64,000 nt of DNA, from positions 1,495,549 through 1,559,548 of the forward strand of contig NZ_CP005986.1 in the NCBI RefSeq assembly GCF_000175575.2, written 5' to 3'. Below, piece by piece: positions 1 to 64,000 of the stretch (the stretch's first letter is position 1; every line of letters begins with the position of its first letter). Under the pieces are notes generated by a model. The model saw nothing but the letters and a program-made list of their open reading frames with translations. It did not search any database and was not told the origin of the DNA. The DNA comes from Acidithiobacillus caldus ATCC 51756 (lineage in GTDB: Bacteria > Pseudomonadota > Gammaproteobacteria > Acidithiobacillales > Acidithiobacillaceae). The translations under genes were made by a program, and so were the position numbers.

Positions 1-1305
1 GGGCCCGTGCTGCAGCCGCCTGGAAAGAAACGCGAACACCCGGTCCATGACCAGCAGTCCCAGGATTTCAATGGCCCCGGTATCCTCGGCGATGGGGATG
101 AATTCTGCGGGACTGATGGTGCCCAGGGTCGGGTGATGCCAACGCAGTAGTGCCTCACAGCCAACGACACGGTGACCGTGGATATCGACCTTGGGCTGGT
201 ATGCCAGTTGGAACTGCTCCGCCTGCGTTTGCAAGGCTTCCTGCATGGCCCTTTCGATTCGGTGCCTTCGCGCAAAACGCTCGGCCATGCGCGCGTCGTA
301 GAGCAGGGCCCGGTTACTCAGGCGATGCGCCGAGGCCAGGGCAAGTCCAGCGGCGCGCAAGGCGGCATTGCTCTGCTGGATGTCGATTCCACTGCCCTCG
401 TCGGTCACCAGCGCATAGCCGCCGCGTCCGTGCAGAACGACGTGGGATCCGTGGAAGGGCAAAGGCGCGAAGATAGTATCGAAAATTCGGTCCACCTCGA
501 GTTCGAGGTCCGCCGTCTGTGGAAAGACTGCAAGAAACGTTTGCCCGCGCCAGACGCCACAGAGTCCGCCCCGCTCACCCACCAGCGACGCCAGCCGTGT
601 GCCCGCTTCCCGCAGCAGGTAATCCACCGATTGCGTACCCTCCAGCAAAATCAACTGGTCGGCATCGCTCAACTCGATGAGGAGAAAAACCAGGGCCTTG
701 TGACCTTCCCGGGTGAGGCTTTCCAGTCCACGACACAGACCATGGCGGTTGAGGAGTCCAGTGATGCTGTCGTGACTGGCGAGGTAGGCGATGTCGTGCT
801 CGCGAGCGGCCAGTGCCTGCTGTTGAGCGCTGATGGTCTGTCCGTAGGCATCGAGCCGCTGTCGCGCCTGGCGATGCAGCAGACGGGTCTGCAGGGCATT
901 GCGAATGCGCTTGAGGGCTTCGTCCAGGTCGAAGGGTTTGAGAATGAAATCCAGAGCGCCGGCGTCCAGGGCGGCGGCCCGGGTCTCCGGGTCTGTCTGT
1001 GCCGTCAGCACGATGCAAGGCAAGTAATCCCCATCGGCTATCTGCGTTCGCAGCCGGGCCATGACCTCTAGACCATCCAGTCCGGGCATCCGCATGTCCA
1101 GCAGCAAGAGGTCGTAGGGGTGAGCGAGCCAGCGTTCCACGGCTTTCTCTGGTGAGGATTCGACATCCACGGAGCGGAATCCTGCCTCCGCCAGGAGTTC
1201 GGCCAGTACCGCAAGATTGGAGGGATTATCGTCCACCACGAGAATCCGAGCCTCGGCCATTGCTTCGGGCAAAGCTTTCGGCTCGAGGTCGTCCAATTCG
1301 CTCAT
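1..1305 (-). CDS. Response regulator with degenerate GGDEF and EAL domain (partial)
   Basis: Cytoplasmic signalling protein, probably a cyclic-di-GMP phosphodiesterase controlled by phosphorylation. The ATG is at 1303-1305; 435 codons are visible and the C-terminus lies beyond the left edge. An N-terminal receiver domain (residues about 20-135) has the ILVVDDN acidic cluster, the LLLLDMRMPG phosphoacceptor (D70) and a lysine in ILKPFD. A GGDEF-like middle (about 165-320) lacks a recognisable GGDEF signature; the region that should carry it reads GVWRGQTFL, so cyclase activity is unlikely. An EAL domain follows with the EALLRW signature (E384) and the PAEFIPIAEDTG segment. The start overlaps the stop of the upstream hybrid kinase by 4 bases (ATGA), so the two are translationally coupled and probably form one phosphorelay. 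Catalysis cannot be judged because most of the EAL domain is missing here. Confidence 0.88.
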   Translation of the reverse strand, partial: MSELDDLEPKALPEAMAEARILVVDDNPSNLAVLAELLAEAGFRSVDVESSPEKAVERWLAHPYDLLLLDMRMPGLDGLEVMARLRTQIADGDYLPCIVLTAQTDPETRAAALDAGALDFILKPFDLDEALKRIRNALQTRLLHRQARQRLDAYGQTISAQQQALAAREHDIAYLASHDSITGLLNRHGLCRGLESLTREGHKALVFLLIELSDADQLILLEGTQSVDYLLREAGTRLASLVGERGGLCGVWRGQTFLAVFPQTADLELEVDRIFDTIFAPLPFHGSHVVLHGRGGYALVTDEGSGIDIQQSNAALRAAGLALASAHRLSNRALLYDARMAERFARRHRIERAMQEALQTQAEQFQLAYQPKVDIHGHRVVGCEALLRWHHPTLGTISPAEFIPIAEDTGAIEILGLLVMDRVFAFLSRRLQHGP

Positions 1306-4300
1306 GACTGCCCCGAGAGGTCCGGACGAACATCGTCCGAAGCGAGCTGAAGCCCGTCAAAAACGGCATGAACCTGCGCCAGATCGATGGGTTTGGTCAG
1401 GTAACCCTGAAAAAGGCCGCTTTCCTCCGCCTGCTGGCGTGCCGGCAGGGTAGCGTCGGCGGAAAGGGCAAGAATGGGGATGGCCGCCGTCTCCGACCAT
1501 TTCTTGAGGCGTGCTGCCACCTGCTGCCCCGAGATACCCGGCAGATTGAGATCCATGAGGATGAGATCGGGCTGGTGCAAAAGCGCGAGCTCCAGACCGC
1601 GCTCGCCATCCGTGGCTCGCAAAAGCCGTAGATCGTCCCGCTCCGCGACGATTTCCTCCATGAGGGCGGCGTTGGCTGGGTTGTCTTCCACGTAGAGCAC
1701 GAGGCGACGGCGCGGGCCCGACGCAGGGGCAGCGGTAGCAGCATCCGCCAGCGGAGAACGGGCGTCATTCTTCGGCGACGTCCCCGCCTCGGCTCGATGC
1801 GCCGGCAGAAAGACGAAAAAGGTCGTACCTTCGCCTTCGCGACTTTCAAACCGGATTTCACCACCCATGCGTTCCACCAGCTCCTTGGTAATCATGAGGC
1901 CGATGCCCGTACCTTCGATCGGACCATTTTCCTGGCCCAAACGTTCAAAGGGCCGAAAAAGACGGTGCTGCCGGTCCGCCGGAATGCCGATGCCCGTATC
2001 GCTGATGGCTATACCCAGACACACGGGCCGCTCTGCGCGCTCCGGTATCGGCGCCAGGCTGCGGATCAGAACGCGACCGCCGGGACGATTGTACTTGATG
2101 GCATTGCTCAGCAGATTGAGCAGGATCTGGCGCGTGCGGGTCAGATCGACACAGACCCACAAGGGATCATCGCCCAAGGTCTCCAACAACTGCACGTCCC
2201 GCTCACGCGCAAGGTCCGCCACCATCTCGCTGGTCTCCCGCAGCAGGGCAGCCAGACTCAACACCTCGGGCGAAAAGGTCAGTTCACCCGCCTCGATTCG
2301 GGCCAGATTGAGCACGTCGTTGATGAGGCTGAGCAAATGCTGTCCGGCATCGCGAATGTGCTCCACGAAGCCTTGTTGCCGCGGGGAGAGAGGCTCGCGG
2401 CGCGAGGTAGACAGGAGCTGGGCAAAGCCCAGAATGGAGTTCAGGGGAGTGCGCAGCTCGTGGGACATGGACGACAAAAATTGCGACTTGGCCTGATTCG
2501 CACGCTCCGCCTGCTCCTTGCTCTCCACCAGACGCTGTTCATACTGGCGCTGCGCCTCGCGCTGGCGCAGGGTGACGATCATGATGGCGCAGGTACTGAA
2601 GAAGGGTTCCAGCAGGTTCAAGAGGGACTCGTCGATGCCTTCCTCACGGTTCGCCACACCCACCACGCCCACCAGCTCCTCCCCCTGAAAGAGCGGAATA
2701 CCCAGGTAATTGTGCAGTTCCGGGTGGCCTGGCGGAGTGCCACCGCAGCGCTGCTCATGGCGCATGTCGGGAACGATCACCGGGGCACGGCTACGCATGA
2801 CGGCACCGATGAGATTATCGGGATTGCAAAAGAGCATGTCCCCAGCCAGCACCTGGGCGTAGAGGGCATCGGACGCGGGACTCCAGGACAGATTGGTGAT
2901 CGCGTGAATCTTCAGGCAGGGGTCCGGCTTGATCCCAAAAAGCACCTCCCCCAGAAATCCATAGCGTGCGCCCGTCATCGCCAAGAGCTGGTCGAGCATC
3001 CGATCCCAGACCATGCGGGAATCCACCTCCCGCAGAAAGGACTGCACCGTCTCATTGAGTCCCGCGAGCAGTTTTTCCTGACTCTCCCGGAGTTGGCGCG
3101 CTTCCAGCTCTGCTGTTATATCCTGGGTGATGCCCACCATGGCCACGACCTTGCCGTCGTCGTCGTGGACGAGATCCCCACGAGCGCGCAGCCAGGTACG
3201 CGGCCCGTTCCCCTGACGGACCAGGGGATAATCGAAACGAAAGGCACCACCGTCACGCAAGGACTGCTGCAGGGCGGCATCGATGGCCGCATGGTAGGCA
3301 GGATCGATGCGCCGACGCAGCTGCGACTGAGGTATCGACCGTGTCTCTGGCGGCAGACCCAGGAGTCGGGCAAAACCCTCGCTGATGGTCATCTCACCAT
3401 TGGCGAGATTCAGGGACCAGGCCCCCTGACGCGCAAATCGCTCGCCGCGCCGCTGAATGTCCTGGAGGCGATGGAGATCGGCGTTCAAGGCATCGATCTC
3501 CGTCATGTCCTGGACGACGACGACGAAGCCGACGCGCTGGCCATCCGGACCCAGCAATGGCGCCATGGTGGTCAGCAGGTGCCACTGCCGTTCTCCCAGG
3601 GGCAGCACCAACTTTTCGCGGGCAGGCTTGCCGGTGCTGCGGATCTGCGCCTGAAGCGCACCGTAGGCCACCAGCACCGGGGTGGGGAGCACGGCGCGCA
3701 GATTTTCCCGAGACAGCGCTTCGGGGGACTTTCCCAACAGCTGGGCAAAGGCCTTGTTGACCAGGATGAAGCGCTGCTCGTCGTCGATGGCAGCGATGAG
3801 GCTCGGCGTGCTGTCGATGACCGTTTGCAGTAGCGCCCGCTCGCGCGTGAGTTCGACCTCACGCGCGCGCAGCTGCGTTAGCAGGCGCTCGGCATCGACC
3901 CGGGCCTGCAGGGTGGCAGAAAACTCCAGGGCATAATCCTCCAGGAGCGAGAGCTCGTCACCCTGCCAGGCACGAGAACGAGTGTCCAGGACGCACAGGA
4001 CGGCCGCCGCGACCTCACCATCCACCACCACCGGCGCACTGGCAAAGGAGCCAACCCCAGCCGCGCGAAAGCCGCTGCTGTCGGCGGCATCCGGCACAGC
4101 GTGGTGTGGGCGCCCGTGCAAGAGGCTGTAGCGGCAGACATGCTCCACCGTATCGCGAGCGATGGCCGCCTCTGGGCTGCGGATCAGGTGGAGGATGTCG
4201 GTGCCACGCAGGGCCAGTGCCACCTCGGCCACATCGAAACTCTTGCGCACCATCGCCACACCGCGCTGGAGAATGTCGGTGGAGGCCAGATACGCGTTGT

Positions 4301-4358
4301 GCAAGGCTTGCGCCGCCCCGTACTGAGGATCGGTTTCCTCGATGTTTACGGCGCCCAC
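1302..4358 (-). CDS. Hybrid sensor histidine kinase (GAF-PAS-PAS-GAF-HisKA-HATPase-REC)
   Basis: A 1018-residue soluble-looking sensor kinase that autophosphorylates and passes phosphate to its own receiver. In order: a GAF-like region (about 20-150), a first PAS domain after LLQTVIDSTPS (about 178-290), a second PAS/PAC (about 310-420), a second GAF (about 430-600), HisKA with MSHELRTPLN (H633), HATPase_c with NLLSNAIKYN, DTGIGI and GTGIGL, and a C-terminal receiver with LYVEDNPANA, LILMDLNLPG (D936) and the YLTKPID lysine. No membrane segment is evident, so the signal is likely cytoplasmic. The start is GTG at 4356-4358, preceded by GAGGAG at good spacing. The stop overlaps the start of the EAL regulator gene, the obvious downstream partner. 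The ligand is unknown. Confidence 0.93.
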   Translation of the reverse strand: MGAVNIEETDPQYGAAQALHNAYLASTDILQRGVAMVRKSFDVAEVALALRGTDILHLIRSPEAAIARDTVEHVCRYSLLHGRPHHAVPDAADSSGFRAAGVGSFASAPVVVDGEVAAAVLCVLDTRSRAWQGDELSLLEDYALEFSATLQARVDAERLLTQLRAREVELTRERALLQTVIDSTPSLIAAIDDEQRFILVNKAFAQLLGKSPEALSRENLRAVLPTPVLVAYGALQAQIRSTGKPAREKLVLPLGERQWHLLTTMAPLLGPDGQRVGFVVVVQDMTEIDALNADLHRLQDIQRRGERFARQGAWSLNLANGEMTISEGFARLLGLPPETRSIPQSQLRRRIDPAYHAAIDAALQQSLRDGGAFRFDYPLVRQGNGPRTWLRARGDLVHDDDGKVVAMVGITQDITAELEARQLRESQEKLLAGLNETVQSFLREVDSRMVWDRMLDQLLAMTGARYGFLGEVLFGIKPDPCLKIHAITNLSWSPASDALYAQVLAGDMLFCNPDNLIGAVMRSRAPVIVPDMRHEQRCGGTPPGHPELHNYLGIPLFQGEELVGVVGVANREEGIDESLLNLLEPFFSTCAIMIVTLRQREAQRQYEQRLVESKEQAERANQAKSQFLSSMSHELRTPLNSILGFAQLLSTSRREPLSPRQQGFVEHIRDAGQHLLSLINDVLNLARIEAGELTFSPEVLSLAALLRETSEMVADLARERDVQLLETLGDDPLWVCVDLTRTRQILLNLLSNAIKYNRPGGRVLIRSLAPIPERAERPVCLGIAISDTGIGIPADRQHRLFRPFERLGQENGPIEGTGIGLMITKELVERMGGEIRFESREGEGTTFFVFLPAHRAEAGTSPKNDARSPLADAATAAPASGPRRRLVLYVEDNPANAALMEEIVAERDDLRLLRATDGERGLELALLHQPDLILMDLNLPGISGQQVAARLKKWSETAAIPILALSADATLPARQQAEESGLFQGYLTKPIDLAQVHAVFDGLQLASDDVRPDLSGQS

Positions 4359-4445
4359 AAAGTCTCCTCATCACCCGTTCACGGCTCTAGATAGTCGATG
4401 TTCGGCGACTTCGCAGGGTTTGGGTCGCTGGTGACGACGACCCCA

Positions 4446-7400
4446 TCAGCAAAAATCCCGGGATGAGGTGGCCAGTTTCCCCAACCAGTGGCTGTAGTCC
4501 TCCAGACGATGGGCAATGAGGTGGCGGACCCGCCCTTCCCGCTCCAGGGTACCGCTCACCACCAGCAGCCGTCCCTGCAGGATGGCCCGACGCCAGGGCT
4601 CCACTTGGCTAGGCCAGACGATGACGTTGATCCGGTCGCTTTCGTCTTCCAGGGTCAGGAATACCGTTCCGTGGGCCGTAGCCGGGCGCTGACGATGAGT
4701 GACGAGGCCAGCGATACGTCTCGCCCCTCCAGCAAAAGCGCGCCCTAGCTCGGCGATGGGACGACACCCCTCTGCCTGCAGGTGCGGTCGCAGGAAATGC
4801 AGAGGGTGGGGTCCGAGACTCAGACCCAACTGGGCATAGTCGATACGACACCGTGTCGCCGCCGGCGTTGCCGCCAGTGCCATCTTTGGTTCTGCAGCGG
4901 GAGCCAGGGGCAATGGCGTCGCTGCACGCACCGCCGCAACCTGCCAAAGGCTCTGGCGCCGGTCCAGGCCCTCCTCCTCCCAGGCCCCTGCCCGGGCGAG
5001 TCGCTCCACCTCGGCGCGGGGGCAGCCCAGTTCCTGCACCAGAGCTACCGGATCCAGGGCACCACCCTGTTCGCGCCAGGCGACGATCCTTTGCGCCACC
5101 TCCCGTGGCAAGCCACGCAGCTGGTGAAAGCCCAGGCGCAGCGTGCGCCCATGGGCGCGGCTGTCCCAGACACTGTGGCGGATGGACAGGGGCAGCACCG
5201 TCACGCCGCGCTCGCGCGCCTCGCGCACGATCTGTGCGGGGGCGTAAAAACCCATGGGCTGGCTGTTCAGCAGCGCCGCGCTGAAAACGGCTGGGTGGTG
5301 GCATTTGAGCCAGGCCGAGGCATAGACCAGGAGGGCGAAGCTCGCGGCGTGGGACTCGGGAAAGCCGTACTCGGCAAAACCCTGAATCTGTTGACAGAGC
5401 TGCTGGGCGAAGGTGTCGTCGTAGCCGCGCGCCCGCAGTCCCTCGCGCAGACGCTCCTGGTAGGGGCCAAGATTACCGTGCCGGCGCCAGGCGGCCATGG
5501 CGCGGCGCAGACCGTCGGCGGCGTCGCCATCGAAACCCGCCGCCTCCATGGCGATCTGCATCACCTGCTCCTGAAAGATGGGCACACCCAGGGTTCGCTC
5601 CAGAACCTTGCGCACCTCCGGGCCCGGATAGTGTACCGGCTCCAGACCTTCGCGCCGGCGCAGGTAGGGATGCACCATGCCCCCCTGGATGGGGCCTGGG
5701 CGGATGATGGCCACCTCGATGACCAGATCGTAAAAACAGCGGGGTTTGAGGCGGGGCAACATGCTCATCTGGGCACGCGATTCCACCTGAAAGACCCCCA
5801 GACTCTCCCCCCGTTGGAGCATGGCATAGACCGCCGGATCCTCCGGCGGAATATCGGCCAGGGTGCACCCTAGGTCATCCAGGGCCCGGCGCAGCACGCT
5901 GAGCATGCCCAGAGCGAGCAGATCCACTTTCAGGATACCCAGGAGGTCGAGGTCGTTCTTGTCCCACTGGATGACCGTTCTGCCGGCCATGCGGGCGGGC
6001 TCGATGGGGACCAAGGCATCCAAAGGCTCAGCGCTGAGCACCATCCCACCCACGTGCTGAGAGAGGTGGCGCGGCAGCCCCACCAGAGCATTGGCCACCA
6101 CCAGCAGACGCTGCACCGCCGGGCTCTCGGGATCGAAACCCGCTTCCCGCAGGCGTTCTGGCCGCAGACGGCGGCCATCCCACCAGGCCAGACCACGCCC
6201 GAGGGCATCCTGCTCCGCAGTGCTGAAGCCCAAGGCCCGGGCTGCATCGCGCAGGGCACTGCGCGGGCGATAGTGGCGCACACTGGCGGTCAGGGCGGCG
6301 TGGCGGCGGCCATATCGAGCAAAAACAAACTGGATGACCTCCTCGCGGCGCTCGTGCTCAAAATCCACATCGATGTCCGGCGGCTCTCCCCGTTCCCGCG
6401 ACAGGAAACGGGAAAAAAGCAGATTGCCACGGGTGGGATCCACCTCCGTGATGCCCAAGGCATAACAGAGCACCGAATTGGCCGCAGATCCCCTTCCCTG
6501 GCACAGAATGCCCCGACTTTTGGCAAACTGGACGATCTCGTGCACCGTCAGAAAATACGGGCCATACCCCAGTTCGTGGACGATGCGCAACTCTTCCTCC
6601 AGTTGCCTCGCCACCTTTCCGGGAATGCCGTCGGGATAGCGCAACCCAAGCCCGGCTTTGGCCAGGAAGCGCAGATGCTCCTCGGGACTGCGCTCCAACG
6701 GGCAGGTACCGGGCGGGTAGCGGTACCGCAGGCTGTCCAGAGAAAAGGTGCAGGATGCCGCCACCGCCAAGGTTTCCGCCAAAAGGTTCTGAGGATAGAG
6801 GGTATCCAGTTGCGCGCGGGAACGCAGATGCGCCTCACCGTTGGCTGCCAGCGCCCAACCCAGTTCGCTCAGGGGACGGCCCAGACGAATGGCGGTGAGC
6901 ACATCCAGGAGAAAACGCTCGCGACGCCGGGCCATGGTCACCGCCCCGCAGGCCAGCCCGCGGATCCCCGTCCCTTCCATCCAGCGGCGCAGCCCTGCCA
7001 GACGCTGGGAGTGGTCCCCCCGATAACGGAGGACGAGGCCAAGGCGCAGACGCTCCCTCCCCCAGTGCCGAGACAGTTCGGCCAGGATCGCGGGCGGCTC
7101 CCCAGCTCGTCCCCAGTCCGGCAAAAGGATGGCCAAAAGCCCTGGGCAAGGAAAAAGATCCGCCCACTCCAGTCGATAATCGCCCTTGCCTGCCCGTCCC
7201 CGCGCCAGGCCGATGAGCTGCGCCAAGGCGGCATAGCCGCGGGCATCCTGCACCAGGAGCACGAGCTCCTGGCCGTCCACCAGCCGAAAGCGGCTCCCCA
7301 AGATGAGTTTCAGACCCGCCTCCCGGGCCGCAACGTGCGCGCGAGGGGCACTGATGAGGCTGCACTCCTCGGTAATGGCAAGGCCGGCGTAGCCGAGTTG

Positions 7401-7517
7401 CGCCGCGCGCTCCACCAGCGCCTCCACCGTTGCAGTAGCCTGAAGAAAACTCAGGTTGCTCTGACAGCACAGTTCGACGTAGGCCGGATGGGTCTCAGTC
7501 TCAGGCAAAGTAGCCAT
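4446..7517 (-). CDS. dnaE2: Error-prone DNA polymerase DnaE2/ImuC
   Basis: Alpha-subunit-type C-family polymerase (1023 aa) that performs translesion synthesis after DNA damage. A PHP domain occupies the N-terminus (AYVELCCQSNLSFL, with some metal-ligand positions replaced), followed by the polymerase core with CQGRGSAANS and the catalytic aspartates in PPDIDVDFEH, and a C-terminal OB-fold (RIAGLVTHRQRP onward). The length is typical of DnaE2 rather than replicative DnaE (about 1160). The reading frame stays open far upstream to 8090, but that stretch is antisense-like overlap with imuB; the ATG at 7515-7517 gives the canonical family N-terminus. It overlaps the end of imuB by 17 bases, is last in lexA-imuA-imuB-dnaE2, and is therefore expected to be SOS-induced. 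Confidence 0.95.
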   Translation of the reverse strand: MATLPETETHPAYVELCCQSNLSFLQATATVEALVERAAQLGYAGLAITEECSLISAPRAHVAAREAGLKLILGSRFRLVDGQELVLLVQDARGYAALAQLIGLARGRAGKGDYRLEWADLFPCPGLLAILLPDWGRAGEPPAILAELSRHWGRERLRLGLVLRYRGDHSQRLAGLRRWMEGTGIRGLACGAVTMARRRERFLLDVLTAIRLGRPLSELGWALAANGEAHLRSRAQLDTLYPQNLLAETLAVAASCTFSLDSLRYRYPPGTCPLERSPEEHLRFLAKAGLGLRYPDGIPGKVARQLEEELRIVHELGYGPYFLTVHEIVQFAKSRGILCQGRGSAANSVLCYALGITEVDPTRGNLLFSRFLSRERGEPPDIDVDFEHERREEVIQFVFARYGRRHAALTASVRHYRPRSALRDAARALGFSTAEQDALGRGLAWWDGRRLRPERLREAGFDPESPAVQRLLVVANALVGLPRHLSQHVGGMVLSAEPLDALVPIEPARMAGRTVIQWDKNDLDLLGILKVDLLALGMLSVLRRALDDLGCTLADIPPEDPAVYAMLQRGESLGVFQVESRAQMSMLPRLKPRCFYDLVIEVAIIRPGPIQGGMVHPYLRRREGLEPVHYPGPEVRKVLERTLGVPIFQEQVMQIAMEAAGFDGDAADGLRRAMAAWRRHGNLGPYQERLREGLRARGYDDTFAQQLCQQIQGFAEYGFPESHAASFALLVYASAWLKCHHPAVFSAALLNSQPMGFYAPAQIVREARERGVTVLPLSIRHSVWDSRAHGRTLRLGFHQLRGLPREVAQRIVAWREQGGALDPVALVQELGCPRAEVERLARAGAWEEEGLDRRQSLWQVAAVRAATPLPLAPAAEPKMALAATPAATRCRIDYAQLGLSLGPHPLHFLRPHLQAEGCRPIAELGRAFAGGARRIAGLVTHRQRPATAHGTVFLTLEDESDRINVIVWPSQVEPWRRAILQGRLLVVSGTLEREGRVRHLIAHRLEDYSHWLGKLATSSRDFC

Positions 7518-8910
7518 GCAGAAAAACCCCACCGCGGCGACGATCACGGAAGACCCAGCAGCGCGCGCCATCGCCACGACGCCACAGGAAATAGTCGCGG
7601 TCCACATCCGCACCGTCCCACCACCCCCCCTGGATGCGCTCCACCTCGCTGTGGGGACGGACATCTCCGTCTTCCAGAGCCCGGGGTTCGGGCAAGAGCC
7701 ACAGAGGACGGCGATCCGGACCCTCCCAGGACTGCGGGCGGCCGCGGGCGGGCAGCAGGCGGTAGGCGTGTTCGGGCCGATGATCGGGCCAGGGGCTGAG
7801 GATGTACACGGCCTCCGGACCAAGACGGGCCTGCCACTGCTCCAGGAGCCGCTCCTGACGTTCGGCCAGATCCTCCCGCCAGAAATCCCGTTGTTGCCCC
7901 TGCCAGGGACAGGTATCCAGCGCCTCGAGCACGATGGTCTCGGCGGCAAAGGTCCAGGGACGGCGCTGCAGACGTCCCTGCCAGAGCTCCAGAAAGAGCT
8001 CGCGATCGCTGAGGATTTCCCGACTTTCCAGACAGTCCTCGAAACGTCCCTCCCGGCCTTGCAGGCGCAGTTGCCAACGACGCGCACCAAGTCCAGCCCG
8101 CGTCAGCATCTTCTGGAGTTCCCGAAAGAGCCGGGCCAAAGGGAAACGCAAGGCCGGCCAATCCCCCGCCGGCTGCACCAGTTCAAGCTCCCGCCGTGGT
8201 ACTTCGGGGAAGGCAAAATACGGGCGTGGATCGGGACGCAGGCCCGCCACGATCTGCAGGAATTCTCCCCAGTAGGGACCAAAACGCTGGGCACGCGCCG
8301 CATCGTCCAGGGCCGCCAGATCTCCAAGCGTACCCAACCCCAGACTGTACCAGAGCTCCTGGACCCTGGTTTCGGCAGGGAGTGCGCTCAGGGGCAAACG
8401 CGGCCAGACCTGCGCCCACTGCTGCCGGCTCACCGTCCAACCGGCCCCGTCCGCTGCTCCCAGGGCCAGCAGCACAGCGCCCGTAGCCGTGGGCGCCGCT
8501 CCCCAGCGCCAGCGCGGGCCACCTTCCGCGCGTGCCCGCAGGGCCTCGAGAAAGGCCTGGCGTCCCGCGCGCCAGCGGGGATTGCTGCCCACTTCCACAC
8601 CCAGGGCCGTTGACCAGGGTTCGAGGATAGCCACCTGCGGTCCCCAGCCGTAGAGCCAATGCGCCCAGTCCCGCAAAAACTCCAGCCGCCGCTGCGGTCG
8701 TTCAGGGCGCAGCCGCAGAGCGGGACAGAGGGCCCTGGCCTTGGCCAGACTCATCCCAGGCGCAAGCCCGCAGTGTATGGCCATGGGCCCGCGCTGCTGG
8801 AGACGGTGTCGGCCATCCGCCAACACCACCGGAGCCATGCCCTGCTCGTCCTGCTCCCAGAGGCCAGCATCCAGCTCCGGGAAATAGACCGCCACGTAAT
8901 AGGAGGCCAT
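7501..8910 (-). CDS. imuB: ImuB, Y-family polymerase-like mutasome subunit
   Basis: A 469-residue Y-family-like protein that links DnaE2 to the sliding clamp in the mutasome. The N-terminus (MASYYVAVYFPELD) lacks the metal-binding aspartate motif of active DinB/UmuC enzymes, as is known for ImuB, so it should be a non-catalytic adaptor. Segments recognisable from the family include GMSLAKARAL and LGLGTLGDLAAL (helix-hairpin-helix-like). The start is uncertain: an in-frame GTG at 8914-8916 would add two residues; I chose the ATG at 8908-8910. It lies 18 bases after imuA and overlaps dnaE2, so the set is translated as one unit. Confidence 0.9.
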   Translation of the reverse strand: MASYYVAVYFPELDAGLWEQDEQGMAPVVLADGRHRLQQRGPMAIHCGLAPGMSLAKARALCPALRLRPERPQRRLEFLRDWAHWLYGWGPQVAILEPWSTALGVEVGSNPRWRAGRQAFLEALRARAEGGPRWRWGAAPTATGAVLLALGAADGAGWTVSRQQWAQVWPRLPLSALPAETRVQELWYSLGLGTLGDLAALDDAARAQRFGPYWGEFLQIVAGLRPDPRPYFAFPEVPRRELELVQPAGDWPALRFPLARLFRELQKMLTRAGLGARRWQLRLQGREGRFEDCLESREILSDRELFLELWQGRLQRRPWTFAAETIVLEALDTCPWQGQQRDFWREDLAERQERLLEQWQARLGPEAVYILSPWPDHRPEHAYRLLPARGRPQSWEGPDRRPLWLLPEPRALEDGDVRPHSEVERIQGGWWDGADVDRDYFLWRRGDGARCWVFRDRRRGGVFLHGYFA

Positions 8911-8928
8911 GGTCACGGCTTCTGGCCA

Positions 8929-9594
8929 TCAGATGGCCAGAGGGAGCTGCTCCCCTTCGGGCAAGGAGACCACTCCACGGCCCGGCATGCCGCCTCGCCT
9001 TTTCTGCACCGTGACGGCCACCCCCCGACGGTCGGGATGCAGTTGCAGGCGCAGCGCCGCCCATCCTGCTCCCTGCTGCTCTCCCTCGTTGAAAAAGAAA
9101 AAGGCTGCCGTATCCCCTGCTTGCGCAGCCAACTGCAGACGCCGCCAGGCCGTCGTATCCAGGGGTGGCGGCCAGGCCAGCACGGCACTGCAGGTGCCAG
9201 AACGCAAGGCACTCTCCAGGGCCCAGAGACGATCCTGCCGCTGCCGTGGGTGGAGGCAGAGCATGCGCTCCAGACGCAGACCAGCAGCGGCCAGGGCCGG
9301 AGGATAGGGCAGATAGGGCGGTGTCACCCAAAGGATCCAGCGTTTTTGCTGCTGGCTCAGGCTCGCCAGGACAGGCAGCAAAAGGCGCAGTTCGCCAATG
9401 CCCGGCGTGCTGCTGTGGATTTCGGTGATACCTCCCCGCGGCCAGCCGCCCAGCAACCGATCCAGTTCTTCCTGACCCGTCTTCAGGAGTGCAGAGTCAC
9501 CACCCCGCGCCGTGGCTTCATACCCCGGGCTGTGCAGGCCACGCCAAAGACTCCGCGGATGCTCCCGGAGCAGGGATTCCAATGCTGGCTTCAT
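8929..9594 (-). CDS. imuA: ImuA, RecA/SulA-like mutasome protein
   Basis: A 221-residue RecA-fold-like protein of the ImuA (SulA-related) group, which works with ImuB and DnaE2 in damage-induced mutagenesis. The segment GQEELDRLLGGWPRGGITEI matches the family N-terminal region, followed by the Walker-like EIHSSTPGIGELRLLLPVL, where the usual GKT is replaced, so ATP binding is doubtful. The start overlaps the lexA stop by 4 bases (ATGA, 9591-9594). Position between lexA and imuB makes the assignment firm although overall sequence conservation in this family is modest. Confidence 0.88.
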   Translation of the reverse strand: MKPALESLLREHPRSLWRGLHSPGYEATARGGDSALLKTGQEELDRLLGGWPRGGITEIHSSTPGIGELRLLLPVLASLSQQQKRWILWVTPPYLPYPPALAAAGLRLERMLCLHPRQRQDRLWALESALRSGTCSAVLAWPPPLDTTAWRRLQLAAQAGDTAAFFFFNEGEQQGAGWAALRLQLHPDRRGVAVTVQKRRGGMPGRGVVSLPEGEQLPLAI

Positions 9595-10199
9595 AGTTTT
9601 CCTCCTCGCCGTATGAGGCCTACCACCACTCCTTCCACGCTCAGGGCCTGACGCCCGAGATCCACCTGAATGGGAGCAAAATCCGGATTTTCCGGCAGTA
9701 GCCAGAGCCGTTCGCCTTCGCGCTGCCAGCGCTTGACCGTCACCTCATCTTCCAGGCGTACCACCGCTATCTGGCCGTTATGCACCTCCGCACAACGCTG
9801 CACGGCCAGCAGGTCGCCATCGAGGATGCCCGCATCCCGCATGCTCATCCCCTGCACCCGCAAAAGAAAATCCGCCTCTGGAAAAAGGCGGTCAGCTGCT
9901 GGCAGATAAGCCTCCAGATGCGCTTCGGACAGGATGGGCTGACCGGCGGCCACACGTCCCACCAGCGGCAGACCGTCCTGGGGTAGTGCCTCGGTGAGGC
10001 GAATACCGCGCGCCCTGCCGCGCTGCAATTGCAGATAGCCCTTGCGCTCCAGGGTACGCAGGTGGGATTCGGCCGCGTTGGGCGACTGGAAGGCAAAGGC
10101 CTGCATCAACTCTACCCGCGTTGGTGGTGCATCGTGTTCCTGCACATAGCGATGCAACCATTGCAGGATCTCTGCCTGCCTTCTGCTCAGTTTTTCCAT
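9591..10199 (-). CDS. lexA: LexA repressor
   Basis: SOS repressor (202 aa). The N-terminal winged helix (about 1-65) includes FQSPNAAESHLRTLERKGYL, close to the E. coli recognition helix region. The C-terminal peptidase has the Ala85-Gly86 cleavage site in RVAAGQP, catalytic Ser119 in GMSMRDAGI and Lys156 in DEVTVKRW, the same numbering as I recall for E. coli. A perfect CTGT-N8-ACAG box lies 26 bases upstream of the start, so the repressor should control its own transcription and that of imuA-imuB-dnaE2, which follow without a gap. Whether this is the only LexA of the genome cannot be told from the window. Confidence 0.96.
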   Translation of the reverse strand: MEKLSRRQAEILQWLHRYVQEHDAPPTRVELMQAFAFQSPNAAESHLRTLERKGYLQLQRGRARGIRLTEALPQDGLPLVGRVAAGQPILSEAHLEAYLPAADRLFPEADFLLRVQGMSMRDAGILDGDLLAVQRCAEVHNGQIAVVRLEDEVTVKRWQREGERLWLLPENPDFAPIQVDLGRQALSVEGVVVGLIRRGGKL

Positions 10200-10224
10200 G
10201 GCATCGGATCTCCCCGTTTCTATG

Positions 10225-10240
10225 CTGTAAATTTATACAG
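10225..10240 (-). promoter_or_regulatory. SOS box (LexA operator) of lexA-imuA-imuB-dnaE2
   Basis: CTGTAAATTTATACAG is a perfect CTGT-N8-ACAG palindrome with an AT-rich core, matching the E. coli/gammaproteobacterial LexA consensus. It sits just upstream of lexA. The recognition region of the LexA encoded here is E. coli-like, consistent with binding. Confidence 0.93.
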
Positions 10241-10307
10241 TTTTATGACGGAAAGCAAGACGGCACCAATAGAGGGTGTATCGGGTAGTGGTCCAGACAA
10301 TGGGATC

Positions 10308-10326
10308 ATCCAGTCCTATACTGGAT
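10308..10326. promoter_or_regulatory. Perfect 7-bp inverted repeat upstream of the Host_attach gene
   Basis: ATCCAGTCCTATACTGGAT: two perfect 7-base arms around a 5-base spacer. It lies between divergent lexA and the Host_attach gene, 57 bases before the latter. It resembles a dimeric repressor operator; the regulator is unknown. Confidence 0.45.
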
Positions 10327-10329
10327 AAA

Positions 10330-10346
10330 GGTGGGTCTTACCCACC
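10330..10346 (+). other. Stem-loop in the leader of the Host_attach gene
   Basis: GGTGGGTCTTACCCACC forms a perfect 7-bp stem with a 3-base loop, immediately after the ATCCAGT inverted repeat and 36 bases before the start codon. It may be an mRNA 5' structure or a second operator. Confidence 0.4.
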
Positions 10347-10382
10347 GGAAGCGAACAGGGCCACACAGAAAAGGAGCCTTCC

Positions 10383-10829
10383 ATGACCAAGACCTGGATA
10401 CTCGTCAGCAACGGCAGCCACGCCAAGTTCTTTCTCCACCACGGTTGCGGCAAAGGACTGCAACCCTTGGCCGAGCGTCACCACGACAGCAGTCGTCTGA
10501 AGGCGGCGGAACTGGTCAGCGACGGTCCTGGACGGGTGCAGCAGAGCTTCGCCCACGGGGCACGGCCGGCTCTGGACGGAAAAAGCTCGCCCAAGGAGCA
10601 GGAACTCCAGCAATTTGCCCGCGAGCTTGCCCAGACCCTGCGCGAGGGGCGGGTCAATACGGAATACGACGACTTCGTTCTGGTGGCACCCCCGGCCTTT
10701 CTCGGCCTGCTGCGCGAGGCCCTGGACGAGCCCACTATCAAGCTGCAGCGCGCCACCATCAACAAGGACTATATTCAGGCAGATCTAGCGCAGCTGCGCG
10801 AGCACCTGGGGCGCGTGCTCTGCGTGTGA
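10383..10829 (+). CDS. Host_attach-family (PF10116-like) protein
   Basis: A 148-residue soluble protein of the family annotated as host attachment protein, related to the bacterial/archaeal eRF1-like fold. Family features are the N-terminal TWILVSNGSHAKFF strand, the central FARELAQTLREGR helix, YDDFVLVAPPAFLGLLRE, and the C-terminal LREHL. The biochemical role of free-living family members is unknown; the name comes from a plant-associated bacterium. The start is ATG with AAGGAG about 7 bases upstream. It is monocistronic, convergent with the TRIC-like gene, with two inverted repeats in its leader. Confidence 0.8.
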   Translation: MTKTWILVSNGSHAKFFLHHGCGKGLQPLAERHHDSSRLKAAELVSDGPGRVQQSFAHGARPALDGKSSPKEQELQQFARELAQTLREGRVNTEYDDFVLVAPPAFLGLLREALDEPTIKLQRATINKDYIQADLAQLREHLGRVLCV

Positions 10830-10837
10830 GAGCGACG

Positions 10838-10854
10838 GGGCCCTCAACGGGCCC
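10838..10854. terminator. GC-rich stem-loop between convergent genes
   Basis: GGGCCC-TCAAC-GGGCCC stem-loop lies at the convergent ends of the Host_attach gene and the TRIC-like gene, covering the stop codon of the latter. There is no T-tract, so it is a weak terminator candidate. Confidence 0.35.
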
Positions 10855-11470
10855 GCGGCAGACTCCAGTGCCGGTACAAGGCCATGGTACGCAGAAAAAA
10901 GGTCAGTGCCGCCCCCGCCAGGGTGCTTTCCAGGGGCGGCAGGCGCAGCGCATCTCCTGCCAGCACCAGAACGCAACCCAGGGCCGCTGCCGAAGCGTAG
11001 ATTTCGGCCCGCAGTACCACCGGCACCTGGCCGCTCAGAACATCGCGGACCATGCCCCCACCGACCCCGCTGATCACCCCCAACACGGCAGCCATGAAGG
11101 GACTGAGGCCAAAAGCGAGGGCCTTCTGCGTTCCCGTCGCCGCAAATACCCCAAGGCCGGCGGCATCGAAGAGCAGCACGGGATGCTGCAGACGGTCAAA
11201 GAAGCGATGGAAGAAAAATACGAAGACACCTGCAAAAACCGCCAGGGCGACGCTGTGCCAGTCGGCAATGGATTCCGGCGGAATGGCACCGATGAGCACG
11301 TCGCGGACGATTCCGCCAAAGACCGCCGTTACCACGGCCAGGACGATGATCCCGAAAATGTCCAACTGGCTACGCACACCGCGCATGGCCCCACTCACGG
11401 CAAAGACAAAGATGCCGATGAGGTTGATGGCGTGCAGGAACAGCACTGGGGCGTCGGTGTGCATGGTCAT
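10844..11470 (-). CDS. TRIC/UPF0126 (YadS-type) membrane channel
   Basis: A 208-residue inner membrane protein with about seven hydrophobic segments and the two-fold family repeat: GIFVFAVSGAMRG with GGIVRDVLIG in the first half and GLGVFAATGTQKA with GGGMVRDVLSG in the second. Family members are trimeric cation channels related to animal TRIC. The ATG at 11468-11470 is chosen; a second ATG two codons later is possible. It is transcribed divergently from merA, whose MerR-type promoter lies at 11532. The physiological cargo in this organism is not known. Confidence 0.87.
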   Translation of the reverse strand: MTMHTDAPVLFLHAINLIGIFVFAVSGAMRGVRSQLDIFGIIVLAVVTAVFGGIVRDVLIGAIPPESIADWHSVALAVFAGVFVFFFHRFFDRLQHPVLLFDAAGLGVFAATGTQKALAFGLSPFMAAVLGVISGVGGGMVRDVLSGQVPVVLRAEIYASAAALGCVLVLAGDALRLPPLESTLAGAALTFFLRTMALYRHWSLPRAR

Positions 11471-11531
11471 CCGTGAGAAAACGCGGATTTTAAATAAGTC
11501 GTTCCGTCCACCGCAAGAAAAAATACGGAAC

Positions 11532-11563
11532 TTGACTCCGTACCAAGGTACGGCAGGTAGAAT
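11532..11563 (+). promoter_or_regulatory. MerR-type promoter/operator of merA-merR
   Basis: A -35 TTGACT (11532-11537) and -10 TAGAAT (11558-11563) are separated by an over-long 20-base spacer, which carries the perfect palindrome CCGTACCAAGGTACGG (11538-11553). This is the hallmark architecture of MerR-activated promoters and close to the mer operator of Tn501, which has the same TTGACTCCGTAC start. A MerR gene lies downstream in the same unit. Confidence 0.93.
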
Positions 11564-11643
11564 GCAGAGTTTATGGGGGGATGACAGCGCAAGACCCGCA
11601 GCCGAGTCAGACCCCGCAAGCTAACCCACAGGAGCACTGCGGC

Positions 11644-13260
11644 ATGACCCAAAATCTCGATCTCGGCATCACCGGAATGACCTGCGAGCATTGCGCCCGC
11701 ACGGTGGAAAAAGCTTTGCGTGCGGTCCCCGGCGTCCTTGCGGCGGAGGTCTCCTGGCCAGAACGCCGGGCACGCATCCAGGCCAGCGCAGATCTCGACC
11801 CGGCTGCCCTGGGCCGCGCCGTCACGGCCGCCGGTTACGGTATCGGCGATGGCGACTATCACGGCGGGAGTCTGCACGTCGCCATCATCGGCTCCGGTTC
11901 CGCCGCTTTCGCCGCCGCCCTCCGCTTGGTGGAAGGGGGCGCGCGGGTCACCATGATCGAGGCCGGCACCTTGGGGGGCACCTGCGTCAATGTCGGTTGT
12001 GTGCCTTCCAAAATCTTCATTCGCGCGGCGCAAACCGCCCACATCCTGCAAGCGCATCCCGTCGCCGGCTTGGAGCATCATCGATCCCGTGTCGATCGCC
12101 GCGCCATGCAGGCGCAGCAGCAGGCACGCGTGGAGGCCCTGCGCCAGGCGAAGTATCAGCGGGTTCTGGAGGTCCATCCGCAAATCACCCTGCGCCGGGG
12201 ACGCGCCCGCTTCCTCGACAGACAACACCTGGAGATCGCTGACGGCAGTGGCAGAAAAGACGTCGTCAGCGCCGACCGCGTGCTCATCGCCACGGGCTCG
12301 CGTCCTGCCATTCCGCCCATTCGGGGTCTCGACCAGACTCCCTACTGGACCTCTACCGAGGCGCTGGCTGCAACCGAGATTCCCCGGCGTTTGCTGGTCA
12401 TCGGCGCTTCCATCGTTGCCCTGGAACTGGCGCAGGCCTTTGCGCGCCTCGGCAGCAGCGTTACCATCCTCGCACGCAGCACCCTGCTGTCGCAACTGGA
12501 TTCAGAAATCGGAAAAGCGCTCAAGACCATACTCGAGGGCGAGGGTCTGGATATCCGCCTGCACAGCCAGCCCGATAGCGTCCACTACCGCGATGGCCAG
12601 TTCCACACCCGGCTCGGCGAAGCGGACCTGATCAGCGATGCCCTCCTGGTGGCCACGGGCCGACGCGCCAATACCGACGATCTCGGACTGGAAGCGCTCG
12701 GCGTGGCCTGCAACGCCCAGGGCGCCATCGCCGTCGATAGCGCAATGCGCTCCACCGTTGCGGGGATCTTTGCTGCTGGCGATTGCAGCACCCTACCACA
12801 ATACGTCTACGTAGCGGCCGCCGCCGGCACCCGGGCAGCGGTCAATATGCTCGGTGGCGATGCTCAGCTGGATCTCGCGGTATTGCCGGCGGTGGTCTTC
12901 ACCGATCCTCAGGTGGCCACCGTCGGGCTGGATGAGAAAGCCGCCCGCGCCGCAGGGCATCGAGTAACGGTGCGCCGTCTGAATCTGGATCAGGTGCCCC
13001 GCGCTCTGGCCAATTTCGACACTCGCGGTTTCATCAAGATGGTGGCCGATGCCGACACGGATCGCCTCTTGGGCGTACAGGTTTTGGCCGCCGAAGGCGG
13101 CGAGCTCATTCAGACCGCCGCCGTCGCTCTGCGGGCGGGCTGGCGGATCGAAGACCTTGCCAGCATGCTCTTTCCCTATCTGACTATGGTGGAGGGGCTC
13201 AAGCTGTGCGCCCAGACCTTCACCAAAGATGTCTCGGAACTCTCCTGCTGCGCCGGCTGA
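11644..13260 (+). CDS. merA: Mercuric reductase with N-terminal HMA domain
   Basis: Cytoplasmic FAD enzyme reducing Hg(II) to volatile Hg(0) with NADPH. The first 70 residues are a heavy-metal-associated domain with GMTCEHC (C14, C17). The flavoprotein core has the IIGSGSAAFAAAL nucleotide fold, the redox-active GGTCVNVGCVPSK cysteines (C114, C119), VATGR and the FAD-binding AAGDCST segment. The C-terminus ends in the paired cysteines of LSCCAG, diagnostic for MerA rather than dihydrolipoamide dehydrogenase. The frame is open from an earlier ATG at 11581, but that would leave almost no leader after the promoter; ATG 11644 has AGGAG nine bases upstream and gives 538 aa. merR follows 7 bases later. 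No merT, merP or merC is nearby. Confidence 0.94.
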   Translation: MTQNLDLGITGMTCEHCARTVEKALRAVPGVLAAEVSWPERRARIQASADLDPAALGRAVTAAGYGIGDGDYHGGSLHVAIIGSGSAAFAAALRLVEGGARVTMIEAGTLGGTCVNVGCVPSKIFIRAAQTAHILQAHPVAGLEHHRSRVDRRAMQAQQQARVEALRQAKYQRVLEVHPQITLRRGRARFLDRQHLEIADGSGRKDVVSADRVLIATGSRPAIPPIRGLDQTPYWTSTEALAATEIPRRLLVIGASIVALELAQAFARLGSSVTILARSTLLSQLDSEIGKALKTILEGEGLDIRLHSQPDSVHYRDGQFHTRLGEADLISDALLVATGRRANTDDLGLEALGVACNAQGAIAVDSAMRSTVAGIFAAGDCSTLPQYVYVAAAAGTRAAVNMLGGDAQLDLAVLPAVVFTDPQVATVGLDEKAARAAGHRVTVRRLNLDQVPRALANFDTRGFIKMVADADTDRLLGVQVLAAEGGELIQTAAVALRAGWRIEDLASMLFPYLTMVEGLKLCAQTFTKDVSELSCCAG

Positions 13261-13267
13261 GGAGCCC

Positions 13268-13795
13268 ATGCACCGAGAACCGCGCAGCACCGCACCACGC
13301 TCTTCTGCTAGCGGCGGGCTCAGTATCGGCCAGGCGGCCAGGAGTGCGGGCGTGCACGTAGAGACCATCCGCTTCTACGAGCGCCAGGGTTTGATCACCC
13401 AGCCGCGCAAACCGAGCATGGGCATCCGCCGCTATCCCCGTGACATCGTGCATCGCATCCGCTTCATCAAACACGCCCAGGTCCTGGGCTTCAGCCTGCA
13501 GGAATGTCGCGAGCTCCTCGATCTGCGCGGCGACGATCCCGCGACCTGCGCCCTCATGCGCCACCACGTCGAGGACAAACTGGCTGCCATCCGCAGCAAA
13601 CTCCAGGCGCTGACGCAGATGGAGGGTGTCCTGACGGCGCTTCTGGAAGCCTGCCAGCAAGGCCGAGCCGCGGACGACCCCTGCCCTATCCTGAAAGCGC
13701 TGGACGCGGACGACGGATTGCCTACTCCATCGGCACGGCATGGGCCAAAGGCCGCCACTGCAGGTGCCGAAACATCTGCAGATAACGCTCCATAA
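13268..13795 (+). CDS. merR: MerR mercury-responsive regulator
   Basis: A 175-residue MerR-family activator. The winged helix (about 18-85) starts LSIGQAARSAGVHVETIRFYE; a long dimerisation helix follows. Three cysteines, C94, C129 and C139, correspond in spacing to the Hg(II) ligands of Tn501 MerR (C82, C117, C126), so mercury rather than copper or redox sensing is likely. The ATG at 13268 has GGAG five bases upstream; an earlier in-frame start at 13229 would lie inside merA. The gene is distal to merA, unlike the usual divergent arrangement, so its synthesis depends on the same promoter. Its last 74 bases overlap the 3' end of the convergent sucrose synthase gene. Confidence 0.92.
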   Translation: MHREPRSTAPRSSASGGLSIGQAARSAGVHVETIRFYERQGLITQPRKPSMGIRRYPRDIVHRIRFIKHAQVLGFSLQECRELLDLRGDDPATCALMRHHVEDKLAAIRSKLQALTQMEGVLTALLEACQQGRAADDPCPILKALDADDGLPTPSARHGPKAATAGAETSADNAP

Positions 13796-16103
13796 CCTGA
13801 CTTTCCCGATCCAGGACAAAGCGCCAGAAGCCAAAGATGCGGGCAATGGTCATCAGCCGTTCGGCGTAGCGTTCCCAGGTATAGCGCTCAGCCACCCGCG
13901 CCAGCGCCGCGTCGGAAATCTCCAGCCAATACTTGGGGCGCTCCCGGGCCGCCTCCAGAAAATCGGCCAGGCGCTCCGCCGTGGCCTCGTGATCGTTGGG
14001 ATCGATGTGAAAACCGGAGACACCATCTTCGATGATCTCCAGGGGGCCGCCAAAGCGGGTAGCGAAGACCGGCAGGCCCGAACTCATGGCCTCGATGACG
14101 GTCAGGCCGAAGGCCTCGAAAAGGGCAGGCTGGACGAAGACCCCCCGGCCATCCGCCACCACCCGGTACAGTTCGCCAGCGACGGTCTTGTCCAGCAGTG
14201 CACCGACCCAGCGCAACTGCCCATCCAGCTGGTAATGGTCCATGATCTCGTGCATCCGGCGGATCTCCTCGCGCTCCTCGGCATCGCGGGAGTTACCCAC
14301 ATCCACGTGGCCGCCGATGATGACGAGATTGGCCAGACCGCGCAGGCGCGAGGAGCGTCCATAGAGTTCGGCCAGGCCACTCAGATTCTTGATGCGATCC
14401 ATACGCGCCATGCTCAGGAGCAGAGGTTTTTGCCGATCCTCCAGCACCCCGCGCCGGTCAGCGCCGGGCTCACGGCCAAAAAGCAGCGACTCGATCTCCG
14501 GTTCGAGGAAGCTAGGACGCTCCTCGGTTCGGGCGTATGAAAAGTAAAAACGCGGATCCGCCCCCGGCGAGACGATGTTGAACTTGCTGTCGAAGACGTC
14601 AATACCATTCTCCACCCGATACAGACCCGGCAGGGTATAGTCCTGATGCCCCTCGTACTGGCCGATTTCGCGATCGTTACCGGCAATTTCCTGGTAGGTG
14701 CTGGTGACGATGATGTCGGCGGCATTCATGGCGATGAGATCGGCGGTGAACTGGCAGGCAAAATGGTGATCCTGCTCGTGATCGCGCCAGTGCAGATCGC
14801 TGTAGAGGTACTTGCTCTTTTCCAGGGCGTGGGCGATGTTGCACTGGGTCACCCCAAGGCGCTCACTGAGCAGGGTCGCCACGAGATTGCCATCGGAATA
14901 GTTGCCGATGATGAGATCCGGGCGGCTGCCCAGTTCCGCCAGGACCTCCCGCTCCAGATCCTGCGCGTAGCGCTCCAGCCAGGGCCAGATCTTGAAACGG
15001 GAAATCCAGTGGGGGTGGATACGGCCATCGGGATAGCGGAAGGGTACGCGCAGAATCTGCACGTTCTCCGCCCCCACCACCGGCTCCAGACGCTGGTCGC
15101 AGGTGGTACCATCGGACTCGGGTATGAGGCGGGTAGCGATGAGGATGCGCGGTTCCACATCCACGCCCTGCTGCCGCAGCCGGTTGCGCATTTCCCGTTC
15201 CAGGGCGCGGGCCTGATCCAGGATATAGACCACCTGCCCCCCGGTATCGGGCCGTCCCAGCACCTTGTCCTGAGCAAACCAACCGTGGATGGAGACGATG
15301 AGGATCCGGGAAATCATGGGAATGCGATCGAGAAAGGACTCCAGCGCAGCGGGCGAGGGGCTGTCCAGGAGGTCCATGAGCAGGCGCATGGTCTCCCGCA
15401 CGCGGCCCGCCGTGTTCCCCCAGCCCGGGGCAAAGCCACGGCGGCGCATGTCCTCGCGAATCTCCGCCCAGGGCGTCTCCCGCGGCAGGGTGCCGAGGTA
15501 CTGCACCGTCTGACGCAGACTGTCGAAATCGGTGTTGCCATTGCTGAGCATGAGGTTCTGGCCATCCAGGCGATGCAGGCTGAGAAATTCCAGAATCTGA
15601 CTGCGGCCCGCGGCCAGATCGCTGAAGATCCGCCCAGCCAACCGCCGGTTGAGGTGGGTCAGCCCATCGCCGATGGTGCTCTCGTCGCGCAGGCGTCGGC
15701 TCACGGGCCGAAAATCGCGGAAATCCACGGTCAGAACCGCCTCACCCTCGGCCCCTAGGCCGACAATGCCCTCCTTGGCCTGCAGATAGGCATCGGTACT
15801 GAGCTCCTCCAGCGCCAGTTGCTCGCGGTGGATGCGCACATAGATCCAGCGGCCAGGACGTGGACGCCAGGCAAAGACCATCCAGGGATCGCGAAAGATG
15901 ACCTCCTGGGTGTGCGCGACGAAATCCTCCAGCGGGCCGATACCTTCGGCATAGCCCTCCGGGAGCTGCTCGCGAAAGTCGGCACAGGCCCGCTGCAGGT
16001 CCGTGTAGAGCCAAGAGTCGCGCTGACTTGCCACCAGATGGCGGAGAAAGGCATACCAGGAACGGGGGTCGTCCAGAAGCTGCTGGCGTAGGGCTTCAAT
16101 CAT
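13722..16103 (-). CDS. sus: Sucrose synthase
   Basis: GT-B glycosyltransferase (793 aa) interconverting sucrose plus NDP with NDP-glucose plus fructose. The N-terminal half carries the sucrose synthase regulatory domains (residues about 1-250); the catalytic part has the SIHGWFAQ and GRPDTGGQVVYILDQ region, HALEKSKY, and the E-X7-E motif in EAFGLTVIEAMSSGLP. The sequence looks, from memory, like the well-studied Acidithiobacillus caldus enzyme. The ATG at 16101-16103 begins MIEALRQQLL; the frame stays open upstream inside the SPS gene, and that extension is rejected. It overlaps the SPS-SPP stop by 8 bases and is last in the mscS-fructokinase-SPS/SPP-sus unit. The cluster supports both sucrose synthesis and recycling. 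Confidence 0.96.
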   Translation of the reverse strand: MIEALRQQLLDDPRSWYAFLRHLVASQRDSWLYTDLQRACADFREQLPEGYAEGIGPLEDFVAHTQEVIFRDPWMVFAWRPRPGRWIYVRIHREQLALEELSTDAYLQAKEGIVGLGAEGEAVLTVDFRDFRPVSRRLRDESTIGDGLTHLNRRLAGRIFSDLAAGRSQILEFLSLHRLDGQNLMLSNGNTDFDSLRQTVQYLGTLPRETPWAEIREDMRRRGFAPGWGNTAGRVRETMRLLMDLLDSPSPAALESFLDRIPMISRILIVSIHGWFAQDKVLGRPDTGGQVVYILDQARALEREMRNRLRQQGVDVEPRILIATRLIPESDGTTCDQRLEPVVGAENVQILRVPFRYPDGRIHPHWISRFKIWPWLERYAQDLEREVLAELGSRPDLIIGNYSDGNLVATLLSERLGVTQCNIAHALEKSKYLYSDLHWRDHEQDHHFACQFTADLIAMNAADIIVTSTYQEIAGNDREIGQYEGHQDYTLPGLYRVENGIDVFDSKFNIVSPGADPRFYFSYARTEERPSFLEPEIESLLFGREPGADRRGVLEDRQKPLLLSMARMDRIKNLSGLAELYGRSSRLRGLANLVIIGGHVDVGNSRDAEEREEIRRMHEIMDHYQLDGQLRWVGALLDKTVAGELYRVVADGRGVFVQPALFEAFGLTVIEAMSSGLPVFATRFGGPLEIIEDGVSGFHIDPNDHEATAERLADFLEAARERPKYWLEISDAALARVAERYTWERYAERLMTIARIFGFWRFVLDRESQVMERYLQMFRHLQWRPLAHAVPME

Positions 16104-18243
16104 CTTTGGCTCCGGCAAAACGGTAGTGATGGATGCCCTCCAGGATTCCCCCGGCATAGGCAGCCTTGGCAAAATAGACTTCTGCGCGTCCACGAAGTTC
16201 GTCGAGCTCCGGCGCGTGGTTGCCCACCACGACACTGCGCAGGCCGCCACCGAGCATGTCCAGGTCGTTACCCGAATCCCCCGCCGTCAACACACAGTCC
16301 AGGGGCAGGCCCCAGCGAAAGCACAGGAAGCGGATGGCGTGCCCCTTGGAAGCGCGACTCGGCAGAATATCGAGGTAGCGCTCGTGCGAAACGATGGCTC
16401 GGGCAGCGATGCCTTTGCCGCGCAGGGTCTTGAGCAGGACGGGCAGGGATGGCGGTCGCTGCGGTTCAAAGTAGTAGCTCACCTTGAACTCCGACTGCGC
16501 CGCCTTCTCCTGCAGACGCAATTCGGCGTGACTGCGCAAAACCTCCACCACCCCATCGCGCCACCAACGATGGCGCAGATGGGCTGCCCAGGCCTGATCC
16601 TCGTGCAGTCGCTGACGATAGGTGATCCGGGTGCCGACGTCGGTGATGAAGATCTCCGGGTTAGGTACCCCGTGCTCCACCAGAACCGCCAGAGTCTGCT
16701 CCAGGTTACGTCCCGTCGCCACGGCCAGGGCCACCCGCGGCTGCGTCTTCAGCCAATCGATGAGCTGGTGCAGCGCCCCATCATCCCCCACCAAGGTGTT
16801 GTCGATATCGCAGACCAGCAGGTAATCGGCCTTGGGCAGGAAGCTCGGACTTTGTTCCAGCACCATGCGTCGGCGCCGCCGCGCCTTGCGCTCGCGATGG
16901 AGGATGCGCTCGACCCGGCGCAGATAGGCGCGGGCGTGGGCCTCCCAGCTATAGACCCGCGTTACCCCACGCAGACCAGCGCGGCTTGCCTGCTGCCAGC
17001 GCCGCGCATCCGTCAGCAGAGTCTCCACGGCGTGGGCGATCTCCGCCGGCTCCATGGGGTCCACCAATAGCCCATTGCGACAATTCCGCAGGATATCCTG
17101 AGGACCCCCATTGCGAGTGGCCACCACCGGCAGACCCGAGGCCGCCGCCTCCAGGAGCGTCAAGCCAAAGGGCTCGGTGAGGGCAGGATTGACGAAGACC
17201 CCACGGTACTGACTGGCAAAACGATAGTATTCCGGAATATCCTCGGCACCGTGGGTTTTGGGGATGGCCACACTGCCGTGGAGGTCGTGGTCGTCGATGC
17301 CGTGGAGGATGTCCGTGACCACCTCTCGGGCTCCCGCCTCCAGTGCCCCCAGGCGCTCCCTGTGCCCCATCACCAAAACGAGATTGGCTTTTTCGCGCAG
17401 CAGCGCCGAACCCGCATACGCCTCCAAAAGGCGTTGCAGATTCTTGCGCCCGTCGGGACGGGCGATGGCGAGGATGGGGGGTTTGCGTGGGTGCTGAAGA
17501 AAGCGACGCAAGTGCACTAGCAAGGGCGAGGGACGCCGCCGATCCGATGGCGGCGAAAAACGCGCAAGGTCTACCCCAGGGGGCAGGATCTCGAACCGTG
17601 CCCGTTGGCGATTCTCGTAGAGGCCGTATTGACGCTCCACTTCCTGGCGGGTACTGGCAAAAATGAGGGAAGATTCCACCAGAATCTCTTCCTCAGCCTC
17701 GATGCGCCGCGCAAATCGGTAACGGCGGTCGATGCTGGCGGCCTTCTCACCCGCCGCCAGAAGACGCTCGCGCTTGTCCCGCCCCAGGGAATGGCCGGTA
17801 TGGATGAGCGGTATCCCGAGGAGCTGCGCCAGGCGCACGCCCACAAAACCGGCGTCGGCATAGTGGCTGTGCAACCAATCCGGTACCTCGCCCGTCTCGC
17901 GCAGCCACTGCAGGGTACGATCCACCAGGGACGGAAGGTGATCCCAGAGCTGCTCCTTGGGCAGGTAGCGGTCGCGCGGCCCAAAAGGGAGCCGGACGAT
18001 ACGCACGCCGTCTCCCAAATCCTCCACGGGCTCGTCGTGGATGGGAGGAAGACGGGGATCGGCAAAGCGGCGGGTGAGCAGATCGACACGGCGCACCCGG
18101 GGATCGCGGGCCAGTGCCCGCATCTCCTCCAGAACGTAGGTGATCTGACCGCCGGTATCGGCATCGGCGCCCAGTTCCGGATCGGCACAGACCCGTCCGT
18201 GCAGACTCAGCATCAAAACGTAGTAGCCTTCTCGCTCGCCCAC
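16096..18243 (-). CDS. sps: Sucrose-phosphate synthase fused to sucrose-phosphate phosphatase
   Basis: Bifunctional enzyme (715 aa). The N-terminal GT-B domain (about 1-455) makes sucrose-6-phosphate from NDP-glucose and fructose-6-phosphate; it has the GRVCADPELGADADTGGQ nucleotide-loop region, HSLGRDKRERLL and the E-X7-E motif in EPFGLTLLEAAASGLP. The C-terminal HAD-type phosphatase (about 470-715), with DIDNTLVGDDG and GDSGNDLDML, releases sucrose. Both catalytic halves look intact. The start is GTG at 18241-18243, preceded by AGGAGG seven bases upstream. It lies between fructokinase (12-base gap) and sucrose synthase (8-base overlap). Confidence 0.94.
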   Translation of the reverse strand: MGEREGYYVLMLSLHGRVCADPELGADADTGGQITYVLEEMRALARDPRVRRVDLLTRRFADPRLPPIHDEPVEDLGDGVRIVRLPFGPRDRYLPKEQLWDHLPSLVDRTLQWLRETGEVPDWLHSHYADAGFVGVRLAQLLGIPLIHTGHSLGRDKRERLLAAGEKAASIDRRYRFARRIEAEEEILVESSLIFASTRQEVERQYGLYENRQRARFEILPPGVDLARFSPPSDRRRPSPLLVHLRRFLQHPRKPPILAIARPDGRKNLQRLLEAYAGSALLREKANLVLVMGHRERLGALEAGAREVVTDILHGIDDHDLHGSVAIPKTHGAEDIPEYYRFASQYRGVFVNPALTEPFGLTLLEAAASGLPVVATRNGGPQDILRNCRNGLLVDPMEPAEIAHAVETLLTDARRWQQASRAGLRGVTRVYSWEAHARAYLRRVERILHRERKARRRRRMVLEQSPSFLPKADYLLVCDIDNTLVGDDGALHQLIDWLKTQPRVALAVATGRNLEQTLAVLVEHGVPNPEIFITDVGTRITYRQRLHEDQAWAAHLRHRWWRDGVVEVLRSHAELRLQEKAAQSEFKVSYYFEPQRPPSLPVLLKTLRGKGIAARAIVSHERYLDILPSRASKGHAIRFLCFRWGLPLDCVLTAGDSGNDLDMLGGGLRSVVVGNHAPELDELRGRAEVYFAKAAYAGGILEGIHHYRFAGAKDD

Positions 18244-18255
18244 GATTTTGCCTCC

Positions 18256-19194
18256 TTACGCCCTCACTGCTCCTTTGGCTGCTACCCCCAGTTCCGCGAC
18301 AAAGGCGGGGTAAAAGGACTGTGGATCTTCCGGCAGGGCTCCTTCCAGAGCGCAGACCCTGGCCGCCAAGCCATGGGCCACCTGCAGTGCCTTGGCCACG
18401 GTGGCGCCGAGCCTGCGGGCGTAGAGCCACCCGGCGCTGAAGGCATCTCCAGCGCCGACGGTATCCACCACGGATATGGACAGGGCGTGGCTACGGGTCA
18501 GGGTCGCCCCGTCCCAGTGCATCGCTCCCTGGGGCCCACAGGTCAGGACGATCTCAGCCACGCCAAAACGCTGCGCCAGGGCCGGCAAGATCGCTTCGGC
18601 ATCGCCACGCCCCAAGCCAAACTCACGCTGCAGGACACCCAGCTCTTCGTCATTGCATTTCAGGGTGTCGGCACCCTGCAGGAGCTCTGCCAGCCAGGGG
18701 CGCTGCCAGCAGCCGTCGCGCAGGTTGATGTCCACGAACCGCCCCCAAGCCCGCGACGCCAGGAAACGCCAGGTTGCACGGCTCGGCCCTTCCTCGCGCA
18801 ATGCGAGACTACCGTGATAGAGGAGGTAGGACGTTTCCAGGGCCCTTACCCGCAGCTCCTCGTCTGCGTCGATGGCGTCGTAGGCCTGATGCGGCAAGAT
18901 CTCGAAGCGGTGCATGCCGGTTCCGAGCCGCTGCACCAGAATCCGTCCCGTTGGCAGCTGCGCGTCTTCCTGCAACCAGGCCGCGGCACCTGGCCAGCGC
19001 CGCAACAGCCCGCGGATTTCGGCCGCAGGTGCATCCCGGCCCACGCGGCTGATGAAGCGCGCCGTCTCCCCCAATGCCCAAAGGTGACACGCCACGTTGA
19101 AGGGAGCGCCGCCCAGGCGCTTTGCGTCGCCAAAATCGTCCACCAGACATTCACCGAATACCCAGATGGGCTGCGCCGCCCGGGTATCGCTCAC
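18256..19194 (-). CDS. PfkB-family fructokinase
   Basis: A 312-residue ribokinase-fold sugar kinase. The N-terminal GECLVDDFGDAKRLGGAPFNVACHL-type substrate region has the paired glycines, and the C-terminal PfkB signature DTVGAGDAFSAG carries the catalytic aspartate. In the sucrose cluster its likely role is phosphorylating fructose released by sucrose synthase to fructose-6-phosphate, the SPS substrate. The GTG start overlaps the TGA of the mechanosensitive channel gene (GTGA, 19191-19194). Specificity for fructose is inferred from neighbours only. Confidence 0.88.
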   Translation of the reverse strand: MSDTRAAQPIWVFGECLVDDFGDAKRLGGAPFNVACHLWALGETARFISRVGRDAPAAEIRGLLRRWPGAAAWLQEDAQLPTGRILVQRLGTGMHRFEILPHQAYDAIDADEELRVRALETSYLLYHGSLALREEGPSRATWRFLASRAWGRFVDINLRDGCWQRPWLAELLQGADTLKCNDEELGVLQREFGLGRGDAEAILPALAQRFGVAEIVLTCGPQGAMHWDGATLTRSHALSISVVDTVGAGDAFSAGWLYARRLGATVAKALQVAHGLAARVCALEGALPEDPQSFYPAFVAELGVAAKGAVRA

Positions 19195-19736
19195 GACTTG
19201 TCCTCCAGCGGCTCCCGTCGCACCACGCGCTGAAAAAACAGATTGTTGGGGATCACGACAACCCGCCCGTCCTCCTGTCTGAGCTCGGTGAACATGAGGT
19301 TTTCTTCGATGACCTCACCACTGAGCCCCTCGGGAAAAATCTCGATACGCTGGCCCATCTGCAGGGGTCGCCAAAACCAGATGAAAAATCGCGCGGTGAC
19401 GTTGCTGACCATGGTCCAGACCGCCAGCAGACCCACTCCGATGACCGCCAGCATACTGACAAAGGTCGTCCAGATGGCCGATACATCCAGACCCCACAGT
19501 CGCAGCAATACCACCGCCACCAAGAGCCACAGGAACCAGCCCGTCACCCGCCGCAGGATGGCAAGGTAAGCGCGCGAGACCCGCCGTCGACTCTCCAGCA
19601 GAACGAAGAGCTTGGCAAAGATCCCATTGAGAAAGCGCGATACCAGCACACCCAGAGCCAGGAGTACGACGGAATAGGCCAGGTGCATCAGGACCCACTG
19701 GCTATCCACGGGCAAGGTGGACCAGAACGACGACAC
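19191..19736 (-). CDS. Small MscS-type mechanosensitive channel
   Basis: A 181-residue inner membrane protein with three hydrophobic helices (about 15-40, 60-85, 90-115) followed by a short MscS beta domain: SNVTARFFIWFWRPLQMGQR, then VIPNNLFF near the C-terminus. It is far shorter than E. coli MscS (286 aa), lacking most of the cytoplasmic cage. The start is GTG. It is the first gene of the sucrose operon and is translationally coupled to fructokinase, suggesting a role in turgor control or solute release linked to sucrose as an osmolyte (inference). Confidence 0.85.
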   Translation of the reverse strand: MSSFWSTLPVDSQWVLMHLAYSVVLLALGVLVSRFLNGIFAKLFVLLESRRRVSRAYLAILRRVTGWFLWLLVAVVLLRLWGLDVSAIWTTFVSMLAVIGVGLLAVWTMVSNVTARFFIWFWRPLQMGQRIEIFPEGLSGEVIEENLMFTELRQEDGRVVVIPNNLFFQRVVRREPLEDKS

Positions 19737-19770
19737 GTTTTCCCTCCCAATTGCTAAAGGACTTCCCGGG

Positions 19771-19791
19771 CCGCGGCGTGGAGCGCCGCGG
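19771..19791 (-). other. Strong GC stem-loop in the mscS leader / downstream of pstA
   Basis: Perfect 8-bp arms CCGCGGCG / CGCCGCGG around a 5-base loop, without a following T-tract on the minus strand. It could end or protect the pst transcript or be the 5' structure of the sucrose operon mRNA. Confidence 0.5.
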
Positions 19792-19809
19792 CACTACTAT
19801 TACCTATGG

Positions 19810-19818
19810 AGTATAACA
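19810..19818 (-). promoter_or_regulatory. Extended -10 promoter candidate for the mscS-sucrose operon
   Basis: Minus-strand TGTTATACT is a TGn-extended -10 (TATACT) about 75 bases before the mscS start. A lone CTGTCAT (plus-strand ATGACAG at 19826-19832), identical to a Pho-box half-site, lies just upstream. No clear -35 is seen. Confidence 0.4.
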
Positions 19819-19845
19819 CAAACTAATGACAGGCGCTGATGTGCC

Positions 19846-20688
19846 TCATGAACGTCCGGCGCGACGCAGGACGTAGCGCGCACCAAGGCTCAGGATCAAG
19901 ATGAAGAGGACCGTGACCAGGGCGCCGGCCCAGGCCAAGGCCTGGAGATCGGCGTAGGGGGACATGGCAAATTGGTAAATGGCGATGGGCAAACTGGCAA
20001 TGGGACGGTTGAGATCCGTGGACCAGAACTGGTTATTGAGGACCGTAAAGATCAACGGCGCGGTTTCACCGCTGATGCGCGCCAGGGCCAGCAGGATGCC
20101 CGTCAGAATACCCGCCGCCGCCGCCCGGTAGGTAACCCGCAAAACCATTTTCCAGTGGGGTGCGCCCAAAGCCAGGGCGGCCTCCCGCAGGCTCCCCGGG
20201 ACGAGCTGGAGCATCTCGTCGGTGGTACGCAGCACCACGGGGATGAAGATGATCGTCAGGGCAAAGGCACCGGCCCATCCCGAATAATGCTCCATGGGAT
20301 AGACCACGATACTGAAGGCAAAAAGGCCGATGACGATGGAGGGCGCGCTGAGCAGGATATCGTTGAAAAAACGGACCACCATCCCCAGTCGTTTACCCCG
20401 CGAGAATTCCGCCAGAAAAGTCCCGGCAAGCACACCCAGGGGGGTACCTACGAGGACTGCAAGCCCAACCAGGAGCAGACTGCCGACGAAGGCATTGCGC
20501 AAACCGCCGACATTGCCCGGCGCCGGCGTATCCAAACGAAAAAGGGACAGATTCAGCGCCGCAACCCCAAACTTCAGGGTGGTGAAGAGAATCCAGCCCA
20601 GGACGAAGAGCCCGGCGAGGGTCACCAGCAGGGACATGGAAAAATGAAAGCGATTCCAGAATCGTCGCCGACGGTAAAGGGTATTCAT
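19846..20688 (-). CDS. pstA: Phosphate ABC transporter permease PstA
   Basis: Inner membrane permease (280 aa) of the high-affinity phosphate importer, with six hydrophobic segments. The cytoplasmic coupling loop lies in EAALALGAPHWKMVLRVTY, followed by GILTGILLALARISGETAPL, typical of PstA. The ATG at 20686-20688 overlaps the pstC stop by 4 bases (ATGA), which decides the start over an upstream in-frame one. The operon ends here: the expected pstB ATPase and phoU genes do not follow, and the next genes belong to the sucrose module. Confidence 0.95.
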   Translation of the reverse strand: MNTLYRRRRFWNRFHFSMSLLVTLAGLFVLGWILFTTLKFGVAALNLSLFRLDTPAPGNVGGLRNAFVGSLLLVGLAVLVGTPLGVLAGTFLAEFSRGKRLGMVVRFFNDILLSAPSIVIGLFAFSIVVYPMEHYSGWAGAFALTIIFIPVVLRTTDEMLQLVPGSLREAALALGAPHWKMVLRVTYRAAAAGILTGILLALARISGETAPLIFTVLNNQFWSTDLNRPIASLPIAIYQFAMSPYADLQALAWAGALVTVLFILILSLGARYVLRRAGRS

Positions 20689-21641
20689 AGACCAGACTTC
20701 CCCTGGGCATTTTCCAGGCGCCACAACAGCAGACGGGCGCCGATGAGGATGATCAAGGTCATGGCAAAGAGCAGAAAACCCAGTGCCAACAGGGAAGATT
20801 GGTGCAGCGGCGTGGTCGCCTCGGCAAACTCATTGGCCAGCAGTGCGGCAATGGAATTCCCTGGCTTCAGCAAAGAGGCGCTCAGCTGATGGGCATTGCC
20901 GATGACGAAGGTGACCGCCATGGTTTCCCCCAGGGCGCGACCCAGACCCAGAAAGATTCCCCCAAGCACCGCGCTGCGCGTGTACGCCAGCACGACGTGG
21001 CGCTGTACCTCCCAGGACGTGGCACCCAGGGCATAGGCCGACTCCCGCAGCATGGGCGGTACCACCGTGAAGACGTCGCGCATGATGGAGGCGATGAAGG
21101 GCAAGACCATCACCGCCAGCACGAGGCCCGCCGTAAGCATACCGATGCCCATGGGCGGACCCCGAAAAAAGATACCGATGGCGGGTAAAGTGCCCACGTG
21201 GGCCGTGATCCAAGGTTCCAGCTTCGCGAACCAGGGAGCAAAGACGAACAGGCCCCACATGCCGAAAACGATGCTGGGGATGGCGGCGAGCAACTCGATG
21301 GCACTGCCCACCGGTCGCCCGAGCCAGGCCGGTGCCAGATTCGTCACGAAAAGGGCGACTCCATAGGCTACGGGTACCGCCACCAGCAGGGCAATGGCCG
21401 AGCTGATGAGCGTGCCGGCAATGGGAATCCAGCCGCCAAAAAGTTCGCGCCCGGGATCCCAACGGGCCGTCCACAGAAAGGACCAGCCGAAATGGTGAAA
21501 GGTCGGCCAGGATCGCCAAAAGAGCGTGACCGCGACACCCAGGAGTACGAGCAAGACCGAAAACGCCGCAAAGCGGGCGAGATTGCGAAACACGACGTCC
21601 CCCACTCCCGAGCGGGGGGATCCAGGACTAGACGCAAGCAT
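20685..21641 (-). CDS. pstC: Phosphate ABC transporter permease PstC
   Basis: Permease partner of PstA (318 aa). Hydrophobic segments begin at about residue 20; the family coupling loop is ESAYALGATSWEVQRHVVL, followed by FLGLGRALGETMAVTFVIGNA. The frame is open to 21716, but the ATG at 21639-21641 has GGAG eight bases upstream and gives the normal N-terminus. A stem-loop separates it from pstS, consistent with higher expression of the binding protein than of the permeases. Confidence 0.95.
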   Translation of the reverse strand: MLASSPGSPRSGVGDVVFRNLARFAAFSVLLVLLGVAVTLFWRSWPTFHHFGWSFLWTARWDPGRELFGGWIPIAGTLISSAIALLVAVPVAYGVALFVTNLAPAWLGRPVGSAIELLAAIPSIVFGMWGLFVFAPWFAKLEPWITAHVGTLPAIGIFFRGPPMGIGMLTAGLVLAVMVLPFIASIMRDVFTVVPPMLRESAYALGATSWEVQRHVVLAYTRSAVLGGIFLGLGRALGETMAVTFVIGNAHQLSASLLKPGNSIAALLANEFAEATTPLHQSSLLALGFLLFAMTLIILIGARLLLWRLENAQGKSGL

Positions 21642-21669
21642 GGGAAGACTCCATGGACACGGAAAGGCC

Positions 21670-21688
21670 GCGTCCTGGCACAGGACGC
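21670..21688 (-). other. Intercistronic stem-loop between pstS and pstC
   Basis: GCGTCCTG-GCA-CAGGACGC: perfect 8-bp stem with a 3-base loop in the 103-base pstS-pstC gap. This is the usual position for a structure that stabilises the pstS message or reduces read-through into the permease genes. Confidence 0.55.
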
Positions 21689-21744
21689 AGCCCGGAAAAG
21701 GCCGGACAGTGGGCACCCACCGTCCGATCCCGCCTCAGACAGGC

Positions 21745-22770
21745 TTACAGACCCAGCTTACTCTTCCAGTAGCCCTGGATCTGCTTCACCGTCCCATCGG
21801 GCAAGGGCACATAGGCCAGCTGTTCCGCCTCACGCTTCGCCTCGGGCGCCGTCAGCGACCAACGGAAGAACTTCACGACCTCCTCATTGGTCGCCTTGGG
21901 CGCATCTTCCCGGAGCATGACCCAGGTGGTAGCCGTGATGGGCCAGCTCTCGGCACCCTTCTGGTTGGTCAGGATCAGGTAGAAGTCCTCGGTCTTGCCG
22001 TAGTCCGCATTGGCCGCCGCCGCCTGGAAGGTCTTCAGATCGGGCAGGACCACCTTGCCCGCCGCATTGCGCATACGGGTGTAGGCCAGCTTGTTCTCCG
22101 AGGCGTAGGCCTGTTCGACGTAGCCTATGGATCCCACGGTTTTCTGGACCAGGGCGGCAACACCCTGATTACCCTTGCCACCCGCTCCCACCGGCCAGGG
22201 TATTTCGGTGTTTGGCTTGCCCACCTTTTCGGCCCACTCTGGGCTCACCTTGGACAGATAGTCGGTAAAATTGAAGGTCGTACCGGAACCGTCGGAGCGG
22301 TGTACCACGCTGATGTCCAGATCCGGCAGCTTCAGGCCCTTGTTGAGGGCAACGATGGCAGGATCGTTCCACTTGGTGATCTTGCCGAGATAAATGTCCG
22401 CCAGGACCTTGCCGTCCAGGACCATCTGCCCAGGCTCGATGCCCGGCAGATTGACGATGGGGGCGATGCCGATGATGATGGCGGGGAACTGGATCAGGTG
22501 ATCCTTACGCAGCTCCTCGCTGGTCAGCGGCTTGTCCGTGGCCCCGAAGCCCGCCAGCCCGGCCTTGATGTCCTTGATACCCTGGCCCGAGCCACCGCCG
22601 CCGTAGTTGGTCTCGACACCGGTCTTTTCCTTGTAGGTGGCGGCCCACTTGGTCAGTACCGGCTGGATGGCCGTACTGCCGGAACCCGTCAAGGTTTCTG
22701 CCGCCTGCACCGCTCCCGCCATACCCAGGGAAAGCAGACTCACGCTCAGAGCAACTACTTTGATATTCAT
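21745..22770 (-). CDS. pstS: Phosphate-binding periplasmic protein PstS
   Basis: A 341-residue substrate-binding protein. A Sec signal peptide (about 1-23, ending AGAVQA-AE) precedes ETLTGSGSTAIQPVLTKW, the phosphate-binding loop, with further ligand segments in GGSGQGIKDI and RSDGSGTTFNFTDYL. It captures phosphate in the periplasm and delivers it to PstC/PstA. A perfect Pho box lies about 65 bases upstream, so expression should depend on PhoB under phosphate limitation. Confidence 0.97.
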   Translation of the reverse strand: MNIKVVALSVSLLSLGMAGAVQAAETLTGSGSTAIQPVLTKWAATYKEKTGVETNYGGGGSGQGIKDIKAGLAGFGATDKPLTSEELRKDHLIQFPAIIIGIAPIVNLPGIEPGQMVLDGKVLADIYLGKITKWNDPAIVALNKGLKLPDLDISVVHRSDGSGTTFNFTDYLSKVSPEWAEKVGKPNTEIPWPVGAGGKGNQGVAALVQKTVGSIGYVEQAYASENKLAYTRMRNAAGKVVLPDLKTFQAAAANADYGKTEDFYLILTNQKGAESWPITATTWVMLREDAPKATNEEVVKFFRWSLTAPEAKREAEQLAYVPLPDGTVKQIQGYWKSKLGL

Positions 22771-22817
22771 GATGTTACGCCCTCTCTATCGGTTATTCGT
22801 CAAAGTACAGCGTACAA

Positions 22818-22851
22818 ACTATAGCAGGCGAATATGACAGTATGATGACAG
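22818..22851 (-). promoter_or_regulatory. Pho box and -10 of pstS
   Basis: On the minus strand CTGTCATCATACTGTCAT (22834-22851) consists of two identical 7-base CTGTCAT repeats with a 4-base spacer, a textbook PhoB site. A -10 TATAGT (22818-22823) follows 10 bases downstream, the expected place for a PhoB-dependent promoter without a -35. Confidence 0.95.
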
Positions 22852-22872
22852 TCGGCAGAAATCGCAGGATGC

Positions 22873-22888
22873 GGGGGCCTTTGCCCCC
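22873..22888. other. Stem-loop between divergent pstS and ribF
   Basis: GGGGGCCTTTGCCCCC forms a 6-bp GC stem with a 4-base loop in the 184-base divergent region. There is no T-tract in either direction beyond CTTT in the loop. Its function is unknown. Confidence 0.35.
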
Positions 22889-22954
22889 CCATGCAAGACG
22901 GGTCGCTTTGGGCTAAGATAGCGGCCACTTTGTGCCCGTGGAATACTGCCTGTC

Positions 22955-23926
22955 ATGTCCGGTCACCTTGAGACCCCGGCGCTGCGCCTGCACCGTCTGC
23001 GCCGGCACGCTCCACAGCCGCGCGCCACCGCCCTGACCATCGGCAATTTCGATGGCGTGCACCGTGGCCACCAGGCCCTGATTACCGCCATGGATGGGCC
23101 GGTGCGCAGCGTGCTGACCTTCGAGCCCTTACCGCGCGAATATTTCCACCGCGAGCAGGCACCGGCACGGCTCAGTTCACTGCGTGAAAAAGCCAGTGCG
23201 CTCAGCCGGACCGGGGTCGACGAAATCTACGTTGCCCGCTTCGACGGGGCCCTGGCGAGCCTGAGCGCCGAGGATTTCGTCCGCGAGATCCTCCATCGGC
23301 GCCTCGGCGCCCAGAGTGTCCACGTTGGCCACGATTTCCGCTTCGGCGCGGGTCGCCGAGGCGATTTCGACCTCCTGGCGCGCATGGGTCGGCAGCTGGG
23401 CTTTCGCGTGCAGGAGCAGCCGCCTTTCTGTCTGGACGGCGAGCGCGTCAGCAGCACCGGCATTCGCCAATTCCTACACGCAGGAAAGATGGACGCGGCG
23501 GCTCGGTGGCTCGGCCGACCCTACGCCATCTGCGGGCGCGTGGTGGGTGGCGATCGCATCGGGCGCGAGCTGGGCTTCCCCACGGCCAATATCGATCTGG
23601 CGCGCCGTCCACCACCGCTTCGCGGTATCTTTGCCGGCGTCCTGCACACCCCCCGCCAGTCCTGGCCCGCCGCCATCAGTATCGGCCTACGACCTACCGT
23701 CGGCGGAAAGCGCCTGCTCCTGGAAGCCCACTGTCTCGATGTGACGGTGGATCTGTACGGGCAACGGGTGGAAGTCCAACTCCTGCACAAATGGCGGGAC
23801 GAAGCCCATTACGCCCAGCTGGACGAGCTCATTGCCGCCATAGGTCAGGACGTCGCCAAAACCCGCCAATATTTTCTCGATCACCCCGACGCTTTGGGAC
23901 ACCCATGGATTACAAGAACAGCCTGA
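22955..23926 (+). CDS. ribF: Bifunctional riboflavin kinase / FAD synthetase
   Basis: A 323-residue enzyme that phosphorylates riboflavin to FMN and adenylylates FMN to FAD. The N-terminal nucleotidyltransferase has TIGNFDGVHRGHQALI, GHDFRFGAGRRGD and SSTGIRQFL; the C-terminal flavokinase starts about residue 185 with GRVVGGDRIGRELGFPTANI. It is the first gene of the ribF-ileS-lspA unit conserved in proteobacteria, and its end overlaps ileS by 22 bases. Confidence 0.96.
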   Translation: MSGHLETPALRLHRLRRHAPQPRATALTIGNFDGVHRGHQALITAMDGPVRSVLTFEPLPREYFHREQAPARLSSLREKASALSRTGVDEIYVARFDGALASLSAEDFVREILHRRLGAQSVHVGHDFRFGAGRRGDFDLLARMGRQLGFRVQEQPPFCLDGERVSSTGIRQFLHAGKMDAAARWLGRPYAICGRVVGGDRIGRELGFPTANIDLARRPPPLRGIFAGVLHTPRQSWPAAISIGLRPTVGGKRLLLEAHCLDVTVDLYGQRVEVQLLHKWRDEAHYAQLDELIAAIGQDVAKTRQYFLDHPDALGHPWITRTA

Positions 23927-26718
23927 ACCTTCCCCAGACCGATTTCCCCATGCAGGGAAAGTTACCCAGCCGCGAGCCCGAGTTCCTGGCGCACTGGCAG
24001 AGCATGGGCCTCTACCAGCGCCTGCAGGAGGAGCGCGCCAACGCCGAGAGCTACATCCTGCACGACGGCCCGCCCTACGCCAACGGCAAGATCCACATCG
24101 GTCATGCCGTCAACAAGGTGCTCAAGGACATCATCAACAAAAGTCGGCTGATGGAAGGCATGCGCGTTCCCTACGTACCCGGCTGGGATTGCCACGGTTT
24201 GCCCATCGAGGTGCAGGTAGAGAAGGAGTTCGGTCGCCCGGGCGAGAAGTTGAGCCCCGCAGCCTTCCGCGAGGCCTGCCGCGCCTATGCCGAGAGCCAG
24301 ATTGCCGGACAGCGCGCGGACTTTGAGCGCCTGGGCATCCTCGGCGACTGGCAGCACCCCTACCGGACCATGGATTTCCGCGCCGAAGCCGACATTCTGC
24401 GTGAGCTCGGGCGCCTGACCCTGGCGGGTTTCGTCTACCGCGGCGCCAAACCCGTGCACTGGTGCGTCGATTGCGGTAGCGCCCTGGCCGAGGCCGAGGT
24501 GGAATACCAAGAACGCAATGATCCGGCCATCGACGTCACCTTCGTCGCCGCCGATCTGCCGCGCTGGCGCGAGCGGCTCCACCTGGCCGCCGACGTCGTC
24601 CCGGAAGTGGTCATCTGGACCACCACGCCCTGGACCCTTCCCGCCAACCAGGCCGTGGCGGTGCACCCGGATTACGAATATCGGCTGCTGCGCGAAGGCG
24701 GGCGCTGGTTCATCCTCGCCACCGAACTTGCCGAGACTGCCCTGGCCCGCTATGGCCACCCTGCGGTGGAGACCGTCGCCAGCTTCCCCGGCCGCGCGCT
24801 GGAGGGGCTCATGCTCCAGCACCCCTGGGAAGAACGGCAGGTTCCCATACTCACGGGCGACCACGTGACCCTGGAAGCCGGCACGGGCTGCGTCCATACC
24901 GCTCCTGCCCACGGCGTCGACGATTACCTTCTCGGCTTGCAGCACCATCTGCCCACGGATAGCCCGATGTTGGGTAGCGGTCGCTACCGCGCCGATCTCG
25001 GCGCGGGGCTCGGCGGCTTGAGCGTACAGGAGGCCAACGTGCGCGTGCCGGAACTGCTCCACGCCCGCGGGCGCCTCCTGCACCGTGAAAAGATCCACCA
25101 CAGTTATCCCCACTGCTGGCGCCACAAGACCCCCCTGCTCTTTCGCGCCACCCCGCAATGGTTCATCCGCATGGATGAGGGTGGGCTGCGGCAGCAGGCC
25201 CTGGCCGCCATCGCTACCACCCGCTGGATTCCCGAGTGGGGCCGCGAGCGGATCCAACAGATGGTGGCACAGCGGCCGGACTGGTGTATTTCGCGGCAAC
25301 GCTCCTGGGGAGTACCGGTGGCCCTTTACGCCTGCAGCCATTGTGGTGAGCCCTTGCGCGATGCGGCGCTCTTCGAGCGCATTGCCACCCTCGTCGAGGC
25401 CGAAGGTGTCGAGGCCTGGTATCGCCATCCCGACAGCGACTTTCTCCAGGGGGACGAGCGCTGCGCCCGCTGCGGCCACCGCCATTTCGACAAGGTCACC
25501 GATATCCTCGACGTCTGGTTCGACTCCGGCTCTACCCACGCCTTCGTCCTCGAGCGGCGACCCGAACTGCGCAGTCCCGCCGATCTGTATCTGGAAGGCT
25601 CGGATCAACACCGTGGCTGGTTTCAGTCTTCCCTTCTGGAATCCGTCGCTTCCCGTGGGCGCGCACCCTATCGCGCCGTTCTCACCCACGGCTTCACGGT
25701 AGACGCCGAGGGTCGCAAGATGAGCAAATCCCTGGGCAATGTCATCGCTCCGCAGCAGATCATCGACCGCTACGGTGCCGATATCCTGCGCCTGTGGGTG
25801 GCCTCCGAGGACTATCGCGGCGAGATACCCATTTCCGACGATATCCTCGCCCGCCTGGGCGACAGCTACCGGCGCATCCGCAACACGGCCCGCTTCATCC
25901 TCGGCAACAACCACGACTTCACGCCCAGCCGCGATACCCTTGCCCCAAGCGAACTGCTGGAGATGGATCGCTGGATGCTGGCGCGACTGGGGGATCTGCA
26001 GGAGCAGATTCGCGCCGCCTACCACGATTTTCAGTTCGTCAAGGTCGTCCAGGGCTTGCATCAGTTCTGCAATCTGGATCTGGGCGGGCTTTATCTGGAT
26101 GTGCTCAAGGATCGCCTCTACACCACCCCAGCGCGTTCACGGGCGCGCCGCTCGGCGCAAACGGTCCTGCAGTACATCCTCGAGGCCATGGTGCGCTGGA
26201 TGGCCCCCATCCTGAGCTTCACGGCCGAAGACATCTGGCAACATATGCCCGAGCGACCCGACGCCAGCGTATTCCTGAGCAGCTTTGTGGAGCTTCCACA
26301 GGTAGCCGATGCGGCAGCCTTGGAGACGCGCTGGCAAGGCCTGCGCAGTCTGCGCGAGGCGATCAATACCCTCATGGAACCCCTGCGTCGTGACAAGCGC
26401 ATCGGTTCGGGTCTGGATGCGCGGGTTCGAATCGATGCGTACGGCGACTGGTTCGCCAACCTGCGTGGTCTGGCGCAGGAATTGCGCTTTTTCCTCCTGT
26501 GCTCCGATGTCGAGCTGCGCGAACTCAGCTCGGCGCCCGCTGCGCAGGAGGGTGTACCCGCCGGGCTGCATATCGGTGTGGAGCCCGACACCGACCGCAA
26601 GTGCGCGCGCTGCTGGCACCGTCGACCCGATGTTGGACAGCATGCCCTACACCCTGAGCTCTGTGGTCGCTGTATCCAGAATCTTGGGGACGAGGGCGAG
26701 ACCCGGGAGTTTTGCTGA
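23905..26718 (+). CDS. ileS: Isoleucyl-tRNA synthetase
   Basis: Class I aminoacyl-tRNA synthetase (937 aa) charging tRNA-Ile. The HIGH motif is in [19 protein letters not shown] (about residue 58), KMSKS in [12 protein letters not shown] (about residue 602), and the CP1 editing domain lies between them, with [17 protein letters not shown]-terminal zinc finger (CARCWHRR ... CGRC) is present. A far earlier upstream start is open in frame but lies inside ribF; the ATG at 23905 gives [12 protein letters not shown], the family N-terminus. Confidence 0.97.
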
Positions 26719-27176
26719 TGCTACGTTACCTTTGGTTGTCCCTGGCCGTCATTGTATTGGACCAAGGCGTCAAGCTGTGGCTGAGTCACATCTGGCGAGT
26801 CGGTCAGGGAATCGTCCTCATTCCCGGCCTTCTCGATCTGCGGCTCGTCCACAATACCGGCGCCGCCTTCAGCTTCCTGGCGGGCGCCGGCGGCTGGCAG
26901 CGCTGGCTGCTGATCCTCATTGCCCTGCTGGTCGCCGTAGTCATTGTTGCCATTTTGCGACGGCTCAAGGCCGGCTCCCACTGGACCGCCACGGCTTTGG
27001 CGCTCATTCTCGGCGGTGCCATGGGCAACCTCATCGACCGCATCCGCCTGGGCTACGTGGTCGATTTCATCGGTGCCCATTGGGGCCACCTCTATTGGCC
27101 CTACTTCAACATCGCCGACAGCGCCATCAGTATCGGGGCGGTGATGCTGGTCATCGACGCCTTCCGTCGCCATTGA
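26718..27176 (+). CDS. lspA: Signal peptidase II
   Basis: Inner membrane aspartyl protease (152 aa) that cleaves prolipoprotein signal peptides. Four membrane helices carry [35 protein letters not shown] and [11 protein letters not shown], with the catalytic aspartates in the last two motifs. The ATG overlaps the ileS stop (TGATG). Likely substrates in the window are the adaptor lipoprotein at 37714 and PilP at 60712. Confidence 0.96.
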
Positions 27177-27276
27177 GTCGATTTTTTTCCGGATCTGTCG
27201 TGCGGCGGTGACAAATGCCGACCCCACAGTCGATCCAGCGCCGAGTGCGTCTTTTGCTTTCAAAGGATTAAGCGTA

Positions 27277-27292
27277 TGGCATGGCTTTTGCC
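27277..27292 (+). promoter_or_regulatory. Sigma-54-like -24/-12 element
   Basis: TGGCATGGCTTTTGCC has GG and GC dinucleotides exactly 10 bases apart, as in the TGGCAC-N5-TTGCW consensus, 33 bases before the small basic-protein gene at 27325. No activator site was recognised. Confidence 0.45.
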
Positions 27293-27324
27293 TCTGTTAA
27301 GCGAGACCCTTTTCGGAGCATGCC

Positions 27325-27540
27325 ATGGACACCACCAACAAACTCCTGGCCGCCTTGCGCAGGGTGCGTAACTTTCCCAGTTACCACTCCTTCATGGCCG
27401 AGCACGAACGTCAGCGCATCAAGCGCGACTTGCAGTTGCGTCTCCTGCAGCTGCGCCGGCAGCGGCAGCGCGCTGCTGCGGCTCGCTACCAGGGGATCCG
27501 GGCACGGCGGCCCTTCTTTCTGCGCACCCTCTTCCACTGA
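27325..27540 (+). CDS. Small basic protein of unknown function
   Basis: A 71-residue, strongly basic, arginine/glutamine-rich protein with no membrane segment or signal peptide. The central part (about 25-55) is a predicted long helix, including RDLQLRLLQLRRQRQRAAA; the C-terminus ends in aromatic and basic residues (RPFFLRTLFH). I recognise no family. GGAG six bases before the ATG and a sigma-54-like element upstream support a real gene. It is convergent with the MshEN-like gene, with a stem-loop between them. RNA- or protein-binding is possible from composition but not demonstrated. Confidence 0.65.
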   Translation: MDTTNKLLAALRRVRNFPSYHSFMAEHERQRIKRDLQLRLLQLRRQRQRAAAARYQGIRARRPFFLRTLFH

Positions 27541-27557
27541 GTGACAGGCGACCTCGG

Positions 27558-27594
27558 CGGCAGTCGGTCCCTGGGGACACTAGACCAACTGCCG
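27558..27594. terminator. Nested stem-loop between convergent genes
   Basis: Outer 7-bp arms CGGCAGT / ACTGCCG enclose inner GTCC/GGAC pairing. It sits between the small basic-protein gene and the MshEN-like gene, overlapping the stop of the latter. There is no T-tract; possible bidirectional terminator. Confidence 0.45.
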
Positions 27595-28191
27595 CTGTAG
27601 GTCCTTGGCCCACTCGCCCAGCACCTGCCAGCGACCAACCCACTCCGACAGTGGATAGAGGCTGGCACCCGACATAGCTTGGCGAAATGCAGCGAAATTT
27701 CGCTCCATCTCCGCCAGCCCTCCCAGAATCCGACGCAATCTATTGGCATCGTCGCGTTTCTGTGCCTCACCGATGCGCTCCTGTGCCACGATGAGCGCTC
27801 GCGGAAAATCCATGGCCAGGCGCAGTACCGCCTCGCGCCGCTTGCGCTCGCCATTCTCGCGATCCTGCAGGCGGCGTACCCGCTGCTGCCACTCGTTGAT
27901 GAAATCCAGAGTTTGGCGCTCCAGCTCAGCCCGCTGCTTCTCCGCAACCTGCGCCAGCAGTTTGGCGGCGCGGCGACGACGCTCCATGAAAAGGGAGCGC
28001 GCCTGGCTACTGAGGCCGAGGGCAAGATCCTGTTCCGCCACCACACCATCGGCAATGAGCAACGCCCCCAGACGCTGGTGTGTGGTACTTTGACGCGCCA
28101 GCGCCCTTTCCAGCTGCGCCTCGGAAATGAAGCCGCGGCGCAGCAGAATCTGTCCGATACGGAGCTTTTCGCGGCTTGCCGCGGTGCTCAT
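27580..28191 (-). CDS. MshEN/GspE-N-like domain with coiled coil
   Basis: A 203-residue cytoplasmic protein. Residues about 9-65 (KLRIGQILLRRGFISEAQL, then LGALLIADGVVAEQDLA) resemble the N-terminal domain of type II secretion/type IV pilus ATPases, a fold that in MshE binds cyclic-di-GMP. The rest (about 68-200) is charged and helical, rich in Arg, Glu and Gln, a likely coiled coil. There is no Walker motif, so this is not an ATPase. It may be a stand-alone second-messenger or protein-interaction module. The next gene upstream is the peroxiredoxin-like gene, 5 bases away. Confidence 0.7.
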   Translation of the reverse strand: MSTAASREKLRIGQILLRRGFISEAQLERALARQSTTHQRLGALLIADGVVAEQDLALGLSSQARSLFMERRRRAAKLLAQVAEKQRAELERQTLDFINEWQQRVRRLQDRENGERKRREAVLRLAMDFPRALIVAQERIGEAQKRDDANRLRRILGGLAEMERNFAAFRQAMSGASLYPLSEWVGRWQVLGEWAKDLQRQLV

Positions 28192-28196
28192 GGGCT

Positions 28197-28766
28197 TCAG
28201 TCCGCTGACGCGTTACCGGCTCGCCACTTGATACTGCAGCCCATGCACGGCGTAACCTGGCTAGGCGGCGCGCGGTGCTGCAAGAGCGCTTGGACCGCGT
28301 TGTCCAGGTCGGCACCGGTTACCGGTTCCGTATTTTTGGGGCGGCTGGAGTCGAATTGCCCGTGATAGAACAGCCTGCCCGCCGCATCGAACAGAAAGAT
28401 ATCCGGCGTGCACACCGCGTGAAAGGCCTTGGCCACTTCCTGACTGGCGTCAAAGAGATAGGGGAAGGTATAACCCGCCCGCTTGGCCTCCGCTGGCATC
28501 CGTTCCGGCGCATCCTCGGGGTAGGTTTCCGGATCGTTGGCATTGATGCCCACCACCACTAGGCCCTGCTCCTGCCACGTGCGGGCCAGGGTCCCAAGCT
28601 TGTGGGCTATGTGCAGGACGTAGGGGCAGTGGTTGCACAGAAAAAGTACCAGAAGCGGCTTTCCTGCCGCGTCGGCGCTGCGCCAGCGCCCCTCGCCACC
28701 ACCCACGGGCAGGTCAAAGGATGGCAACGTGCTCCCCAAGGGGAGATCCTTACCGGTCATGGCCAC
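28197..28766 (-). CDS. Peroxiredoxin/thioredoxin-like (AhpC/TSA) protein
   Basis: A 189-residue thioredoxin-fold protein. The active-site loop reads FLCNHCPYVLH, with a CxxC pair where AhpC/TSA proteins have TxxC, and CTPDIFLFD carries the cis-proline. A further CMGCSIKW near the C-terminus provides two more cysteines. There is no signal peptide, so it should be cytoplasmic. Proteins of this type are annotated as thioredoxin-family or redoxin; the substrate is not known. GTG 28764-28766 has GAGG at suitable distance; ATG two codons later is possible. Confidence 0.8.
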   Translation of the reverse strand: MAMTGKDLPLGSTLPSFDLPVGGGEGRWRSADAAGKPLLVLFLCNHCPYVLHIAHKLGTLARTWQEQGLVVVGINANDPETYPEDAPERMPAEAKRAGYTFPYLFDASQEVAKAFHAVCTPDIFLFDAAGRLFYHGQFDSSRPKNTEPVTGADLDNAVQALLQHRAPPSQVTPCMGCSIKWRAGNASAD

Positions 28767-28808
28767 GATACTTCCTCCTCAATCTACGATACAGAGCGTC
28801 CTACGGGA

Positions 28809-30581
28809 TTATCCCGGATGCGGCTGCAAGCGCAAGGCCAGGCCGGTCGCGGGGGCGTTGATGGGCTCCATGGTCCAGTTGCCCCGACCGTCCAGCCTCA
28901 GGCAGCGCTCGTGGAAGGCGAGCAGGCTGGAGCGATGGCCGACGCTGACGATGGCGGTATCCGGCAGCTGCTCCAGGAGCAGTCCGTAGAGGGCCTGCTC
29001 CGCCGGCTCGTCCAATGCCGACGAGGCCTCATCCAGAAACAACCAGGGTGGGCGGTGGATGAGCACGCGGGCAAAGGCCAGGCGCTGCTGTTCGCCGAGA
29101 GACAAGGTGTGTGACCAGAGCTTGACCTCATCCAGCTGATCCGCAAGAGTCGCCATGCCCACCAGATGCAGGGCCTGGCGCAACCGCTCGTCGTCCGGGG
29201 CGGCCATGCCGAAGGGATAGACGAGCACATCGCGCAGACTACCCATGGGCAGGTAGGGGCGCTGGGGCAGGAAAAGCGGTCGATCGCCGGCGGGCATGGT
29301 CACCCGACCATCGCCAAAGGGCCAGATGCCGGCCAGGGCGCGAATCAGCGTGCTCTTGCCACCGCCCGACGGACCCATGATCAATAGGCGCTCGCCACGG
29401 CGCAGCGCAAAGTCCAGATCGCGAACCAACTCGCGGCCATTGGGCAGACGCACCGTAAGCCCGTCGACGCGCAGATACGGACCGTCGCGGCGCTCGATGT
29501 GGTAATGATTATCCTGGATGCGATGGACCTCCTCCATGGACTGCTGAAAAAAGCGCAGTCGATCCACCACCGCATGCCAATTGGCCAGGCTGCTGTAGCT
29601 GCTGACGATGAAGGACAAGGCTCCCTGCACCTGACCAAAGGCCGAGGCGATCTGCTGTAGCCCGCCTATACCAATGGCCTTGTTGACGAAATAGGCGGGC
29701 AGGCTGACCAGGATGGGGAATATGATGGCGGCCTGACCATAGCCGGAGCTCCACCAGTTCAGGCGCATGGACCGCCAGATGATGCGCCAGTAGTTGGCAT
29801 AGACCTCGGCAAAGCGGCGCAGGAAGTGGTGCCGTTCTTCCCCTTCGCCGCGGTACAGAGCGACGCTCTCGCTGTTTTCGCGCAGGCGCATCATGCTGAA
29901 ACGGAAGTCCGCCTGATAGCGCTCCTGGTTGAAATTGAGCTGGATGAGGGGCTTGCCGATCCTCGCCGTGATGACGGTACCGAACACGGCGTAGATCAGC
30001 GCCGCCCAAACCAGATATCCGGGGATGGTAAACGTGTGCCCCTGCCAGGGGATGGTAATCAACGCCGACAGTTCCCAAAGCATGAAAACGAAAGCAAAAA
30101 GGGTGGTGATGGAACTCAGCAGACCGATCGCGATATTGAGGGTCATGCTCGTGAAACTGGCCAGATCTTCGCTGATACGTTGATCTGGGTTGTCCGTCCC
30201 ATCCCCCAGAACCTGCATGTGATAAAAGGTGCCGCGCGCGAGCCAGGCGTCCAGGTATTCCACCGTCAGCCAGCGCCGCCAGCGGATCTCCAACATCTGC
30301 GTGAAAAAGGTCTGGGACACCGCAGCGATGATGTACAGGGTGGCCAGACCCAGGAAGATGGCCATCTGGGTCCAGGCTGCCTGCACCTGAAAATGCTGCA
30401 GGGCATTCCAGAACACCGCATACCATTGGGTGATGCGGTAGGAGATGAACACCATGAAGAGATTGAGCGCAATGATCAGGGCAAACACCCAGCGCGCCAG
30501 CCAGCGCTCGGGCGAACGCGACCAATAGGGTTTGATGATCTGCCACAGATCGCGGAAAAAGGCTCGGTTGAACTGCTGCAT
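28809..30581 (-). CDS. SbmA/YddA-like ABC transporter, fused permease-ATPase
   Basis: A 590-residue half-transporter. Six membrane helices (about 25-300) belong to the SbmA/BacA-type permease family; the nucleotide-binding domain (about 370-570) has Walker A GPSGGGKST, signature LSLGEQQRLAFAR, Walker B WLFLDEASSALD and a switch histidine in SVGHRSSL. Relatives include E. coli YddA and peroxisomal ABCD proteins; cargo may be peptides, cobalamin-like or acyl compounds, but nothing in the sequence decides. It is divergent from the DsrE gene. Confidence 0.88.
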   Translation of the reverse strand: MQQFNRAFFRDLWQIIKPYWSRSPERWLARWVFALIIALNLFMVFISYRITQWYAVFWNALQHFQVQAAWTQMAIFLGLATLYIIAAVSQTFFTQMLEIRWRRWLTVEYLDAWLARGTFYHMQVLGDGTDNPDQRISEDLASFTSMTLNIAIGLLSSITTLFAFVFMLWELSALITIPWQGHTFTIPGYLVWAALIYAVFGTVITARIGKPLIQLNFNQERYQADFRFSMMRLRENSESVALYRGEGEERHHFLRRFAEVYANYWRIIWRSMRLNWWSSGYGQAAIIFPILVSLPAYFVNKAIGIGGLQQIASAFGQVQGALSFIVSSYSSLANWHAVVDRLRFFQQSMEEVHRIQDNHYHIERRDGPYLRVDGLTVRLPNGRELVRDLDFALRRGERLLIMGPSGGGKSTLIRALAGIWPFGDGRVTMPAGDRPLFLPQRPYLPMGSLRDVLVYPFGMAAPDDERLRQALHLVGMATLADQLDEVKLWSHTLSLGEQQRLAFARVLIHRPPWLFLDEASSALDEPAEQALYGLLLEQLPDTAIVSVGHRSSLLAFHERCLRLDGRGNWTMEPINAPATGLALRLQPHPG

Positions 30582-30695
30582 CGATCACTCCAAATGCTGG
30601 ACGACGCCCCCGTGGAGGTCCGAATCGCGGTCCTCGATGGCCCGCTTATTGCTATGCTTGGGATAGGGATCCCTCACGCAAGCAAGGAGCATAAC

Positions 30696-31187
30696 ATGGC
30701 CGAAACCAAAAACCATTCCCGTCGTCAGTTCATCGGTAGCCTCGCCATCGCCAGCGTCGGTGCCATCGCCGCGAGCGCCCAGGGTGGCGAAATGGGCATG
30801 GGCATGGGCATGGGCGGTCCCAGCAAGAACAAGGTCGTCTATCAGCTCAACAAATCCGACCCCGCCTACATCCTCGACATCCTGCACAGCGCCGCCGTGG
30901 TCCTCGGTCATTTCAACAACGATGTCGACATCGTCATCGACTGCTTTGGTCCGGGTATCTGGCTGCTGGTCAAGGACGAACACAACAAGCACCACTACGA
31001 GGCCTTCATCCGCGAGCAGGTGTCGAGTCTTGCCATGTACGGCGTGGTCTTCAATGCCTGCGAGCAGACCATGAAGACCATCAAGATCACCGCCAAGGAA
31101 CTCATCCCGGAAGCAAAGCAGGTTTTCAGCGGCGCCGTGGATCTGATGCTTTTGCAGCAGCAGGGCTACGCCTACATCGCCTGGTAG
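30696..31187 (+). CDS. Tat-exported DsrE-family protein
   Basis: A 163-residue protein. The N-terminus has a twin-arginine signal (HSRRQFIGS then a hydrophobic stretch to about residue 27), followed by a Gly-Met run EMGMGMGMGG and a DsrE-like domain from KVVYQLNKSD to the end, with cysteines in VIDCFGPG and FNACEQTMK. DsrE/DsrF proteins handle sulfur through cysteine persulfides; export by Tat would put this one, folded, in the periplasm. AGGAG precedes the ATG. It is divergent from the ABC transporter and ends 14 bases from the convergent nitrilase gene. A role in periplasmic sulfur handling is inference. Confidence 0.85.
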   Translation: MAETKNHSRRQFIGSLAIASVGAIAASAQGGEMGMGMGMGGPSKNKVVYQLNKSDPAYILDILHSAAVVLGHFNNDVDIVIDCFGPGIWLLVKDEHNKHHYEAFIREQVSSLAMYGVVFNACEQTMKTIKITAKELIPEAKQVFSGAVDLMLLQQQGYAYIAW

Positions 31188-31201
31188 GAATCCGGCCGCT
31201 C

Positions 31202-31999
31202 CTAGAGCCGCCGGTGCTGCCACACCGGCAGGCTGCGGCGTTGGGCCTGCTGCCCATCGAGGTCACATTCGGCCACCGCCACCCCCGGATGCTGGTCCAG
31301 GTGGACCAGCACTTGTCCCCAGGAGTCGACGATGGTGCTGCCACCGAAGGTCTCGCGCCCGTTGGCATGACGGCCACCCTGGTCGGCAGCCAGCACGAAG
31401 GCTTGGTTCTCGATGGCACGGGCACGCAGGAGCGCATACCAGTGTGCGGCTCCGGTCTGGGCCGTAAAGGCGCTGGGCACCACCAGGAACTCCGCGCCGG
31501 CGTAGGCCCGAAAGAGTTCCGGAAAGCGCAGATCGTAGCAGATGGACAGACCCACCACACCCCAGGGGGTGGGCACGGCAACCACTTGCCCGCCAGGGGC
31601 GATGGTACGGGACTCTCGATACTGCTCACCCCCCGGCAGATCGACATCGAAGAGGTGCATCTTGTCGTAGCGCGCCCGACAATGGCCGTGGGGATCCATG
31701 ACCAGCAGGCTGGCGAAGACCCGCCCGTCGGGACTGCGCAGCGGGATGCTCCCACCGAACAACCACAGCCCATGCTGCCGGGCCTGGGTGGCAAGCCACT
31801 CCTGGATCTGGCCGGAACCTGCCTCCTCGGCAATGGCGAGTTTGTCGCTCTCGTGCCGCCCCATGAAGGCGAAGTTCTCGGGCAAGAGTGCGAGCTGCGC
31901 ACCCCGCTCCGCCGCCTCGCCCAGGAGCTTCTGCGCCATGGCGAGATTGACGTCCACCTCGGGGCCGGAACAGAGCTGGACGACCGCGGCCTTGACCAT
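31202..31999 (-). CDS. Carbon-nitrogen hydrolase (nitrilase superfamily)
   Basis: A 265-residue cytoplasmic amidohydrolase with the full Glu-Lys-Cys triad: E in LALLPENFAF, K in YDKMHLFDV and C in SICYDLRFPELF. It is closest in look to the Nit1/Nit2 group that hydrolyses deaminated glutathione or omega-amides; specificity is not certain. The ATG at 31997-31999 gives MVKAAVVQL; the frame is open 14 codons further up into the amidase gene but without family similarity. It lies 5 bases after the amidase gene and is the last gene of the long minus-strand run. Confidence 0.9.
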   Translation of the reverse strand: MVKAAVVQLCSGPEVDVNLAMAQKLLGEAAERGAQLALLPENFAFMGRHESDKLAIAEEAGSGQIQEWLATQARQHGLWLFGGSIPLRSPDGRVFASLLVMDPHGHCRARYDKMHLFDVDLPGGEQYRESRTIAPGGQVVAVPTPWGVVGLSICYDLRFPELFRAYAGAEFLVVPSAFTAQTGAAHWYALLRARAIENQAFVLAADQGGRHANGRETFGGSTIVDSWGQVLVHLDQHPGVAVAECDLDGQQAQRRSLPVWQHRRL

Positions 32000-32004
32000 G
32001 GTTC

Positions 32005-32976
32005 CTAGGCGTGCAGGATGGGGACGCGCAGGTAGCCCCATGCTGGCAGTTGCGCGGAGACGAGGCCGTTGGCTAGCCGGAGGACGTTGGGCCGCACGCC
32101 ATAGCGTGCCGCCAGCTCACTGAGGGTCTCCCCCGGGGCGATGGCGTGTCGTGCCGAGGACCAACGCGAATCGCTGGGGGGCGCCTGGACGAAATGGGCA
32201 AGGACGGCATCGCTGATGCTCTGCGCGAGGAGCGCACGAAAATCGGGGTCTCGCAGTCTTTTCTCTTCCTCGGGATTGCTGAGAAAGGCTGTTTCCACCA
32301 GCAGCGAGGGTACGTTGGGCGCGCGCAGGACCACGAAATTCGCCTTCTGCACCTGAGCCGCGTGCAGATCCTCCACCTCCGCCAGAGCGCGCAACAGGAG
32401 TTGGGCGGCGCGCGTGGCCGCACTGCTGGCCGCGCTGCGACTGAGATCCAGCAGCACGTCGTGTAATTCGCGACTGCCAGCCAATGCCGCGCTGCTGTCC
32501 CAGAAATCGCCATTTTGGCTCTGCGCTAACCAGCGTGCGGCACTACTGCTGGCCCCCCGCTCCGAGAGAATCCACACACTAGAGCCGCGGACGTCGCGCT
32601 CGGGGAAGGCATCGGCGTGAATGGAAAGGAAAAGGTCCGCCCGCTGCCGTATGCCCAACTGCAGGCGCTGCGCCAGCGGGACGAAGACATCCGTGCGTCG
32701 GCTGTACACCACCTGCAGACCGGGTACCGCCTCCAATAGCGCCCCCACCCGTAGCGCGACATCCAGAACCACATCTTTCTCGCGCAGCCCTTTGGCGCCG
32801 ATGCAGCCCGGATCGTGGCCGCCGTGGCCCGGATCGATGCAGACCACCACCGGTCGCAAACCCTCGGCTCGCGCCCGACCCAGACCAAGCCCAGCCGCAA
32901 GGCCAAGGCCCAGCGCCGCGGCCCCGCCACGTAAAAAGCGACGACGGCCTGGATCGCACCTACTGGGAATGGACAA
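32005..32976 (-). CDS. amiC: N-acetylmuramoyl-L-alanine amidase with LysM domain
   Basis: A 323-residue periplasmic cell-wall amidase that cleaves the stem peptide from MurNAc during cell separation. It has a Tat signal (GRRRFLRGG, then Ala/Leu/Gly core to about 36), a zinc-dependent Amidase_3 domain (CIDPGHGGHDPG, SIHADAF, LVETAFLSN) and a C-terminal LysM-like module (HAIAPGETLSELAARYGV) for peptidoglycan binding. E. coli AmiC uses an AMIN domain N-terminally instead. The symbol is by similarity only. Confidence 0.88.
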   Translation of the reverse strand: MSIPSRCDPGRRRFLRGGAAALGLGLAAGLGLGRARAEGLRPVVVCIDPGHGGHDPGCIGAKGLREKDVVLDVALRVGALLEAVPGLQVVYSRRTDVFVPLAQRLQLGIRQRADLFLSIHADAFPERDVRGSSVWILSERGASSSAARWLAQSQNGDFWDSSAALAGSRELHDVLLDLSRSAASSAATRAAQLLLRALAEVEDLHAAQVQKANFVVLRAPNVPSLLVETAFLSNPEEEKRLRDPDFRALLAQSISDAVLAHFVQAPPSDSRWSSARHAIAPGETLSELAARYGVRPNVLRLANGLVSAQLPAWGYLRVPILHA

Positions 32977-33051
32977 GCAGCCCTCCTAGCTCAGGGAACT
33001 CAACGGCTTATACCGACAATCTAAAGCGTTCCCAGAGCAAGTCAAGGGGGT

Positions 33052-33492
33052 CTAGACCGCAACCCCCTGACGACGCAGCCAAGCTTCGATCTCCGGAGCA
33101 TTCACCGCACCGGATTGCCGGGCCAGCTCGCGGCCGCCGCGCAAGAGCACCATGGTGGGTATGGAGCGGATCTGGAAGCGCGCAGCGGTCGCTTGGTCCG
33201 CTTCCGTATTGAGCTTGGCGAAAAGGCAACGGCCGCGCAGGCGACGTGCCGCCATTTCGAACTGCGGTGCCATGGCGCGACAGGGAGCGCACCACGGAGC
33301 CCAGAAGTCCACCAGGACCGGCAGGTCGTTCTTTTCCAGAAAACGCGAAAAAGCCGGACCCGCCAACTCCACGGGATGATCGGGCAAAAGCGGCTTGTGG
33401 CATTTACCGCATTTGGGCTCTTCGCCCAGACGTTCTTGCGGCAACTGATTTACGGCACCACAATGTGGACACACTACATGAATCGTCGCCAT
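33052..33492 (-). CDS. trxC: Thioredoxin 2 (TrxC-type) with zinc finger
   Basis: A 146-residue cytoplasmic disulfide reductase. The N-terminal zinc ribbon has CPHC and CGKC pairs (about 9-31), as in TrxC; the thioredoxin domain follows, with active site WCAPC in place of the usual WCGPC and the cis-proline in SIPTMVLLRGG. It is 15 bases downstream of the glutaredoxin gene, so probably part of the efflux/rhodanese operon. The Gly-to-Ala change may shift its redox potential (inference). Confidence 0.93.
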   Translation of the reverse strand: MATIHVVCPHCGAVNQLPQERLGEEPKCGKCHKPLLPDHPVELAGPAFSRFLEKNDLPVLVDFWAPWCAPCRAMAPQFEMAARRLRGRCLFAKLNTEADQATAARFQIRSIPTMVLLRGGRELARQSGAVNAPEIEAWLRRQGVAV

Positions 33493-33506
33493 GTAAACCT
33501 CCGAGC

Positions 33507-33785
33507 TCAGGACGCCTCGGCATCCGCCAGGAGGGCATCGAGACGCCCCTGGCGCTCCAAGGCCGAAAGATCGTCATACCCACCGATATGCCGTTCACCG
33601 ATGAACACCTGGGGCACGGTGCGTCGACCTTTACTCAGTCTCAGCATCTCCTGGCGCAGCGAAGGACTGTGATCCACGCGCAGGATACGCGGCTGTACGC
33701 CCTTGCCACGCAGCAGATTTTCAGCCATGTGGCAGTAGGGGCAGCTACCGGTGGCGTAGATGCGAACGTCCACGGGCGATGCCAC
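33507..33785 (-). CDS. grxC: Glutaredoxin 3-type protein
   Basis: A 92-residue dithiol glutaredoxin with CPYC (SCPYCHMAENLL), the TVPQVFIGERHIGGYDDL segment holding cis-proline and the glutathione-binding residues. It reduces mixed disulfides with glutathione. The GTG start directly abuts the stop of the rhodanese gene (TGAGTG), indicating coupled translation. The family is cytoplasmic. Confidence 0.94.
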   Translation of the reverse strand: MASPVDVRIYATGSCPYCHMAENLLRGKGVQPRILRVDHSPSLRQEMLRLSKGRRTVPQVFIGERHIGGYDDLSALERQGRLDALLADAEAS

Positions 33786-34211
33786 TCAGTCCTTTTCCAC
33801 CGGGAGGCCAGCGCTGCGCCATGCCGCGATGCCACCCTTGAGGCTGTAGACCTTGGTGAAACCGGCCTTCTTGAGGATGCCGGCGGCACGCGCCGAGCGC
33901 ATCCCGCTGGCGCACTGACAGATGACGTGATGCTCCTGGTGCTTACGCAGATCCGGCAGATACTTACCCACCTCGCCCAGGGGAATGTGGCGGGCGCCAG
34001 GCAGGTGGCCGCGCGACCACTCCCCCATTTCCCGCACATCGATCACCACAGCATCGTGGTCGTTGATGAGCCGCACCGCATTCTCCGGCGCGATCTCTTC
34101 GATCCCGGCGAGCTTACGGACGATGGGTCCCTTGAACAGGAGCGCCAGAACGGCCAATACCACCAGTATCAGTGGCCAGTGTGCGGACAGATAGCTACCC
34201 AGATCGGCCAT
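33786..34211 (-). CDS. Membrane-anchored rhodanese-domain protein
   Basis: A 141-residue protein. One hydrophobic helix (about 10-33) is followed by a single rhodanese domain with ENAVRLINDHDAVVIDVRE, HIPLGEV and the active-site loop CQCASGMRS; two cysteines are close together (CQC), the second being catalytic, then GGIAAWRSAGLPV. It should transfer sulfane sulfur, with the domain on the cytoplasmic face or the periplasmic face depending on topology. The ATG at 34209-34211 has GGAGG upstream. It resembles E. coli YgaP/YibN-type proteins and sits 4 bases after DUF2892, which in YgaP is fused to rhodanese. Confidence 0.92.
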   Translation of the reverse strand: MADLGSYLSAHWPLILVVLAVLALLFKGPIVRKLAGIEEIAPENAVRLINDHDAVVIDVREMGEWSRGHLPGARHIPLGEVGKYLPDLRKHQEHHVICQCASGMRSARAAGILKKAGFTKVYSLKGGIAAWRSAGLPVEKD

Positions 34212-34215
34212 CCTC

Positions 34216-34437
34216 TCACCTCCCGCAGACGCGGGCATCGCGCACGCCGAGCTTCAGAAGCATCTTCTCCAGGGGACAGAAACAACTCAGCCCGCTCTGC
34301 AAGAGATTAAACCCGACAAACGCGGTAAACGCCAAAAACCACTCGCTGACAAATATCGGGCTGCCGGGGATGCCCAGCGCCAGACTGAGCAGGATGAAAA
34401 GTCCGGCAACCACTCGCACCCAACGTTCGCTATTCAC
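34216..34437 (-). CDS. DUF2892 inner membrane protein
   Basis: A 73-residue protein with two membrane helices (about 8-28 and 30-50) and the DUF2892 pattern AFVGFNLLQSGLSCFCPLEKMLLKLGV, including a CFCP cysteine pair. In E. coli YgaP a similar hydrophobic unit is attached to a rhodanese; here the parts are separate adjacent genes. The GTG start overlaps the RND pump stop (GTGA, 34434-34437). The exact role is unknown; persulfide or thiosulfate-linked transport is suspected for the family. Confidence 0.88.
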   Translation of the reverse strand: MNSERWVRVVAGLFILLSLALGIPGSPIFVSEWFLAFTAFVGFNLLQSGLSCFCPLEKMLLKLGVRDARVCGR

Positions 34438-37400
34438 GACCGTACCTCCAGTTTTCTTTCCAGACGCCGCTCCCAGAGATAGTACAGCAGCGGAATCACG
34501 ATCAATGTCAGCATAGTGGAGGCGAAGGTCCCGAAAATCAAGGATACGGCAAGTCCACCGAAGACCGGGTCCGTGACCATGATGGCCGATCCAAACATGA
34601 TAGCTAGAGCCGTCAACAGAATCGGACGGAAACGCACGGCACCCGCCTCCAGCACGGCATCTTCAAGGGCGTATCCCTCCCGGCGATACTCGACGATGAA
34701 ATCGATCAACAGGAGAGAATTTCGCACCACCACACCCGCCAGTGCGATGACACCGATCATGGAGGTCGCATTGAAAGGAGTGTTCAGCAACCAATGGCCG
34801 GGGAAGACGCCCACCAGGGTCAGCGGAATGGCCCCCATGACGATCACCGGCATGATGAAGGACTGGTAATAGGCCACCAGCATCAGGTAGATGAAAACCA
34901 GAGCGACGATGAAAGCGGCGCCAAGATCGCGGAAGACGTCCAGGGTCAGGCGCATGTCGCCTCCCCAGAGGATCTGGTAGTGGGTGATGTCCTTCGGCTG
35001 GGCTGGCATGAAGCCCAGATTGCCCGTATGCAGGCGGACGCCGTCCAGGGTCTTGCCGTCGAGCCAATGATTGAGGGATAACACCGCATAGACCGGACTC
35101 GAGCCCAACAGGTCGCCGGTCACGTAGACCACCCGATGCTGATCTCGGTCGATGATGGGTTTGTCCTCGTGGGTATCCTGGATCTCCACGATACTGGACA
35201 GAGGCACTTCCTTGCCCATGCGATTACGAATCTGCAGATCCAGGATCTGCTGCTTCCAAGCCCGGTCGGCGGGAGGTACCCGCAGGATGATGTCCACCGG
35301 CTCCCGCGCATCGGGTACGGACAGGGCGCCGATTTTGGTGCCGGCAATGTAGTCGTGCACCAGCTCCGCCACCTGCGCCGGCGCCACCCCCGCCAGCATG
35401 GCCTTGTCCTGCTCCACGTGAATGCGATATTCGGGCACCGTCGCCGTCACCGAGTCGTCGACATTGACCATACGGTAGACCTTGCGGAACTCCGCCTCCA
35501 CGGATCCCGCCAGCTGACGCAGCTTGTCGTAGTTGGGGCCATAAAGCTCCGCCACCACCTGCGCCCGCACCGGCGGCCCCGGGGGTACCTCAAAGATCTT
35601 GATAGTGGTCTGCGGGAAGCGCTCACGCACCGACTTCAGGGCATGATAGACAGCGACGGCAACCGCGTGGGACATGGGTCGCTCATCCCGCGGCACCAGG
35701 TTCACCTGGATCTGGGCATAGTTACTGCCCTGGCGCATCATGTCCCCGCGCACGAGACCCGCAAAATCCACGGGTGCAGATCGTCCCACGTAGCTCTGGA
35801 AGTTTTCCACGTAGGGATTCTCGGCCAGGACGTCGCCGACGGCCTGCACCACCCGTCCGGTTTCATCCAGAGCCGTGCCCGCTGGCGTGTCCACCTGGAT
35901 CATGAAATCGCTGACATTGCCCTCGGGCAGCATCTTGACGTTGACCCCCAGCGCGCTGAGCGGACCGTTCATGCCCGAGGGACGAATGAACTGCCAAGCC
36001 GGCATGAGCATAGCGAGGAAGAGCAGGATCAAAACGACGATGAAGAACAGGTTGCGCTTAGCGCCAGACTCCAGCAATGGCTTGAATATCCGGATATAGC
36101 CCTTCTGCAGGGCATCGCGCTGCTGGCCGTGTTCCGTTTGCGCCCCGGATCGCCGCTGGTGCGCCTCGGCCTTGCGCCGCAGAAAACGGTAGGCGCCCCA
36201 AGGCACCACGGTGTAGGCCAGCAACACCGAAGCGATCATGGCGATGGGCACGAAGATGGGGATGGGCAACATGAAAGGACCCATCATGCCGGTGACGAAG
36301 GCCATGGGAATGAAGGCCAGGATCACGGCCAGGGTGGCGATGTTGGTGGGATTGCCAATCTCGTTGGTGGCGCGCACCACCCGCTCGGCAAAGGACAGGC
36401 GTCCACCACCACCGCTGATATGCCGATGGATGTTCTCGATGACGACGATGCCACCGTCCACCAGCAGTCCCAGGGACAGAATCAGCGCAAAGAGGGTGAT
36501 GCGATTGATGGTCTGCCCCAGCAACCAGCCAATACCCAGCACCACGCCCAGGGTGAGCGGCACGGTGAGGATGACGATGGCCGCCTCTCGCCAGCCCAGA
36601 AAGAGCAGCAGAATCACCGCCACCACGCCGATGGCGATACTGAGGTGCTCAAAGAGGGTACTGACGGCATCATCGGCCCGCGCCCCGTAGTCTCGGGTCA
36701 GGGTGACGTGGATACCCTCCGGCACCGCCTCCTGCTGCAGGCGCTGCAGCTTTGCCTTGACCGCGTCGGCCACAGTCACCGCGTTGGCGCCCGGACGCTT
36801 GGCCAGGGTGATGGTGACGGCAGGCATGCTGGTTCCTGCCGGCAATCCCAGGGTATTGGCCCGCCCCAGGGTATCGCTGACCGCGGTATCCAGCTCTGCG
36901 GGGCCTTCCTCGATGCGGGCGACATCGTGAAGGAAGATGGGACGGCCATCGTGACTGCCGATGATGACGCGACCCACCTGCTGGGCGGAGCCCACCGCCG
37001 CGTTGACGCGTAGGGGTATTTCACGATTATTGTGAACGAGGTGACCCGCGGGCAGGATGACGTTGCTGGCTTCGAGGGCCTGGCGAACCTGCTGCAGACC
37101 GAGACCAAGGCTGGCGAGCTTACCCGGCTCAAGCCAGACATTGACCGCTTCGGGGCTTCCGCCGATGACCTCAGCGTTGGCCACATCCGGCACACTCTGT
37201 AATTGTTCCATCAAGCGCAGCCCGACCTGACGCAATTGTGCCGGACCATAGCGATCGCTGCTCAGGGTGACGGTAACAATGGGCACATCGTTGATGCCGA
37301 TGGATTTCACCAGCGGCTGCCGGGTTCCCGGCGGCATGCGATCGATGTTGCGACTCAGTTGGTTGTAAACTTCCAGCAGGCTCTTTTCTTCGTTGGCGCC

Positions 37401-37721
37401 TACCTGGAACTCCACCGTGACGATGCCCATGTCGTTCATGGCATAGCCGTAGGTGTGGTGCACTCCCGGCAGGGAGGCCATGAGCGCCTCCAGAGGCCGG
37501 ACCACGAGGTTGTGTGTCTCCTGACTGTCGGAGCCCGGTCGCATGACAAAAATCTCCGCCGCCGGCACCACGATCTCGGGATTGTACAAGCGCGGCGTAA
37601 CCAGTACCGCCAGGGCCCCGAAGAGCGCAATGGCGAGCATGATGAGGACGGTGATCTTGGAGCGGTAGAAGCCCTGTGCCAGCCGACCCGCAAGATTCAG
37701 GGACGATGCTCCCTCAGCCAT
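34434..37721 (-). CDS. RND efflux pump, inner membrane subunit
   Basis: A 1095-residue resistance-nodulation-division transporter with twelve expected helices and two large periplasmic loops. Markers include a first helix at about 22-45, the central GEAAIVILTVPLTLGVVLG-type segment (written WREAAIVILTV here), VDGGIVVIENIHRH and the repeated C-terminal RPILLTALAIMFG. Sequence suits the AcrB/MexF-like or divergent HAE group; I do not see the methionine pattern that would prove a Cu/Ag CusA pump. It is powered by proton entry and works with the adaptor (8-base overlap) and the TolC-like protein. Substrate unknown; neighbours point to sulfur or thiol stress. Confidence 0.92.
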   Translation of the reverse strand: MAEGASSLNLAGRLAQGFYRSKITVLIMLAIALFGALAVLVTPRLYNPEIVVPAAEIFVMRPGSDSQETHNLVVRPLEALMASLPGVHHTYGYAMNDMGIVTVEFQVGANEEKSLLEVYNQLSRNIDRMPPGTRQPLVKSIGINDVPIVTVTLSSDRYGPAQLRQVGLRLMEQLQSVPDVANAEVIGGSPEAVNVWLEPGKLASLGLGLQQVRQALEASNVILPAGHLVHNNREIPLRVNAAVGSAQQVGRVIIGSHDGRPIFLHDVARIEEGPAELDTAVSDTLGRANTLGLPAGTSMPAVTITLAKRPGANAVTVADAVKAKLQRLQQEAVPEGIHVTLTRDYGARADDAVSTLFEHLSIAIGVVAVILLLFLGWREAAIVILTVPLTLGVVLGIGWLLGQTINRITLFALILSLGLLVDGGIVVIENIHRHISGGGGRLSFAERVVRATNEIGNPTNIATLAVILAFIPMAFVTGMMGPFMLPIPIFVPIAMIASVLLAYTVVPWGAYRFLRRKAEAHQRRSGAQTEHGQQRDALQKGYIRIFKPLLESGAKRNLFFIVVLILLFLAMLMPAWQFIRPSGMNGPLSALGVNVKMLPEGNVSDFMIQVDTPAGTALDETGRVVQAVGDVLAENPYVENFQSYVGRSAPVDFAGLVRGDMMRQGSNYAQIQVNLVPRDERPMSHAVAVAVYHALKSVRERFPQTTIKIFEVPPGPPVRAQVVAELYGPNYDKLRQLAGSVEAEFRKVYRMVNVDDSVTATVPEYRIHVEQDKAMLAGVAPAQVAELVHDYIAGTKIGALSVPDAREPVDIILRVPPADRAWKQQILDLQIRNRMGKEVPLSSIVEIQDTHEDKPIIDRDQHRVVYVTGDLLGSSPVYAVLSLNHWLDGKTLDGVRLHTGNLGFMPAQPKDITHYQILWGGDMRLTLDVFRDLGAAFIVALVFIYLMLVAYYQSFIMPVIVMGAIPLTLVGVFPGHWLLNTPFNATSMIGVIALAGVVVRNSLLLIDFIVEYRREGYALEDAVLEAGAVRFRPILLTALAIMFGSAIMVTDPVFGGLAVSLIFGTFASTMLTLIVIPLLYYLWERRLERKLEVRS

Positions 37722-38799
37722 GCTGCGCTCCCGCCGGCACCACGCGACTGCCGTTGATCAGGTCGGCACTGGGGTCCACCACGATGCGCTCCCCCGCTAC
37801 GAGACCCGCCAGTATCTCCACCTCGGATCCCACCTCAGCACCCGGGCGTACCAGGCGGTAGTGTGCGATGCCTTTGGCATCGACGACAAAGACTCCGGGG
37901 ATACCGGCACGGTCTAGCAGGGCGCTGCGCGGGACCGAGATACCCTGGCGACTGGGGCTCGGGATCTGCACCTGGACATAGTCGCCCGCCTGCACGGGGC
38001 TGTCCGCAGGCAGCGTGAGCTTGACGAGATGCGTGTGGGTCTCGCTATCGGCAACGGCAACGAGGTCCAGCACACGCGCGTCGATGGTATGTCCGTCCGC
38101 AAGCACCGGGACGGTCTCGCCCTGCCGCAGAGCGGCAAAGAGACGGCTGCCAACGCTGGCCTGCACCTCCAGGTGACTGGGGTCTGCCAGGGTCAGCACC
38201 GGCCGACCCGGAGCCACCAGATCACCATTCTGCAGAAATTTTTCGGTGATGACACCAGCAAAGGGTGCGGTCACGCGGGCGTAGCCCAGATTGGCCTGGG
38301 CGCTGGCAATACCAGCACGCGCCGCCGCAGCCTGGGCTTCGGCCATGCGATACTGCGCTTGCACCTCATCCCACTGCTTGGCGGGAATGGCCCCCTGGGC
38401 ATAGAGATGCTTGAAACGCTCGTAGTTGGATCGCGCGTTGGCGAGATTCGCCTCGGCCTGGGCGAGACTCGCCCGGGCCTGCTGCACCTGACTGTCGGCA
38501 GTGGCAGGATCCACCTCGAAGAGGAGCTGACCGCGCTGCACGGCCTGGCCAACGCGCAGATCCAGGTGACGCAGATAGCCGCTGAGGCGCGAACTCAACT
38601 GAACCTGCTGCGCCGCGACCACCGTCCCTGGTACCGAACTGTAGCCTTTTTCGGCGCTGCTCTTGAGGGTCAACACCTGGGCCTGGACCGTCGCACCTGC
38701 GGTTGGCGCCTCCCTTGGGCTCTTACCACAGGCCGCAAGGCCCAGGGACAGGGCGAGCACCAGCCCGCCCGCTAACCACGGTCTCTTCGCTGCATTCAT
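37714..38799 (-). CDS. RND adaptor (membrane fusion) lipoprotein
   Basis: A 361-residue periplasmic adaptor. The signal peptide ends in lipobox LAAC (C about 24), so it should be lipidated by the LspA pathway. Next come a barrel-sandwich half (LSGYLRHLDLRVGQAVQRGQ), a long coiled-coil hairpin (about 95-170, Ala/Gln rich), the second barrel-sandwich half (APFAGVITEKFLQNGDLVAPG) and beta-barrel and membrane-proximal domains. It bridges the pump and the outer membrane channel. It overlaps the TolC-like gene by 4 bases (ATGA) and the pump by 8. Confidence 0.94.
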   Translation of the reverse strand: MNAAKRPWLAGGLVLALSLGLAACGKSPREAPTAGATVQAQVLTLKSSAEKGYSSVPGTVVAAQQVQLSSRLSGYLRHLDLRVGQAVQRGQLLFEVDPATADSQVQQARASLAQAEANLANARSNYERFKHLYAQGAIPAKQWDEVQAQYRMAEAQAAAARAGIASAQANLGYARVTAPFAGVITEKFLQNGDLVAPGRPVLTLADPSHLEVQASVGSRLFAALRQGETVPVLADGHTIDARVLDLVAVADSETHTHLVKLTLPADSPVQAGDYVQVQIPSPSRQGISVPRSALLDRAGIPGVFVVDAKGIAHYRLVRPGAEVGSEVEILAGLVAGERIVVDPSADLINGSRVVPAGAQHG

Positions 38800-40226
38800 C
38801 CCGTTGCTCCTTCCTGCGGCACGGACGCTCCCGTCACCGCCACTATATGCGCTAGCTCAAGCTTCCCGAGGGCGAGCCATAGGGCTGCACGCTCCACCGC
38901 TTCGTCGTAACGTGCCTGCACCAGCTCTGCCCGAATGCGATCCAGCTCTGCCTGGCCGCGCAAGAGGCCCGTCAGGGTTTCGACGCCGTTTTCGTAGCGT
39001 AGACGCAGGAGGCGCTGCGCTTCTTCCGCCTGCCGTACGGCGAGCTCCCGACTCTTCACGCGCGCCGATGCCTCGTGGGCGGCACGCCAGGCCTGACCCA
39101 GTTGTACCCGCAAGTGGTCCTCGGCCTGCTGCAATTTGGCCAGCTGCAGCTGCACCTTGGCCCGGGCGCTGTCCACCTGACCGCCCCGCGAAAAATCCAG
39201 AGCCGCCCAGCTCACCTCGCCACCCACGGTATAGGAGGGCGCGCCATTGCCGATGCCCGTGCCGTTCCACTCCTGGTTGGCCATGGCATTGACGTGGGGC
39301 AGGTAGGCAGCACGCGCCACCGTCACCCCCGCCCGCGCGGCCTTGAGCTGCTCACGCAGGGCCTGAATCCCGGCATTGTCTGCCAGGGCTTCGGCCTGCA
39401 ACTGCTCGAGGGTCCCCTCGGGAAAGGCGGGCATCACCGGCGCTCCCACTTCCAGCCCTTCGGTTTGGGCGCGCCCGATGAGCACCGCCAGATTCTCGAG
39501 GGCGTTTGCTTTTTGATCCCGAGCATGGCGAAGCGCCAGTTGCGCCTCCTCCTGATGCACCTCGGCACTCAGCAGATCGCTTTTGACGATGACGCCCCGG
39601 GCCAGTAGCTGCCGGGAGGTCTTGACGTAGGCCGCGGCCGCCTGCTGCGCTTTTTCTGCCACCTCGATGGCAGATTGAGCCGCCACCACGCCGTCGTAGG
39701 CCTGCAAGAGCGCAAAGATGAGCTTCTGCTGCGCCGCCCGGTCGCCGTTCTGCGCGGCGCGCAGCATCGCTGTGGCCTGATCGATGCCGCCACGGATGGC
39801 GCCGCCATTCCAGATGGGAATATCCAGCTGCAGCTTGGTGCCAAAGTTGTGGTAACCACTGGGATGATCGAGATTGCCCGGGGCTATGTCGAGACCGGCG
39901 GCGCCCAGATTGGGGTCAAACTGGTTGGCACCAAAGGAGTTGAAGGTGGCGCGCCGCTGCGACAGCTTCATACCGAAGACGGTCAGGGCGTTGTTGGACT
40001 GGGAGGCGGAAAAAGATGCCGTGAGCTTCGGCAACAGGTGCCCCCGCGCCGCCGAGACCGCGCCCTTGGCCTCGGCGCTCTCAGCGTGCGCCTCGAGCAT
40101 TGCCGGATTCTGCTGCAATGCCGCCTTGACGCAATCGGCAAAATCCAGGGCCTGCGCCGCAGGACTCAGCACTGCCGCCAGCAAGACGATGAAGATACGG
40201 CGTGCGCCGCGCAATGAACCGGACAT
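38796..40226 (-). CDS. TolC-family outer membrane efflux protein
   Basis: A 476-residue outer membrane channel. A Sec signal peptide (about 1-26, MSGSLRGARR then hydrophobic, ending AAQA-LD) precedes the two-fold OEP repeat: DFADCVKAALQQNPAMLEA for the first half and LQAEALADNAGIQALREQLKAA for the second. Long Ala/Gln-rich helices form the periplasmic tunnel. The ATG at 40224-40226 has GAGGG upstream; the frame is open 20 codons earlier without a plausible start. It is the first structural gene of the efflux operon. Confidence 0.92.
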   Translation of the reverse strand: MSGSLRGARRIFIVLLAAVLSPAAQALDFADCVKAALQQNPAMLEAHAESAEAKGAVSAARGHLLPKLTASFSASQSNNALTVFGMKLSQRRATFNSFGANQFDPNLGAAGLDIAPGNLDHPSGYHNFGTKLQLDIPIWNGGAIRGGIDQATAMLRAAQNGDRAAQQKLIFALLQAYDGVVAAQSAIEVAEKAQQAAAAYVKTSRQLLARGVIVKSDLLSAEVHQEEAQLALRHARDQKANALENLAVLIGRAQTEGLEVGAPVMPAFPEGTLEQLQAEALADNAGIQALREQLKAARAGVTVARAAYLPHVNAMANQEWNGTGIGNGAPSYTVGGEVSWAALDFSRGGQVDSARAKVQLQLAKLQQAEDHLRVQLGQAWRAAHEASARVKSRELAVRQAEEAQRLLRLRYENGVETLTGLLRGQAELDRIRAELVQARYDEAVERAALWLALGKLELAHIVAVTGASVPQEGATG

Positions 40227-40304
40227 GTATACCCTCGCCAGAAAACCGGGTTTCCCGACCTGATGAGCCATAAACGGGGGCGCCATCGGCCCCGCGTGTT
40301 AAAC

Positions 40305-40314
40305 TATAATTATA
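40305..40314. promoter_or_regulatory. AT-rich palindrome in front of the efflux operon
   Basis: TATAATTATA, a perfect 10-base palindrome in an otherwise GC-rich region, lies 79 bases before the TolC-like gene and 33 bases after the ArsR gene end. The 10-mer ATAATTATAT at 40306-40315 recurs at 43693-43702. It could be an ArsR-family operator, a -10 region, or both. Confidence 0.5.
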
Positions 40315-40346
40315 TGCTTATACAACTCGAGAGTGAAGCCGTTGGG

Positions 40347-40655
40347 TCAAACGCCGTGCAGATTGCAGAAAACCTCGGACATCATGGAGATCAGACGCAG
40401 TGTCCGGGGGTCACCGACGCGGTAATAGACCTTGTTGGCATCCTTCCGGGCGCGCAGGATGTCCTTCTCGCGAAGAATGGCCAGATGCTGGGAGATGTTG
40501 CTCTGGGTGGTGCCGACGGCGGCGACGATATCCTGTACGCTCATCTCGTCCGATCCCAATACACAGAGCACCTTGAGGCGCAAGGGGTGGGCCATGGCCT
40601 TGAGTGAGCGGGAGGCCTGTTCGATATCCTCTTCTCGGGTTGGTAGCTGATCCAT
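40347..40655 (-). CDS. ArsR/SmtB-family regulator, SqrR/BigR-like cysteine pair
   Basis: A 102-residue winged-helix repressor: AMAHPLRLKVLCVLGSDEMS starts the HTH, GTTQSNISQHLAILRE is the recognition helix, then the KVYYRVGDPRTL wing. Cysteines occur only at C31 and C97, 66 residues apart, the spacing I recall for SqrR (C41, C107) and BigR (C42, C108), where they form a tetrasulfide with reactive sulfur species. It lacks an ELCVCDL-type metal site, arguing against ArsR/SmtB metal sensing. GAGGA precedes the ATG. The efflux/rhodanese operon follows on the same strand after 120 bases. Confidence 0.85.
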   Translation of the reverse strand: MDQLPTREEDIEQASRSLKAMAHPLRLKVLCVLGSDEMSVQDIVAAVGTTQSNISQHLAILREKDILRARKDANKVYYRVGDPRTLRLISMMSEVFCNLHGV

Positions 40656-40727
40656 GATGTGTCCTCTAATTAGCGGATGTTGTTGAGCTTATTGCCAACA
40701 TGCAAGATCGCCGCGCCGGCCAGATGC

Positions 40728-40756
40728 TTGTCATGGATGCTCAATCCCCATAGAAT
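40728..40756 (+). promoter_or_regulatory. Sigma-70 promoter of tRNA-Gly
   Basis: TTGTCA (40728-40733), a 17-base spacer and TAGAAT (40751-40756), ending 9 bases before the mature 5' end of the tRNA, form a good housekeeping promoter. Confidence 0.75.
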
Positions 40757-40765
40757 CCAACATAT

Positions 40766-40839
40766 GCGGGTGTAGTTCAATGGTAGAACCTGAGCTTCCC
40801 AAGCTCATGACGTGGGTTCGATTCCCATCACCCGCTCCA
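40766..40839 (+). tRNA. tRNA-Gly (anticodon CCC)
   Basis: A 74-base cloverleaf with encoded CCA. The acceptor GCGGGTG pairs with CACCCGC; the D arm is GTTC...GAAC with an AATGGTA loop; the anticodon arm is TGAGC-TTCCCAA-GCTCA, giving CCC (reads GGG); the T arm is GTGGG-TTCGATT-CCCAT. No intron or insertion. It is a single-gene unit with its own promoter. Confidence 0.96.
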
Positions 40840-40886
40840 ACTTCCCATGGAGTTTGCCCTTCTGACCGCGCGGCCGGGTTGCAGGC

Positions 40887-42359
40887 TCAGTAGAGCGGTC
40901 GATCCAGTTGCGCGAGAATCGCATCCACACGGGCGCGCACGTCGTCCCCCATGCGGATGGGGCGCCCCCACTCCCGCTGGGTTTCACCCGGCAATTTGTT
41001 GGTGGCATCGAAGCCGACCTTGCCCCCAAGGCCTGCCACCGGCGAGGCGAAATCCAGGTAATCGATGGGGGTGTTGTCCACCAGCAGCGTGTCGCGCACG
41101 GGATCCATCCGCGTGGTCATGGCCCAGATCACATCGGGCCAGCTGCGCGCGTCGATGTCTTCGTCCACGACAATGATGAACTTGGTGTACATGAATTGCC
41201 GCAAAAAGCCCCAGACGCCAAACATGACGCGCTTGGCGTGGCCCGGATAACCCTTGCGGATGCGCACCACCGCCAGGCGATAGGAGCAGCCCTCCGGGGG
41301 CAGATAGAAGTCGAGGATCTCGGGATACTGCTTCTGGAGCAACGGGACGAAGACCTCATTCAGCGCCACCCCAAGAATGGCAGGCTCATCGGGCGGACGA
41401 CCGGTGAAGGTGCTGTGGTAAATGGGATCGCGGCGGTGGGTGAGCCGCTCGATGGTGAGAACGGGGAAACGCTCCGTCTCGTTGTAATAACCGGTGTGGT
41501 CGCCAAAGGGGCCCTCCACGGCAAAATCGTCCGGATAGATATGCCCTTCCAGCACCATTTCGGCGTGGGCAGGAACCTGCAGAGGTACCAGAGTGGCGTC
41601 GGCCAGATCGGTACGGGCACCGCGCAGGAGTCCGGCGAACTGGTGCTCCGAGAGGGTATCGGGAATGGGAATCACGGCCGCCAGAATAGTCGCCGGGTCC
41701 GCACCAAAAGCCACGGCCACGGGAAAAGGCTCGCCAGGATGCTGCTTCTGAAATTCCCGCAGGTCCTGGGCCCCACCGCGGTGGGCCAGCCAGCGCATGA
41801 TGACGCGTCGCGGTCCAAGGAGCTGCTGCCGATAGATGCCCATATTGGCGCGCTTCTTGTGGGGGCCACGGGTGATGGTCAGTCCCCAGGTCAGGAGCGG
41901 GCCGACATCCTCGGGCCAGCAGGTCTGCACCGGCCAGCGCGTGAGATCGATCTCATCACCCTGCAGTACCACCTCCTGGCAGGGCGGCTGACGCAGGACA
42001 TGCGGGGCCATGTGCAACACCTTGCGCAGAGTCGGCAGCTGGTTCCACAGGTCGCGCAGGCCCTTGGGCGGGTCCGGTTCCTTGAGGTAGGCAAGGAGCC
42101 GCCCTATCTGCCGCAGATCCTCCAGGGACTCTCCGCCCATACCCAGGGCCACTCGCTCCGGGGTACCGAAGAGGTTGCCGAGGACGGGAATATCGAATCC
42201 CGTCGGGTGCTCGAAGAGGATGGCCGGTCCGCCGTGGCGCAGGCTGCGATCGCAGATTTCCGTCATCTCAAGAACCGGCGATACGGGAGTCGCGATGCGC
42301 CGCAACCAGCCCCGGTGCTCGAGGTCAGCGAGGAAGGCACGCAGGTCACGATAGCTCAT
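40887..42359 (-). CDS. ubiD: UbiD-family 4-hydroxy-3-polyprenylbenzoate decarboxylase
   Basis: A 490-residue prenylated-FMN-dependent decarboxylase of ubiquinone synthesis. Recognisable parts are [14 protein letters not shown], the cofactor-binding [19 protein letters not shown], the catalytic [12 protein letters not shown] glutamate region and [17 protein letters not shown] near the end. The length is normal for E. coli-type UbiD. It requires UbiX, not present in the window. It lies 45 bases after the PhnD-like gene on the same strand, and other ubiquinone genes (ubiH/I-like, ubiK) are 3-5 kb away. Confidence 0.95.
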
Positions 42360-42404
42360 GAACCGATTCTAATCCCTTTCACCCGACCCTGTCGCCTGCA
42401 TCCT

Positions 42405-43277
42405 TCAGGCCTCGGGCGGGTCTTCCCGCGCCACCACGAAGGCTGAATCGTCCACGGCGACGGAGGAGGTGGCGCGGATATCGATGGCCTCGTGGCCGCT
42501 GATGTACTCCTCGGCGAGGACGGTCAGGCACTCCACCTCGCTGTCCTCGACCGGAGCAAAGCTGGAGAAGCCGAGGTCGGCCAACAGGCGCCGCCCGCCC
42601 TCCGCTTCCGTCATGGCGCAGAGAACGCGCACCACGGTTTCCCGCTGTGGCAGCAGACGTGGCCCGGCGCAGAAGGCATGAAAGGCAAAGGCGTCGTCGG
42701 AGCGGGCGATGACCCGCAAGCCCTTGCGCACCACACTGCTGGCCGCCTCGAACACTTCGTTGAAGATGAAACCCAGGGACGCTTGCCCCTGCAGCAGGGC
42801 CTGGAGCGCCGAGCGATAGCTGCCGGTGAAACGAAAATCGAGGCGCGCGCGATCCACCTCGGCGCGATCCAGGAGGAAGAGACCGACCATGTGCACCAGG
42901 GTCTCCGGGCTAGCGGAAGCAATCCGTAGACGCTCGGGAAGATCGGCCAGGCTGTGTATGTCGCTGTCTTCGCGCACACAAAGATAGACTTCATCGTAGT
43001 GTTCCCGCGGCTTGACCAAAGGCTCGAATCCGGCCTTCTCGCGATACTGGACCCAGTCGAAGGGATTGGCGTAGACCAGATCGTACTGGCCACGGAGAAT
43101 CGCTTCCCGACAGGCATGAAAATCCTCGAAGGGCGTAAACCGCATACGCAGGCCCAGATGTTTTTGCAGATAGGTGTTGAGCAGAAACCAGGCGGGTAGA
43201 TTCTTGCCGGAGTAGTTGGGATCCACCGTCAACGCCAGCGGTTCACCATCGCCGCGCGGCTCCTCAGTATCTTTCAT
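42405..43277 (-). CDS. PhnD-like periplasmic-binding-fold protein without signal peptide
   Basis: A 290-residue PhnD/SsuA/NMT1-type two-lobe binding fold. Segments typical of the group are LPAWFLLNTYLQKHLGL, REAILRGQYDLVYANPFDWVQY, and SASPETLVHMVGLFLL with SLADLP before it. It starts MKDTEEPRGDGEPLALTV, with no hydrophobic leader, so it is likely cytoplasmic and would act as a ligand sensor rather than a transport component; no permease or ATPase gene adjoins. AGAGGGG precedes the ATG. It pairs with the SCP2-like gene 10 bases upstream. Ligand unknown. Confidence 0.8.
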   Translation of the reverse strand: MKDTEEPRGDGEPLALTVDPNYSGKNLPAWFLLNTYLQKHLGLRMRFTPFEDFHACREAILRGQYDLVYANPFDWVQYREKAGFEPLVKPREHYDEVYLCVREDSDIHSLADLPERLRIASASPETLVHMVGLFLLDRAEVDRARLDFRFTGSYRSALQALLQGQASLGFIFNEVFEAASSVVRKGLRVIARSDDAFAFHAFCAGPRLLPQRETVVRVLCAMTEAEGGRRLLADLGFSSFAPVEDSEVECLTVLAEEYISGHEAIDIRATSSVAVDDSAFVVAREDPPEA

Positions 43278-43287
43278 GTGTCCCCTC

Positions 43288-43680
43288 TCAAATATCGAAA
43301 TCCACCGGAATTTCTCCGAGGATATTGAGGTGAATGTTGAAGGGAGTCATGTATTTCATGGCCGTCATCATGGAGCCCTTGAATTTCAATTTGCGGGTCA
43401 TGAGCGCCGCCTTGCCGCTGAGTTCGCCACTCAGAATCTTCTTCCAGTTGTCCAGGGTCGTCCACATGATGAAATCGCGACGCCGACCATCCGAGGGGCC
43501 AGCGTAGATGACCTTGCCGGCCTTGCAAAACAGCATGACGTGGGGAATATCGGGACGATCCTCGATATAATATTCCCAGGTCGCATTGAAGTTTTTCAGG
43601 TCCTTCTGGATCTCTGGATGGTTATCCCACTGCTTTCCCACCAACCGAATCCACTCGGTGCTCATGAATTTCGCCGCCAT
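43288..43680 (-). CDS. SCP2-like (sterol carrier) domain protein
   Basis: A 130-residue soluble protein resembling the SCP-2/alkyl-sulfatase C-terminal fold: MSTEWIRLVGKQWDNHPEI, the central TWEYYIEDRPDIPHVMLF strand, FIMWTTLDNWKKILSGEL and KGSMMTAMKYMTPF, the hydrophobic lipid-pocket helices. Such domains bind lipids or act as acyl carriers in bacteria. The ATG 43678-43680 follows GGTGAG; an upstream in-frame start runs through an AT-rich palindrome and is rejected. Forms a two-gene unit with the PhnD-like gene, whose function it may share. Confidence 0.75.
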   Translation of the reverse strand: MAAKFMSTEWIRLVGKQWDNHPEIQKDLKNFNATWEYYIEDRPDIPHVMLFCKAGKVIYAGPSDGRRRDFIMWTTLDNWKKILSGELSGKAALMTRKLKFKGSMMTAMKYMTPFNIHLNILGEIPVDFDI

Positions 43681-43692
43681 CGTCTCACCACC

Positions 43693-43711
43693 ATAATTAT
43701 ATTCGAATATA
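43693..43711. promoter_or_regulatory. AT-rich palindrome upstream of the SCP2-like gene
   Basis: TATATTCGAATATA (43698-43711) is a perfect 14-base palindrome; overlapping it at 43693-43702 is ATAATTATAT, shared with the region before the efflux operon. It sits 13 bases before the SCP2-like start, where it would act as operator or -10 region. Confidence 0.5.
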
Positions 43712-43749
43712 CTTTCGTATAACCCATCTGCCCCACTTCTCCAGAGCAT

Positions 43750-44499
43750 TTAGACGATCTGTGAAAATCCGCCCACCCGCAAGGCATGACGGAGAATGGC
43801 CGCGCTGAGCCAGAGTCCGAAGAAGGCAGGCATGTAGGAGATGGTGCCGTTGACCGTCTTTGCCCGTCCCCCGGGGCCGGTACCACTGGTCTGCGCCGGT
43901 GCCGCCGGTCGCGGCGCCTCCCGCGAATATACCGTCCAGAAATCCAGGCTTCCGCCAGCCTTGCGCAGCAGCGCGCGAACCTCTCGCGCCAGTGGGCAGC
44001 CCTCGGTCTGATTCAGACGCGCCAAGCGGATCTGCGCCGGATCCAGCCGGTTGCCGGCGCCCATGCTCGAAAAAATCGGCAGGTTCAGCGTTTGTGCCGC
44101 CAGGATGAGCTCGACCTTGCAGGCGATGGCGTCGATACAATCGGCGAGAATGTCCGGGGACAGCTCTGCCAGCAGTGGGCGCACGTTTTTTCCATCGAGG
44201 AAGGTCGCATGACCCTCGACCCGGCAGTCCGGGGCAATATCGGCAATGCGTTCACGCATCACCGCCACCTTCGCACGACCCAGGGAAGAGTGCAGCGCCA
44301 CCAGTTGGCGATTGAGATTGCTCGGGCCCACGGTATCGTGGTCGATGAGGGTAAGTCGACCAACGCCAGCACGCGCCAGGTTTTCGGCGACGTAGCCACC
44401 GACACCACCCAAGCCGGCCACAAGCACGTGGCATTGCGCAAGATAATCCAACGCGTCTCTTCCCAAGAGAATTTCCGTACGACTGAAAGCGGTTTCCAT
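43750..44499 (-). CDS. tcdA: tRNA threonylcarbamoyladenosine dehydratase
   Basis: A 249-residue ThiF/MoeB/E1-like ATP-dependent enzyme that cyclises t6A at position 37 of ANN-decoding tRNAs. N-terminal FSRTEILLGRDAL is followed by the nucleotide fold HVLVAGLGGVGGYVAENLAR, the SNLNRQLVAL segment with the ATP-binding Arg, and a cysteine in NQTEGCPLAREV near the catalytic region. A hydrophobic C-terminal helix is usual for TcdA. The frame is open to an ATG at 44511 that overlaps tatD; I chose 44499. Coupled with tatD upstream. Confidence 0.9.
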   Translation of the reverse strand: METAFSRTEILLGRDALDYLAQCHVLVAGLGGVGGYVAENLARAGVGRLTLIDHDTVGPSNLNRQLVALHSSLGRAKVAVMRERIADIAPDCRVEGHATFLDGKNVRPLLAELSPDILADCIDAIACKVELILAAQTLNLPIFSSMGAGNRLDPAQIRLARLNQTEGCPLAREVRALLRKAGGSLDFWTVYSREAPRPAAPAQTSGTGPGGRAKTVNGTISYMPAFFGLWLSAAILRHALRVGGFSQIV

Positions 44500-44503
44500 G
44501 GCG

Positions 44504-45286
44504 TCAAACATCCGGTAGCGAGAAAAGGGAGCGCGTGGCGGCAGCGGTGATGGCAGAGAGGCTGTCCATATCGGTGTCGCGCAATGCGGCCAGAGTGGCA
44601 AGGACCGAGACGATACGCGCCGGCTCATTGCGCTGGCCCAGGCCATCGGCCGGGGCCTGCCAGGGAGCGTCGGTCTCCACCAGAAAACTACCCTCGGGCA
44701 ACCGCGCCGCCAACGCGCGCAGCCGTCGCGCGCGGGGGTGGGTAAGCGCACCACCGAGCCCGATGTACAGGCCGATATCCAACGCCTTCTGCGCCTGTAC
44801 CCAGCTGCCGGAAAAACTGTGGAGGACACCACGCAAGCCAGAGCGGTGGCGCAGGTTTTGCAGGAGATCTTCGGTACTGCGGCGGGCATGAAGGATGACC
44901 GGCAGGCCAAGTTCCTCCGCCAGATCCAGCTGGCGATGCAAAAAATCCAGCTGTATGGCCCACGGTGAGGCGTCTGGCCCGCGGTCCAGACCGATCTCGC
45001 CCAGGGCCACGGCCGTGCGCAGATACCGACGCAGACGCTGCTCCCAGGACTGGCCCGGGGATCTGTACAAGTCAGCGAGATAGCAGGGGTGGGCGCCAAA
45101 GGCGGCAAACCAAGCCGTGTTCGTGGCCGCAAGCTGTGCCAGTCGTTGCCAATGTTGGGGATCGTAACCCGGGAGAATCAGGGCGTCGACACCGGCGGCC
45201 ACGGCTCTGTTCCAGACCTGCGCACGGTCGGGCGCAAACGCCGGAGCGTCAAAATGGCAATGGCTATCGATGATTCCCTGGACCAT
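44504..45286 (-). CDS. tatD: TatD-family metal-dependent DNase
   Basis: A 260-residue TIM-barrel hydrolase. Metal ligands are visible as HxH in DSHCHFD, E in ALGEIGLD, H in PVILHARRST, H in GVLHSFSG and D in LVETDAPW. Family members are 3'-5' exonucleases or D-aminoacyl-tRNA deacylase-like enzymes. The much longer open frame upstream is antisense to the monooxygenase gene and is rejected; ATG 45284-45286 gives MVQGIIDSHCHFD. Divergent from the ubiH-like gene 80 bases away. Confidence 0.92.
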   Translation of the reverse strand: MVQGIIDSHCHFDAPAFAPDRAQVWNRAVAAGVDALILPGYDPQHWQRLAQLAATNTAWFAAFGAHPCYLADLYRSPGQSWEQRLRRYLRTAVALGEIGLDRGPDASPWAIQLDFLHRQLDLAEELGLPVILHARRSTEDLLQNLRHRSGLRGVLHSFSGSWVQAQKALDIGLYIGLGGALTHPRARRLRALAARLPEGSFLVETDAPWQAPADGLGQRNEPARIVSVLATLAALRDTDMDSLSAITAAATRSLFSLPDV

Positions 45287-45366
45287 GACGGGAGAGTACG
45301 GCAAGGGCACTGGGTGGACAACGTTTGCCCCTTGCCCTGGTCCGGGCTTTGCTCTTAAATGGCAGC

Positions 45367-46632
45367 ATGAATCCTGCAACGGCCGAGGTGAGCGAGAACG
45401 CGGAGATCGCGATACTGGGCAACGGCCCGGTGGCGCAGAGTCTGGTCCTCGCCCTTGGCGAGCTTGGGCGGTCTTGTCTCCTGGTGGACACCCGTCCCGC
45501 GATGGCCCACAGCCCGGAACAGAACGCCGAGAGAACGGTGGCCCTCGCCGCGGGGTCGCGCCGTCTGCTGGACGCACTGGGCGTGCGGCTGGGTGATCCA
45601 GGACTTGGCGCCATCGCCCGGGTACAGATCTCTCAGGCGCGTGGAGGCCCCAGGGTAGAGCTCTCTCACCGCCTGTTGGCCATCCCGGAAAAACGCCTCG
45701 GCGAGGTGTGGCCATTATCCACCCTGAGTGCAACCATCGCCCAGGGTCTCGAGCGGCTGGGAACGGTGAAGGCCAAGCCCTGGGGACCGCTGCAAGGCTT
45801 TTCCTGGCACCCAGACCACGTGGAGCTGCAGTGGCCCAAGGCCAGGATCCAGGCTCGGCTCGTCGTCCTCGCCGATGGCGGACACGGACATCTTGGCCCT
45901 CTGCTGGGTCTGCAGCGCCGCGGCTGGGACCATAATCGTCAGGCCCTCGTCGCCCGGGTGCGGGTGGCCAGCGAGCCCAGTGGAGAGCGCTGCGCCTATG
46001 AGCACTTTCTGGCCAGTGGACCGCTTGCCTTTCTGCCCGTAGACGCACCCCGGGAATTTTCCCTGGTGTGGAGCCTGTTTCCGAGCGAGGCGGCAGTCCT
46101 GCTCCGTGCCAACGATGTGGTCTTCCTGCAGAAGCTCAACGCCGTCCGGCCCCAAGGTCTTGCCGCCGTGACCGAGGTGCATAATCGCGGCTTCTATCCC
46201 CTGTACTTCCAGCAGTACACGGCCGCGCCCGAGAGTCGCGTCGTGCTTTTGGGCAATGCCGCCCAGACCCTGCACCCCTTGGCCGGCCAAGGCTACAATC
46301 TCGGTCTGCGCGACAGCATCACCCTCGCCGCGCTGCTGCGGGAAAGCCTCGAGCGTGCCGAGGATCCCGGCGCAATCCAGCTGCTCCAGGATTTTCAGCG
46401 CATCCGCAGGCGCGATCGGCTGGAGATCATCGCCTTTACGGAGGGTATGAACCGTCTCTTCGGGCTTCGCTCCGCCCCCGTGCATCTGCTGCGCGCCGCA
46501 GGTCTGGCGGCATTGCAGATGTCGCCAGGAATCAAGGCCCGCCTCGCGGCGCGCCTTGCGGGTCTGCGTCTGCCTTCGGCCAGTCACATTCCCGACCTCG
46601 ACGTGGAGAATGCTGCCTATGCCCGAACGTGA
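45367..46632 (+). CDS. UbiH/UbiI-type FAD monooxygenase, first paralogue
   Basis: A 421-residue flavoprotein hydroxylase of the ubiquinone pathway type. The Rossmann motif is altered, IAILGNGPVAQSL, with Ala for the third glycine. The middle DG-type motif reads VVLADGGHGHLG; the second FAD motif LGNAAQTLHPLAGQGYNLGLRD is well conserved. The ATG at 45367 is chosen over an earlier one that gives a hydrophobic extra. It overlaps the second paralogue by 14 bases. Whether it is UbiH, UbiF or UbiI cannot be said from sequence alone. Confidence 0.87.
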   Translation: MNPATAEVSENAEIAILGNGPVAQSLVLALGELGRSCLLVDTRPAMAHSPEQNAERTVALAAGSRRLLDALGVRLGDPGLGAIARVQISQARGGPRVELSHRLLAIPEKRLGEVWPLSTLSATIAQGLERLGTVKAKPWGPLQGFSWHPDHVELQWPKARIQARLVVLADGGHGHLGPLLGLQRRGWDHNRQALVARVRVASEPSGERCAYEHFLASGPLAFLPVDAPREFSLVWSLFPSEAAVLLRANDVVFLQKLNAVRPQGLAAVTEVHNRGFYPLYFQQYTAAPESRVVLLGNAAQTLHPLAGQGYNLGLRDSITLAALLRESLERAEDPGAIQLLQDFQRIRRRDRLEIIAFTEGMNRLFGLRSAPVHLLRAAGLAALQMSPGIKARLAARLAGLRLPSASHIPDLDVENAAYART

Positions 46633-47806
46633 CCACTATGACTTGGCGGTATCCGGGGCCGGAATGGTCGGTGCCGCCCTTGCCCTAGCACTGGCGCGCG
46701 AACACTGGCGAGTGGCCATTGCCGAGCGCCGCAGCGCCAGCGATTGTGCAACGCACGATCCCTACGAGCGCATCAGTCTCATCAATGCCGCTGCCTCAGA
46801 GTTTTTGGCGGATCTCGGCATCGATATTGCGCGTCTGGGCACACCCGTGTTGCGGATGCGGGTCTGGGATCACCAATGGCCCGGGAGCATACAACTGGAC
46901 GCCGAGGATGAGGGTTTGCCCCGCCTTGGCTACATGGTCGAGAACCGAGCACTGGAACAAGCCCTGCACGCGGCTCTCAAGGACGCGGGCGTGGCCATAC
47001 ACTACGCCACCCAATGGCAGGCGGGCCCGCTGCAAGACCATCACCGATTGCTCTACGATGGCCATGGTGAGGCCATCGCCACGACGCTCCTTGCCATTGC
47101 CGAGGGTCGTGAATCCAGGCTCCGGGATCGCTGTGCGCCGGCCCCTATCTGGCGTGAGGACTACCGGCAGCAGGCCATCACCGCGACGGTGTGGATGGAA
47201 AGGCCGCACACTGGCACCGCTTACCAGCGTTTTCTCCCGACAGGACCACTGGCCGTCCTGCCCTTCAGCGACGACGCTGGTGGCCAGCCGCGGGCAAGCA
47301 TTGTCTGGAGCGCGCGTAACAGCTTGGCGCGGCGGTTGCTGGCACTGTCGGACGCTGAATTTCTGTGTCGCATGCAGGAAAGTTTTGGAGCCCAGCTGGG
47401 GCGCTTTACGGCCGTCGGCAAACGCGGTCACTACCCCCTGTCGGCCCTGCACCTTAGCCGCTACCGCAGCGAGCGTGCCGTCGTTCTGGGCGACAGTGCC
47501 CACGGTGTGCACCCCCTTGCCGGGCTTGGCGTCAATCTGGGTTTTCGCGATGTTGCGGCCTTGCGCCAGATTCTCGTCGAGGCGCAGCGGCAGCGCCGGG
47601 ATTGGGGCTCGGCTGCGGTACTGGCACAATACGAACGCCAGCGTCGTCCCGACAATCTGGTCACGGTACTGACCTGCGGCGCGCTCAACCGGCTTTTCTC
47701 CAACCGCAGTGCTGCCCTGGCTGGCCTGCGCGACATCGGGCTCATGGGCAGCAACCTGATTCCACCCGTCAAGGCTTTTTTCATTCGACAGGCCACAGGC
47801 CTCTGA
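46619..47806 (+). CDS. UbiH/UbiI-type FAD monooxygenase, second paralogue
   Basis: A 395-residue relative of the preceding protein with an intact dinucleotide motif AVSGAGMVGAALALAL, AIAEGRESRLRD (Glu for Asp in the usual ADGRxS) and FAD motif LGDSAHGVHPLAGLGVNLGFRD. It should hydroxylate the quinone ring. GGAG nine bases before the ATG sets the start; the frame is open upstream inside the first paralogue. The tandem arrangement mirrors E. coli ubiH-ubiI (visC). UbiK, a Ubi-complex accessory factor, follows 10 bases later. Confidence 0.9.
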   Translation: MPERDHYDLAVSGAGMVGAALALALAREHWRVAIAERRSASDCATHDPYERISLINAAASEFLADLGIDIARLGTPVLRMRVWDHQWPGSIQLDAEDEGLPRLGYMVENRALEQALHAALKDAGVAIHYATQWQAGPLQDHHRLLYDGHGEAIATTLLAIAEGRESRLRDRCAPAPIWREDYRQQAITATVWMERPHTGTAYQRFLPTGPLAVLPFSDDAGGQPRASIVWSARNSLARRLLALSDAEFLCRMQESFGAQLGRFTAVGKRGHYPLSALHLSRYRSERAVVLGDSAHGVHPLAGLGVNLGFRDVAALRQILVEAQRQRRDWGSAAVLAQYERQRRPDNLVTVLTCGALNRLFSNRSAALAGLRDIGLMGSNLIPPVKAFFIRQATGL

Positions 47807-47816
47807 GGAGTCCGTC

Positions 47817-48092
47817 ATGCAGAACCGTATTGCCGACAACATTGCCGCCGCCCTAGGCGACACCCTCGCCCGCCTCGGCTCCGTCAAGGAAGACGTGGAC
47901 CAGCAGCTGCGTGCGGCGGTGGCCAACGCCCTGGATCGCCTGGATATCGTCACCCGCGAGGACTTCGACATCCAGCAGGACCTGGTTGCCCGCCTCGGCG
48001 CGCGGCTGGCGGCCCTGGAGGAGCGCGTCGCCCGTTTGGAGGAAGAACAGACCGGCGAAGCCACGCCCTCCGCGCCCAGTGCCGCGGACTGA
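47817..48092 (+). CDS. ubiK: Ubiquinone accessory factor UbiK (BMFP/YqiC family)
   Basis: A 91-residue helical protein: an amphipathic N-terminal half (MQNRIADNIAAALGDTL) and a C-terminal coiled coil (ARLAALEERVARLEEEQ), with acidic residues. The family trimerises through the coiled coil and helps the Ubi complex, binding lipids and UbiJ. It follows the monooxygenase genes and precedes comM by 3 bases, the usual gammaproteobacterial context (yqiC next to related genes). Confidence 0.9.
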   Translation: MQNRIADNIAAALGDTLARLGSVKEDVDQQLRAAVANALDRLDIVTREDFDIQQDLVARLGARLAALEERVARLEEEQTGEATPSAPSAAD

Positions 48093-48095
48093 AGC

Positions 48096-49616
48096 GTGCC
48101 CCTGGCAATCGTTCAGAGTCGTGCGGTTGCCGGCATTCAGGGCGCCGAAGTGGTGGTGGAGTGTGATCTCGGACCGGGTCTGCCCACCTTTGCCGTCGTG
48201 GGGCTTGCCGAAACGGCGGTGAAAGAGGCCCGCGACCGGGTGCGCTCGGCCATCCAGAACAGTGGCCTCGATTTTCCGGCGCGGCGCATCGTCGTCAACC
48301 TCGCCCCGGCGGACCTACCCAAGGAAGGGGGTCGCTTCGATCTACCCATCGCCCTAGGCATCCTCGCTGCCAGCGGTCAGATCCCCATGGCCGCCCTCAC
48401 GGCCATGGAGTGCATCGGTGAATTGGCTCTGGACGGTGGTCTGCGCCCGGTGCCCGGTGCCCTGAGTGCTGCCCTGGCGGCCAGTGGTGCGGGCCGGGAA
48501 TTGCTCTTGCCTCGGGCCAATGCCGATGAAGCCGTTCTGGCCGAGGGTGCGGTCATCCGCGCTGCGGCCACCTTGGCACAGGCCGTAGCCCATCTACGAG
48601 GACAGCGGCATCTGCCAGCATGGGAAGCCAGCCATGGCCCGGCGGGGGAACCCGAAGCACTTGCCGAGACCTTGCCGGATATTGCCGATGTGCGGGGCCA
48701 GGAGATGGTCAAGCGGGCGCTGGTGGTCGCTGCCCTGGGTGGTCATCACTTGCTTTTGTCGGGTCCTCCGGGTACCGGCAAGAGTATGCTGGCCATGCGC
48801 TTACCGGGCCTCTTGCCACCCCTGCAACGGGACGAGGCCATGGAGGTCGCTGCCCTACACAGTCTGCACGGCAGCTTCGAGAGTCGCCACTGGCGACGCC
48901 GGCCCTTTCGCAGTCCACACCACAGTGCCTCCGTTGCGGCGCTGGTGGGCGGCGGATCGCGTCCCAAACCCGGCGAGATCAGCCTCGCCCACGGCGGTGT
49001 ACTTTTTCTGGACGAACTGCCAGAATTTCCGCGGGCCGTCCTCGAGGCCCTGCGGGAGCCTCTGGAAACGGGTGAGATTCACATTTCCCGGGCCAATCGG
49101 CATACCTCCTACCCGGCCCGCTTTCAGTTGGTGGCGGCCATGAATCCCTGCCCTTGCGGTCATCTGGGCAACCCGCGGGAGGCCTGCCGCTGCACACCCG
49201 CCCAGATTCAGCAGTACCGCGGCCGGCTCTCGGGGCCGCTTTTGGATCGTATCGACATTCAGGTTGAGGTACCCGCTTTGCCCATCGAAGCACTCCAGCA
49301 GAAGGAATCGGGCCCGGATTCGGCGTATTGGCGCGAGCGCATCGGTGCTGCTCGTGAGCGGCAGATGCTGCGTCAGGGCTGCCTCAACGGACAGCTCCAG
49401 GGCAAGGCCCTGGATCGGCAGGTGACTCTGGCACCGGCAGATCGCAGTTTTCTGGAGCGTGCCGCGCAGAGCCTTGCATTCTCGGCACGCGCCTACCATC
49501 GGGTGCTGCGGGTGGCACGCAGCATTGCCGACCTGGAGGCAAGGGACTCGATACACCGGGAAGACCTGGCCGAAGCCATCCAGTACCGCCGCCTGGCTCT
49601 GAGCCTTGGGCACTGA
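48096..49616 (+). CDS. comM: YifB/ComM-family Mg-chelatase-like AAA protein
   Basis: A 506-residue AAA+ protein; ComM in naturally transformable bacteria is a DNA branch-migration helicase. N-terminal ChlI-like region (about 1-165) holds GLPTFAVVGLAETAVKEARDR in parts; Walker A is LLSGPPGTGKSMLA, Walker B LFLDELPEF, with a zinc-binding MNPCPCGHLGN and CTP cysteine cluster, and a C-terminal Mg_chelatase domain ending RRLALSLGH. The start is GTG, 3 bases after ubiK. Its presence with a type IV pilus operon is compatible with natural competence (inference). Confidence 0.93.
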   Translation: MPLAIVQSRAVAGIQGAEVVVECDLGPGLPTFAVVGLAETAVKEARDRVRSAIQNSGLDFPARRIVVNLAPADLPKEGGRFDLPIALGILAASGQIPMAALTAMECIGELALDGGLRPVPGALSAALAASGAGRELLLPRANADEAVLAEGAVIRAAATLAQAVAHLRGQRHLPAWEASHGPAGEPEALAETLPDIADVRGQEMVKRALVVAALGGHHLLLSGPPGTGKSMLAMRLPGLLPPLQRDEAMEVAALHSLHGSFESRHWRRRPFRSPHHSASVAALVGGGSRPKPGEISLAHGGVLFLDELPEFPRAVLEALREPLETGEIHISRANRHTSYPARFQLVAAMNPCPCGHLGNPREACRCTPAQIQQYRGRLSGPLLDRIDIQVEVPALPIEALQQKESGPDSAYWRERIGAARERQMLRQGCLNGQLQGKALDRQVTLAPADRSFLERAAQSLAFSARAYHRVLRVARSIADLEARDSIHREDLAEAIQYRRLALSLGH

Positions 49617-49631
49617 CGGAGCCTAAACCCC

Positions 49632-50285
49632 ATGATGTTGCTGCGGCGCTTGCCCACTGCCCGCGAGCCGCGTCTCTATATGGCGCTGGAACGCACTTAC
49701 CTTGGCTACTTCAAGTTCCTCTTTATTGCCATCGGCACGGGCCTCCTTTCCGCACGCCTTGCCGTGCTTTTTCACGCTCTGCACTATGGCCACCTGGCCC
49801 ATTTTTTTACGGAGCTTTTTCGCCTACTCACCTGGCCCGCCATCATCCTCGTCTTTTTGGTGGGATTCTGGTTCATGACCGACCTCGAACACATCGGTAA
49901 AGGAATCACTGTGGCAGCTAAAGAAATCATCGACCCGCGCATCTACATGGCAGCGGAGCGTACCTTCCTCGCGTGGGTACGGACCGGCATCGGCCTCATC
50001 GCCTTCGGCTTCGTCATCGAGAAATTCGACTTCTTCCTGGAACAGTTATCGGTGATGTTGCACACCAAACTGACCATGGGCGAGGGCTTCTCGGGCATGG
50101 GTATCGTCTTCATCCTGCTGGGCGTCACCAATCTCGTCATCGGCGGTATCAACTTCATCCGTACGGTGCGTAAGGTGGATCAGGGGGAGTATCACATCAA
50201 CAAGTTTCTGTACGGCCTGTACGGAGTGATTCTCCTGACCATCACCGGCGTGCTTGCGGTCATGATCATTCGCGTCTCGCCCTAG
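49632..50285 (+). CDS. Double DUF202 (YidH-like) membrane protein
   Basis: A 217-residue inner membrane protein with five or six hydrophobic segments. Two similar units are visible: EPRLYMALERTYLGYFKF (about 12-30) and DPRIYMAAERTFLAWVRTG (about 98-116), each followed by hydrophobic helices, so the protein looks like an internal duplication of DUF202. The second copy keeps the family motif better. The function of DUF202 is not established. It follows comM by 15 bases and converges with pssA. Confidence 0.82.
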   Translation: MMLLRRLPTAREPRLYMALERTYLGYFKFLFIAIGTGLLSARLAVLFHALHYGHLAHFFTELFRLLTWPAIILVFLVGFWFMTDLEHIGKGITVAAKEIIDPRIYMAAERTFLAWVRTGIGLIAFGFVIEKFDFFLEQLSVMLHTKLTMGEGFSGMGIVFILLGVTNLVIGGINFIRTVRKVDQGEYHINKFLYGLYGVILLTITGVLAVMIIRVSP

Positions 50286-50296
50286 GATGGAGGCAC

Positions 50297-51046
50297 TCAG
50301 CGACTGCCGTGACGTCGTCGTAGCAGACGGTGCTGGCGCATCTGCCACAGGGTGAGCAGAGGGCCGCTCAGGGTGAAGAGCAAAGCCGCACCGAAGAGTA
50401 CCAGGGGTGGGTGAATGGCAATGAGCGCCAAGATCAACACGAAGCCGATGGCCAATGCGAAAGGTACCCGTCCGTGCAGGTCAAAGTCCTTGAAACTGCG
50501 GTAACGGATGTTGCTGACCATGAGCAGCGCCAGCAGATAGACGAGCACGAGGGCAAGCACCTCCGCCACGCGCGTCAGCCAGGGATGGCGCTCACCCACG
50601 GCAACCCACACCAAGCTGGTCAGCACGGCGGCGGCCGTGGGGATGGGCAGGCCCTGAAAATAGCGCTTCGAAGCACTGTGTACCTGACTGTTGAAGCGCG
50701 CCAGACGCAAGGCACCGCAGGCGGTGTAGACAAAGGCGCCGAGCCAGCCGAACTTGCCGTAGTCCTGTAGGCCCCAGAGCAGCACCAGCAGCGCTGGAGC
50801 GACACCGAAGGCGATGACATCGGCCAGGGAGTCGTACTCGGCACCAAAGGCGCTCTGCGTACCGGTCATGCGCGCTACCCGCCCATCCAGGCCGTCCAGG
50901 ATCATGGCTATGAAAATGGCGATGGCCGCCACCCGGAAATGTCCGTGAACGGAGGCCACGATGGCATAGAAGGCCGCAAAAAGACTGGCGGTAGTGAAGA
51001 GATTGGGGAGGAGGTAGACGCCCCGGCGTGGGTAATGCGCTTTCAC
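50297..51046 (-). CDS. pssA: Phosphatidylserine synthase (CDP-diacylglycerol-serine)
   Basis: Integral membrane CDP-alcohol phosphotransferase (249 aa) of type II PssA; makes phosphatidylserine from CDP-DAG and serine. The signature DGLDGRVARMTGTQSAFGAE followed by YDSLADVIAFG keeps all catalytic aspartates; about eight hydrophobic segments follow. The GTG at 51044-51046 overlaps the psd stop (GTGA); an upstream in-frame start lies inside psd. Together psd and pssA give phosphatidylethanolamine. Confidence 0.92.
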   Translation of the reverse strand: MKAHYPRRGVYLLPNLFTTASLFAAFYAIVASVHGHFRVAAIAIFIAMILDGLDGRVARMTGTQSAFGAEYDSLADVIAFGVAPALLVLLWGLQDYGKFGWLGAFVYTACGALRLARFNSQVHSASKRYFQGLPIPTAAAVLTSLVWVAVGERHPWLTRVAEVLALVLVYLLALLMVSNIRYRSFKDFDLHGRVPFALAIGFVLILALIAIHPPLVLFGAALLFTLSGPLLTLWQMRQHRLLRRRHGSR

Positions 51047-51705
51047 GCCTGGGTCTCGGGCAAAACGGCCAGCCACTGGGCTCCCGAACGCACCTTGTCC
51101 CCCAGACTCACCCGCAGCTGGCTACCCAGAGGCAAATAGGTATCGACCCGAGATCCAAAGCGAATGAAGCCGAGTCTTCCGCCCAGTTCCGCCACATCAC
51201 CCTGACGCAGGTAACACAGAATCCGCCGAGCGACGAGGCCTGCAACTTGCACCACGGTAACATCCTGCCCGAACTCACTCTGCAGCCACAGGGCGTTACG
51301 CTCGTTCTCCAGGGATGCCTTGGCCAGAGCAGCGTTGAAGAAGCGCCCGGGAAAGTACCAGACACCCCGCACCAATCCCGCCACCGGTGTACGGTTGACG
51401 TGCACATCAAAGACGTTCATGAAAATACTGATCTTGATGGCAGGCCGCTGGAGATAGGGATCTTCCACCTGCTCGATGGCGATGACTCGCCCATCCGCTG
51501 GACAGAGTACGCCGCCAGCCAGCGCCTCGGGCAGTGGGCGCTGCGGATCTCGAAAGAACTGGAGGCTGAAAAGGCTGAGCAGTAGCATGGGCAGGCTCCA
51601 CCACAAACCCGCCAGGCACCAGAGCAGCGCAGTAAGGGCGAGGAAGGCCAGGATGAAAGGCCACCCCTCCAGGGCAATGCCAAGAATCCGAGCTTTCCGG
51701 TTCAT
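51043..51705 (-). CDS. psd: Phosphatidylserine decarboxylase proenzyme (short type)
   Basis: A 220-residue PSD-A-type proenzyme that self-cleaves at the Gly-Ser bond in IRFGSRVD (near residue 192) to form the pyruvoyl subunit. The body has SLQFFRDPQRPLPEALAGG, LCPADGRVI, ISIFMNVFDVHVNRTPVAG and YLRQGDVAELGGRLG; two hydrophobic helices lie at the N-terminus. ATG 51703-51705 is chosen; a GTG at 51718-51720 is possible. It overlaps pssA by 4 bases. Confidence 0.92.
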   Translation of the reverse strand: MNRKARILGIALEGWPFILAFLALTALLWCLAGLWWSLPMLLLSLFSLQFFRDPQRPLPEALAGGVLCPADGRVIAIEQVEDPYLQRPAIKISIFMNVFDVHVNRTPVAGLVRGVWYFPGRFFNAALAKASLENERNALWLQSEFGQDVTVVQVAGLVARRILCYLRQGDVAELGGRLGFIRFGSRVDTYLPLGSQLRVSLGDKVRSGAQWLAVLPETQA

Positions 51706-51822
51706 GGCAAGTCTGGACACATGCAGCGACGCGACCCAGGAGCGAAGGGTACAGGAAGCACTCCGCCCCGACCACGCTGCCCAAGGCCTGCTGACAAACG
51801 GGCCCGCATGTGCGAGCTTCCC

Positions 51823-52881
<1,059 letters not shown>

Positions 52882-53376
52882 TCAGATGCTGCGGGAGCCG
52901 CGGGCGATGGCACTGGCGCCGCTGCGCACTACGTCGATGACCATACCCGGGTCCAGGGCACTGAGAAAGGCGTCCAGCTTTTCTCCGGTGCCCGTGAGCT
53001 CGATGGTGTAGGAGCGGTCGGTAACGTCGATGATGCGCCCGCGGAAGATGTCCGCCAGGCGCTTGACCTCTTCCCGGTCCGGACCCACGGCGTGCACCTT
53101 GATGAGCATGAGCTCGCGTTCGATGTGCGGCCCGTCCGTCAGGTCGTGGACGCGGATCACTTCCACGAGCTTGTTCAACTGTTTCAGCACCTGCTCCATG
53201 ATTTCTTCGGAGCCACGGGTAACCACGGTCATGCGCGAAATGCTGGCGTCGTGGGTGGGCGCTACGGTCATGGCTTCGATATTGTAGCCCCGCGCCGAGA
53301 ACAGCCCGGCGACCCGGGACAGGGCGCCGGATTCGTTTTCCAGAAGGATCGAGATGATGTGGCGAGGACTCTGCAT
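52882..53376 (-). CDS. ilvH: Acetolactate synthase small (regulatory) subunit
   Basis: A 164-residue ACT-domain protein that activates the large subunit and confers feedback inhibition by valine. The N-terminal ACT domain reads RHIISILLENESGALSRVAG and FSARGYNIEAMTVAPT, the C-terminal half follows QLNKLVEVIRVHDLTDG. It is directly after ilvB with a one-base gap (stop/start spacing), so translation is probably coupled. Symbol ilvN is equally used. Confidence 0.96.
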   Translation of the reverse strand: MQSPRHIISILLENESGALSRVAGLFSARGYNIEAMTVAPTHDASISRMTVVTRGSEEIMEQVLKQLNKLVEVIRVHDLTDGPHIERELMLIKVHAVGPDREEVKRLADIFRGRIIDVTDRSYTIELTGTGEKLDAFLSALDPGMVIDVVRSGASAIARGSRSI

Positions 53377-53377
53377 A

Positions 53378-55120
53378 TCAGAGGAGAATCATATCCGAGA
53401 GGGCGGCGCCGGCCGGCACCATGGGATAGACATTCTCCGTGGGATCCACCTGAAAGTCCATGAACACCAGGCGATCCTTGAGACGCAGGGCCTCGCGGAT
53501 CACCGGCTCGACATCGGCGGGACGATCGGCACGCAGGCCGATGTGCCCATAGGCCTCCGCCAGCTTGACGAAGTCCGGCAGCGCATCGACATAGCTCATG
53601 GCATAACGGCTTTCGTAGAAAAACTCCTGCCACTGCCGCACCATGCCGAGGTAATGGTTGTTGAGACAGGCGATCTTGATGGGCAGACGATGCTGCAGGC
53701 AGGTGGAGAGCTCCTGGATGTTCATTTGGATACTGCCCTCGCCCGTGATGCAGACCACCGTACGCTCGGGGTCGGCAAGCTGCGCCCCCATGGCAGCCGG
53801 CAGACCATAGCCCATGGTACCGAGACCACCACTGTTGATCCAGCGACGCGGCGCATCAAACCCGTAGAACTGCGCCGCCCACATCTGGTGCTGACCGACG
53901 TCGGAGGTGACGATGGCGTCACCGCCCGTGAGTTCGTGGAGCTTCTGCACCACATACTGGGGCTTAATGATGTCCTCGCCCTGCTCGTAGCGCAGGCACT
54001 CCCGCGCCCGCCAGGAGGCAATCTGCTCCCACCAGGCCTTGAGTGCGGCCGGATCGAGACGGTGCCCCCCCTCACGCCAGGCCTGGTCCATTTCCGCAAG
54101 TACCACGGCCAGATCGCCGACGATGGGAACGTCCACCTTGACGTTCTTGGAGATGGACGAGGGATCCACATCGACGTGGACGATGCGCGCGTGCGGGGCA
54201 AAGGCCTCGAGATTCCCGGTCACCCGGTCGTCGAAGCGCGCACCGAGAGCAACGAGAACGTCGCTATGCTGTACGGCCATGTTGGCCTCGAAGGTGCCGT
54301 GCATGCCCAGCATGCCCAGAAACTGCGGGTCACTCGCTGGAAACCCGCCAAGACCCATCAAGGTATTGGTAATCGGCGCGCCCAGGTGCCGGACGAAGGC
54401 CGTCAAGGCCTCGGCGGCATTGCCGAGGATGATGCCGCCGCCCGTGTAGAACATGGGTCGCTCGGCGCTGGCAATGAGCTGCACCGCCTTACGCACCTGA
54501 CCAGCGTGCCCCTTGACCGTCGGCTTGTAGGAACGCAACTGGACCTTGTCGGGATAACGATAGACGCAGCGTTTGGCCGTGATGTCCTTGGGGATGTCCA
54601 CCAGCACCGGACCGGGCCGCCCCGAGGCCGCGAGGAAGAAGGCGGTCTTCAGGGTGCTGGCCAGGTCCGCCACATCCTTCACCAGAAAATTGTGTTTGGT
54701 GCAGGGCCGGGTGATACCCACCGTGTCCACTTCCTGAAAGGCATCGTTGCCGATGAGTGCCACGGGCACCTGCCCGGTAATGATCACCAAGGGCACGGAA
54801 TCCATGTACGCCGTAGCGATCCCGGTGACGGCGTTGGTGGCGCCGGGTCCACTGGTCACCAGCGCCACACCGACGCGGCCCGTGGCCCGGGCGTAGGCAT
54901 CGGCGGCGTGCACCGCAGCCTGCTCATGACGCACCAGGATGTGCTTTAGCTCCTCCTGCCTGGCCAGTTCGTCGTAGATGTAGAGGACCGCGCCGCCGGG
55001 ATAACCGAATACGAACTCGACTCCCTCGTCACGCAGCGCGCGCACGACGATCTCTGCACCCGAGATCTCCCGCTCCAGTTCGGCGCTGGAACGATCCATG
55101 GTCGTTTGGAGGCCAGTCAT
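53378..55120 (-). CDS. ilvB: Acetolactate synthase large (catalytic) subunit
   Basis: A 580-residue thiamine-diphosphate and FAD enzyme condensing pyruvate (or with 2-oxobutyrate). Motifs: ILVRHEQAAVHAADAYARAT with the catalytic glutamate, VFGYPGGAVLYIYDEL, the FAD region, and the ThDP/Mg motif TGEGSIQMNIQELSTC with NNHYLGMVRQWQEFFY. The start follows GGAGTAGAAC. First gene of the operon, with a 138-base region upstream that contains the mutS2 terminator. Symbol ilvI is also used. Confidence 0.96.
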   Translation of the reverse strand: MTGLQTTMDRSSAELEREISGAEIVVRALRDEGVEFVFGYPGGAVLYIYDELARQEELKHILVRHEQAAVHAADAYARATGRVGVALVTSGPGATNAVTGIATAYMDSVPLVIITGQVPVALIGNDAFQEVDTVGITRPCTKHNFLVKDVADLASTLKTAFFLAASGRPGPVLVDIPKDITAKRCVYRYPDKVQLRSYKPTVKGHAGQVRKAVQLIASAERPMFYTGGGIILGNAAEALTAFVRHLGAPITNTLMGLGGFPASDPQFLGMLGMHGTFEANMAVQHSDVLVALGARFDDRVTGNLEAFAPHARIVHVDVDPSSISKNVKVDVPIVGDLAVVLAEMDQAWREGGHRLDPAALKAWWEQIASWRARECLRYEQGEDIIKPQYVVQKLHELTGGDAIVTSDVGQHQMWAAQFYGFDAPRRWINSGGLGTMGYGLPAAMGAQLADPERTVVCITGEGSIQMNIQELSTCLQHRLPIKIACLNNHYLGMVRQWQEFFYESRYAMSYVDALPDFVKLAEAYGHIGLRADRPADVEPVIREALRLKDRLVFMDFQVDPTENVYPMVPAGAALSDMILL

Positions 55121-55183
55121 GTTCTACTCCTTCAGGAATAAAAATCCGCGAACCCACGCTATGCATTTTTATCCATAAGGTCA

Positions 55184-55215
55184 AATAAAAAAGCTTTGGC
55201 GCCCGCCGAGCGGGG
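55184..55215 (-). terminator. Rho-independent terminator after mutS2
   Basis: On the minus strand a CCCGC-TCG-GCGGG stem-loop (55202-55214) and a second GC block GCGCC are followed by AAAGC and a T-rich tract (TTTTTTATTT, 55183-55192). It separates the tadA-mutS2 unit from ilvB. It could also act as an attenuator in the ilv leader, but I see no leader peptide rich in Ile/Val/Leu. Confidence 0.6.
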
Positions 55216-55258
55216 TCTATGCAGACAGCGCCGCAGGGCGCGGTCGGCGCCGCTGGAT

Positions 55259-56803
55259 TCAGGCGCCCCCGCTGTGTAATTGTTCGAGGTAGGTGCGCGC
55301 CTGGGCGACCAGATCGGAGGGCAGACCGCGCTTTTCCGCCACCAGCAACCCCAGAGACTGGCCGGCTACGCCGATCTGTAGTTCGTAGGTGGGTTCGAGA
55401 CGCTGATGGTCGAAACGCATGGAGGCATTCTGCAGTCCTGCGTGCGCCTCGGCAAAGGCCTTGATGGGCGTGAGGTGGGTGGTAACCATCCCACGCACTC
55501 CCCGGCGCGCCAAATGATCCAGCACCGCCATGGCCAATGCCGCCCCCTCCTCGGGATCGGTGCCGGTGCCCAGCTCATCCAAGAGGATGAGGGTATGGTC
55601 ATCCGCCGCCTCCAGAAGCCGCTTGAGCACCTCCACGTGACCGGAAAAGGTGGACAAGGCAAAGGCAACACTCTGCGGGTCGCCCATATCCACGAACACC
55701 CGCTGGAAGTTGCCGACTACCGCTCGCCCCGAGACGGGTAGATGCAGACCACAGTGGGCCATGACCGTGAGCAGACCAACCGTCTTCAGCGACACGCTCT
55801 TGCCCCCGGTATTGGGGCCCGTGACCACCAGAATGGGGCATTCGGCGTCGATACGGACATTCAAGGGACGGGGCTCTGGCCCGTGCCCTTCGGCGTGGGC
55901 GAGGATCAGCTGCGGATGCCGAGCGCCTTCCAGCACCAGTATCGGGTCGTCCACGAGTTCGGCGGGCTGCGCCTGCAGGTGTATGGACAATTGCGCTCCG
56001 GCCACCGCCAGATCCAGCCAGGTCAGACTATCCACGAGCTGCTGCAGTGCCTCCAGATGGCCGCGCACCTCGTCCGTCAGCGCCCGCAGCAGTGCCTGAT
56101 TGTGCTGCTCCACACTCCCGGCCAGCTTTTCCAGGCGGTTGTTGCCGGCCACGAGTTCCATGGGCTCCACCAGAAATCCGTGCCCCCCTGGACCGGCACC
56201 GCGACGAACGCCGCGAATCTCTTCGCGAAAGCCGTCCGGTAGGTGCAGACAAAGGCGTTGGCCAGCCCAGTGGGCCTTGGCCCCGTCACTGCGCAGGTGG
56301 GAAGCCAGGTCCCGCTGCACTCCTTCGCGTGCCGTCTTCAGTTCGCCGTGGAGTGCGCGCAGCTCCGGCGATGCATCCTCGCGCACGGCGCCGTTGGGCA
56401 AGAGCTGGGCATCTATGCGGCCGATGAGTTCGGCAGCACCATCGAGCCGCGCTGCACCGGCGGGCAGGAGTAGCGGTCGCCTCTCGACGAAGGGACGGAG
56501 TTCCTTACCAACGCGCAGTACCCGGTGCAGATTGCGCAGGGCAGCGCCGGACAGGGCGGCACCGGGCGTCGCCGCTTGCCGGAGCGCTGCGCGGATGTCC
56601 GGCAGTTCGGGCAATACCGGGCCTTCGCCACTTTCAAGCCCCAGGCGGGCAGCACCGATGGCCTGCTGGAGCTGCCGTGCCGCCGCCACGCTGGGAGCCG
56701 GTGCCAAATTTCGGGCAGCATCGGCGCCATAGGGGGTGGCGCACAACTTTTCCAACAGCCGTCGGATCCCCTCGAACTCCAGTTTCTTGAGATCGGCTTC
56801 CAT
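55259..56803 (-). CDS. MutS2-like ATPase lacking the Smr domain
   Basis: A 514-residue MutS-family protein. The N-terminal clamp/lever region (about 1-260) begins EADLKKLEFEGIRRLLEKL, the family pattern; the ATPase has Walker A VVTGPNTGGKSVSLK, Walker B LILLDELGTGTDP and MVTTHLTPIKAFA. Typical MutS2 has about 780 residues with a C-terminal KOW-like and Smr nuclease domain; here the protein stops at the HTH-like end of the ATPase (ARTYLEQLHSGGA). The stop is followed by a terminator, and no continuation of the Smr domain is seen in any frame, so it is a natural short form or an old truncation. Role: ribosome rescue or recombination suppression, by family. Confidence 0.85.
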   Translation of the reverse strand: MEADLKKLEFEGIRRLLEKLCATPYGADAARNLAPAPSVAAARQLQQAIGAARLGLESGEGPVLPELPDIRAALRQAATPGAALSGAALRNLHRVLRVGKELRPFVERRPLLLPAGAARLDGAAELIGRIDAQLLPNGAVREDASPELRALHGELKTAREGVQRDLASHLRSDGAKAHWAGQRLCLHLPDGFREEIRGVRRGAGPGGHGFLVEPMELVAGNNRLEKLAGSVEQHNQALLRALTDEVRGHLEALQQLVDSLTWLDLAVAGAQLSIHLQAQPAELVDDPILVLEGARHPQLILAHAEGHGPEPRPLNVRIDAECPILVVTGPNTGGKSVSLKTVGLLTVMAHCGLHLPVSGRAVVGNFQRVFVDMGDPQSVAFALSTFSGHVEVLKRLLEAADDHTLILLDELGTGTDPEEGAALAMAVLDHLARRGVRGMVTTHLTPIKAFAEAHAGLQNASMRFDHQRLEPTYELQIGVAGQSLGLLVAEKRGLPSDLVAQARTYLEQLHSGGA

Positions 56804-56812
56804 GCCCTCTCC

Positions 56813-57238
56813 TCACGAATTGAACAGCGTTTGCCACCATCGCCGCCTTCCCTCGGGAATCACGGGCGGGGCCTGGAGCGCCTGCGGAGCGCACTTCGAC
56901 AGAATCCAGCCCGGCGGGATGTGTTTGCCACTACTGCCGCAGGAGGCCCCCAGATTGTTGGGATCGTAGATCTTGATGAACTGTGGGTGGTCGCGATCGT
57001 CCACATACACGATGCCGAGATAGCGTTCGTGGTGATCGCGCCGCAAAAGCAGATCCATTTCCTTGAGGAAACGGCGAAACGCTTCGGCGGAGAGGGGCTT
57101 TTCCGGCACATCCATACCCACGAAGTAGGCGTACCAGCCCTCGCCCTGGGCTTCCAGCCGCGTCACGAAGTTCTCCCAGTCCGACCACTCGCGGATGGCC
57201 CAGAGCAAGCCCTCGTATTTTTTTTGGAATTCCGACAT
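56813..57238 (-). CDS. Conserved-looking hypothetical protein
   Basis: A 141-residue soluble protein I do not recognise. It starts MSEFQKKYEGLLWAIREWSDW; the central part is alpha/beta with many acidic and aromatic residues (GWYAYFVGMDVPEKPLSAEAFRRF, written in parts), then RRDHHERYLGIVYVDDRDH, and IYDPNNLGASCGSSG, a cysteine/glycine loop; the tail is proline/arginine rich. No signal or membrane helix. It lies 10 bases upstream of mutS2 and 15 bases downstream of yjbQ in the same run, so co-transcription is likely. Confidence 0.75.
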   Translation of the reverse strand: MSEFQKKYEGLLWAIREWSDWENFVTRLEAQGEGWYAYFVGMDVPEKPLSAEAFRRFLKEMDLLLRRDHHERYLGIVYVDDRDHPQFIKIYDPNNLGASCGSSGKHIPPGWILSKCAPQALQAPPVIPEGRRRWWQTLFNS

Positions 57239-57253
57239 CTCTCCCTCGTAGGT

Positions 57254-57700
57254 TCAGCGCTGGGCGCAATGGCCCGTGAAACCGACCCACAGGTGCCGTT
57301 GTTGCGCCTGCTGTCGATGCTCGATGAGATACAGCCCTTGCCAGGTACCCAGCTGCAGGACGCCATCGCGTACCGGAATGCTCAGGCTGTTCTGGGTCAG
57401 TACCGTGCGGATGTGTGCCGCCATGTCGTCCGGACCCTCGTTCCGATGACGGTAGCGCGGGTCGCCGTCGGGCACCAGGCGGCCGAGGAAATCCAGCAGG
57501 TCACGCTGGACGTCGGGGTCGGCATTCTCCTGCAGGATGAGGCCCGCCGAGGTATGCGGCAGAAAAACCTGCACCCATCCGGCCAGGGCCGCATTTTCCC
57601 GTAGCCAGGAGGCGACGCGCCCATCCAGGGGGTACAGACCGCGCCCGGACGTGGCAATGCGCCACTGCACATCCCGTTGCTCCAAAATTGCGGTACTCAC
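57254..57700 (-). CDS. yjbQ: YjbQ/UPF0047 family protein
   Basis: A 148-residue protein of a universally distributed family. The motif WVQVFLPHTSAGLILQENAD carries the conserved HTSAG; HRNEGPDDMAAHIRTVLT and LQLGTWQGLYLIEHR complete the family core. Some members show weak thiamin-phosphate-synthase activity; the real role is unclear. The GTG start overlaps the tadA stop by 4 bases (GTGA). Confidence 0.92.
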   Translation of the reverse strand: MSTAILEQRDVQWRIATSGRGLYPLDGRVASWLRENAALAGWVQVFLPHTSAGLILQENADPDVQRDLLDFLGRLVPDGDPRYRHRNEGPDDMAAHIRTVLTQNSLSIPVRDGVLQLGTWQGLYLIEHRQQAQQRHLWVGFTGHCAQR

Positions 57701-58233
57701 GCTTCCCGACCGCCCTTGCCGGCCCGTCGAGCGCGAAAAAAATCCTGCAGGAGGGCTTGGCTTTCACGGGCACCAGGGCCCTCACGCCAACGCAGACGAT
57801 GGAGCCTGGGTTCGGCGTCGAGCACCCCGAGACGGCTGACCACCGCACCCCCTTTTGGATCGCGGGCAGCGAAGACGAGCTGCGCCACCCGCGCCTGCAG
57901 CATGGCCCCGGCACACATGGCGCAAGGTTCCAGGGTCACATACAGGGTCGTTCCCAACAATCGATAATTTCCAAGGGCGCGCGCCGCCTCGCGCAGGACC
58001 AGGATCTCGGCGTGGGCACAAGGGTCCTGCATTGCGATGGGGCGGTTGTGGGCACGAGCCAGCAGTGCGCCGCTGGCGCTGAGCAACACGGCGCCAACGG
58101 GCACTTCGCCGACCAGGCTCGCGCAGCGCGCCTGCTCCAGGGCAAGGCCCATCCAGTGCCGATCGTCCGTCTCGGCCGCCACCGGTCCACCGGCCACCGT
58201 CGCCGCCAAGCTGTCGCAGGGTTCCAGGATCAT
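57697..58233 (-). CDS. tadA: tRNA adenosine(34) deaminase
   Basis: A 178-residue zinc-dependent deaminase converting A34 to inosine in tRNA-Arg(ACG). The catalytic motif is DPCAHAEILVLREAA (H, E), with the zinc cysteines in EPCAMCAGAML. About 25 extra residues (MILEPCDSLAATV...) precede the usual N-terminus; an internal ATG at about 58152 (MGLALEQAR) is an alternative start. It is first of tadA-yjbQ-hypothetical-mutS2 and divergent from pilM. Confidence 0.9.
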   Translation of the reverse strand: MILEPCDSLAATVAGGPVAAETDDRHWMGLALEQARCASLVGEVPVGAVLLSASGALLARAHNRPIAMQDPCAHAEILVLREAARALGNYRLLGTTLYVTLEPCAMCAGAMLQARVAQLVFAARDPKGGAVVSRLGVLDAEPRLHRLRWREGPGARESQALLQDFFRARRAGKGGREA

Positions 58234-58315
58234 GGTTCGGAGTTTACGCGCAAAGACGGCACTCGGCCAAACCACCGCCGCGGCGGCACCGGAGGATTCG
58301 GCCTTGCGATTTACC

Positions 58316-58343
58316 TTGACAGGGCAAGGAATGCTGCTAATTT
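58316..58343 (+). promoter_or_regulatory. Sigma-70 promoter of pilMNOPQ
   Basis: TTGACA (58316-58321), a 16-base spacer and TAATTT (58338-58343), 107 bases before the pilM start, make a good match to the housekeeping promoter. The remaining divergent region between tadA and pilM (216 bases) contains only GC-rich sequence without an obvious operator. Confidence 0.7.
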
Positions 58344-58449
58344 CCCACCCGAGTTGTAAAAAACAGACGTGCCCGAGATCCACGGCCCGCGCGGTGGCGG
58401 TCCCGAAGCGGGCGAATGAAGCTCAACCACAGCTTTGAAGGAAGATGAC

Positions 58450-59496
58450 GTGCTGCGCTTGCCCAGTCCTCCGCTGCTCGGTCTGGATATATCTCCCGAG
58501 GCAGTCAAAATCGTCGAACTGTCGGCTTCCCGAGGACGTATCCGGGTCGAGAATGCCGATTCCGAAAGTCTACCCGCCGGCGCCGTCAACGATCGCGAGG
58601 TACTCGACGTCGACGTCGTGACCCACACCATCCGCAGCATGCTCGAGCGCTCACGCATCCGGACCAAGGCCGTGGCCACGGCCCTGCCCAGCAACGCCGT
58701 CATCGTCAAGGTCATCTCCCTGCCCGCCGATCTCAATGACGAGGGTATCGAGGAGCAGATCCGCTTCGAGGGCAGCCAGTACATTCCCTACAGTATCGAT
58801 GCCGTCAACTTCGATTTCGCCGAACTCGGACCCGATGAGCAGCGCCGCGGCTACAAGCGGGTGCTGCTGGTGGCCTGCAAAAAAGAAACCGTCGAGGATC
58901 GCGCGGCCATCCTCGAGGCCAGCGGTCTGAAACCCAAGATCGTCGACGTCCAGCAATTCACCCTCTGGGGCCTTTTTCAGCATCTGGAAGGCCCGCAGGA
59001 AAAGTCGTCCGTGGCCTTGCTCGAGGTCGGGAGCCTCACCACCGCCCTCCACGTCTTCGAGGAGGGTCAGCCCATCTATTCGCGCGAGCACAATTTTGGC
59101 AGTGGGCGGCTGGCCGAAGAAGTGCAAAGGCGCTACAGCCTCGAGCCCCAGGACGCCCAGCGCATGCTGCGCTTTGGTGGGCTGCCGCAGGACTATCCCA
59201 AGGACATCCTGCAGCCCTTCGTTCGCAATCTGGCACAGGAAATCTTCCGGGCCGTGGATTTCTTTCAGGCCAGCATGCCGGACGTACAGCTGGCGACGGT
59301 GCGACTCTTCGGCGCTGGTGCCATGCTGCCGCAGCTGGACGCGCAGTTGCAGCAACTGGTGCACATCCCCGTTGCGGCACCCGATCCCTTTGCCGGCATG
59401 GAGATGGCGGCACAGGTCAGCCGCCGTTTCCTTGAGGCCGACCGCTCTTCCCTAGCCGTCGCCTGCGGCCTCGCGCTTCGGAGGCTGCCCGCATGA
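58450..59496 (+). CDS. pilM: Type IV pilus assembly protein PilM
   Basis: A 348-residue actin/FtsA-like cytoplasmic ATPase-fold protein that binds the N-terminal tail of PilN. Features: PLLGLDISPEAVKIVELSA (phosphate-1-like loop), RSRIRTKAVATALPSNAVIVKVI, VALLEVGSLTTALHVFEEG and RLFGAGAMLPQLDAQLQQL. The GTG at 58450 has AAGGAA about six bases before; an upstream TTG at 58435 has none. Head of the pilMNOPQ operon. Confidence 0.93.
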   Translation: MLRLPSPPLLGLDISPEAVKIVELSASRGRIRVENADSESLPAGAVNDREVLDVDVVTHTIRSMLERSRIRTKAVATALPSNAVIVKVISLPADLNDEGIEEQIRFEGSQYIPYSIDAVNFDFAELGPDEQRRGYKRVLLVACKKETVEDRAAILEASGLKPKIVDVQQFTLWGLFQHLEGPQEKSSVALLEVGSLTTALHVFEEGQPIYSREHNFGSGRLAEEVQRRYSLEPQDAQRMLRFGGLPQDYPKDILQPFVRNLAQEIFRAVDFFQASMPDVQLATVRLFGAGAMLPQLDAQLQQLVHIPVAAPDPFAGMEMAAQVSRRFLEADRSSLAVACGLALRRLPA

Positions 59497-60080
59497 TCCG
59501 CATCAACCTGCTGCCCTATCGCGAGGCGACCAGGGCTCGCCGCAGTCAACTCTTCGTTCTTGGCCTGGTGGGGGTGTTGCTGCTCGCGACCCTGCTCTAC
59601 TACGGCATTTACAGCATTTTTGCGGCGCGCGTGGCCAACGAACAAGAGAAGGTCAACTACCTGCAGGGCGTGACCAAGGAACTCGATGTGAAAATCGCCT
59701 CCATTGCCGATCTGCGCAAGAAACGCGATGAGCTCCTCGCCCGCGAGGGCATCATCACCCGACTGCAGGACCAGCGTGACCTCGTCGTGCGGCTCTTCAA
59801 TACCCTGGCCGCCATTACCCCGAAGGGCGTCTTCCTGACCCATCTGCAGCAGACGGGCAGCACCATCACCGTCAACGGGTACGCCCAGGCCAGTGACCAG
59901 GTGGCCGCCTTCATGCGCCACATCGAAGGTTCCGGCGTCCTCACCAAACCAACCCTGGACATCATCAGCAAAGCGCAACTGGCCGGGGATACCGTGGAAC
60001 AGTTCACCCTGCAAATGCAGGTCGTATCCCCCACCGCCGCCACGGACAGCACCGCAAAGGATGCAGGAGCGCACCCATGA
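59493..60080 (+). CDS. pilN: Type IV pilus assembly protein PilN
   Basis: A 195-residue inner membrane protein. The short cytoplasmic N-terminus MIRINLLPYREATRARR contains the INLLPYR motif that binds PilM; one membrane helix (about 20-45), a periplasmic coiled coil and a ferredoxin-like C-terminal domain follow. Overlaps pilM by 4 bases (ATGA). Forms the alignment complex with PilO and PilP. Confidence 0.96.
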   Translation: MIRINLLPYREATRARRSQLFVLGLVGVLLLATLLYYGIYSIFAARVANEQEKVNYLQGVTKELDVKIASIADLRKKRDELLAREGIITRLQDQRDLVVRLFNTLAAITPKGVFLTHLQQTGSTITVNGYAQASDQVAAFMRHIEGSGVLTKPTLDIISKAQLAGDTVEQFTLQMQVVSPTAATDSTAKDAGAHP

Positions 60081-60715
60081 CCCTCGATGAACTGCGCCAC
60101 CTCCAGGTGGAGGACATCATGCGCTGGCCGACGAAGACCAAGGCCATTGCTGCACTCGTGCTGATCGTCCTGCTCGGTATCGTCGCCTGGATCTGGTTCA
60201 TCTCGCCCGAGAACGACCGCTACAACACGCTTCACGCCCAGGAAGAGTCCCTGAAGAACGCAGTGCGGGAAAAGCAGTTGCTGGCGGCGAACCTGCCGGC
60301 CTACCAGGCCCAGATCCAGGAGATGAATCTGCGCTTTGAACGCTTCCTGCAGCAGCTACCCAACCGCAGCCAGATCCCCTCGCTGCTGGATGACGTCACC
60401 TTGGCTGGGCGGAGCCGGGGGCTGGAGTTTGAACTCTTTCAGCCACTGCCCGAGACCAACAAGGATTTCTACGCCGAGATCCCTGTGAAGATCAAGGTGG
60501 TGGGTAGCTACGACGAAATCGGTCGATTCGCCGCAGCCGTGGCGGCCATGCCGCGCATCGTCACCATCAACGACATCGACATCAGCCGTGTGGCCAACAC
60601 CGGCTCCCCCGCAGCTCGGGCGGCGGCTACGCAAAAGCTCGTGATGCAGTGCACCGCCACGACCTACCGCTATCTGGCGGAGCAAAATCAGCAGACGGAG
60701 GGCAAGAAACCGTGA
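60077..60715 (+). CDS. pilO: Type IV pilus assembly protein PilO
   Basis: A 212-residue partner of PilN: one membrane helix (about 22-45, IAALVLIVLLGIVAWIWF), coiled coil, then a C-terminal ferredoxin-like domain with QLPNRSQIPSLLDDVTLAGRS and VVGSYDEIGRFAAAVAAMPR. It overlaps pilN by 4 bases. Confidence 0.96.
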   Translation: MTLDELRHLQVEDIMRWPTKTKAIAALVLIVLLGIVAWIWFISPENDRYNTLHAQEESLKNAVREKQLLAANLPAYQAQIQEMNLRFERFLQQLPNRSQIPSLLDDVTLAGRSRGLEFELFQPLPETNKDFYAEIPVKIKVVGSYDEIGRFAAAVAAMPRIVTINDIDISRVANTGSPAARAAATQKLVMQCTATTYRYLAEQNQQTEGKKP

Positions 60716-61254
60716 AGACGCGCCTACCTGTCCTGTTCCTGCTCAGTGGTGCGTTGCTGCTGACGGGCTGCTCCCACGAGGATAACCTGGCCAAGCTCAA
60801 GGCCTTCGTGGCCGCCGAACCCCACACGGAAGGCCACATCCCACCCTTGCCCAAGATTACACCCTACGTCGCCACCCAGTATGAGAATCCCCTCGGCCGG
60901 GATCCCTTTACCAGTTTCTCGGAGTTGCAGCTGCGTGCCGAGGCAGCCAATGCCAGCACCAGCCCTGTACCGGAGCACAAGGGACCGCTGCAACCGCTGG
61001 AAAAATACGACCTCGGCAGTCTCACGCTCACGGGTATCGTCCAGACCAGCAACGGCCAGTTCTGGGGCGTGTTCCGTACCCCCGATGGCAAGATCTACCG
61101 GGCGACCCTGGGCAATGGCATCGGCGACAAGAACGGCCACATCGTCGCCATCGATGCCAAGAAGCGGCAGGTCGTGGTCGAACAGTTCCTGCCCAACGCC
61201 TTTGGTGGCTATCAAAAACAGAAGACCGTGATGCAGATGCAAAGCAATGACTGA
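60712..61254 (+). CDS. pilP: Type IV pilus lipoprotein PilP
   Basis: A 180-residue lipoprotein linking PilN/O to the secretin. The lipobox is LLTGC (C about 18); the C-terminal beta domain (about 90-175) includes YDLGSLTLTGIVQ and the GDKNGHIVAI segment. GTG 60712 overlaps the pilO stop (GTGA), which sets the start over an earlier in-frame ATG at 60649. Confidence 0.94.
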   Translation: MKTRLPVLFLLSGALLLTGCSHEDNLAKLKAFVAAEPHTEGHIPPLPKITPYVATQYENPLGRDPFTSFSELQLRAEAANASTSPVPEHKGPLQPLEKYDLGSLTLTGIVQTSNGQFWGVFRTPDGKIYRATLGNGIGDKNGHIVAIDAKKRQVVVEQFLPNAFGGYQKQKTVMQMQSND

Positions 61255-61291
61255 GCAGGCACCCAGTCCAGGACGAGGAAAGGATCACCCC

Positions 61292-63610
61292 ATGATGAGC
61301 AGAGCAGCCCCCATGCAGCAGCCCAAGATCATCCACCCCAAACGCCCGAGCCTGCGACAGGCCTGCCTGCTGGCCCTGACCCTGGGGCTCGGACTGAGCG
61401 GCAACGCCCTGGCCGAAAGCCTCATCCGTTCGGTGAAGGTCCAGCCGGACGCTACCGGCACGGCCATCTTCGTGGACAGCGACAGCCGGCCGGCGTACGA
61501 CGTCAACAGCTACGACGGCGGCTACCGCATCCGCATCGACTTTGACGATGCCCACTTCCTCTCCTCCGTGGGCAATGTCAATGGCGAAGGGGCCATCCGC
61601 AACGTGCTGGTGGAAAACTCGGGTAAGAGTGCCCACCTGGATCTGCTCCTGAAAACACCCCAGGCGGTCATGGTAGAGCCCGCACCCAAGGGCTACCGCA
61701 TTGGCCTCGTGTCCCTCAAGGAACCGGCGACAGCGGCTGCCGCGCCAGCACAGACGCCGGCCAGCACTGCGCCTCAGGCACCCGAGCCCACGCCGGTAGC
61801 CGTCACCAGTGGCACCCAGATCGACAATGTGTCCTTCGAGCGTGGCAAGAACGACTCCGGTGTCTTGAACCTGTCCATAGAGGGGCCCCAACCGCAGATG
61901 AATGTCACCCGCGAGCCTGGGCGACTCATCGTGGAATTGCGCGATACGGCCATTCCTTCCGCCTACACCCATCGCTTTGGCGTGACCCAGTTTGGAACAC
62001 CGGTGGATTATGTGGATGCCTACCCGCTGGGGCATTCCACCCGCCTGGTCTTTGCCATTCACGGCCCCTTCGAGTATTCCGCCTATCAACTCGGGCAGCG
62101 CACCATGATTGCCGTGCGCCCGCGCGCCGAAAATAGCGAAGCCAGCAATCCGGAAAAAAGTGCGCGGCTGAGCATGGATTTCCAGAATATCAGCGTGCGC
62201 GATGCCCTCCAGGTCATTGCCGACTTCACCCACCAAAATATCGTCGTTTCCAACAGCGTCACCGGCACCATCTCCATCCGCCTGAAGAACGAACCCTGGG
62301 AGCAGGCTTTCCGGGTCATCCTGGAATCCCAGGGTCTGGCGGTGAAGCACATCGGCAATATCCTCTGGGTGGCTCCGGCCAGCCAGATCACCAGTCAGGA
62401 GGAGGCCGAACTGAAGGCCGCGGCGAGCAAGCGCAAGCTCGAACCCCTGGTCACGGAACTGATCCCCATCAAGTACGCCCAGGCCAGCCAGATTGCCGAT
62501 CTGTTGCGCGGGTTTTCCAAGGAGATGAACGAGCAAGAGGGACTGAATCCGACCCAAAGCACCGCTCTGGCAACGGCTTTGGGTATCCCCAGCAGCAATC
62601 TCATCGGCAATTCCCTGCTCGGCCCGCGCGGTTCGGTGGCCGTGGTGACGCGTACCAACAGCCTGCTGGTGCGGGACACTCCTGAGGACATCGACAACAT
62701 CAAGAAACTCATTGCCAAGATCGACCGCCCCGTGCCCCAGGTGCTCATCGAGGCGCGCATCGTTCAGGTCACCACCAATGCGGCGCAATCTTTGGGTATC
62801 CAGTGGGGTGGGACCTACACCTCCAACGGCGGCGGTGGTGTGATCAATCTATCGGGCACGGGAGCGTCGCAATATACCTCCAGCCAGGGTGGTTCCTATC
62901 CCATCGGCGCCACGAGCGGCGCCTCCGGAGGCACCAGCACAGGCAGCGGGATTGGTGTCCCGGCCGTGGTGAATCTGCCCGCCTACGCGCCTGCGGGTAG
63001 CGCCCTCACCGGCCTCAATCCGGCATCCCTCGGCTTTGCCCTGGGCACGGCGGCTGGCAATCGTATCCTCAATCTCCAGTTGCAGGCCCTGCAGGCCAGC
63101 AACCAGGCCAAGATCATCTCCAGCCCCAAGGTCCTCACCCAGGACAACGAAAAGGCGGTCATCGAGCAGGGTCAGGAGATCCCCTATCAGCAGGCCACCA
63201 GCAGTGGTGCCACTTCCGTCTCCTTCAAAAAGGCAGAACTGAGCCTGGATGTCACCCCCCACATTGCCCCCAATGGCAAGGTCACCCTGGACGTGGATGC
63301 CAAAAACAATCAGCCCAACTACGCCCAGACCACGCCCTCGGGGGTACCCATCAACACCCAGGAGGTGAAGACCAAGCTGCTGGTGAACAATGGCCAGACC
63401 GTCGTCATCGGCGGTATCTACACCGACAGCAAGAGCCACTACGATACCGGCGTACCGGTCCTGAAGGACATTCCCCTGCTCGGCTGGCTCTTCAAGAGCA
63501 AGACCTACAACGACTCCCAGTCCGAGCTTCTGGTTTTCCTGACGCCGAAGGTCGTGGGCGGCCAGAGTGAGGACGATCTGGCCGGGGAGGACTCCGGTAA
63601 CGGCTCCTGA
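61292..63610 (+). CDS. pilQ: Type IV pilus secretin PilQ
   Basis: A 772-residue outer membrane secretin. Signal peptide to about residue 43 (ending GNALA-ES), two AMIN peptidoglycan-binding domains (about 45-145 and 180-285), an Ala/Pro/Thr linker between them, an STN/N0 domain (SARLSMDFQNISVRDALQVI), N1 (VTELIPIKYAQASQIADLL) and the C-terminal secretin barrel with RNSLLVRDTPEDI-like (written TNSLLVRDTPED) and IGGIYTDSK. The ATG at 61292 has AGGA seven bases upstream; an ATG at 61247 overlapping pilP is possible. Last pil gene, 2 bases before aroK. Confidence 0.95.
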   Translation: MMSRAAPMQQPKIIHPKRPSLRQACLLALTLGLGLSGNALAESLIRSVKVQPDATGTAIFVDSDSRPAYDVNSYDGGYRIRIDFDDAHFLSSVGNVNGEGAIRNVLVENSGKSAHLDLLLKTPQAVMVEPAPKGYRIGLVSLKEPATAAAAPAQTPASTAPQAPEPTPVAVTSGTQIDNVSFERGKNDSGVLNLSIEGPQPQMNVTREPGRLIVELRDTAIPSAYTHRFGVTQFGTPVDYVDAYPLGHSTRLVFAIHGPFEYSAYQLGQRTMIAVRPRAENSEASNPEKSARLSMDFQNISVRDALQVIADFTHQNIVVSNSVTGTISIRLKNEPWEQAFRVILESQGLAVKHIGNILWVAPASQITSQEEAELKAAASKRKLEPLVTELIPIKYAQASQIADLLRGFSKEMNEQEGLNPTQSTALATALGIPSSNLIGNSLLGPRGSVAVVTRTNSLLVRDTPEDIDNIKKLIAKIDRPVPQVLIEARIVQVTTNAAQSLGIQWGGTYTSNGGGGVINLSGTGASQYTSSQGGSYPIGATSGASGGTSTGSGIGVPAVVNLPAYAPAGSALTGLNPASLGFALGTAAGNRILNLQLQALQASNQAKIISSPKVLTQDNEKAVIEQGQEIPYQQATSSGATSVSFKKAELSLDVTPHIAPNGKVTLDVDAKNNQPNYAQTTPSGVPINTQEVKTKLLVNNGQTVVIGGIYTDSKSHYDTGVPVLKDIPLLGWLFKSKTYNDSQSELLVFLTPKVVGGQSEDDLAGEDSGNGS

Positions 63611-63612
63611 GC

Positions 63613-64000
63613 ATGGGGGATCGGATCGTCCTCATCGGTCCCATGGGCTGTGGGAAATCCACCATCGGGCGGCTGCTGGCCGCCCGCCTGCGTTGTCGCT
63701 TCCTGGATTCGGACGCCATCATCGTGCGTCAGACCGGGGTGGATATCCCCACGATTTTCGCCATCGAGGGGGAATCGGGCTTTCGCGCGCGGGAGCACAA
63801 GGTCCTCGTGGAACTGTCCCAAAGTGACGAGCGCTTTGTGCTGGCCACCGGCGGCGGCGCCGTTTTGCTACCCGAAAACCGCCCTCTTTTGCGGAGTATC
63901 GGTGAAGTCATTCATCTGGACATCAGTATCGACGAGCAGTTGAAACGCATCCGCCACGACCGCAACCGGCCCCTGCTGCAGGTGGACGATCTCCCCACCC
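63613..64000 (+). CDS. aroK: Shikimate kinase (partial)
   Basis: Cytoplasmic kinase phosphorylating shikimate. 129 codons are visible; the C-terminus is beyond the window. Walker A is LIGPMGCGKSTIGRLLA; DSDAIIVRQTGVDIPTIF and the shikimate-binding Arg in GFRAREHKVL follow, then ATGGGAVLL and the LID region RHDRNRPLL. It follows pilQ by 2 bases, the conserved pilQ-aroK-aroB order of proteobacteria. Confidence 0.96.
   Translation, partial: MGDRIVLIGPMGCGKSTIGRLLAARLRCRFLDSDAIIVRQTGVDIPTIFAIEGESGFRAREHKVLVELSQSDERFVLATGGGAVLLPENRPLLRSIGEVIHLDISIDEQLKRIRHDRNRPLLQVDDLPT

Follow-up and report, generated by a model that had tools for sequence, protein, structure and literature searches.

DsrE of Acidithiobacillus has been placed in a Rhd-TusA-DsrE transfer to the Hdr-like complex by a transcript study of A. 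ferrooxidans (PMC2754497) and by reviews (PMC6335251, PMC10531304), and both reviews, in the parts accessible to us, assign DsrE to sulfur transfer in the cytoplasm. The accessible part of one of them raises as an open question why Acidithiobacillus has multiple rhd, dsrE and sox copies, and with what separate roles (PMC6335251). In other sources, likewise accessible in part, membrane vesicles of F. caldus are reported to contain DsrE-like proteins (PMC10853474), sox clusters of Sulfitobacter include DsrE and DUF302 genes as additional ORFs (PMC11034169), and the Picrophilus secretome was found to include a protein of the DsrE superfamily (PMC8345856). In the literature searched, which was partly accessible and thin in its coverage of subscription journals, we found no study of a DsrE that is exported or Tat-dependent and met no functional study of the signal-bearing DsrE group.

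Here we analyzed a 64,000-nucleotide stretch of Acidithiobacillus caldus ATCC 51756 (hereafter the window), whose genome comprises 2.99 Mb in four contigs, and in particular a DsrE-family protein encoded there, P0001. This protein shares its superfamily and its organisms with the DsrE of the Acidithiobacillus rhd-tusA-dsrE-hdr cluster, which according to the accessible parts of the sources relays to the cytoplasmic Hdr-like complex (PMC2754497, PMC6335251), but P0001 is encoded elsewhere and has a signal-like N-terminus. If exported, P0001, as a conserved two-cysteine DsrE, would be a small, testable candidate for a sulfur-transfer step outside the cytoplasm.

The gene and its predicted fold

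The gene, its mapped parts and its two direct neighbours are located in the window as follows.

28809..30581, minus strand: divergent neighbour, SbmA/BacA-like ABC transporter (context)
30684..30689, plus strand: Shine-Dalgarno-like AAGGAG, read 5' of the ATG
30696..31187, plus strand: DsrE-family gene of P0001 with a predicted Tat signal, 163 amino acids (ATG start; 163 codons plus stop)
30717..30737, plus strand: twin-arginine motif SRRQFIG, residues 8-14 (NHSRRxF in 24/24 orthologues)
30729..30779, plus strand: hydrophobic signal core and likely A-S-A cleavage site, residues 12-28 (hydropathy peak 2.04; cleavage site assigned by eye)
30792..30818, plus strand: Gly-Met repeat MGMGMGMGG, residues 33-41 (read from the translation)
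30825..31184, plus strand: DsrE fold, residues 44-163 (predicted model and structure matches)
30942..30944, plus strand: Cys83 codon, in CFGPG, at the end of strand 77-83 (24/24 orthologues)
31059..31061, plus strand: Cys122 codon, in ACEQT, at the end of strand 118-122; presumed DsrE-type cysteine (61/61 alignment rows)
31202..32041, minus strand: convergent neighbour, carbon-nitrogen (nitrilase-type) hydrolase (context)

P0001 begins with MAETKNHSRRQFIGSLAIASVGAIAASAQGGEMGMGMGMGGPSKNK, followed by the DsrE domain, and Cys83 and Cys122 are its only cysteines. All elements that an earlier note on this DNA had described, namely the twin arginines, the hydrophobic core, GMGMGMGG before the fold and the cysteines, are present in the translation. 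The assignment to the DsrE fold made in that note was borne out by a match to the Pfam family DsrE/DsrF-like (PF02635, residues 74-162: 33.6 bits versus a cut-off of 22.7) and by an AlphaFold2 model, built with 61 sequences, that matched DsrE structures (mean pLDDT 82.4; 112 of the 163 residues at 90 or more). The best structure match of the model was MTH1491 (PDB 1l1s; Z 20.1, rmsd 1.1 over 111 residues), followed by ST0148 (PDB 2pd2; Z 18.0) and its engineered relative (Z 18.1), and by other structures of the DsrE family, among them DsrEFH and TusBCD chains (Z about 14). The ten matches at Z 13.8 or more were DsrE-like chains, one of them engineered; the next was 1x9a at Z 7.8, and matches at Z 6.9 or lower were treated as background.

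MTH1491 and ST0148, which are DsrE-like proteins of unknown function, have the same fold as P0001 over 108-111 residues (1.1-1.5 Å, 24-26% identity), and each owns a cysteine aligned with Cys122. Their aligned chains begin with the fold, at residue 44 or 45 of the P0001 model, and MTH1491 has Ala in the column of Cys83 of P0001. DsrE of DsrEFH (2hy5) and TusD of TusBCD (2d1p) also have the fold in common with P0001 (Z 13.9-14.0), whereas the identity of the DsrEFH and TusBCD chains to P0001 is 9-14%, and the Tat-like signal is a feature of P0001. No partner subunits of the DsrEFH or TusBCD kind are encoded adjacent to P0001, the neighbours being the ABC transporter and the hydrolase, and all other PF02635 matches of the genome are more than 230 kb away.

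Signal and cysteines among relatives

A protein search of 29 Acidithiobacillaceae genomes gave matches in 25 and orthologues in 24, the match in genome G012 being left out of the orthologue count as a distant paralogue (E 6.4e-12, residues 47-161). Each of the 24 orthologues has a cysteine at the position of Cys122 together with NHSRRxF and CFGPG, and a GGAG-containing ribosome site lies ahead of every orthologue start (24/24). The nearest relative, from an Acidithiobacillus record (L009), is 98% identical to P0001, and over 162 aligned codons the two genes show 34 silent and 2 amino-acid-changing differences, indicating that P0001 is a real gene under purifying selection. The Acidithiobacillaceae proteins formed one supported group of 16 (100/99) in a tree built from 84 sequences, and this group was joined by seven gammaproteobacterial proteins (100/98); the deeper forks are unsure, given a short alignment and long branches that meet.

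Tat signals carry an S/T-RR-x-F-L-like motif ahead of a mildly hydrophobic core. P0001 has SRRQFIG, with the twin arginines at residues 9-10 within NHSRRQFIG, a mildly hydrophobic stretch and A-S-A, and its N-terminus fits a Tat-type signal as judged from the motif and its conservation. The Tat signal proposed in the earlier note is thus supported in the sense that a Tat-like N-terminus is conserved throughout the orthologues. TatC is encoded in all 29 Acidithiobacillaceae genomes, and an NCBIfam search of P0001 returned a weak match to a Tat-signal model, under its cut-off.

The same note had regarded export as unusual for a DsrE protein, and this had to be given up, since signal-like N-termini proved ordinary among the relatives of P0001: in this branch 69 of the 80 relatives were signal-like by a crude measure, and the genome holds three more signal-bearing paralogues. 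Signal-likeness was evaluated in 80 relatives, kept out of 82 found, as the N-terminal hydropathy peak, which detects hydrophobic N-termini and not signals as such. The threshold used first (1.6) passed 76/80 relatives and also 2/7 presumed cytoplasmic DsrE paralogues, and that of 1.9, which was set after the control scores were known (highest control 1.86), passed 69/80 and 0/7, respectively. For comparison, the peaks of seven soluble-looking window proteins were 0.04-1.43; membrane proteins score high too, and one relative (L084) was above the 1.6 threshold yet reads as cytoplasmic. A simple scoring of ribosome sites served to pick the start codons of the relatives, of which some are surely wrong (e.g. 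L069). Judged by eye, the signal-bearing relatives were mostly Sec-like, and a loose twin-arginine pattern was found in 15/15 relatives inside Acidithiobacillaceae and in 9/65 outside. On the evidence of these N-termini, Tat-like signals recur among the relatives and are uniform only within Acidithiobacillaceae.

That the cysteines are kept, as previously claimed, was confirmed for Cys122, which is invariant in the alignment (61/61 rows). Three DsrE-domain paralogues that lack a signal have a cysteine in the same column, which at 17-21% identity is weak evidence when taken alone. Cys83 was present in 16/16 Acidithiobacillaceae rows and in 0/45 others, where Ala is usual. From their position at the ends of consecutive strands of the model, Cys83 and Cys122 are predicted to be near each other. 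The sequence relatives of P0001 are uncharacterised signal-bearing, mostly Sec-like DsrE proteins of Proteobacteria, with which it has in common the invariant Cys122, a near-invariant G-P-G and a QQQGYAYI-like end; the P0001 family differs from them in its uniform Tat-like signal, in Cys83 and in a Gln in place of Asn two residues after Cys122. Going by the alignment, what is distinctive of the P0001 family is the combination of the uniform Tat-like signal with the second cysteine, Cys83. P0001 looks like a conserved variant, Tat-type and with two cysteines, of the signal-bearing DsrE proteins, which are a common group, and, exported relatives being common, it reads as a variant and not as a new kind of protein.

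Proposed role and alternatives

The role that we favour, with confidence evenly balanced, is that P0001 is a Tat-exported two-cysteine carrier of thiol or sulfane sulfur in the acid periplasm, where we infer both the export and the chemistry. P0001 would fold in the cytoplasm, be exported by Tat, and then work as a small thiol carrier in the acidic periplasm. There, sulfane sulfur would become bound to Cys122, in the form of a persulfide or a thiosulfonate, before being passed on, and Cys83, which ends the strand before that of Cys122, might cooperate with Cys122 as resolving or second acceptor thiol; the handling of sulfane sulfur by P0001 is plausible. Such a carrier is supported by the DsrE family and fold, the invariant Cys122, the conserved Tat-like signal, the presence of TatC in 29/29 genomes, Cys83 and the purifying selection, and also by an exported DsrE paralogue near a tetrathionate-hydrolase-like gene (see below) and the DsrE-like proteins of F. 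caldus vesicles (PMC10853474, in its accessible part). Against it stand the kept neighbours, which are not sulfur genes and both outlast the loss of the DsrE gene, the sister genes, which follow dnaJ, and the 5/29 genomes without the gene.

Regarding the neighbourhood, the ABC transporter and the nitrilase-type hydrolase adjoin the DsrE gene in 15/15 family loci (L009-L023; in L022 only the end of the hydrolase gene is on the contig), and no sulfur or metal partner gene was found directly beside it in these 15 loci. The closest genes outside the family, which are the gammaproteobacterial sister genes (L024-L029, L077), lie directly after dnaJ in 7/7 loci, a context in which no link to sulfur was found; at L028, the only locus so named by Pfam, the row is grpE, dnaK, dnaJ. 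The ORF caller used for the relatives' loci was crude, and some DsrE ORFs were mis-called (e.g. L024, L035, L043). Two further observations concern the window itself: positions 33052-34437, by an RND efflux gene, hold a single row of genes for thioredoxin 2, glutaredoxin, a rhodanese and a YgaP-like membrane protein, and positions 32005-32976 hold an N-acetylmuramoyl-L-alanine amidase with a twin-arginine start of its own, RRRFLRGG.

An orthologue of the P0001 gene was absent from five of the 29 family genomes (G003, G007, G008, G012, G014), and no intact copy was found in three-frame readings of the corresponding loci (L118-L121, L123). Clear remnants were seen at the site in two of the five, G014 (L119) and G012 (L123), consisting of the start MAQTKNHSRRHF and a C-terminal piece; the L120 site gave a weak 51-residue match, and the L118 and L121 sites gave no match at E up to 1. 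The gene was lost or decayed in these five genomes, indicating that it is dispensable for some family members. The ABC transporter is kept in all five, being split over two contigs in G012, and the nitrilase gene is still beside the transporter in all five loci read. Because both neighbours persist where the DsrE gene has been lost, we claim neither as a partner.

Four other explanations were weighed against a sulfur carrier. The protein could be a periplasmic redox or repair protein, in which a reversible Cys83-Cys122 disulfide would serve thiol protection or repair, or mere stabilisation, with no carriage of sulfur. We consider this unlikely: in its favour, the two conserved cysteines each close one of two successive strands, and the genes of Trx2, glutaredoxin and rhodanese (the last with a hydrophobic segment at its N-terminus) lie 1.9-3.1 kb off in the window, but this thiol gene group is found close to the DsrE gene in no more than 5 of 15 family loci (L022, among the other ten, ends too soon to tell), and relatives without Cys83 still have the invariant Cys122. 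A role as a binding protein of the envelope that performs no sulfur chemistry, such as an accessory of the divergent SbmA-like transporter, seems quite improbable, because the transporter, despite adjoining the DsrE gene in all 15 family loci, persists in the five genomes that lack an intact DsrE gene, and outside the family only distant ABC matches were found, at six of the clustered loci (L059 among them).

The earlier note had further suggested that the Gly-Met repeat might handle metals, and a metal-binding periplasmic protein acting through its Met-rich N-terminus would be favoured by MGMGMGMGG in P0001 and by the segment keeping at least one Met in all 24 orthologues. However, a functional metal site there found no backing in the comparison, since the repeat is not conserved: GMGM was found in only 10/24 orthologues, from the window's genus and one other, and the remaining 14 have a single pair instead, e.g. 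MMG, LMG or MLE. The run is encoded by a short GGCATG-type repeat; in L009, the nearest relative, it is already one glycine shorter, and most of the run falls within the low-confidence part of the model (pLDDT under 50 for residues 10-36). With GMGM being lineage-specific, a conserved metal site is not to be expected, and we rank metal binding through the repeat low, as very unlikely. That P0001 is a degenerate or unimportant relic is hardly credible; its absence from 5/29 genomes, with clear remnants in two, fits such a relic, but the 34 silent versus 2 replacing differences between the nearest relatives and the full conservation of the motifs in 24 genomes argue against it.

Other exported DsrE paralogues

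PF02635 matched 12 ORFs of the host genome, among which P0001 and at least three more (L114, L116, L117) have signal-like starts, the start of L115 being ambiguous. L117-type genes adjoin an outer-membrane-barrel-like gene, whose OMP_b-brl match is weak and under the cut-off. Near L114, a DUF302 protein and a tetrathionate-hydrolase-like protein (PDB 6l8a, E 6.3e-43) are encoded. The two arrangements are represented by the following loci.

L129:5781-7621 (G000:C1 near 2,688,780-2,690,620): barrel-like gene by a signal-bearing DsrE; also in L127 and L128
L127:6035-10702: row of signal-bearing DsrE, DUF302 protein, barrel-like protein, second DsrE copy and tetrathionate-hydrolase-like PQQ protein

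For the second DsrE copy of the L127 row, no convincing start was found. The tetrathionate-hydrolase-like neighbour is the strongest sulfur link of the exported DsrE proteins here, and it concerns the paralogues, not P0001. A wider proposal, which we regard as doubtful, is that Acidithiobacillaceae might run an extracytoplasmic DsrE sulfur relay, composed of the Tat-exported two-cysteine DsrE and the exported DsrE proteins paired with the barrel and encoded near the tetrathionate-hydrolase-like gene, which would transport sulfane sulfur across the acid periplasm in parallel to the cytoplasmic Rhd-TusA-DsrE relay. The barrel gene was found at 43 places in the family, and among 30 loci examined an L117-like DsrE lay within 1.5 kb in 22 (in one of them as a 37-residue match) and was absent from 8. 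Of the five genomes from which the Tat-type DsrE gene was lost, four are represented among these 8 loci.
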